DNA from: Tubiluchus corallicola
Lineage: Eukaryota; Priapulida; Priapulimorpha; Priapulimorphida; Tubiluchidae
Assembly: GCA_030141605.1 (NCBI GenBank)
Contig: JAQGDQ010000054.1
Span: 124,001 to 188,000 of the forward strand
Direction of reading: 5' to 3'
Length of the DNA stretch: 64,000 nucleotides
Below, in pieces: positions 1 through 64,000 of this stretch; the stretch's first letter is position 1, and every line of letters starts with the position of its first letter. The notes under the pieces are model-generated. The model was not told the DNA's origin, searched no databases, and saw only the letters and a list, made by a program, of their open reading frames with translations. The translations under genes were made by a program, and so were the position numbers.

Positions 1-117
1 AGGACTTCAATTTGAGACATTTCACAACATGATTGTGGTCGTGTTGCACCGTAGACGGATGATACATGGTAAACTTTACAAAAAACTAGAAATTCATCTC
101 TAGTATTCTACGTCATC
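1..117 (-). other. NPDC1 3' untranslated start
   Basis: Sequence downstream of the NPDC1 stop codon on the minus strand, running off the window. It should be 3' UTR; no poly(A) signal was identified in these bases. Confidence 0.6.
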
Positions 118-1311
118 TTATCCCTCTGAATGTTGATCTTCTCCTGTATCACTGGGAATTGGTGTACGGTTGTCAGAAAATAAAGGATTTTTTACTTCCA
201 TTTCACAAGTCTGCAACAAAAAGCATAAAATTATAAGAAAAAATAACCAACATACAAAACTGAATCACAAAAGTAACAAACTAATGAGTTTGCCTTATTA
301 CGCTGCACTTATAGTTTTATAATGCTCAAATACTACATAGATAAATATTAAATAAATAAAAGAAACTGATGTTCTGTTTACTTCTTGGTCAAAATTATGT
401 CCAAGCTAGAATAAGTAAACAAACTACATACCGGTGCTAGACCTGGGCATTCGTAAACAGTATAATCTCCTTCTTCATTTTCTTCGTCACTTTCTTCATC
501 ACTGGCATTGTCCTTCATCTCATTGCTCGCCCTGCAAATAAAGCAAATAGGCATGACTGAGAACTGTAACATGTACACAGTTGCTTTACAAATATTTGTG
601 CAACATTGCATTTCACAACATAAAGAACAAACTCAGTGATCAGCCGATCATGTAAACCTAAAAAATCTTGCAATGAGATTTTTTTGTTTATTGTTCATGT
701 TTATAAGCTTATTGTACCTAGATTGCTAGGCAAACTAGGAAATGTATCGTTTTACAATCAAAAGTAGTTGTAAACATTCTAATGCATTTATTAGTTAAGC
801 ACAAAATAGAGTTTAAGAAATATAATATATAAGTAGAAAGGCAAAACGTAAACGACTTGATAAACTGTCCACAAATTACTGACGAACTTAATGAACTGAC
901 GAATTATATTTAGCAAAAATAAAATTTGAAAATGACTGTGATAAAAAATCATCCTTTTGTGAAACACATGTTGTCCTTGATCTCTAAAAATCCAAGCATC
1001 TATTTTTGTTAAAATCTTTGTAATTAAAAACTTTTTATAACATTTCAGGTAAATCAATAAGAGTGATGCAAAATGCTATTATGAGTTGTGAAAATTTTAA
1101 CGAAATTTTTGAAAAAATAGTGTTTTATCTGCTAAACCAAGCTTACTTTTCCATTGCTATCATCTGTTGTTTTTGGTGTTGATAGTGGTACATCTGTGCA
1201 CTGGCTGCAAGTTTCCTGTCGCCACCAGTTTGCTTGGCATCTTTATTAGGTCCTGTAACACCATATGCTGGGTATTCGACATCTGATGCAGCTTTCACAT
1301 TCTTTTGCAAC
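118..1311 (-). CDS. NPDC1: NPDC1 exons 7-9: conserved cytoplasmic tail
   Basis: Exon 7 (1147-1311) encodes the juxtamembrane tail with a tyrosine motif (VEYPAYG) and the near-invariant MYHYQHQKQQM block. Exon 8 (432-531) encodes an acidic run (DEESDEENEEGD) followed by YTVYECPGLAP. Exon 9 (118-210) supplies TCEMEVKNPLF and an EG terminus before TAA. The acidic cluster and tyrosines look like sorting or phosphorylation signals, which is inference. Intron donors are GTAAGC and GTATGT, acceptors tttgcag and gttgcag. This is the part that identifies the gene. Confidence 0.93.
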
Positions 1312-4300
1312 CTGTAGAAAACAAAACAAGATCAAATTGTTGTAAGCAGAACCAATCAAAATTCATTCATTAAAGAGTCACTAGTGATTAGGAAAGTTAA
1401 CCTACCTGTACCAACAATAGCCTGCTCCTACCAGCCCCGCAATAGCTGCCACACTGCACACTGCAACAATCACTGCAAATACAGAAAGATAATGTAAATT
1501 GACAACGAACCATTTTAGGTTTTTAACAATGATAAGTAAACATCCCATTACAAATTAATCTTTCATGCTTTAATTTTCTTTCTACAATTTCAGAACTTAC
1601 TTATAAGCTACCAACAAAACAGAAAAAAACTGTTTTAACAAGTGTCAGTATGAAATATAAATTGCACAATACGTACAAATAAAAACAAGTTGGTCAAAAT
1701 GGCCATGCAGATTTTGGGTTCCAGGTTTTTGTAAGTCTTGGTATTGTCTAGCTGGTGTCGGCATTGGCTCGTGAGTGTGACCTTCATGTATGTCATTCTG
1801 AGTCTCTGAATTTTCATCTGGTTTCACGTAATCATTAGCAATTGGTTTTTCAACATTCACAGTCTCTTGAGGTTCTTTCACTTCGTAATTTGCTTCAGCT
1901 ACGTCACTGTTAGTTTCTTTTAAGTTATCGAGTTTGTTGCTTTCTAAGATAAAGAGAAGAAAAATATAAGTAATTACAACTTCATAAGCAAAATGCATGT
2001 CAGTTAGGCAAACAAATATATATATATTATGATCATATCTGGAGTCACATGTCCTTTGACATAATCCTTGCAATCACTTTAGACCACGCTGGCCTGTCAG
2101 CTGCAATCTCTCATGTCTCTGTATTTTTGATATCTAGTCTCTATATTGTTGATAAGATCTTTTTGGATAAAACTGATGTAAGTTAGCAGCTGTCCTCCTT
2201 ATGATATCTTTTCTTTCTTCGGTGTTTCTCTGAAAGCTAATTTTAATGGGCTGTCATCTGATATAAATAATAACTACACAACCAATCTGCTATGCCCCAT
2301 CAAGTGGGAACCAAAAAATAAATGGAAAAACAATGTAAAGTAATGCTATAGTATACATATACACATTCGTGTCAATAAATAATGTTACGTGAGCAGTTAT
2401 TATAACACCGCTAAGCTAAGACATCAAACCAAATTATTATTTATGATCCTCTATAACGGTTTCTTGGGAAGTAATGAGATGAGTCCCAAGCTGCTGGTAA
2501 TTGTGGCAAGCAACATTAATGCATCTGCCAAACGCGAAACGATGCCGTAAGCTTGTAATCATCAATTTACGTTCTCTGGAGATGGCTAAGATGAGGCATG
2601 ATGCATGCTGTAAGTTATTGTTTTGCTTGTTTGCATAACTGGTCAATTTTCATCTACTTTCATCAAAAGTAATACAAAAACTATGAACTATGAACTATGA
2701 AATAAGAACTATGAAAAGAAGAAAAATGCAAACCTGATAACTCTCATAAATTAATTACACACCTTTATTTACATGTAATGTATTTACTTGTGCATATACG
2801 CGACCATAACAACAATAAATTTCCAAATACGGTACTCTATGGTGAAAAAGCCTTTTCTGTTTGTGCTCCATCTCTCTGGAATAACTTACCTGTTGCTGTA
2901 TACTCAGCAAACTTATTAGACTCTTTTAAATGGCATCTTAAAACACATTTGCTTAGATCGTACTTTTTACAATGAATTAATTTTTTATGTTTTTTAAGTA
3001 TTTTCAATTTTAATGTATCTTATGAATTTTATATGTATTTTGCTGTTCAGCGTGTTGAATTTTAAATGTAATTTGCCCCTATACAAATAAACTTTATATT
3101 ATGTTACATTTACTTAAAGATAGCTTTGAATCTGTACCAGATTATACAAATGTACTTTTGTACCAATAAAAACGAAAGTATATATTTCTGGAAATTATTA
3201 TTAATTTAAATCTATCCAAATGCAAGACAAACTTTTTAATCAAAATTTTTTAGAACAATAAGAGTGCAGGAGGCTTCATTTATTAATTGTAAATGCTTCC
3301 CTTTCTCGAATGAAGTCATCCCACACAAATACTCGCTACGATAGGGGCTGTGTATGCTTATTACAGATAATGACTTGCTAGCATCGAGTTTGCCTTAGCG
3401 AAATGAGTTTTGTGATTAAATTAAGTGCACGGCGATGAACGATCATATTACCATTATATTACCGTCATGCAAGTAATGTTAGGTGCAGTTTAGCTAGAGA
3501 TTTAAGCAGTGAGCATACATGTCTACATAGTCTACATAGGGAAAGAAGGATACTTGCCAGCTGGCAATAAAACTGGAACCTCAGCTTGGCCCCGAGAATG
3601 GACGTCCACTTCTGCTCCCGCTAACCTATCTATTGTTTCATCCGGCAATTCTTCCAATTCTTTAATGAAAGTAAAGTTGCTATAGGTTCAACAAGTTATT
3701 CATGCACATCTTTTTTTACTTTATAAAGAAAACTTCAAACGTTTCAAAAACATACATAAGCAACACAAACATTTAAAAATGCAAAAGTAGGAAAATTAAC
3801 ACATATTATTTAAAATGAAATATGTTACATAATAGCAAAAATCTAATAGAAGTTCAGTTCCCAAAGTTCACACCAGAAATGAACGGTAAGAGGAATTACC
3901 ATTTGTCGCTCTACGAACACACCCAATAGGCTAATCATACATCATAATAATGCCATCAGAATCTTGTAACTTAACTGCTACAATAAATATAAAACATACT
4001 GACATTTACTTATCCACACATCACAGATAAATTAGCCGTAACCTGTTAAGAAATGTGAACTAACCTTTAGGAACTTGACTTGGACAGCAAATGCCGGCCA
4101 GTGGCAAAAAATCCTGGCAGTAAAAACCACGACCGCAGGTGGTGCCTTCTCGAATGTCACAGAATGCTACATCATTTTCAACAATGTCCCATTTAGGTTC
4201 ACCTTCTGGGCATATTGAGGCTGGAGTTACATATGGATACGGAGGCAGGGGAGTACCTGTCAGTAAAATGCGCATGTGAGATAAACTAAAAATGCGCATT

Positions 4301-7300
4301 TTCAAAATCAAAAGAAGAACATACAAATGCACAAATTAACAAAAACTTGTACGTTAAAACATTCTTCTCAAATTTTTATTCATTCTTGATTCAAATAATT
4401 GTACAAAATAATGATGTAATAAGTTACGTTACTCTTGTTCAAATTAACTAGCCAGAATAAAAGTTTTCAATGAGTTGAGGAAGAAAAGAAAAAAATTATT
4501 TGGTCGTATAATAGAAGAATGAGAATTTAGGCTGGCTTTGCAAAGTTGGACCTGTTAAGTGAAATGGAAGAGAATGAGTGATCTAACAGCAAGGTCTTAA
4601 CATTCACATCTTGACGTCTTAACAATTTTTGAGTGTCTCCTTTCTTTCTTTACAAACCAGAGCTGCCATCATTATAATACAGCTCTCCTGCACATTTCAC
4701 TGACACATAAAAAGCACACATGACTATTTCTTCAACATTTAATATCACTAAAACTCAGAATTCAAATCTGTCACATACAGTAAACAGATGAAAGACATAC
4801 CACATTCAGCTTCGCAGTCTTCCTTGGTCTCAAAATTGTTTCTATTCCCTAAACACCCGCCAAAAGTAAACTCCTCACAACTTTTTGTTTTTTGGTTAAA
4901 ATACCATCGCGGAAAATATCCCCTGCATGGGCCAGAGTCTTTTTCGTATTCGCAAGTTGGGACAGAATCACCTAAAAACAATAATTAAAGTAACTATGAA
5001 TTTCATGATAGACACACTGCAAAAAATCGTGATGTACTTAACACACGCACGCACGCACACACACACACTACTTAAACGTTTTAAAAATTTTAAGTAAGAC
5101 AGGTTGAATTTCGAAAAAGAGAAAAAACACAAAGAGGTGACAAATTACAACGGAGACAAAAATTTAGCTGTGAAGTCTTTACAAATGCTGTCTCTAGTAA
5201 CCGTAAACTTCTATTTTGTGTAACAATCAAACTGTAGCAACAAGACACTTAATGAGTTCATGAATAGTTTTCTGAATAATTTTGATAAAATATAGTAGAA
5301 AACTGCACCCACAATAACATATTAAGCACAGTGAATAAGCTTTTCAACAACAGATTTTGTTGAATAACGTAACTGCCACAGCAAAAAATTCAAAATTAAA
5401 AGCAACAGGAAAAGAACACACAATAATCTCAAAACACATTTCAGGTGATTTTAAAACAGGTTTCAGCTGATACTTCCTGACTTATACCCAAATGCTTGGA
5501 GCCAAATGAAGGTGTGGAACTGCACATTTCCAAAAAAAAACTAATGTAATACATGTATCTATAACGCAGGCTTCACAAAATGCAACAAAAACACCAGTTT
5601 AAAACAAACTGTGTGATTAAATAATGTGAATTATCAAAACTCGCACCTAGTGATTTAATTAATAGATATATACATTGGCATCTCTTGAGTGTGAACACAA
5701 GAAAATATACACCTATAAATGTGTTAAAATCATTATATTTTGAAACTTTTAAGGCTTAACCCTGTTTAACCCTACATCAAATTAAGCGTCGAAATATTAC
5801 GAATTAACACTTTCTAGATCACCCCTGTAGTATAAGTTGTAATCTTGGAGTACGTACACTGCAATTAAATTCTAATTACCGGCACAGCGAGCTACAGTTG
5901 TTAATCTGGCTATCGTTGGTTAAGTATTCATTGAAGCATACAATAAACTCGCATCAACTGAAATTGCTCATTAATATTTTAACGTTATTCACAGGATGAT
6001 TGCAAACGTAATCAAGCTGTCAGCAGGGGCTCTCGTTGGCTGCATAGTCAATGTAAAATGATTCTATAGGAATTAATAATATACACTGTTTTATGTGTTT
6101 ATACACACAATTTTTTTAGGCCTACCACCTTGTTTCATTATCTAAAGTCTTTCGGTATAGTAATTAGTCTATATTGTGTCTAAATTGACCTAACAGAGCT
6201 CTCTTATTTCCAGCAGGCTTGCATAATGCACAATGTCTAATTACAGATAAATGTTTTGCATACTACATGACCAGATTGGTTACATCGCACTTTAAGGCTT
6301 ATAATACAAAAAAGCGCATCCATAAGAGTTCAGAAAGTGCTAAAACAGACTAGGATAATGAAGAAAGTTACTTCAACTCTATACGAGAAACACTTCTTTG
6401 AAACTTATAACCAGAATCATAATTGCAACTTGTATTTTGTGCGAGCATCTAGTGCTCTCTTTTTTGTCTGAGAGCTTCGCACTAATGCTGAATTTACTGC
6501 TACTGTAAAAGCCAGGCAAAACCAGAACTTCCTTATCAAAGGAGAGATGCTAAGAAGAAACCAAGAACCATTAGAGGTGTCTTAGCCAAGTCAGAATGTG
6601 TGAAACGTATGCACATCCTCTATAAGCATTGATATAGTCAGAAACAGGAGGATACACGAAGCCGACCAAATGCAGTTATTCCGGCACACACCTGCTCAAT
6701 AAGAAGGTTCAGCACTGCTTAACTATTGTAGTCAACGTCACACATATAGTGACCACTCAGTCGCTCCTCTTGTCTAAGACTATTGACTAACATCTAGCTA
6801 GGCAGCTGAGAATAGTAGAATTCATTGCAGCACGATGAGATCTCTGTAATTCTCACAACGAGAACTAAAATTTATGTTTGTTCTTCTGACGAATGTAGTT
6901 TAAATTTTAATAACAAAAATCACCATTGCCGAACAAGCAATACATCCGTATTGCTGTCCATCATCATCATCACCATCGTCTTCATCATCATCATCATCAT
7001 CAACATCACTGTAAAACTGTACAAATACCGTAGTTTTTTGTCTAAACATATTTATTTAAATATACAGAATTGTCAATAAAGCAACAAGCTGCTTAACTCA
7101 AGATTCTTCTATAAACGTATTAAAAAAATTAATACCGTAATCAAGAGAAAATCCACATCACACCAATGGCACCATAATTAGTGAGGCCATGAAGTAATTA
7201 GTGAATACGTGGAAGGCTTCGAATACATTCTTATCTATTAATTACGTTGATAGCTCATGTCCGCCCAAAACTGAAGCCTATATTAACGTAAATGACCACA

Positions 7301-8685
7301 TGCAAATTAACAATAGAGTAGTAATGCCCTTTGTTAGAGCTCTCAACTAGTAATTAGCCTCTCATTGCATTAGATTCTAGCTGCAGCTAGTTCCGTTATT
7401 ATGGAAGGTAATTTAGACTCGTTAAATTGACTGAGTTTTCAATCTTGCATAAATGGTGATGTGACATCATCTTTTAAAGTATACGTTCCTCTGAATGTTG
7501 GAGGAATATCAAAGGAAGTTGTATGGTATTTTGAAAGCACAACAAATACGACCAGGCTAGCCTAGGCCCAGAGTGGAAAAGCATCGTGCCGGTCGTATTG
7601 ACAAAACAGTTAGAGAAGCTCCAATAAATCCGTAACTTTTGCGGGCTGGAATGGTCAGATCGGCTGACACTGTGGTTTAATCGACAATGGTTACTGGTCA
7701 GTGGCTGTGTCCAGTACTTAAATAATCGCACTAACCAAAGAGTAAGCATAGCGAACACCCAACAACAGATAAAGAAGTGGACTGGGGTCGGCGCCAGACC
7801 ATTTAAAGCCCAAATATGACGTCCATCTAATGTAATGCCACGTAATGCTAGGTTATGTAATATGCAATAATCTTGATAGAAGAAAAACACTATTGTGATG
7901 CAATCATAGCAAGCCATACTATTCCTGTTCATAGAGGGGGCATTTTGAATTAACCTACAATGGCATGAAAAAGCGCAGTGCGAAGCAGTTTAATAAATGG
8001 TCTATAATCCCGTTTTCATTTTCTCCAAAACTTAATCATCGAGTACATTTCCAGGGCAGAAGTCAAGGTCAAAATAAACACATTTATATTTTATGTAATT
8101 GGGTTACTTTCTACGTAAACATGTAATCAAGTTTATTTTTTAACACAATTAAATTTCAGCAGTAAAACACGCATGAGAAATTTTATTGATTTTCTTGCAC
8201 GGAATTACTTAAACCGTCAGCACAATTCGAACAGACTTTTGACTTTCAGATCACAAAAAGTTAATTAAAATACTAAAATCTAAGCACTTTGGCACGTTTA
8301 TTTGGATCGCATTGTGCGAAGTAATGTTTAACTCGATAAGAGTGTGTGTTATTAAGAGTCGCAAGAAGTGATTTAAAATACCTCAGAAATTAGCAATTAT
8401 GATTCATGTTAAAAATATGCATGCAGTTTGCAAAAGCAAATGCAAAGCATCCAACATTTTTCACTATTTTTGGATTATTTTTCCGTTTTTTATTATGAAC
8501 ATGTTACAATGAAAAATAAACTAAAGTCGAAATAAAAGCTCGATTAAGTGCATTTTATGTATTTTTCCTCAGTGAAGGAAATATATAACATTTTGAAAAT
8601 AGAATTAGGTGATAGTACCTGATAACTGAGGGAGTGTGTGTGCGTGAGCGAGCAAGAGGGAGAGGGAGAAAGACCGAGAGGGAGG

Positions 8686-8729
<44 letters not shown>

Positions 8730-9877
8730 GCTAGTAGATATTTCAACAGCATTTAAAGACTGAAACATTTCACACTTGACTAGCAACTGTCAGTCTTGCT
8801 TTCTGTATTCTGTAAATATAATATCATATTAGAATGAATGGTTTCAGATCAAAATCTGCAAATACTAATCCATAACTTTGTTTATACCTGACTGTACCTG
8901 GTCGAGTACGGTTATGCACTATAGTTTAGAGTTATTCAGTGTTACTCACTTTGCCTCCTAAAGCCTCCTACCCCAGCCCCTTAAAGAATCCCAACTTTTT
9001 AAAACCCAGGTACACATCTAACCCGCAGTACCTAAATACATATAAAACATGAATTTAACTCAAGGGGTTAATCGAAGAACTGATCGATGTCTAATGTCTT
9101 AACCCTTTGACAGAGGTTATTGTTCACACCACACAAATTCCGAAGTTCCTTCTCAGATGTCTACTCAGTAAGTTTCGTGACTTCAGGCCCTCTCACTCTA
9201 GCAAATGCAAACTAACGTGGATTAAAAAATGGGTGACTGACATAATGAAATTATGAAAAATCAGCGTATGGGCTGACCAAGATCCACGATAGAGCACTTG
9301 CAGATAAAAAGTTAAAATCCATTAATGTCTGACATAAATTTTAGGGGCGAATCTCCACCATTTAACTTACTCTGAAAAAATCTGTATAAATGCTGAAACG
9401 TTTCTTAAAAATACAAAGAAAGCGCATAAATTTCAGTAAACAATTTTTAAAACATTTGACTAAATACTTTAAATCACCATTGCACCTTAAACTTCTTTGC
9501 GTATGAGGGATCCTGATTTTCGTGGCTATTAAAGTAAGTAGCCAATTGCGGAAATTCAGCTACATTCAGCTATTTCGTCTACATTTTATTAGCCTGGTTA
9601 AAAGGAGTTAAATCAGCAAAGTTTAATTAAAAAAACATTAATTACAAATTAACTGAACAAACACGAGACCGACAAAATTACGAATAGGTTGCTTGCTCGC
9701 AACTACAAATAGTCAAAACAAAACGAAAATTTACCGCACTAAAATAATGCGAATTTAAGCTACCATATGGTCGCTACTTTGAGCAACATACATACCACTA
9801 GGATTATAATCTATAGAAACGGCATGGCAGAAAATGTCTGTGAGAAGAAGCAAAGTGGTCACCAACACCGGCACCAT
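118..9877 (-). CDS. NPDC1: NPDC1 homologue with Kunitz and lustrin-type ectodomain (complete, 9 coding exons)
   Basis: Coding exons in transcript order (all minus): 9796-9877, 4801-4971, 4065-4256, 3558-3659, 1677-1943, 1406-1472, 1147-1311, 432-531, 118-210. Phases join to 1239 bases, 412 residues plus TAA. The predicted product is a type I membrane protein: signal peptide (1 to about 21), Kunitz domain (C34-C84), six-cysteine lustrin-like module (C100-C142), acidic Glu/Asp/Asn-rich stalk, transmembrane helix about 268-293, then a cytoplasmic tail. The tail carries the NPDC1 hallmarks QMYHYQHQKQQM, DEENEEGDYTVYECPGLAP and MEVKNPLF, close to the vertebrate family. Vertebrate NPDC1 and nematode CAB-1 are linked to neural differentiation and to synaptic/secretory function; the role here is inferred. 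Vertebrate NPDC1 is about 325 residues with a different Cys-rich ectodomain, so the protease-inhibitor-like ectodomain is the oddity. The fourth intron has two possible splice solutions (see findings). Confidence 0.93.
1406..1943 (-). CDS. NPDC1: NPDC1 exons 5-6: acidic stalk and transmembrane segment
   Basis: Exon 5 (1677-1943) encodes a hydrophilic stalk rich in Glu, Asp, Asn and Thr that ends FDQLVFI. Exon 6 (1406-1472) encodes the rest of one hydrophobic helix, LIVAVCSVAAIAGLVGAGYC, followed by WYR. The helix is split by an intron of 204 bases with a GTACGT donor and a tttgcag acceptor. The stop-transfer side begins RLQKNVK, matching the CW(C)RLQ start of the vertebrate NPDC1 cytoplasmic tail. 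The stalk has no cysteines. Confidence 0.88.
2778..3110 (+). mobile_element. Truncated LINE 3' end in an NPDC1 intron
   Basis: A 65-residue ORF carries YGEKAFSVCAPSLWNNLP followed by LDSFKWHLKTHL, the C-terminal signature that follows the reverse transcriptase in CR1/Jockey-type non-LTR elements. An AT-rich tail ending with AATAAACTTTATATT follows, as expected for a 3' UTR. The copy is 5'-truncated and lies antisense to NPDC1, inside its fifth reading intron (1944-3557). It has no intact enzyme. Confidence 0.8.
3558..3659 (-). CDS. NPDC1: NPDC1 exon 4: stalk segment with GC or GT donor
   Basis: The exon encodes the stalk ELEELPDETIDRLAGAEVDV followed by about 15 further residues ending near VLLPA. 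The acceptor is ttcattaaag. Using the strong GC donor (CTG|GCAAGT) at 3557-3556 keeps phase with the acceptor at 1944. A GT donor four bases further (AA|GTATCC, exon end 3554) keeps phase only with a second AG that makes the next exon start at 1939. Both readings give 412 residues and differ only at the junction. Confidence 0.75.
4065..4256 (-). CDS. NPDC1: NPDC1 exon 3: six-cysteine lustrin-like module
   Basis: The exon encodes a Pro/Tyr-rich linker (TPLPPYPYVTP) and then a short cysteine module with C100, C117, C125, C131 and the doublet C141-C142. The C..G.P.....C......C..G..C........G.CC pattern resembles lustrin-type cysteine-rich repeats, which accompany Kunitz domains in many invertebrate secreted proteins. 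Acceptor ctgacag and donor GTTAG; both boundaries are phase 1, so exons 2 and 3 form a symmetric cassette that could be skipped or shuffled without frame loss. The family assignment rests on the cysteine pattern only. Confidence 0.75.
4801..4971 (-). CDS. NPDC1: NPDC1 exon 2: Kunitz/BPTI inhibitor domain
   Basis: The exon encodes one complete Kunitz domain with canonical cysteine spacing C-x8-C-x15-C-x7-C-x12-C-x3-C (C34, C43, C59, C67, C80, C84). It has the GPCRG reactive loop, the FxFGGC motif and a paired NNF. The P1 position is Arg44, which in this family predicts inhibition of trypsin-like serine proteases. The acceptor is tttttag and the donor GTATGT; both boundaries are phase 1, as is typical of shuffled extracellular Kunitz exons. 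The module is therefore an extracellular, potentially functional inhibitor fused to the NPDC1 membrane protein. Confidence 0.95.
5041..5068. repeat. (AC)n microsatellite
   Basis: Alternating acacgcacgcacgcacacac-type dinucleotide run in NPDC1 intron 1. Confidence 0.9.
6958..7008. repeat. (CAT)n trinucleotide repeat
   Basis: Imperfect run of CAT/CAC/CGT triplets with six uninterrupted CAT units near 6984-7002, in NPDC1 intron 1. Confidence 0.9.
8651..8730. repeat. Homopurine tract with (AG)n core
   Basis: An almost pure A/G strand for about 80 bases, with an uninterrupted AG dinucleotide core at about 8690-8726. Long mirror-type purine tracts can adopt triplex (H-DNA) structure; here that is only a possibility. 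Confidence 0.9.
9796..9877 (-). CDS. NPDC1: NPDC1 exon 1: start codon and signal peptide
   Basis: The minus strand reads ATG at 9877, giving MVPVLVTTLLLLTDIFCHAV, a short n-region followed by a Leu-rich core: a typical cleavable signal peptide. The exon continues SIDYNPS and ends with one base of a Gly codon before a GTATGT donor. The Kunitz exon begins with the two bases that complete Gly, so phase and topology both support the join. The ORF is too short to stand out by length alone. The first intron is long, 4824 bases (4972-9795). Confidence 0.85.
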
Positions 9878-10012
9878 CCTCCTAATTAGGATTAGCGAAC
9901 AAAGCACAAGTAATTACGATAACTCGTTACATGATGCTAGTATACGTACTAATATCTCTCAGTATACTAAGTGCTGTGCACTTTCTGTTTCATTCAGAAA
10001 CCCAGAAAGAGC

Positions 10013-10020
10013 TGACGTCA
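10013..10020. promoter_or_regulatory. Palindromic CRE motif upstream of NPDC1
   Basis: Perfect TGACGTCA, the full cAMP-response-element palindrome bound by CREB/ATF proteins, 136 bases upstream of the NPDC1 start codon. The transcription start has not been located, so promoter position is inferred. Confidence 0.4.
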
Positions 10021-10825
10021 CATGCAGCAGCGAATCCAAGAAATCTATCGATTATACTACGACCAATCGGTTCTAAGTAAGATGAAGTCACATTATTGAC
10101 ATTTTGTCGTGTTGCTAGAAGGGATAGACTTGTCGACTTGTTCGCAAAACTCAAAAAACATCGATTGGCGTTTTCCAGCTTAGAGCGAAATGTCCTTTGA
10201 TCCTGCAAACACACTCGCTAGCACATACGGCATTCTGCTGTTATATGTCACTTGGTAATTTGAGCCATTACTTATAAAAGTAAGCCAACTTCTATACAAC
10301 CGCCGCTACCCTTAGCAAACTAACGGGAAACTAAACCCAAAAATTGGTTTAATATAGGCGAGCTTAATTTCAGAGCAAATAAATTCAGTTCAAATTGCTA
10401 GCTTTTCCGGTATAGCTGAGTTTCACTACATAATTATACTTCCCTTAATCAGACGGCATGATATAAGTTATAGCAAAGATCGTACATTTCCCTTATATAG
10501 TAACCATCAGCAATCACAATTTTTGGAGGCTTTGACGCCGGCAGGCGGACGCACGTGCATCCACAGAATTTCCTAAAAAAATTATAGCTAAATAAAGTTT
10601 TTTAGTAGTAAACCAAGAAACACACCAATCCCTTGTTTGTTTGCGCAATCCCCGAGCTGCTTGTGCGTCTAATTTTTTAACCTCTGGGGGCGCCCATGTT
10701 TGGAGGCCTGGTTTATTTGGAAGACCTCGACTCAATGGTAAGGAATCGACTGTGCCGAACAAACCAAACCAAACGCACCACCTCAATGAGGTCAGTTTAG
10801 GGGTATATCAAAGAAAATCCGAGTC

Positions 10826-10892
10826 GTCTGGAAAGTTAGGCTTATTTCTATGTTCGCATAAAAATTAGAATGATTTAGTAATAAAACTACAA
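10826..10892 (+). repeat. Left piece of a dispersed repeat (copy A), split by a LINE
   Basis: About 60 bases beginning ctggaaagttaggcttattt align with 25043-25105 (ctgggaagtggagcttattt) at roughly three quarters identity by eye. The remainder of this copy resumes at 13021, so the LINE remnant between them appears to be inserted into the repeat. Confidence 0.55.
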
Positions 10893-10894
10893 TA

Positions 10895-13020
10895 AGCGAA
10901 ACGTTTAATTAGAAAAATTTAAAACAATCATAACATTTACAAAAAAAGAGAAATCAGTTTAATAATCTTAATAAAAGCTTAAAAAATAAATATATACAAC
11001 AACAATGTAAAAACGCAACAAATTCTAAAGAAAAATGGAAGAATATTAACAACGTAATAAATAAATGCCGTAACAAACTAACGCGTATTAACGAAATTAA
11101 AATCAACAACACTGTTGTTACAGCCCAAAGATATTGCCAACGTGCTAAATGCAACATTCCTGAATCTTGGAAATTTTAGGGAAGTGGCTTCTCAAATTAG
11201 CAATAATATAATTAACAAATTAAAAGGGAGTGGACCATCAGATATTCCTATCAAAATTTTAAAAGATAGTGCATCTGTAATAGCCCCGCATATGCCTTAC
11301 ATTGCTAATCAGATAATTACGAGAGGTGAATTTCCAACTGTATGTAAAATGGCAAACGTGACTACAATCTACAAAAAAGATTCAAAATGTGACCCCATGA
11401 ATTATCGTCCAATATCCGTAACACATTGTTTTGGCAAAGTTTGGGAAAGGTTTATTTATGATCAGATATTCTCATACGTAAATAAACATGAACTTTTATC
11501 AAAACATCAGTTTGGCTTCCGTAAACACCATTCAACCATTGATGCCCTAATACACACTACAGAAAATTGGAGATATAGCTTAGACAACAAACAATACATT
11601 TTAGCAGCATTTTTGATTTAAGTAAAGCATTCGATAGCATTAATCACAAACTAATTTACGATAACTTAAAACAAACCAGATTTGATTTGATATCGTTAAA
11701 ACTGATACAAAATTATCTCAAAGATAGACAACAACGAGTAAAGTCAGATACAACCAACTTTTCTGACATTGAACAGAGGCATACCACAAGGAACACTACT
11801 AGGTCTGTTATTATTTTGCCTATATATAAACAACATATCTAATGTATTACAACACTCACAAATTACACAATACGCTGATGACACTACAATCTACTTAGCC
11901 CACGAAAATATCCAAACTGCAAGAAATTATTTAGAAAAAGATATAAGAAAAACAAATATGGTGTTTAGTCACTGTAAGCTAAAAATGAATAATTGTAAAA
12001 CAGAATTCATGACACTGTCACCCTCATTAAGCCCTAATGACGTATCAACAACCACTTTGACAATAGATAATGCTGTACTCGAACAAACTAGTAATGCTGA
12101 ATTTCTTGGCATACAGGTAGACAATAATCATTTATGGGATTAACACTTTAATAATATATACATGTATATAAAAATGGCATCTAGCACATCATATCTCCGA
12201 CAAGTTAAAGGGCAACTAACATAACAAACTAAGACACTAATATACAAAACTTTAATTCTACCACACTTCTTATATGGATGTATGCTACTTCAAAAAACCA
12301 AAAGAGAAAATTACTTAAAATTAAATCTCCTTCGGAACTATGCATTGAGATTAATAGCTGGATACTCATACAAAAATAAGTTAGGTAGACAAAAATTCAA
12401 AGCTTCAACAACTAACCTAAGAAAAGTTTTAAAACTTCCAATCATTGAAGCAAACAAAGAATATTTTACTCTGCTCTTTATATTTAAATACATTAACAAC
12501 ATCAGCAAACCATTCCAAAATCACAGATTTACCTTTTTTCCAAATCCAATCGTTAATTCCAGAACAAGTAATCAAAAACAAATTAGGACAAATACCCACT
12601 ATGGAACGAACTCTGTAATCAAGCGAGCAATTCTACTTTGGAATTCTCTACTATTACAGGTTAAACAAATCAGGTACCTATCAGCATTTAAAACAATATT
12701 AAAATCCTTAATATTAACCAGATATGAAATACCATCACACCAGTACGGCAATATATACACTAATTCAAATTTATATATTCACAGCCATATTAATTAAATC
12801 GTAATTTTTTATTATTGGTGAATAGTTGTAAATACGCTTTATTTTCATTCGTCATAAATTTCTTTACTGCACAGTAGTTTAGATTGCACTGACGCATTTG
12901 CCTTTAGCAGTGTAAGTTTTTATTAACTAACACGGATTGATCATCTCTGTAAAGTTTTTATTCAGTGATTATCAATGTATTTTAATGGCAAATAAACATT
13001 ATTTTATATATATATATATA
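10895..13020 (+). mobile_element. Decayed LINE with reverse transcriptase remnant
   Basis: A plus-strand non-LTR retrotransposon relic. A pre-RT linker (INEIKINN at about 11090) is followed by RT motifs in shifted frames: NYRPISVTHCFGKVWERF and KHQFGFRKHHSTIDALIH (11115-11621), DLSKAFDSINHKL after a frame change (about 11614), then GIPQGTLLGLLLF and the catalytic QYADDTTIYL (11769-12143), then a thumb/C-terminal region (12282-12797). Stops and frameshifts near 11619, 11765 and 12142 make it inactive. The 3' end is an AT-rich tail finishing in a (TA)n run at about 13004-13020. The endonuclease is missing (5' truncation). The overall look is Jockey/CR1-like; clade uncertain. Confidence 0.9.
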
Positions 13021-13420
13021 ATCATTTTAAAGTCGCGATCACTTCATACTTGGGAGCTTCCATTTTCAATGCACACTCTTCTTCCAATGACGTCAACCGC
13101 CGCTGTCAATGTTTCTCAAAAGTATAGTAAGTTTTTACAAAAACCTTATATAGCTGATTTTGTAACATTTTTGCGTGAATATTAGGTAACTTGCGGAAGT
13201 TTAAATTAGTTTAGGCAGCAGACGCTCACGGAAAGCCACGATGCGCTTAGGAAAAGTCACGAAGTCCCCCAGTTACCCATAATATTCAAACGAATGGTGG
13301 CAAACACCACGCCTGAAAATTTTCATTCAGAGGTAGTATATTTTATATTTATGCTTTATAGAAAGTCTTTTGCAAATTTCCCAACTTTAAGTAATAACAG
13401 TAAAATAAACGCAACATACT
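13021..13420 (+). repeat. Right piece of dispersed repeat, copy A
   Basis: About 400 bases that align collinearly with 25120-25537. The best block, 13230-13267, is identical over 38 bases to 25348-25385, while the flanks are clearly diverged. Shared landmarks include aaattagtttaggcagc and ccaactttaagtaataac. No open transposase was seen, so the class is unknown. Confidence 0.8.
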
Positions 13421-14555
13421 GAGTGACTTGTTCCTTCCTTTAGCTAAATTCTACTGTCCGTTAAAGGATTCTCACTTTTTGATTCCGCAATTAGCTAGCA
13501 TTAACTCAATAATTCAGCTATAGTAATTTCCCTAGAGCTGTAAAGCTGTAGGCGTTTCAATATAAGCTATCAAGTTTGGGAGTTGGTACGAACAATTAAT
13601 GACTTTAAATTATAGTACCGCGTAGAACAACATGTAAGCTGCTACACGTTAGTCCCTGGCGCAATAACAAACAGTGCACAAACGCGCGTAAGCTTTACTT
13701 TTATACCCTGTTTCTATGAGAATGACAAAGAACGATAAATGACAAACGTGGAAAAGGTCAAAGCGTCACATTACATTGATATCCTGGGAGCCTAGAACGC
13801 TGTTCCAATAAACTACAGTAACATGATTAGCATTATACAAGCAAAAACAGGAAAAATCAATGCATGAAATGGACAGGCTATTTGCAGAGCCAGAAAACCG
13901 TGCACATAATGTGCTACAAGTAGGAAATGGTTAGACTAGCCCAGACCACGAGAAGTGAACAATGTTTAAAATTAATCTTTGAAGTGTCTGAATGAGAGAA
14001 AATGAATGAGAAAAAAGAGTGGAAAATTTGCTAATCTTTAATAGTCCTATAGACCTGTTACACGTAATCAAGGAAATAATAATTAAATTTTAATTACATA
14101 AAAAGTTTCAAATTTTATACGATAATTCTACCGATTTGCAATATATACATCTCATACATTTCCATTTTTAACAATTCGCTGAGAAATCTTGGAAGTAACT
14201 TAGATGATTTAATAGCAAAACTTCTAGTATCAATTGTAGAAGAAACTTTTTATCAAAACATCATAGCAATCATGTAACTCGGAAGTTGTTAGCCAATTAC
14301 TTGAAAATCACAACAATAAAATTTTTGAATCTTTTTATATGACCAAGGAGCAGGTGCATTTTGAAATTCATTATTAATCTTGGACATTAATATTATTATC
14401 ACATTAAAAAACTGAAATAATTATCATTTTAATAAACCGCCTTGTCTGACTACACCTAACTTCGTTGGTTTCCTGAAACACGCAGTAAATGAATTGTGTA
14501 TTGAGTGACAAAATGATGTACGTTTCGCAGCAAAAACAATTATTGCTGCTGACAA

Positions 14556-14565
14556 GTCACGTGAC
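14556..14565. promoter_or_regulatory. E-box palindrome GTCACGTGAC
   Basis: A perfect ten-base palindrome with a CACGTG core, the binding site of bHLH-ZIP factors (USF, MITF/TFEB, Myc). It lies far from any recognised start, so function is speculative. Confidence 0.25.
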
Positions 14566-14837
14566 ATTAATCGGATTTTATTCGAGTGAACTTCACGTCA
14601 CATCCAAGAACCTAGCGTTAAGCAATAAATGGCCTCACGAGATTTGCCAAAACGACAAACGGACAAACAGCATTAATCATGTAAGGTTTAACGTTACCAA
14701 GACAACGCAAAACGCAGTGTGTAAAATGCATTTCAAACTAGCTAGAAGTAAAAAAGCCCACATCCCAGATAATTTATTCAGTAGTGAATTTATAGTATAC
14801 TATAAGGCAGGAAGCTAATGATTTGTACCACATCGTA

Positions 14838-14995
14838 TCAGCATCTGTTTTGCTGTTGTTGCTGCTGGGGCTCTCGTTTTTATTGCTACGCTGCAATTTT
14901 CAATGTTTTTGTTGTCGCTGCTCATGTTGTTTCTGTCTTGTTCATCATTGTTGCTGATGTCGACGATAATGTTGTTGTCGCCGATGAGAATTATG
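14838..14995. repeat. GTT/GCT-rich degenerate trinucleotide tract
   Basis: Low-complexity tract with repeated TGTTGC, GTTGTC and GCTGCT units; it explains the compositional bias of the overlapping ORF. Confidence 0.65.
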
Positions 14996-17900
14996 ACACG
15001 ATAACGCTAGTGTTGAATGTGATAATGACGACTACAAAAATGACTGATTATGAAGATCTGATGGTATTACAGGTGAAAAAAGACATCTTCTTAACTGACA
15101 CGTTTAGGTCCTTAGCTGATAAGCAGAAACCAGGACAAACTTTGCTTAACTTTTGCAATGCAACCAAGCATACACGGTTGCCACTAAGCTATTCCTCTAA
15201 CCAGTTAGCCAATCAATAATATGTTTAGCGACCCAATGAGAAAGTGATTTATTAAACTAATCTCAGCAGCTAATGCAACCAACTAATTTCACCTGTAAGA
15301 CTACAGCAATATTCGACATTACTGTAGTCAAAGTGCAGTCTACATTAATGAGGCGAAAGTGTGCTTAACAAAGAGAATAATTAATAGCTGCCACAGCGCA
15401 GTAATGATTTACTTCCAAAAGCCTTTAGAGAGCCCAGCATGTTTCTTCAGCTTAGGTTCTAAGCAGTTCGGTGAAGAGTGAGAGAAACAAAAGGAAGCAG
15501 CTTTGCAAAAAACAGTACTCACACAGATAACAAATTCTAAACGAGGCAAGGACAGTTCCACGCAATATAATTATACTGAATGACAATGTCATTGTTTACT
15601 ATTATTTTGTTAGATAAATGTCAAGAAGTTTTTGCTAATTTTTGAACACTGTAATCTGCCTGCTACTTATTGCAAAACATCTGGATCTGACCTCTGTGCT
15701 GAACGGCACACTGAATAAATGGGAAATTTATATAAGATGTGAAAGCCATTATACCACTTGAATTTGCCAACCACTAAGCTGCCAGTTTTTATTATACGGC
15801 TTGTCAAGTACGTCCAGAAAATGCACAAACTAATTTATTAATAGCTAATGGCAGGTTAAACACAAAAACATTCCTGGACTACTAAATTTAAAATGACAAC
15901 CTTAGTAATGAACCTAAATATTTCTTGATCAAACCTGAGTAATATAACAATTTCATTAATGTAAATTTTACAAATGATGTAAAGAAAATACCTCTTCAAC
16001 ATTTGTGTCACTTGCCGACAATGTAACATATTCTAGATGGCAATTATTGTATTTCTTAACTAATGAGGTCCTATTAGTGAGGTAACAACCTAGGCAATAA
16101 TAATTGCATAATATTACATACTATTAGTCTTATGAAGCACCATACTGTGAGTAGGTCATAATTTCATAAATCAAATAAACTACTTGCTATTCACAAACTG
16201 TCACAACGATATTTGTTTTCAAATTCAGTACTAATTATTGCTACTTGAACAAAAATATTTAAAATTTATGAAATCATAATAAGTTCTAATAAATATAAAT
16301 TCTAGAAAAATAAACATCAAGTACACTTGACACATAAACTAGTAAAGGAGGATACCAGTAAATAGTGAAATTTAATTTACAGTATATAAAGCAAGATATA
16401 TTAGCATATCAGTAGAAGAACTATAAGTGAGAAAGCTAGGGAACCTATGAGTATCTAAATATAATATTAGTTAAGTGATTAATTTTCCTGACTGATTTAT
16501 TTTGCTAACACTGAATATAAATATGGGTTTAACAGCTATCAGAAGTAAATTGTAGGTAAGTAAGATTAGGAACCTGTTCGAAAATAGTTATGAGAAAAAT
16601 ACCTAAATTGCTTTAAGAATTTTTTAAACGGTAATTCCATCAGCTGTTATCATGGTAGATGATTTATTATAATTATTTATTTAAAAACAGAAGTAACCGT
16701 AGGTCTCTTTTAAAAATATATTTTCTTGCAGTAACAGTTGTTTTCAAACAAATAAAAACTGTGCAAAGTTTAGGCACATATCTTGCAATAATCAAATGCA
16801 GATTTCTTATTTCACTGTTACAGAGAATAAATTCTTGTCACACATTGTCACATGCTTACGATTATTCCACCAATTTATAGAACAGTAACCACTTCAATTA
16901 CTTATCTTAAAAAGTATAAATTAGTACATATTAAGTCAATATTTACAAGGAGCGTGGTACACAATTAATGGACACTAGACAGAACTCAAAATTAATGTTA
17001 GCTTTAAAACTAGTGAGCTATCAGCAATTCAGTTGCACAACATGGTAATTTAAAACTGCAGGAGGGGTGAAGCACGCATGACGTCAGCAAGAGTTTCATG
17101 TTAAACCACGGGTCAAGTGTCACGTTTAGTGGAAACTAACCAGCATGAGATGGCTGATAGTTTGACACTGATGCTAGTTATTATGTCTCCCGATCAATAC
17201 ATAGCACGGCATCCAGAATGACATAGCCCATCAGATCAATACACTGTTAGCAGCAGTACCTCAGCAGAAAGCAGCAAACTCTTCCTGCTTGCATCTCCTT
17301 GGCAACACACCAAGGAAGATGGCAGAACTGAACAAAGTGATTGAGGTTCTGCCAATCAATATTGTACTGTCACTTATTGAAAGGAGATAACCAAGACGAT
17401 ATCAAAAATTTAAAGAATTGTATATACCCAGGGCGAAATGAGTTCGAAGTAAATTATACTAGAAGCTACAAACATTAAGTCAAACAGCAATTATTAAGCA
17501 AAAGAGTGTATCAGTTTAAAATAGCAAAACTGCTGTAATACATCAAAATATGCCACATGTCTCAAACAGCTCTTCTGGGACCTCTGGGTCACAATTTATT
17601 AAAAGCTACAAACTTACACTTATCTTCTCATTAATTTTTCAATTAATTCCCATGTGTTGTACATTTTACCACAAAGGGCACAAAGGACATAAGGGGATTT
17701 TGAAAAGTTTAAACTATGGATGTTATTTTTTGAAAAGTAAAATTAAAATTAATTCTAAATCCGTCCCACTTCATTTTTACTTTCACAGTATCCTTATGAT
17801 ACCATTATGATTTAAATCTGTTATGGCAACATATGTTTATTCGACGTTATCATGTTTATCAGGATTAACATCAATATTCAAACTTGGACGAATGGACAAT

Positions 17901-19265
17901 GGACAAACTCGTTGTCCACAGAATCAGAAATTATACACCTGCAAATCAATCTAAACAAAATTTAAAACTGTATAATCTAGGGCGTCAATCACAGATTCGC
18001 AGATAGAAGATGTGCAGACATGCAGATTTCGAATCCGCAATAATTCTGCGGTTTGCACCTAATTTCAAATACAATTTGCGGTTTGATGGATGAGGTGTGG
18101 TGTGGTGGCTGTGATACGGTGGGTGGTGTTGTGCTGGTGGTATGGTACGAGTTATCATCGTGGGTTTACAACTAAAATTCTTTTGCAGGGTTTAACTAGT
18201 AATTTGTTATTGATTAACGATAATAATTCCTGGATTTAGGGGGCTTCATACAAAAAAGTTTTTAACAATATCTTACACAAGCCTAGTTTGTCCCTACATG
18301 GTTAAAGATCTTACAGATATACAAATTGCACATAAATCCACAGATTTTACAGAAGCAGATATGTACACTTGCAGATTTTGAAGGCTACAGATAAATGAGA
18401 AAGTGATGTCAGCACATCTCCTTCCATATGTGCTTTCTGCTGTATGCTAAAATCTAGAGAATAATTAACTTGTTTTCTAAGTTATGTACATAAAGAAACA
18501 TCATAGGAAAAGTTTGGATAAAATTTCATTTCTATGTTATGTATTACAATTTAAGCATAACATTTTTACCATCATAAAATATAAAGCTTACACTAATTTT
18601 TTTTAGTGCATAAAATATGTGTTCGTTGTTATTCTGTTAAATTTTTCTGCTTTTTTGACTTGCAATTTTGTTTTATTAAGGAAATTGCAGGGATTTTTTT
18701 CTAACTGATTCTAATTCTATTCTTGGCAGGCCCAACCAAATGGTCACTGATACATGTCTGTCTCTTACAATGAGACAATGCTGGGCAAAACTGGCTAATA
18801 AAATTCCACTTATACAAAATAGCTGCATTCACCAATCCCCAGTCCTACATGTCATAATGTTCGCAGTGCATTTCAGGTTTACTGCAAATGCAGAGTTAAG
18901 TGTAACTCGTTTTTATTTGGTCATGTCTGGCAGAACAGGACATAAAAGATGTCCTGACAGGGATGGATTTCAACAACATCATGTTTTGCACTTTAAAATG
19001 CTTTGCTGTACTTACAATACTTTTTTAGTACTGAATGTGGCTTTTAAGTGACAGGGCTAACTCCCCTACAATTTTTGGTCAAAATTTTAGCCACATAGCT
19101 TTTAACCATTTCTGAACTATTTTAGTCATAGTATAAAGAAAGCCAATTAGGTGTACGGAGGAACTTATTAGCCAAGAATTCATTCACTTTGATATCTTCT
19201 TCAGCTTTTCTAACTAAATGTTACATAAGGAAAATAGGCCTGCACTCTTCTTGAACTTTATGTTC

Positions 19266-21440
19266 TCACTGGCATAGATAAGGGGGTGGGGTGGGGGAGC
19301 TTGGTGGGTGTGGACTGCCCCAGGCGGCACTTTGAGAGGGCATTTGATTCTGCATAAATAAAAAATTCTTACTAATTTTACTAGCTAGTTTTTCCTCATA
19401 CCGTTTTCTGTCAAGAGTAGATTGGCTGAAACATTGAGAAGCTCGTGTATATTCGACTTTTATACTATTTAAAGAAGTTATTGCCAAATTCCAAAGGCAA
19501 CTTTTATTAGCTTTGGCTTTAAATAACAGAAGAATCTCTTTCCCAAGGGGCACAAGTATATTTACGATAATTTGAAGAGGTTCCCCTTAGAGGTACGAAA
19601 GTATTTACCTCATGATTATATTTATCACAGAATAAGCTACAACAACTATTTACATTATAATCAATTAACTCATCGTGCCAATCAATACTAGCGAAATAAT
19701 CTCTAATTTGTGGAAGAGAGGTTTTGTAATAATCTATCCAAGGGCGATTAACCTGATATGAATAGTTGGATTCGACACAGAAGAAAATACTAGTGTCATG
19801 GTCACTTGAAGAAAAATCAGGCTTGGCACACAATAAATTTAAATGATCTGGACAGTTTGACAATAAAAATTCAAGGAAATTTCTGTTTCTAGTAAGGAAA
19901 TCAACATGTTATGTAAGAAGATTATCATGCACAGTTTCTAAGAACAAAAGGTCTGAAGGGTTATGTAGGACAGGATCAGGCCATATCAGGTTTGGAAGAA
20001 TGAAATCAGCATAAACAGTAGAGTCACCAGCACGACATAGTTCCATAACACGTCTGACTTTGTTAAGAACAAAGATATCTGACGGACCAAAAGTACTAAC
20101 ATACTCTAAGTTACAGGAACGATAAACACACAAAATTGCTAAACTACAACCATTGGCAAATAACTTAATACCAACAATGTCAGCAATTACATTTAATTGT
20201 AAACAAACAATATAAAAATGCGACTAATAAAAAATCATAACACCACCTCTAACAGTGGCAGGAAAAATATTATCCCTGTCATCCTAATAACAAAATTAGC
20301 TAGAGGACAACACCTCATTAGCAATACCTTCAGTCAGCCACATTTCACGAATACAAATGAAGTTTGGATTTTCAGTAATAACAAAACTAAAAAGATCAGC
20401 TAACTTATTTATGAGGCATTCGCAACTAAAAACAAAACCAGTCATTACATTTATATCAGAGGGAGCTTGAGTAGTATTAATTATTAGTAACATTACTACT
20501 ATGTCGATTTGGATCGCAAGAATCTTTACAATTGTCATTCTGGCTTTTTAAAGAGGAATCATTAGTATGCAAAGTTATAGCCTGAGGAGGGGGTTTATCT
20601 GTGCACAGTCTTGCACACAGGGGCTTGAAGCTGATTTATGGGTTTACGGCTCTTTGAGATTGCTGCTAAGCTACAATATACACTGGTAGTAGTATCATCA
20701 GTTGGCATGTAAACATTAAAACCCTTACTATCTGGCAAGCTCGTCATATCAGGTTTTCTAGCAACAAAACGGTGAATATACATGGGCTGATAAGGACAGT
20801 TGATAATGTGTAGAACTTCGACACAATGCTCTTTGTGTTCATTAATAGCTTCAGATGGAACTAAATTGGTGGACTCAGGAACATGCTTAAAAGAACATTT
20901 TTGCTCTTCGACCGATTCACTGATAACCATTTTAAGTTTCTCAGACAATTTTGTTATGTCTTATTGTAATGCAAAAATGTGCTTGCCAGTCCCATTCAAT
21001 TTCTGCACTTTTGATGACAGACACATAACATCAGTCGCAGATGCTTTTGACTCTAGTTTAGCTTCAGCAACACTCATTCTAGCATCAAACTCATTTTTCA
21101 TTAGTAGAAGTCTGCCTTCAATGGACTTGTCTGTAACAACTGCTTTCATAGCCTCACGATGACAGACTTTGCAGAACCAAGGACTTCTACTTAGCAATTG
21201 ATGTGCGCTGTATGTGTTACTTATGCATATTTACACATCTTGTAGGTATTGTGCAATACTTTGACAATGGTCACATACCATAGCTGAAGTAGAGTCATTT
21301 ATTACGCAGTCACTTAAGTCACAGCATACATTTTGGTCAGATACCCGATTGTTGCCATAAATGACTTCAACACTATCATCATCATCAGACATAATACTTG
21401 ACAGAGCATTTTTGATTTGGGAGCTTCGAAGTTAATGAGC
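19266..21440 (-). mobile_element. Decayed LINE: ORF1-like region plus AP endonuclease, RT missing
   Basis: Reading the minus strand from 21440 down. First comes an ORF1-like protein with paired cysteines (VCDHCQ, then WFCKVC), like the PHD-type finger of CR1-like ORF1 proteins, and a coiled-coil segment (FDARMSVAEAKLESKA). An apurinic-endonuclease domain follows in pieces: NPNFICIREMWLTEG (20296-20538), VYADFILPNLIWPD (about 20050) and SSSDHDTSIFF (about 19820). The linker toward an RT is present (YEEKLASKISKN) but no RT follows. Frames are broken several times, so it is a dead relic. Confidence 0.85.
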
Positions 21441-23107
21441 ACTAACTGATCTAATCGACAACTGACTGAGAATCATACTGGGCTGACTTTAGTTGACAAT
21501 TTTTTATTAATCTTAGATATGGCAGTGGTATTTTTCATCTCAGACCTATGCTTCTGACGAATGCTAAGACTTTTTAATTTATTGCTAATTCACTTATATA
21601 AATTAATATGTTAAAATATTTTTCTAATTTTTAACTGCTCAAATGAATTTAGGCATTACTTCGTTTCTAAAATTCATTAAAAACCTTTGCAGTGCATAGT
21701 AAGCTGATGAATCATACTTCTATACCTGTAATACTACACCCATCGGTTAATAGGTTCAGTCGGTTCAAAACAGTAAGTCCCAAAGTGAGCCTATTAAGCG
21801 GCGCCGATCACACTAATGGGAACACCATCCGGAACGCAACACCAGATCTACACTTACTTACAGCTTACGGCATGGATAGGGATTAAGCATAAATGACCGC
21901 TTTTTACCCCTCCGATCTTCTCTGGATGCTTTATTAAATTTAAGTTTTCTAGTAGATGGTGGTGCTTACGATACGATCCAGAAAATAGTGTCAGTGTGTT
22001 CTTCTTTGTACAATCAATAGCGTCAGGTTTCCTCAAAAATCCAAGCGTTTTGTTGCCATTGGGGAAATCTAGGATCCATACATTTCTCCAGGTGATTAGC
22101 CCAGAGCCGATCTAATCGAGATTAAATTGAAAAACTGAAGCACTCACTACATACTCACAAAGCATTTATTTTTGTAAATGTACAAGCAAGCTTTGCAATT
22201 ATAACTTTTTACACAAAGTATTATATTTATATGATCACATTTCTTTAACTAGCTGACCCAATAATTTTGGGTAACAGAAATATGGGTTAAGAAAGCCAAA
22301 TATAAGAAAGGGTTTTGAGTTGAGTACATTTTTGAAATTTTGAGGTTTACTCAATAGACACTCGAGACAGAGCCTTTTAAATCTTGGATGAGACGAAACT
22401 GATAGTGCAAATGAAGCAAAATGGCCCTACTACCCATCTCTCTAAGGGCATACAATGGCCCTGCATTGATTTTCATATTTTCATAATAATAATAATAATT
22501 AAAATGTTAACAGCACGTGGTGATTTTGAGCTATCATTACAAACTAACCTGTTCTAACTGCACTTATGATCTTCAGCAGAGTCAAAAGGGTCAAAAATGT
22601 CCGAGCAGTATTCGTGATAAGACACATCATTAGTTTTTTAATCGTAATCCCAGCCTATTTGCACTTCATTGTTAGCATTTTCATTCTACAGGTGGAACAC
22701 AGTATGTTGCTATAATACACTAAACATGATTATAGTCCGGGCATACATGCCAATTTGCCATTTTGAGACATTTATATAGAAAACGAAAACATTACATTCG
22801 ATAACCTATGCCACCGCTGGCAATGCCGTCCCGGCATCCCCTTCCGCATCAAATAGATTTAACAGCTGATTCGTGCGTCAATTGACTGATATAAATTATG
22901 CCGTTCAACTAATTAAGCGGTCCTAGGTAGACATTGTTGTCTGAACAGAAGTGGTACTGACAAGTGACAAGCCCTGAATTTAAATTTTAAGTCTAATCTT
23001 TATGCTGGTATGTGGATATACGTCTTGTTACCTGCAACTTTCTTAATTTATGTATTGGAGATTTGGAATGGAGAACGGCTTAATATTTCACCAGAATATG
23101 AAATGCT
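21441..23107. other. Intergenic region, no gene recognised
   Basis: A minus-strand ORF at 21854-22036 extends upstream in frame to about 22070 (ILDFPNGNKTLGFLRKPD) and could be part of another mobile element, but I cannot name it. A short (TAA)n run lies near 22485-22500. Nothing else was recognised. Confidence 0.5.
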
Positions 23108-23940
23108 AAGAAATTAGAATTGGATCACCCAACGTTAGAGGTCTTAGAACTGACGTCAAAAAGGAATCTTTAGCCAATGATTTAGAGAAGCATAAATCAG
23201 TAATTTTAGCAATACAAGAAACACACATAAAAGAAACAGACTATTTTGACTTGAATGGTAAAGTGAGATGAAGACATTGCTGAAGAGATTGAGAACACAA
23301 AAATTGATTCTTCAAAACACCATAAAGCTATAAAAATCTTGCAAAACCTTCAACCAAACAGGAAAATCATAGTTCAAGGCAATGATGGTATTATTACTAA
23401 CCCAAATCTACAAGCGCACGTCATTGCAGAATTTTTTCAGAACATATCCAGTGATAAAAATGCATCAAAGCTAAACGTCATCACCCAAACACACATTTTA
23501 CAACAGATTAAGTTAAAACTGCAGTTAGATACATCATTAAGCAACAACAATAAGAGTGCAGGGCTTGACGAAATAAATGCAAAATTACTTAAGTGTGGAA
23601 TAGAAGCACTTTATGAATCAATAACGAAGACAATAACATTGCTGAAACAGGAGTATTTGCAAAGGATCTTCAAGAAACGTTCTTATACCGTTGCCAAAAC
23701 CTGTTAAAAGAGGACCAATAGTAAATCTAAGACCAATGATGCTAGTAACCATAATAAGAAAAATTCCAGTGATATGTATATGTTTAACAGGATCTATGGC
23801 AGACTACATCAGTGCATTCCAAAAAGTCAAGCAACGTACCAGCCTGGTAGAAATACAACAGAACTTGTTAAAAATTGCAAGATACTACCAGAAAAGGCTA
23901 TCTCTTTGGCAGATTAATCAATATCCATATTATTCATAGA
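23108..23940 (+). mobile_element. Decayed, internally deleted LINE
   Basis: The start of an AP endonuclease domain (IRIGSPNVRGLRTDVKKE, then ILAIQETHIKE) at 23110-23258 is followed directly by a pre-RT/RT segment. That segment includes NNNKSAGLDEINAKLLKCGI (about 23542) and a degraded RT stretch in a second frame (about 23691-23939). Most of the endonuclease and the catalytic part of the RT are missing, so a large internal deletion has occurred. The KSAGLD-INAELLK type of motif occurs in RTE/CR1-like elements. Confidence 0.8.
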
Positions 23941-25041
23941 CCTGTCCAAAGCATGACTCAGTTCGACTAAGTCGAAGACAGACACTGCTACACTATTTAC
24001 AAGAAATACTAAATATTAATCCTGATGAAATTCATGATAATATTATGATATTAATATTTATGGAAAATTTTCTAATTGGTGTTAGATGTGAAGGCAGATG
24101 TTAAATAAGTAATTAACAGTGAATACTGAACAGAGAGACCGTTCCAAAACGTTGTGCAGCTCTGCGGATATTGTGCGTTTCCTCGGCCAGTTGGGGGGTC
24201 AGACTAGTGTAGTAAATAAATTGTAATTGAATTCAATCCAACCCTTCTCTAACGCGGGAAATAGAATGAACATTGGAACAGAAACACGGAATAAGAGGAA
24301 ACTGGTAAAAAAATTAGCCACGTATAATCGAATTTTACTAGTTTGTGTCACCTGTGCGATCTGTGAAGAGTTCATTTTGTTGCTCAATTAACGAACTTTT
24401 ATAAAACTACTTTATGTCTTTTAAAATTTATTTCCCGCTTTAGTAGATGTGAAAATAAGTTACTATTGTATCGTTATTTGCAGTTAACGTATGGTCACTT
24501 GATTTATACCCTTATAATTAATGATGTTATCATTCTTATGTTGCCGTGGCGATGCTTTCAGAGGTGTTAGGGAGATAGTAATAAAATGCCTATGTGCATT
24601 CATATCTATAGTCTAGTTTTAATCTGTAAACTTGTGCAATGTCAGTGTTTTGCATCAGTTATTGCATCATTCTTTCTAATTGACCGTGGCACATAATTCT
24701 AGTCTAATTTTGCCTAGGTTGACTCATTCAACCAAATCTTGTTGTGTAAAACTACCGTAGATCGACAGGGCGAAGCCTATAAGTAGTCTTTTTGCTCATA
24801 GTTGTCTCTCTTTGATGTACCTCTGTTAATTGTTTTATCAGAAGTTTTCTCTCTCACGTTTTATAATTATGTTGTCTCTTAAGTGGAAGTGCTGCCTAGC
24901 GGCAGTTGTCATGGTATAGTGAGGAAGCAAGGCAAGTAAGTAAGACTCGTAATCATTCATGTTGTAAGTATTTACACGTAATGGCAAACCTCCAATTTGC
25001 AGTGCTTGACTAGTTGTGCTTTAGCTAAAGGAAAGGCAAAG
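23941..25041. other. Intergenic region, no gene recognised
   Basis: No coding or repeat signature was identified. A run at about 24920-24945 (gaggaagcaaggcaagtaag) resembles a splice donor and might belong to a non-coding first exon of the downstream SHMT gene, but there is no independent support. Confidence 0.4.
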
Positions 25042-25540
25042 CGTTCTGGGAAGTGGAGCTTATTTCAATGTTCACGAAAATGTTAGAACAAGTGTGATAA
25101 GTGCCTTGTGCAATTAATAAAATCCCTTTGAAGTGCGGATCATTTCACGCTTGGGTGTTCACCCATTTTTCCACTAGTGACATCGTTCCTCGACTGAAGA
25201 AAAGCAGCACACTGTCTCTCTCGGTCAAAAGGTACAAAAGCAAAAAGTTTTTAGAAAAAAAAACTAGACAGCAAATTTTGTGATATTTTTGCATGAACAT
25301 TAGATAAGCTGCAAAAATTTGAATTAGTTTAAGCAGCGTGTGCTTATGGAAAGCCACGATGCGCTTAGGAAAAGTCACGAAGTCCACAAGTTACATCATA
25401 ATTTTCAACCGTGCTTGAAAATTCCTATTCAGTGGCTGTATAAATTAACTTTTTGCTTGATAGAGTATAGACAGTTTTTGTTAATTTCTTTGTTATATTT
25501 TTCCAACTTTAAGAGATAACTAAAATAAACTCAACATGCC
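25042..25540 (+). repeat. Dispersed repeat, copy B (uninterrupted)
   Basis: Collinear with 10826-10892 plus 13021-13420. It contains the identical 38-base block (25348-25385) and shows the repeat without the LINE, so it marks the empty-site structure. The class is unknown: no terminal inverted repeat, tRNA-like head or transposase was recognised. Confidence 0.8.
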
Positions 25541-26763
25541 AAATGATTTGTGAGTTTTTTTAGTAACTCATTTAAGTTTCAGACATTCATGATATGTTTC
25601 AGTTTAACAAGTTGTTGTTGCTTGAGAAAAGCAGTTTAGAAGTACTGATTTTTTAGAAAGTTTCCAATCTTTGACGATTGACATGTGTGCTAACTTTGCA
25701 CAGTTTCTACAACACAAAGTTCATGGTCAAGTACACTTGAATAGATCGAACTGAACAATGGTTATATTACTGACTACAGGTTAGAAAAATCATCGAACAA
25801 TGAATTACTGACTACTGAGCACTGAGAAAATCACCATCATAAATAAATGGATCACTTCGTTAGTCTGTGTTTCCTAAAAACTAGACACTTTCATGAATTG
25901 CTTTTAAAACAGTAGACAGCAGCACAGTCTATGTTTATCAAAGGCTTCTTTGTCATGTACCGTTGATACAAAATTGTAATTAAACCAAATTCTGTTTGCC
26001 CTACAAAATATAATGCACAAGTTTTGTATAATTTCACTGATTATCAAAAATGTTCATTCTATAGCAGTGAATGAACATCCAGTGATGCATTTACTGGGAT
26101 ATTTGAGAGTCGCCGCATTGTCCTTCAATTGTCCATCCATCTGTTGTCAATCCAATTGTTTTTTATGCATTTTCATCACAATCTGTAAATGCACCTTCTG
26201 CACACTTCGTTACTACAAAGAGTCATTTCTGTCACTCAAATTGACATTTACACAAATTTGGTGGAGCTAAAAGATGTCACTGTAGATTGGCAGGTGTATA
26301 GCACATAAGACCTTGGCTATTGGAACAATATAAGAGGGCCTGTTAAGTCCCAAAACACAGATCATATGCGAAGTGTGATGGAATGGCAAGATGAGTGCTT
26401 CTAAGTAGTGAAGACAATGAATAGAAATGTACTGTCATGGTTTAGTGTTGCATCCTAGCAAAAATAAATAGTTGTCTGAGTTTACATTTTGCTTGCTAAA
26501 TGAGAACAGAATTCCTTTTAACTTACCAACATATTTAATAAGACAACTTGCGCACCAAATCATTTGCCCAGCTCCTTAATCAGTTTATTTGTATATTTGT
26601 TTGTTAGATTGGTTGTCACTTGAAATCTATAGAGCTCCAAGGAAACTAGAAACACTGTTTAAATTAGTGTTAAATAGCCACGTGGTTTGCTTACAGAGAA
26701 TTCCTGCTTAACTATATCTTGACCGTTTAGTGTATATTTACATGTCTTCTTTTCAGTGGGGTA
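25541..26763. other. Intergenic region, no gene recognised
   Basis: AT-rich sequence with only short ORFs (for example 26013-26270, no recognisable family). I see nothing supportable here. Confidence 0.5.
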
Positions 26764-27180
26764 ATGTGGGCGTGCAGACACAGGGTAGCCAATACTATCA
26801 TTTTATTACTTCAGAAATATGACTCGGTCTTGAAAGAACACCTTCAAACCAAGATGAGTGACAAGACAACTGTGTCCTGTGTATCACCTCAGATTCAAAA
26901 TGAGTTTATTACCGTTCTTGAAGAAAATGTGAAAAGGAAAACAGTTGACCAAGTTAAACAGGCAAAATATTTTGCAGTGATCTTTGGGTGCACACCAGAT
27001 TTTGTCTCATGTGGACCAAACCAGTCAAGTGCTTCACTATGCCTATGTTTTGATTGAAGGGTTCAGTATGAGTTGTCAGCATTACTAGCTGCGAGTGCAG
27101 TTTTTCTGAGTTGAAATTAATAAAAATAAATACCTTTAGTCCTATGGTAATTTCATGTACGTGTGTTTGTAGCATCGGAG
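26764..27180 (+). pseudogene. Collapsed hAT-family transposase (DUF4371-like)
   Basis: The first part reads LLLQKYDSVLKEHLQ, SPQIQNEFITVLEENVKRKT and VKQAKYFAVIFGCTPDFVS, matching the conserved middle of hAT transposases of the DUF4371/ZMYM1-like type (the catalytic D-[ST]-TPD stretch, here with Gly-Cys in place of Asp-Ser/Cys). About 80 bases later, after stops, the sequence reads SCECSFSELKLIK, the start of the hAT C-terminal dimerisation domain (usually ERSFS-L..IK). The hundreds of residues normally between them are gone, so this is an internally deleted relic. Confidence 0.8.
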
Positions 27181-27284
27181 ATGTGTTACATTTAAGGAAG
27201 GGGTGGCTAACTTGGCTACCTCACATGGCGACTAAACTCCCCATTTTGCCACTATTTCTTTTGACAACTGCTTTTTCGTTTTCT

Positions 27285-27695
27285 ATGCTAAACTTTTGTT
27301 TGTTTAATATTTTGTCATTATTCTGTACTTGTAATTTATTATTTGCTTGTGTTTGAATAATTGTATTATTCTGTAATTATATGTATATGTTATCATTATG
27401 TAATTGTATACGTTATGTAATGCCTTCTTTAGAAAAGTGCTTTTCCTTTTTCTATACAAGTTGTTTGTTTAATATTATGTAATTCTTCTGTAATTATAAT
27501 TTATTAATAATTATAATTTATTGCTTGTCCGAATAATCATATTATTGTGATACATTTATAACATTGTTATTATCACCTATTACTTGGTTGCACCTGTATT
27601 ATATTATATGATGTTTTTCTATTGCACTTGTAGCAGGTTACTGATTTGTATTGTACCGTGCGAGTACATAATAAATAATAAATAAATACAAATTT
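27285..27695 (+). repeat. AT-rich element tail with internal duplication
   Basis: Two diverged copies of a segment (about 27297-27385 and 27460-27550) share TTGTTTGTTTAATATT, CTGTAATTATA and TTGCTTGT...GAATAAT. The region ends TTGTATTGTACCGTGCGAGT followed by an AATAAATAAATAAATA tail, the look of a retroelement 3' end. The parent element is not identified. Confidence 0.55.
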
Positions 27696-28266
27696 ATTAG
27701 TTTTCTCAAATCAGATATTGAAACTAGCTGTTCTAAACTGTTCGTTATTCGTTTAAGTGCAAAGCTAAACCTTCAAAAGATTTTTTCAACGGAGCATGGA
27801 CATCACTATTTAGTTTAAAATATAATGCATTGTACCTCTTAAAAGAGACATTTCCTAAAACAAATTGATATTTCAAAACATGCTATGGCCTACTTCATGT
27901 AAAGGAACAATGACTTTGTAAATGAATAGCCTGACTGTGCTCGTAGGTGTTAGGTGTAGGTGTAACATTTACTGTGTTACAGCCTCAGGTAATAGTTTAT
28001 TGATATCAGAAACTCAAGGTCTTCTAGTGTAGTTCGCTTTGCTTAGGAAAGTATTTTCAAGATAACTCAGAGTTTAAACAAACAGAACTGTCTGATAAAC
28101 AGTGGAAGTGCTGATGTGAAATTATTGTAACAGCATTGATGGTAAGCAGTGGTGCAAAGGTTTAGACAATTTTATAACCATTCATGTAACTGCAGTTATA
28201 TGAACTACATATCTTTGTTAACAATATTAATAGTTTCTAAATACATGTATACTTGTCTTTTTTCAG
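27696..28266. other. Upstream region/intron of SHMT
   Basis: AT-rich, no gene. It ends in a strong polypyrimidine tract and acceptor (cttttttcag at 28257-28266), so at least the 3' part is intron between an unseen 5' non-coding exon and the first coding exon of SHMT. Confidence 0.5.
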
Positions 28267-28327
28267 ATTCTGTAGGATATAAAAAGTGAACTGCAATAAC
28301 CATAAACTGAAAGTAAAATCATTAAAA
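28267..28327 (+). other. SHMT 5' UTR segment with in-frame stop
   Basis: Exonic bases between the acceptor at 28266 and the ATG at 28328. A TAA at 28280-28282 is in frame with the ATG, so no upstream exon can add an N-terminal extension through this acceptor. Confidence 0.7.
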
Positions 28328-31300
28328 ATGGGCTCATTGGATGGACTCAGTTCTAAGGATTGTATTCAAGATCATAACTGTGCTAGTAACACAGACTGGG
28401 ATATGTTTGCTCCTTTGGACCAAGCTGATCCTGAAGTGTGGGCTATTATGCAGGTAATATTTATTAGCTAACTTCTGTGGGGGAAACTGAAATGAATGAT
28501 CCAAAGAAAGACAATTGTCCATGTAAAATAAGTAGACATAATATAATTTTACATTTTGGCCTTTATATCTCTGTGTTATTTCTGCATAAGTATCTATTCT
28601 GATGATGGCCAAAGAATAAAGGGCTGAAGCATAAAATTTAATTGTCTACTTGTTTTATATGGGTACTGTCTTCCTTTGGATCATTAAATTTATAAATGTG
28701 CACATTAAAACTGTAGTATTGTGTACTATCATAATTGTGATGGACACAATATATAACAGTGGTTCACACATAACAAAATATTGTGTACAGAACTGTTAAA
28801 CCACGTAACTGTTTGGCCAAGGCCAAGCTAATAATAATTATTTGTTACATTTTTGACATTTGAGTTATTCTATAAATTACATATGGTACCTACACATATT
28901 AATATTGGATTTAATATTAACTTTATTAAAGACATATTTCAGCTAAGCAGTAGTTACTATCATTGTAATATGTGTAGCCAAAATTTTGCTTTCAATAAAA
29001 TTTCTTTAGTACGGGATTATGTGATTTTAAGTATTAATGTTACTGTTTTTGGCATTTAGAATTTGTTGACTTTACAAGCACGTGTCTAATAATAGTTGTC
29101 ATCATCAGTAGTTGGTTTTTATCTGAGCACTGCTTTGTTGTAAAAGGGTATTGTAAGAGGACTATCTTTTCCTTAAGAGTTCTAATTTTTGTTGATTACA
29201 TTTGACTTTGTGTTAACTAAAGTTAATGTATGTCAGAGTGATGTGCGGTCTTTACACATGACTTGAGAATATTATTTGCTTCTAAAAGGCGTGCTTCGAA
29301 TATTAAAAAAAATGCTGCTTAGTGATTTAGAGTATCTAAGGCACCAAATGTTGTGCTGTTATTTGTTCTACAGCTATGCAATACATATTTAATTAGGCTG
29401 CTTACAGGTATAGTTCAACGATAGCAACGGTGGCAATTAAGAGTTAATGTAATTAAACTGTTATGCTTTTTCAGCCTTCTTCAGCAGCTGCTCATAATAA
29501 TGAGTATGAGAAACATTATAATCGCAACTTTAAAAAGTAGGCGAACAGACCCACATGTTGCAAAACATTTTTAAAAACATGTAATTTCCATACCTAATTA
29601 GAATTTGGTAATTTAATATAAAATTCTTAAGAAGTACCTGATACAGAATCAGAAGGTTATTGACCTAGAAATAATTATTGGCCCTAGCTGTCTGAGAGAA
29701 CTTGTTGACCTTTGTACTCACTTTTACTTGTTATTTAATGACATGTGTGCTTAGCCAGCAAGTATTTTTCCATGGAAAATAGATTACAGCTGTCAGTTAG
29801 TCTATGTTCACTCAAGAATTGCTAGCTGTTTTCATAATTATGTATCACTGATTTGTACTCACTGAGAGCCAAGATTTAACTTGAAATGATTATTGAATCA
29901 GTGATAGCAGAACATAAAAAATTAGCAGTTACGACCAATTTCTTTATTACTGGTGCTTTTTGTCGTGCAAAGACATTTAAAACGAAATCCTAGTAATAAG
30001 GAAATGTGTTTTCCCTTGGTTTTCTGGTATTGTGTCTTATTATCATTGAAAGTGGTTATGGATTTATTATACTCTGGGATTGCAGTCTTAAGGTTGATGT
30101 GTTTATAGTTCTGAGTACCAGGACTAATAAATCACCTTATAGCAGACTCAAGAGATAATGAATGGCAAAATTTAATTTACCATGATACGAATTAGCATAA
30201 AGGAAAAAAAGTTCATGAATATTGTCTTTAGCAAATGATTTAGTTAGGACTGGTCATCTGATTCTAATTGAATTCAACTCTCAAACTCTACATAACTCTA
30301 AATGTTACAATTGAAATAATGCCCAAAAATACAAAAATGGAGCTTAGCTACTGTTTAATACTTTTTTGAAGCAGGAACAAATGAAAATTAAAACAATTTA
30401 TTTGTTGAAAAGGGTGCATTATTGTGTTAATCTTACTTTACATGAGAGAAATCTAAATTCATACTGAATTATATCAGCATATAAGTTTTTCGGTGTTGCA
30501 TAATTTTAAATTTATTGTTTATGTGATTACAGAGAGAGAAGCGCAGACAGACGGTTGGCTTAGAACTCATTGCATCGGAGAATTTTCCTAGCCGAGCTGT
30601 GATGGAGGCACTTTCCACTTGCCTACAAAATAAATATTCTGAAGGATATCCTGGTCAAAGGTTTTTGTAATTTTTAAAATAGCAATTAACATGTTAAATT
30701 GGTATCATTGAGTCTAAATCGCAGAATCTTTGAACACGCAAGATTCTTTATATTTGCCATTGTTTACAACAAAAATTTGTTTTTTGCTTTTGTGTATAAT
30801 AAAATTAGATTTTTGTGTATCTGCAAAGACTATTCAAAATTATTAAAATATCGAAAAAATATCAAAAGTACTAAAATTCAAACAATGTGTGTTGTAAGTA
30901 TTACAATATAAGTTTTATATACACCTCACATGACTGATTTCACAAGCAGCCCTTCTGAAAGGTATAGGCCAAGTGCACATGCTTTGCGTGAATGATTGAC
31001 GACTACCTGAGCCCAGTACTCGCTTTAGCTCTACCGATCTTCACTGTTTGCCTCGGGAGGGAGGATGTGTGAATTACACATGCATTCAAATGTTCCTGAG
31101 AAATCTCTGTTGGTTTAGTAACTCATCTTAAAGGGATGTCTCGATAATGTGGCAGGCTTGCAATATCTTGTGGATTCAGCTTCTTTCCAGTATAAAAATT
31201 ATTGACCTTGTTCATACTTTGTTTCAGGTACTATGGTGGAAATGAACATATTGATGAGATGGAATTACTCTGTCGCAAAAGATGTCTGGCCGCATTTGAC

Positions 31301-34300
31301 TTAGACCCTGCAGAATGGAGCGTAAATGTGCAGCCTCTCTCTGGCTCACCGGCTAACTTTGCCGTTTATACAGGTGTTGTCGGTCCACATGGCCGAATCA
31401 TGGGACTAGACCTCCCCGATGGCGGTCATCTGACACACGGATTTTTTACAGAAAAGAAGAAAATTTCGGCCACTTCTATATTTTTTGAATCAATGCCTTA
31501 TAAAGTTGATCCAGAAACTGGATTGATAGATATGGATAAACTTGCAGAAACAGCTCGACTATTTCGACCGAAGCTAATTATCGCAGGTTGTTTCATTAAT
31601 AGTTGCTGATAATTAATAACTGTAAATTGGTTACAAAAAACTTGTTATATTGTCAGTTAAGCTTTTGTGTTTTAAATTACTGCATGTCTAGGATTCTTGT
31701 AAGATACTGTTGTAAGTTAACTTTATTACTTTTCAGTGGTTCACCTATACTATAATTGGTGCAGCACGAGTCCTTCAGTTGCTGTTTTTCCTTAGTTGAT
31801 TGTTAAAAACAACAGATACAATACGATTTAGTTCGGTTCTCACTCTGGGTGATTTCATTTGCCATGCCAATCCTGGCTGTTTACCTCGTAGAGGGAGGAT
31901 GTATATATATCGAAATGTGGCTGAGATACCTCTGCCAGTTGTATGACTCATCTTAGGGGATATCCTTCATAATGACCTGGGTTCTGGTCACACGTCAGTC
32001 ATCATGTTGAGTAGGCACTGCTGTTGGATGCTGGCTTGAATGTATAAAGAAAGTACAAAATTAGCCGTAAACTTCAAATTTATGATATTATCATGATTTG
32101 TAATGAACTGACTTATAGTATACATTTTTGTCTTTGAGTGCCTATAAACTGTATCCTGTTTTAATTTCTACATGTCCATAGAGATCTCAATTCCAGTTTG
32201 CAATTTTTTGCAGGAGTGAGTTGTTATTCTCGATGTTTGGATTATGCCCGTTTTCGTAAAATCTGTGATGACGTTGGTGCTTACTTGATGGCTGACATGG
32301 CTCATGTTAGCGGTCTTGTCGCAGCAAAATTGATCCCCAGTCCATTTGAATACAGTGATATTGTCACAACTACCACACACAAGACACTTCGCGGTCCAAG
32401 ATCTGGGCTTATTTTTTTGAGGAAAGGTGAGAGATTAAATGGTACTTTAATGTAATTACAGACTGAAAACAGTGAAAATGAATAGCTGGTGATGTTTCTG
32501 ATATCTCAGAAACTGAAGGTTTTTGATAAAGTAATGGTGGTCAGTTCACTTAAGCTGTTTGTGCCTTACTGGGTATCAGAAACAAGTCAAATATACCTAA
32601 ACGTCAGACTATACTCGTTAAAAAGAACATCCAGTCTGTAGATCATTAACATTTTATCACTTTGAAAGTTTGTATAACCTGCTAAGCAAGTGTGCTGTAA
32701 CCCATATAGTTTTGAAATGAAACCAATCTAATGTTCATTAATTAGTTTTTGATTTTTGCCTTTTTTGATTTGTTGATGAGCATCACATTAGGTCCACAGT
32801 CTTATGATGCTGGTTCTTATGCTTTTTGAGATATAGCGACAAAGTTTGTACAATACATAATAAACAACTTGGTTTTACTGTAAATGAAATCATAATTCTT
32901 AGGTCATGGTGTGCTTATTTCAAAAATGTACTCAATATTTGTGTCTACAGCTTTCATTAAATGTAAAAATGTGTAAGTAATATGATGCAGTTAGTTGCTA
33001 GATAAAATCTTAAATTGTCTGATTTACAGATTTGCACCTGCAAAATAGAGAAAGTCAGCAATGGCTACATATCCTACACTCTCTACAGGGTGCTAACAAA
33101 TTATTCAAATCCTTGTACTGAAAAGACAAAAATGTATTGGTAAAACATGAAAAAGCAGTAATTTTGAATAAAGAACACTTGTTGACATCTGACCTTGCTG
33201 GCATTTACAGTTCTGATGATCATTAATCAACTGGGAGTACAGTCACAGGAGTTTCTCAGTGAGACTGTGACATGACTTTTTCCTACAAACTTTAATGATT
33301 TTTGCTTTCTGCCGTGCCGATAAAAGTTGCTAAAAATTAGGAAAACCAATTATAACACGGAAAACTTAGAAAAGTGTATTATAACATACATTTATATCTG
33401 TAATAACTTTTCAACTATACCATAAGAAGTTCTATAATTTCTTTGTGTTCTGTAGATTAACGAGTTTCAGTCTGACGTTTCGATTTTTACCCGCACAAAG
33501 AACATTAGAGGAAAAATTAGATATTGTATAGATTTAAAAAAAAATAACAATAAAACTGTTTTGTAATGTTTCTTTGTAGTTTTGTTTTAAGCACAATTGG
33601 CCTTCGTGTCTGACACAAACTCTTAAAAGAATAAAATATATTCCAACTATAACCCGAAGCATGATATTTTGCAGAACAAATAGTATGTATGGCAAATTCA
33701 TCTTTTTTGCAGAAATTATTTGTTGCTTCAGTGTGATTATGTGAGTGCTTTCAATAACATAGACTGCTTTTAATCTTACAGGGGTCCGATCATACACAAA
33801 ATCTGGCGACAAAGTTATGTATGACCTAGAAGACAAAATAAATCAAGCACTTTTCCCTGGATTGCAAGGAGGTCCTCATAACAATATCATCTCATGTATG
33901 TATTTCTCTTAAGTTTGTGTCTATTTTTAATAAATTCAAACATGCCTGATACAGAACTCTAGAAAAAAACCTTGAAAATGTGGTATAACAGTCACCTACA
34001 CAGTTAATTTACTGGTTAATTTAAGTAGGTTAACTAAGTTTGAGTATGATGATATATTTTTATAAACTTGAGAAGTTTTAACAATTCTTGTATTTGGCAC
34101 TTCCATTCTAAACAGGGAAGCCTATCTGCACAAAATATTTGTTTTGCCTAAGCAGTAACAGTAAATATCATTTTTGCCTCAACTGAAGAAGTTCATAATA
34201 TGGTTGGCTTCTAGTTAGATATGCACTTTAGGGACATGTGTCCCAAGTTATAAATTGCCAAAATTAATGGTGGTTTAGTAAATTGGCAAACTAATTTTTT

Positions 34301-35970
34301 ATTTATTTCTACAGCCGTGTGTGTTACAATGAGAGAAGCTCAGACTGAATCTTTTAGACAATACCAGAAACAAGTCCTTCTTAATGCTAAGATTTTAGCC
34401 GACAAATTGTTGGAAAAAGGATACACTGTGGTAACAGGTATGCGTCTAATTTTATAAAAGGTTTTACTAATTAAGTGCTGTAAGCTGAAAACTAAGTATC
34501 AATAGAAATTCATAATGATTTTCAGCATTTGAAACGAAATGTTTATTCTGTAGTTTAAAGGGTGCTATATATCATACATTTTGCTACAGAGATATGTATT
34601 TCTGCAAAATCTTTTCACTTTCATGTTCTAATGGGCACGTTTGGTCGTATGCTGAATTCTTTTCATGGGTGTAATTTAGCATTTATTATTAGCTTAATTT
34701 GTTAGTTATACCGCAGATTATTTTATCAATACTCTCATGTCAAAGATTTCAAACTGAAATTAATTTTAGGAGGAACGGACACACATGTTGTGTTGATGGA
34801 CATGCGTCCTATAGGTCTCAATGGTGCTCGTATCGAGAAAGTACTAGAAGAGATGCACATTGCTTGTAACAAGAACACATGTCCTGGTGACAAATCTGCT
34901 CTCAATCCAGGTATAAAATCCCCTAATGTCCTGCTTTTTTCAATTTGTTGTAAGTAATGTTATGTTTAACTGGAGCACTGTGAACCTGCTCTGTAGGATG
35001 ACTTTTGCTTTTCTATAGGTGGAGTACGTTTAGGCAGCCCTGCTTTGACTTCTCGAGGACTCAAAGAAGAAGATTTCGAAGTTGTGGTTGACTTCATTCA
35101 TAAAGGTACCTTCTTTCATTTTCATACTTGGAACATTTGTTCATTAACTGATATAGATAAAAAATTAAAGGTATGCGATAAAAAGCTGCAATCCCTTCTC
35201 ATCACTTAGGGAAAAAAACATTTTTGAGCAAAGCTTTGGCCTAACCACATACTAAATCCAACTTAAACTTTGTAGCATAACAGTAATAGTTCTAAGTCAC
35301 TAATATGTCTAATGCTATTAAAATCGACAGACCAGCCAGTTTACAGACTTTTCAAGACAATGCACATCATTTACACCCCACCGGGAATCATCAGGAGGTG
35401 CTGGGTTGTGTGGCCGAGTGGTTTAGAATTCGGACTGCAACCATGCAGTGCTGAGTTCGATACTAGAGGCAGCCAACGCCAGGGCATATACTCTACATGT
35501 TATTCATTGTTTGTGTGTTGCGTCCTTACCTGTATTGTTTTAAGTGTAAGTCGTTAAATAGCCATTAGTGCTAATGTTGTATGTTAAATGAGCGACAGTA
35601 AATAAATCTTGTTTGTTTGTTTTTTATGGGGCATGGGAAAACCATGTGTTAGACAACAAGTGTCCAACTAAAGTGACACACGAAGCATAAAGCAATGTCT
35701 TCTTAAATAGTGCACAAACATACCAGTTTTTGAACCTTTTTTTTAATTTATTCATCACCTTAACTCCAGATGTCTTGACTTTGATTTGTTGGTCTGCTTT
35801 CAGGCATACAGCTGGCTCTTGAGATTAAAGCTGCTGCTCCAGGAACTATGCTGAAAGATTTTAAAGCTACATTGCAAACTGAGGAGTTTCAGAAGAAAGT
35901 TGCACTGCTGCGACTTGAGGTGGAGAATTTTGCTGCCTCTTTTCCATTACCAGGAATCAAGGATTATTGA
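28328..35970 (+). CDS. SHMT1: Serine hydroxymethyltransferase, cytosolic type (complete, 9 coding exons)
   Basis: Exons: 28328-28453, 30533-30660, 31228-31586, 32214-32426, 33782-33895, 34315-34437, 34770-34910, 35019-35105, 35804-35970. They total 1458 bases, 485 residues plus TGA, with all phases consistent; cytosolic human SHMT is 483. The PLP enzyme interconverts serine and glycine while charging tetrahydrofolate with a one-carbon unit. Visible family motifs are [34 protein letters not shown] (123-128), [10 protein letters not shown] (147-156), [11 protein letters not shown], the PLP-lysine site [10 protein letters not shown] (Lys261), [21 protein letters not shown] and [11 protein letters not shown]. 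There is no mitochondrial presequence, and an in-frame stop precedes the ATG. Two SINE-like repeats (introns 2 and 3) and a tRNA-type SINE (intron 8) lie in introns. No defect was seen. The SHMT1 versus SHMT2 name is by absence of a presequence, not phylogeny. Confidence 0.97.
31009..31160 (+). repeat. SINE-like repeat family, copy 1 (SHMT intron 2)
   Basis: Shares GTTTGCCTCGGGAGGGAGGA and CTCATCTTAAAGGG with the three other copies listed at 31831, 55705 and 60783. It is the most diverged copy, in the same orientation as SHMT. Confidence 0.65.
31831..32035 (+). repeat. SINE-like repeat family, copy 2 (SHMT intron 3)
   Basis: The best-preserved copy. It has a box-B-like start (GGTTCTCACTCTGGG), then TTTACCTCGTAGAGGGAGGA, GAGATACCTCTGCCAGTTGT, GACTCATCTTAGG, TGATAATG-like and GTTGAGTAGGC landmarks, ending GTTGGATGCTGG. 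The box-B-like opening suggests a tRNA-derived SINE body. Confidence 0.75.
35395..35630 (+). mobile_element. tRNA-derived SINE in SHMT intron 8
   Basis: The head contains an excellent Pol III A box (TGGCCGAGTGG at about 35413) and, about 40 bases later, a B-box-like GAGTTCGATAC, with spacing like a Leu/Ser-type tRNA. A non-tRNA body of about 120 bases follows, ending AAATAAATCTTGTTTGTTTG. The tRNA arms do not pair well enough for a functional tRNA gene, and it lies in sense orientation in an intron. Classified as a SINE. Confidence 0.65.
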
Positions 35971-37220
35971 AAAAGGCGGGACAGTTAGGGTCAGGTATTA
36001 GCATATGATTGGTTAATTGTTATGCTTGTGCAATTTCTTCTCGAGTTTTTGCGCACAAAAATGCTTCAGCACAAAAATATGAAGCTTAGTAACTGCCATT
36101 TTGCTTAGCTTTGACTCATGCTACTGTTTTTTGATGTTGACATTGTACAATAATGTTATGCAGCATTTTTCTCATGTAAAATCAATATTTAAGGCGTGTA
36201 TTTATTTATAATGCAGTGCACCTAGAGTACTCTACAAAAATTTTTAGTTGGTGATAATCGAATAATTGTAAATATTACAACAGCTAATGGTATATTTTTC
36301 TCTAATACTACCACGTTTTCAATATGGTAGCACACTTTTCTTTCTGACTAATTTTATGTAACTATTGTGCACTGAAATTTAGTTTATCAGTCTGCAGTCT
36401 GTAATTAGGGGTGTTCCTTGAATTATTTAACTTCAATTTGTTGCGACTTTGTGAACACCATTAACTTTGTAATCGTAAAGTTTTAAGGCTTTGTGGCTCT
36501 GTTATCTTCGCAAGAATGTAACATTGTAAGCTAAAATACATTTATAATTGTTACCAGAATTTTTATTCACAAAGAGGCAACAAAGTAATTTTGACGCCTA
36601 TTCCAAGTCCTATATTATCAAAATTTCTTACGAAAATATATCCAATATGCATCGTGACAATTATATGTGCAAAAAACATTATCCTAGTACGATACCATAT
36701 TGAACGTTTATTTTTGAATATGAATAGAATTCTGTATAGAATTTCTCAAGAAAGGATGCCAAATATGCATCACTGTGATAATTTTTAATGATAATTACAC
36801 ATACGTCAAAAGAAAACATATTTTGATGCCATATTGGAAGTTTATTTTTGAATATGAATAAAATTCTGATACATATGGCTGCAGTAGTTATTTGTTTTAC
36901 TTTAGTTGTCAATAGTCAAAATTGTACAAAAATTTAGGTTTTCAAAGTGATTTGTTATATGTTCTGTTGTTCTTTGTAACAAGAACGACAAGCTGGATAA
37001 ACAACAATTATCAGTTTTTTTATATTTTGCTGTTAGTTCCAACAAAAAAGCTTACACAAGTGCAAAGTGCTTAGAATTAGAAATATTTCAAAATGCATCA
37101 CACTATAATCTAATGTAAGTACCCATAATTTTATATTTTACATATCAAGTTTTTTACAGTTAAGTTCTAAATTGCCTGGCCTGTATTTGCTGAAGCATGA
37201 ATTATTTCAAACAATAAATT
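35971..37220 (+). other. Probable SHMT 3' UTR
   Basis: AT-rich sequence after the TGA. Candidate poly(A) signals AATAAA occur near 36856 and near 37213; the real end is unknown. It contains a diverged tandem duplication at 36641-36871. Confidence 0.45.
36641..36871 (+). repeat. Diverged tandem duplication in SHMT 3' region
   Basis: Two units of roughly 100-115 bases share CCAATATGCATC / CCAAATATGCATCA, CATATTGAACGTTTATTTTT / CATATTGGAAGTTTATTTTT and GAATATGAATARAATTCTG. The second unit is longer because of a small insertion. Confidence 0.7.
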
Positions 37221-39836
37221 AACAATTTTGACTAGCTAATATTAATGAGTGCAGAACAGGCTCTTTTTAATCTAATTATACATTTGATGTTTAATAATAT
37301 TATACCATCAGTAACAAGTACAATTATGTGGTGCTGAATTACATAAAATTTCATGACACAGGGCAAGAAAAGTTTTAATTGCTTGCTGTTGCCAGTTCAA
37401 ATGTACAATAGGCTCAATACATGTATGACTAAATTTTGATTAAATTTGTTTCTTATTAGGCTCTAATGTTTAGTAAACCTGCCAGAAGAGTTTTCTTCGC
37501 CAGAAATGCTGCACAAAGTCAATACATTACAAGTGCACCGATGTTAGTTTTCTGTTCCCATTTTTCAATTTCATGTAATCGTGAGCGCAAAGTACAAAAC
37601 TCTCTGATACGATCAGTGACACAAAACACTATCATATCAATTGTTATCATCATATCTTTGTGTTAGCTGTGATTACTATGATTACAACAAGGATTAGATT
37701 AAAACTGTTTTAATAAAATGTTATCAAGAAGCATTACCTAAAAAGCTCACCGTAATGCAAGAAGAAAAGATTCATATCATTTCATAATCCCGTTACTGTA
37801 ATCACGGGATTTTCATAATCCCGATACTGTTAATGGGGTTGCAGAAAGGTTGAAATAAGGAAAATCTTTGTCAAAGAATAATGGTCCCTGTGTAACAGTC
37901 AGTAAGTACTTTAATAATTAACCATAAGCCCGTTATAAGCCAAATTGTGGGTTAATTTAAATTAACCATATAACAAATAATTACCAATTTTCGAGAAACA
38001 TATATAATTTAGTGAGTAATATAAATGATAGAATATTCAGCATCAACAATCACACATTATATCAAATTTTACTAGACCAACATAGTGCAGAGCAGTGTTA
38101 CAGTAGTTGCAGCAAGTTTACCGTTATAAGATTTAGAATATTAGGTGGTCGCACAATGCGAGAGGAAAATTTGTTGTTTCACTGCATCACTCATACTTAT
38201 GCACATACTGACATGCAACACATTCTTACGATTTTTAACAGTGCATTTTCTGAATCGCACACACTGTACTGACATTGATATCGCACACAGCTGCACAAGA
38301 CATACAATACAGATGATCCGGGATAAGTTTGGATACACAGTACACTGTATTCTTTTACGATAAGGAGATTTAGCTTAAAAACAACCTAATATTAAGGTGG
38401 TCATGATACATTTGACAACCTCAAGCAATATTCACGCATCTTTTGACGAGTATTTATATATTTTGCTCACATGTGTAATGAGACTTCTAGTATACTTACA
38501 AAATATTAACATTTTTTTCCAAAAAGGATCCAGTCAGAACATGAATAAGTCGCACAATGTTATAATTTTACAAAGGCCTGACGTTGGGAGACTGCAACAT
38601 AAATAGAAATTGGGAAACATAAAAATAAATAACTCCTTACGAACACTTTAGTGCTTGAAGGTAATAATTAGTTATAAGTAGTAACAGGGCATGCATTTAC
38701 ATCCATGCATTATTACGGGAGAAGGCGACTAAAACTAATATTATACAACACTATATCTTATGAATATTTTATCTAGGCCTAGTTTTGTTACACCCTCTTA
38801 TACTTCATTTTGCCATATAAGATCATTCCCAGCACATGGTTACCATTGACAGTATACTATAAAGTTCTGAATTCAAATAATAAATTATTTTGTTACATGG
38901 AAAAAATTTATGTTAAAGAAAGATTTCCATACAAACCTAGAAAAAAATTTGTAAACCAGCATATGAACAATACAGTTTGTTTTATTCAATGGCGCATGCA
39001 AACTTTGGTTTTGTTTTTCCATGCATTTAACGACAAAGTTTAGTTTCCATTATATAATAGTTATGTACACAGAAAATTTTCATCATCTTGCAAATCATAT
39101 TAAATATTTGCACATAATAACAATATTATACACGTTCAAGAATAAATAAGCTTACGCACATATGTACATTTATACACACAACCATTTTCGATAAATAATA
39201 GTAATAAACAATTTTATATTTTGTTTCTGTTTTCACCTAGTCTGGCATCCACCTATATTTGAACTGTCAGGTAGAGTGTCCTTGACTTGATGCCAGTCTT
39301 ACGAGGACATCACGGAGCTGATGGTACTGTCAGGAGATTCGTTATGAAAATTCACCACTTAGCATAAAAATAAACCACCAGCAAAGTGCTATGAATTACT
39401 GTTTGTTTCGCGTTAATCAGCGTTGAACAATTAAGCAGCAAGCACTTAAATAAAATTTAGTCCAGTGTTTAGTCTATAGCTAAGCACCTGGTAAAACGTA
39501 GAAACAAAACATAATTACAATGAAGAAAAAGCCACAATTACAATAATAATGTTTAAAAGTGTGCAGCACAAGTACAGGACACACGGTGGGTAGCAGGTTT
39601 ATACAGGTATAACAATTCTTTAATCTACATCTAAAATGCATGCGACACTTATTATATTTACACTCACATTTTTTTGTATGTTATTAGGTGAATAAGATGA
39701 CTCTTACAACGTTCAACAAAACCTTTTGTTTTCACCTTTGCATTCTACTCAGTCATACGGTTAACAGCTAACATGTGAACAATTACATGAATTATTAGCA
39801 TTAAAATGTATCAGACCTTAGATAGTATCAGAATAT
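37221..39836. other. Intergenic / convergent 3' region of SHMT and TMEM184
   Basis: The two genes converge here. Only short ORFs are found (37466-37666, 38012-38272, 38810-39043), none recognisable. A small perfect inverted repeat (AATCCCGT...ACGGGATT) lies at 37786-37811. The part adjoining 39836 is presumably TMEM184 3' UTR. Confidence 0.5.
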
Positions 39837-48145
<8,309 letters not shown>

Positions 48146-48230
48146 GTTAAATTATGGCCTCTGCTTTTCAATGTACAATCATACTATCTTTCCCATTTGC
48201 AGATCATACTAGTCCCCTCTTAACAGGTAC
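48146..48230 (-). promoter_or_regulatory. TMEM184 5' UTR segment with short upstream ORFs
   Basis: A ttttcag acceptor at 48231-48233 (minus strand) begins this exon. The leader has several upstream ATGs before the main start: one at 48207 opens a seven-codon ORF, and two others are also very short. They are expected to dampen translation; this is inference from sequence. A further non-coding exon must lie upstream. Confidence 0.55.
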
Positions 48231-48924
48231 CTGAAAAGTGAAATTATATACAACTTTATTAAATCATAATAAAATTTACAAAATTAAAAAAAAATGTTAT
48301 AAAGCTGTTATTGCTTTTGCATGCAAGACCACACTCCTGTTAGTAGTAACTAGTATACTATTACTTAGTATAACCAGGATTAGTTACACTTACAGTTAGT
48401 AGTAGTTACAGGTAGTCAGAACTTCATGTACTAGTTTAGCACTCTAGCTGTTATAATAGCATAATACTACCCTTCTACTTTTGAACAGTATACCGGTAGC
48501 ATTTTATACTAACGCATCTTTAATATTATAGTAACGCTAAGCATATTGATTAGTCTACAAATTCGAAAGATCGGCAACTATGAAAGCTGTAATAATTTAC
48601 AGTTTGCTACTTACCCCTAAAAGACATGCACACTCACAGTTTTCGTGCCTTCTTTTCTGACTAATTATACAACTACGTAGTCAAAACTAGCGGCGTAAGA
48701 TTATTAAAAAGAAATAATATGTTAAAAATCAAAAACACTCTAACAAATTAGCGTGCATAGAAATTTCTATGAAAAGCCAAAACCAGAGTAAAAAGTTGGG
48801 CATTTTCGCAAATTCTGCTTATCGCCTCGCCAAGTCTAACCTGAAGGTTGATAAATCCATTTTAATTAACTCATTTTTAGTTGTTGTTATAGTAATTTTG
48901 TTTTTAATCACATTTGTGTATGCT

Positions 48925-49012
48925 TATTATCATCGTTATCATTATCATTACTGAAGTGATTATTATTATTATTGTTGTTGATATTGTTGTTGTTATTATT
49001 ATTATTTCACAA
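48925..49012. repeat. (ATT/GTT/ATC)n triplet tract
   Basis: ATTATCATCGTTATC and GATTATTATTATTATTGTTG type runs. Confidence 0.85.
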
Positions 49013-49035
49013 CCTTAGCTTCTACAGTTTGTCAG

Positions 49036-49442
49036 AACGATAGGGATGAGCATCGACATTTGAATTCGAATCGAACGAGTTTTTTAGTTCGAATTCGATT
49101 CGAACCTAAAATTATAGATTCGAATAGTTCAGCACTTCCGTCACATATTTATTATTAAAATGTCTGAAACAGCATGCAATTTGCACAATTTAGCTGCAGT
49201 TTCTGTGCAAAATCTTTAACAAACTAATAGTTATTTTACTGTAGAGCAAAATCGTGTAATATGTATGATCTATGTTAGACCACTTGTTACTACTGGTTCG
49301 AGAACTTGTTTGAAAATCTTTAAACTCAATTCGAGTTTGATTCGGATTCAAAATACTGAATTTGGTTCGAATCGAATTCAAAAGTCACAAATTCGATTCA
49401 ATTCGAGTTCACATTCTGGTAGAAAATGTCCACACCCTACTA
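49036..49442. mobile_element. Putative hAT-type MITE with CGAATTCGAAT-rich arms
   Basis: The ends read TAGGGATGAGCATCGACATT (left) and, on the opposite strand, TAGGGTGTGGACATTTTC (right): imperfect inverted termini of the (C/T)AGGG kind seen in hAT elements. Just inside both ends are arrays of TTCGAATTCGAT-like words that are self-complementary between arms. No transposase is present and no clear 8 bp target duplication is visible, so the class is tentative. Confidence 0.55.
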
Positions 49443-50908
49443 AAAGATACAGCCTGTTAATGCATTAATTCTATGCCGTTTACGTAGTACACATTTTATG
49501 TATAATTGATACAATATTATAAATAGTATCGGTATTATCTTATTAATGACAGAGAAGATAAATTTCATTCATTCATAATTATTTATATGCATATTTTAGC
49601 ATACAAGTATGTTTACAGAAATTCATTGTTAACATGCCTAGTATTAGCCAATAATGTACTTGGTGTCAAATCGTACGTACTTATACATGAATGCCCTAAA
49701 AAAGACAAGTAAAAATTAAATTAAATTTGACTTTTGCAACTAGTGCATATTGCAACAATGTAATTTCAATTATAAAATCGGCACATAAGCAAAACTAAAA
49801 CAGGTAATCCACAATGCAGTGCCTAAAGAATTTTTTGGAATTTGGATAAAACATTCTGCGCAGAACATTTTTTAAATTAAAATGTTTTGTGTTTTCTGAT
49901 AAACGTTTTGGAACTGTCATGAAAACATTTGCTATGTAAGACATTTTCAATATTACCTAATAATGTTTTCATCTACGTAAACTGGGAAGCTGTTTGACAG
50001 TACAAAACTGAAACCGACGCACACTGCATTGCTGTATATGCGACTCGACATGCAAGAATATGTTATTTCTGTGTGGTGTTGTAAGCCTAGCTACAATGCT
50101 ACCCTGCAGTAAGCTAAAATTGTGCGAATACTTGCTTATTGCCCAACTGCCTAAAAGTTTTAAAGGACTTTTGAAGTTTTACTTTTGTGACTTCGATTCT
50201 GTAATTAAAGCTAGACTATTGTGACTAAGTGTGTGTAAAATGGCTTGACGCATTGGCGCTTATTGTTTTTGTGATGCAGCAGATCGCTATTGTTCACATA
50301 AAATGCTAAACTAAATTTGCAATGTTTTCTACTTCGTTTATTTTATATTAACGAACTTTAATACTAAAAGAGGAAAACCAGAAAGTTTAGAGTCAACCGA
50401 CTAGCTATAATTTTTGTATCCCTAGTAACATAATAATGTTATATAAAATTTAGTGATACAATTAAAAATATTGTGAGAGGTAAGATAATAGCGATCTTTA
50501 AAAATTTAATAATAAAAAAAAAATAGGTACAATGTTAAATTACCGTGGCACCCAAATGGCCGTGCCCAAATGTCATGTACAATGGTAATGGAGACATCAT
50601 CCTGTCTACTTTCTTCTCGCTGCTACATGGTCCTATCCTTATGTAGTAGCTACGTGCTCACCAAAATGAAGTTTCATTCAGAATCAGAGATGTGAGAGAT
50701 TTACCTCCAGTTAGCTTTTTTATGGCTGATGTGATTCACGGAAAGCTTTGAAAAGTGGGACTCTTTTCTGGTAATCTCAATGCGTGATCTACCCAATTAA
50801 TTAAATCGTCTGCTTATAATTTTCTGTTATAGTTTAATTTCTTTCTTGGTTTTGACATACAACTCTTTGTTGCCTATAACTTTTGACTGTTTTATGATTT
50901 CAGGTTAA

Positions 50909-51035
50909 AGTTTACAATTCCCCATATACCAGAAATTAGTTCGTGAAGCGGATTAGGATTAGGGCTGGGTTAGAGTTAGTGTTAAAGCCAGGGTTAGGGT
51001 CAGGATATTTAAATTGTAAGGGGAATAATGTAAAC
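50909..51035. mobile_element. Short MITE with TTAGGG-like core
   Basis: The left end, GGTTAAAGTTTACAATTCCCC, and the reverse complement of the right end, AGGTTTACATTATTCCCC, form imperfect inverted repeats about 120 bases apart. Between them lie degenerate GGATTAGGATTAGGG / GGGTTAGGGTCAGG repeats, close to the telomeric TTAGGG unit. Confidence 0.55.
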
Positions 51036-52259
51036 CTCTTTCTTGTCTCCCAACAATGATCTGTAAAAACGTTTGTGAAAAGCATTAATCTCCATTCAGT
51101 TGTTCATTTATTTACAGAATCCACATTTCAGAAAGATGCGGATGCAAATATGTTGAAGATCCTAAGTTTACAGCTTTAGCTAATATTCTTGTACATCACA
51201 GCATATTGAGAATGCTGCTAGTGCCAAAATTTTCTTCTTTTATTATTTTCTTCATTGCTACTTTCTGAAGGATTGCCAAGTTGTATGTGCAATTTTCGTC
51301 GCTTTTGTGTTTTAATATGGAACTCTTCAGTTTTGCTTTGATAATTCATTGTTCGTGTGTGTGTGTTTTGATTTTACTGTCCGTTTAATGGCTTGAGTCT
51401 CTTTTTTCATTTTCACCAGGAAAGCTTCGTTGTATTGTACATGATGATAGGCTTGATAGCAAAAAGTTCCTTCTTAGCATAATAACATGTTCCTTTGGAT
51501 ATTTTCTAGATATGCTATCTGGATCTAAATCTAAATAGTTGTGTTCTTGCAAGTACAAGCTAGCTGGTTTCTTATAGGATCTCTCTAAAGGAACAGCAAA
51601 GTACGAAGTAATTAATTGGAACTGCTCTGGAGCAATCACATTGTGGATTGCTGATTAATTTGGAAAAGGCTTACTAAATTTGCTTTCGCATCTGATATTT
51701 TTATATTGTCATGATTAGTGGTTAAGCGTGTTTGTTCATAGGAACTACATATTTTTCCACAAAATAATTGTCGATTAAGGATTTAAACTTTACCATGGTT
51801 GCTGCTGCAATCACCATGTCAGGCAGATATTCCATTCATTCACCACTCTCACAGTAAATTAATATTTACGAATATTAAGCTGTGACCGCTCTTTAGACGG
51901 TTTTAGACTATGTCCTCTTGTCTTAGAATCAACAACATCTAATTTTCACTTTACAATTTTCCAATAAAATACTAATTATCTTCATCGTTTCCAAGGTTTC
52001 TTAGGGATTAGGAATTCACCAGTCCTGTTACAATTATTAGTACTTGCATGACTTCAATCTATGGTTTTGTTTACAGTTATATCTACTGTCGCAATCATTT
52101 TTATGGTTCGTTCCATTTCTCATTTTGTTAGCAGCCGGCATGGTCGCCATTTTATTCTTGTGTTTGTTTTCGTCGTATACGCAATTAAGAATTTCTGAAA
52201 GAGTTTACTATAATAAGTATTTTATCATTATGATATATAAAGCGCCTGTGGCATAAATT

Positions 52260-52276
52260 ACCCCTGATTCAGGGGT
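52260..52276. promoter_or_regulatory. Perfect palindrome upstream of USP7
   Basis: ACCCCTGA-T-TCAGGGGT: eight-base arms around a single base, 155 bases before the USP7 start codon. It could be a dimeric factor site or an RNA hairpin if transcribed; function unknown. Confidence 0.35.
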
Positions 52277-52430
52277 TTGCGTTGCAGACATTGGGCGTAT
52301 CGCGAGTAAGCACGTAAAAGTGACCGTGTCCCAGAAAAACCATTCAACACCGCGAAAGGAGCGTTTTGATCTTAGCTCCCAAACTCCACCGGTCACTTCT
52401 TGCAATACAAATCCTATTAATAATCTCGCG

Positions 52431-64000
<11,570 letters not shown>

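What the first reader, a model, noticed from the sequence alone, without database searches (positions are those of the whole stretch)
4065..9877. NPDC1 with a Kunitz inhibitor and lustrin-like ectodomain
The cytoplasmic tail and transmembrane part are unmistakably NPDC1, yet the ectodomain is a canonical Kunitz domain (P1 Arg44) followed by a six-Cys module. Vertebrate NPDC1 lacks both. Signal peptide, phase-1 module exons and frame continuity across nine exons argue against an artefact. It would be a membrane-tethered trypsin-like protease inhibitor on a neural/secretory adaptor tail, perhaps the ancestral form lost in vertebrates. I do not recall it being described.
Basis: partly seen in the sequence, partly recalled or inferred. 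Interest (0 to 1): 0.75.

Follow-up and report, generated by a model that had tools for sequence, protein, structure and literature searches.

The report
NPDC1 membrane protein carrying Kunitz inhibitor
In this unnamed animal genome, a membrane protein whose tail takes part in secretory-vesicle traffic in other animals appears to carry an extra protease-inhibitor domain on its outer side, so the exons suggest a tethered inhibitor, though no RNA evidence was available to prove the parts are joined.

Summary
On the minus strand of 118-9877, nine exons in one frame give a 412-residue protein: signal peptide, Kunitz domain (P1 Arg44), six-Cys lustrin-type module, acidic linker, transmembrane helix, NPDC1 tail. 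Pfam finds NPDC1 (7e-40), Kunitz (1.1e-18) and a borderline lustrin module (26.5 bits against 27; 29.8 and 30.7 in shorter pieces). NPDC1 matches elsewhere in the genome: none. The tail keeps the acidic TLY-type motif that, in human NPDC1, binds the Golgi tether TBC1D23. The Kunitz, lustrin and two linker exons are all phase 1-1, so each could be inserted or skipped in frame. Best reading: a membrane-tethered inhibitor or hook for trypsin-like proteases on a recycling secretory-pathway tail, working like HAI-1/2 or Kunitz-bearing APP but a member of neither. Splicing of the exons together is strongly suggested, not shown; a two-gene reading survives. 'Ancestral form lost in vertebrates' could not be tested. 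In the held papers no text was found that joins NPDC1 with Kunitz. New variant of a known kind.

The parts
9796..9877 (-). exon 1: start codon, signal peptide (MVPVLVTTLLLLTDIFCHA), donor in phase 1
   Evidence: in-frame stop upstream; one of 2 signal-peptide-like first-exon candidates with a strong phase-1 donor on the minus strand of 4972-31000, by a crude rule of my own
4801..4971 (-). exon 2: Kunitz domain, P1 Arg44, phase 1-1
   Evidence: Pfam PF00014 E 1.1e-18; matches to solved Kunitz inhibitors; spacing and key positions
4065..4256 (-). exon 3: six-Cys lustrin-type module, phase 1-1
   Evidence: Pfam PF14625 26.5 bits in the whole protein (cut-off 27), 29.8 and 30.7 bits in pieces, 31.6 bits in the genome scan
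3558..3659 (-). exon 4: acidic linker, phase 1-1, GC donor
   Evidence: resemblance to the EEEIDLLA stretch of the vertebrate-type piece not significant
1677..1943 (-). exon 5: acidic juxtamembrane linker and start of the transmembrane segment, phase 1-1
1406..1472 (-). exon 6: rest of the transmembrane helix
   Evidence: mean hydropathy 3.01 over residues 268-286
1147..1311 (-). exon 7: NPDC1 cytoplasmic tail (AASAQMYHYQHQKQQ)
   Evidence: PF06809 exon match E 9.7e-9; transmembrane segment plus tail identical to L059 in 41 of 78 columns
432..531 (-). exon 8: acidic cluster and acidic TLY-type motif EEGDYTVY (residues 368-375)
   Evidence: PF06809 exon match E 4.6e-6; motif scan with the definition of PMC11093223
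118..210 (-). exon 9: tail end (EMEVKNPLF) and stop

Best explanation
One NPDC1 gene has a phase-1 Kunitz exon and a phase-1 lustrin-type exon between its signal-peptide exon and its linker exons. The product would be a type I membrane protein of the regulated secretory and endosome-Golgi route. On the lumenal or outer side the Kunitz domain (loop GPC-R-GYF) would dock into the active site of a trypsin-like serine protease and inhibit or hold it; the lustrin module is probably a spacer or matrix contact. The tail, by its acidic TLY-type motif, would return the protein from endosomes to the Golgi through TBC1D23 and, as for C. elegans CAB-1, serve dense-core-vesicle release. Shown here: domains, frame, phases, no second NPDC1 match in the assembly, tail motif, TBC1D23 C-terminal domain encoded in the same genome. 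Inferred: splicing of exons 1-3 to 4-9, inhibition, target protease, place in the cell.
For: Nine-exon open model with compatible phases. Three Pfam families along one protein. The NPDC1 profile lists only exons 7 and 8 of this gene in the whole assembly, even at E 10. Exon 1 is one of 2 signal-peptide first-exon candidates in 26 kb, with A at -3 and G at +4 around the ATG. Kunitz positions that I recall as important for inhibitors are present: G12, R15, G16, F33, G36, G37, N43, F45. Closest solved relatives are inhibitors such as SmCI, TFPI, boophilin, HAI-1, bikunin and APP. Acidic TLY-type motif present; a human NPDC1 tail peptide binds TBC1D23 at about 3 uM (PMC11093223, passages); TBC1D23_C exons are in this genome. 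CAB-1/NPDC1 acts in dense-core-vesicle release (PMC8612575, passages).
Against: No transcript or second species shows the junctions. Exon 3 read through its donor meets a stop at once (PKG then stop), so a short secreted product is formally possible. Exon 4 has a GC donor and no significant similarity to the vertebrate-type piece (914 of 5000 shuffles reach its score). An in-frame ATG at 1998 followed by a hydrophobic stretch could start an NPDC1 form without the Kunitz and lustrin exons. The lustrin match is under its Pfam cut-off in the whole protein. Kunitz domains can lose inhibition. Single-sequence models were poor (mean pLDDT 58.0 and 62.0).
Confidence: 0.6

Rival explanations
1. Two genes lie head to tail: a small secreted Kunitz-lustrin protein (exons 1-3, ending at the stop just inside intron 3) and an NPDC1 gene that starts further in, for example at the ATG at 1998 or at an exon not found.
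For: Stop directly after exon 3 if its donor is not used. ATG 1998 is in frame with exon 5 and followed by a hydrophobic stretch. Kunitz and lustrin exons are plentiful in this genome: 109 and 47 listed matches.
Against: Exon 3 has a donor close to consensus (AAG|GTTAGT) in the phase that exons 4 and 5 need. The hydrophobic stretch after ATG 1998 includes the pyrimidine tract of exon 5's acceptor. NPDC1 would then lack any cysteine-rich ectodomain. By my rule no signal-peptide first exon with a strong phase-1 donor lies between 4972 and 9795 or in 1500-4970; ATG 1998 itself could not be judged by that rule, which looks only 240 bases ahead for a donor.
Confidence: 0.15
2. The gene is one, but the Kunitz and lustrin exons are cassettes used only in some transcripts, as the Kunitz exon of APP is (recalled); the plain NPDC1 form skips them. 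This is compatible with the best explanation.
For: Exons 2, 3, 4 and 5 are each phase 1-1 and a multiple of three (171, 192, 102, 267 bases), so any may be skipped in frame.
Against: Nothing here shows skipping. Phase 1 is also what Kunitz exons in this genome mostly show at their 3' side whatever their use: 34 of the 38 places with a donor-like site behind the last Cys, of 86 places examined.
Confidence: 0.35
3. The Kunitz domain is not an inhibitor but a binding module (adhesion, matrix, channel or receptor contact) on an NPDC1 tail.
For: Some Kunitz domains have non-inhibitory roles (recalled; dendrotoxins and collagen VI are among the matches).
Against: P1 Arg, P1' Gly, G36, G37, N43 and the six cysteines are all kept.
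Confidence: 0.2

Closest known systems
NPDC1 of vertebrates and CAB-1 of C. elegans
   Same: Transmembrane helix and tail: Pfam E 7e-40; 41 of 78 columns identical to a vertebrate-type piece, L059; acidic TLY-type motif.
   Different: Kunitz and lustrin-type modules in the ectodomain; the profile's first 203 positions match nothing in the window protein. Neither a whole vertebrate NPDC1 nor CAB-1's ectodomain was seen.
HAI-1 and HAI-2 (SPINT1, SPINT2)
   Same: Membrane-tethered Kunitz inhibitors of trypsin-like proteases that also act as chaperones for matriptase (PMC12940448, passages); HAI-1 Kunitz among the matches.
   Different: Pfam finds no MANEC or PKD domain here; the tail is that of NPDC1.
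APP and APLP2 with Kunitz exon
   Same: APP Kunitz is among the closest solved structures. That APP is a type I membrane protein of the Golgi-endosome route with a skippable Kunitz exon is recalled.
   Different: No other APP domain found by Pfam; a likeness of working only.
Kunitz and lustrin multi-module genes of the same genome (contigs C2314, C1961, C767)
   Same: Same two module types side by side (33 of the 47 lustrin and 18 of the 109 Kunitz matches lie on C2314). Kunitz followed by a donor-like site in phase 1 in 34 of 38 places.
   Different: Lustrin modules there were followed by phase 1 in 7 and phase 0 in 6 of 13 places with a donor-like site, of 110 pattern places, so phase 1 is not their rule. 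The NPDC1 lustrin module is divergent: at most 16 of 43 identical among the best-scoring others printed. Whether these genes have membrane anchors was not examined.

Membership tests
NPDC1 (PF06809) | transmembrane helix and conserved tail | tested here: met
   137.5 bits against cut-off 23, residues 263-401, profile 204-343 of 352
NPDC1 (PF06809) | ectodomain as in the profile (positions 1-203) | tested here: not met
   match starts at profile 204; the linker-to-membrane piece alone also matches only 204-237. The family name rests on the membrane and tail part.
NPDC1 (PF06809) | acidic TLY-type TBC1D23-binding motif (reported for human NPDC1) | tested here: met
   EEGDYTVY, residues 368-375, fits the loose definition in PMC11093223; binding not tested
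Kunitz/BPTI domain (PF00014) | six cysteines with the family spacing, profile match | tested here: met
   67.6 bits against cut-off 21; C8C15C7C12C3C
Kunitz inhibitors of trypsin-like proteases | basic P1 residue and kept binding loop | tested here: met
   P1 Arg44; G36, G37, N43 in BPTI numbering
Kunitz inhibitors of trypsin-like proteases | measured inhibition | not testable with these tools
   needs protein
Lustrin cysteine-rich repeat (PF14625) | profile match over the curated cut-off | tested here: inconclusive
   26.5 bits in the whole protein, cut-off 27; 29.8 and 30.7 in pieces; 31.6 in the genome scan
HAI-1/SPINT1 | MANEC and PKD-like domains beside Kunitz | tested here: not met
   three Pfam families found up to E 10, none of these
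APP family | APP extracellular domains and tail | tested here: not met
   none found up to E 10

The most novel reading that the evidence does not exclude
The protein is a recycling receptor or chaperone for trypsin-like proteases: the lumenal Kunitz domain grips the protease (or its zymogen) and the NPDC1 tail, through TBC1D23 and the dense-core-vesicle machinery, sorts or retrieves it, with skipping of symmetric exons switching between protease-binding and plain NPDC1. NPDC1 would then have begun as, or become in this lineage, a cargo adaptor for secreted proteases.
Probability: 0.15. Interest if true: 0.7.

Novelty: new variant of a known kind. Interest (0 to 1): 0.45.

Why it matters
NPDC1 is called largely uncharacterised (PMC11093223, passage); for its ectodomain a preprint reports binding of alpha-synuclein fibrils and a complex with mGluR4 (PMC12330738, title and passages), but its normal lumenal task is unclear. 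A form with a built-in, readable binding module (a Kunitz domain with P1 Arg) gives a concrete, testable guess at what the lumenal side handles: trypsin-like proteases. If the form proves widespread in invertebrates, it would bear on what NPDC1 did before vertebrates.

Tried and rejected
Single-sequence structure models of the lustrin exon and the Kunitz exon gave low confidence (mean pLDDT 58.0 and 62.0). The Kunitz model was searched against the PDB: 293 matches at E <= 10, of which 20 at E <= 0.001, and these 20 are all Kunitz domains (50 rows shown). The lustrin model was not searched. By sequence, the lustrin exon has no PDB match at E <= 10 and the tail one chance-level match, E 0.72. 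NCBIfam: no match.

Similarity of exon 4 to the EEEIDLLA stretch of the vertebrate-type piece was tested by shuffling and rejected as evidence: 914 of 5000 shuffles of exon 4 and 1226 of 2000 of the pre-membrane region reach the score.

A common phase rule for the lustrin modules of this genome was looked for and not found: phase 1 in 7 and phase 0 in 6 of 13 places with a donor-like site, of 110 pattern places, some of which are chance or overlapping matches.

Search for NPDC1 outside this genome: genome contigs gave 1 relative from 55 pattern stretches, L059, a contig filed as a bacterial MAG whose first 0.54 kb is a spliced vertebrate-type NPDC1 piece, taken as contamination or a chimera; viral contigs gave none from 7 stretches; that MAG has no Kunitz match. 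So no invertebrate orthologue could be compared and the age of the architecture is open.

Naming the animal: mollusc haemocyanin, annelid erythrocruorin linker and COX1 gave no match, but the tool says that misses prove little. Of the phosphagen kinases (6 exon matches), L060 has as best PDB matches a two-domain arginine kinase (both halves summed) and then creatine kinases; a third locus looks, by eye, like arginine kinase. Phylum not settled.

A CRE-like TGACGTCA at 10013 upstream of exon 1 was dropped as evidence: the window holds four. Paper searches gave background only.
Full report
The observation. I rebuilt the gene on the minus strand. Exons, in window coordinates: 9877-9796, 4971-4801, 4256-4065, 3659-3558, 1943-1677, 1472-1406, 1311-1147, 531-432, 210-118. 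All eight junctions are in phase; seven introns are GT-AG and one GC-AG (after exon 4). The product is 412 residues. An in-frame stop lies upstream of the ATG. hmmscan against Pfam gives NPDC1 7e-40 over 263-401, Kunitz_BPTI 1.1e-18 over 33-84, and Lustrin_cystein 8.1e-6 over 100-143. The last is just under its curated cut-off in the whole protein (26.5 against 27 bits) and over it in two shorter pieces (29.8 and 30.7 bits) and in the exon-wise genome scan (31.6 bits).

Is it one gene? There is no RNA. Points for: phases agree throughout; a scan for first exons with a signal-peptide-like start and a strong phase-1 donor found 2 candidates in 26 kb (4972-31000, minus strand), one of them exon 1 (a crude rule of my own, not a trained predictor); the NPDC1 profile lists only exons 7 and 8 of this gene in the 343.5-Mb assembly, even at E 10; the Kunitz-lustrin stretch matches only itself at DNA level. 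Points against: exon 3 runs into a stop directly behind its donor, so a secreted form by intron retention or a separate gene is possible; exon 4 has a GC donor and no significant likeness to the vertebrate-type piece; an ATG at 1998 in frame with exon 5 is followed by a hydrophobic stretch, although that stretch includes the acceptor's pyrimidine tract read as codons.

The Kunitz domain. Its spacing is C8C15C7C12C3C; in BPTI numbering it has G12, R15, G16, Y17, F18, F33, F35, G36, G37, G40, N43, F45. Among solved structures 137 distinct sequences match the ectodomain at E <= 0.001 (60 shown), headed by SmCI, TFPI and boophilin, with HAI-1, bikunin and APP next. In the same genome the Pfam scan lists 109 Kunitz matches. 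My stricter pattern, run over the window and the loci fetched around those matches, found 86 places with 78 distinct sequences (one match cut by a piece border was lost). The nearest to the window's domain has 30 of 51 identical residues. Of 58 distinct sequences with the same length, the window's included, 29 have a basic P1 (19 R, 10 K). It is an ordinary, fully equipped Kunitz domain, not a decayed one. Behind 38 of the 86 places a donor-like site was found within 60 bases; the first such site is in phase 1 in 34 and phase 0 in 4. Phase 1 is the phase used here.

The lustrin-type module is divergent: among the best-scoring others printed, none shares more than 16 of its 43 positions. For lustrin modules of this genome the same count gave phase 1 in 7 and phase 0 in 6 of 13 places with a donor-like site (of 110 pattern places), so its phase is not distinctive. 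Both module types lie together elsewhere: contig C2314 alone holds 33 of the 47 lustrin and 18 of the 109 Kunitz matches, and a Kunitz pattern is followed on the same strand by a lustrin pattern within 1.5 kb in 6 pairs, the window's among them. A source for both exons was thus at hand; which gene they came from is not shown.

The tail. Over the transmembrane segment and the following tail, 41 of 78 alignment columns are identical to a vertebrate-type NPDC1 piece (L059). L059 is the first 0.54 kb of a contig filed under a bacterial MAG and reads as spliced cDNA; I use it only as a comparison, and calling it vertebrate rests on my recollection of NPDC1. Pfam aligns it to NPDC1 positions 104-284, whereas the window protein matches only from 204. 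Human NPDC1 carries an acidic TLY-type motif whose peptide binds the Golgi tether TBC1D23 with KD about 3 uM (PMC11093223, passages). The motif as defined there, three or more acidic residues in five followed by [TS][LIV][YFW], occurs once in the window protein: EEGDYTVY, residues 368-375. The genome encodes a TBC1D23 C-terminal domain (2 exon matches). In C. elegans CAB-1/NPDC1 belongs to the pathway of dense-core-vesicle release from the intestine (PMC8612575, passages). NPDC1 is also named among cercaria-enriched genes of Schistosoma (PMC3166049, one passage), so the family is reported in other invertebrates; their ectodomains were not seen. The sequence VKNPLF near the end resembles an NPxF/NPxY sorting motif; this is recalled and untested.

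How it most likely works. A type I membrane protein cycles through Golgi, endosomes and secretory vesicles by its tail. On the lumenal or cell-surface side its Kunitz domain blocks or holds a trypsin-like protease. The ectodomain has no dibasic site and no N-glycosylation sequon, so convertase cleavage inside the vesicle is not expected and the inhibitor should stay tethered. HAI-1 and HAI-2 give the nearest working model: tethered Kunitz inhibitors that also help their protease to the surface (PMC12940448, passages; the string NPDC does not occur in its main text). APP with its Kunitz exon is the nearest model for cassette use (recalled). Both are likenesses of working, not kinship: no other domain of either was found.

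Is it known? Papers of the held library with both NPDC1 and Kunitz: 2, and in both the two words are unrelated. NPDC-1 with Kunitz: 0. 'NPDC1 domain' with Kunitz: 0. 'Neural proliferation differentiation' occurs in none of the 10 papers listed, which all hold Kunitz and lustrin. Most subscription papers, preprint servers and protein databases were not searched, and automatic annotation of this architecture in UniProt or InterPro is quite possible.

Verdict. A clean domain combination: NPDC1 family by its membrane and tail part, a Kunitz domain with all the marks of an inhibitor in its outer part. The mechanism is partly inferred, the joining of the exons is likely but unproven, and the evolutionary claim (ancestral, lost in vertebrates) is open. 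Shuffling of phase-1 Kunitz exons is a known kind of event, which limits surprise; the interest lies in the clue to what the lumenal side of NPDC1 handles.

Noticed in passing
L059:1-541 (QWHO01000076.1, filed as bacterium CPR1 MAG): A spliced vertebrate-type NPDC1 cDNA piece stands at the start of a bacterial contig: contamination or a chimera in a public MAG.
   Followed up: partly
G000 C1518:1-20000: Kunitz exons with identical scores occur on both strands in mirror order (for example 1997 minus and 17551 plus; 8181 minus and 11422 plus), pointing to an inverted duplication of about 10 kb or an assembly artefact.
   Followed up: no
G000 C2314:66000-137000: A large mixed array of lustrin (33) and Kunitz (18) exon matches, all on the minus strand, perhaps one or a few giant multi-module proteins.
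   Followed up: partly
window 1998-1941, minus strand: ATG in intron 4 in frame with exon 5, followed by a hydrophobic stretch (MHFAYEVVITYIFLLFILES): a possible alternative start for an NPDC1 form without the Kunitz and lustrin modules.
   Followed up: partly
window 11082-12797, plus strand: Open frames that look like a LINE-type reverse transcriptase (by eye), just upstream of exon 1.
   Followed up: no
window 31199-31609, plus strand: Serine hydroxymethyltransferase exon (Pfam E 2.4e-57).
   Followed up: no
window 10013-10020: Perfect CRE-like TGACGTCA about 140 bases upstream of the start codon; the window holds four such sites, so weak evidence.
   Followed up: no
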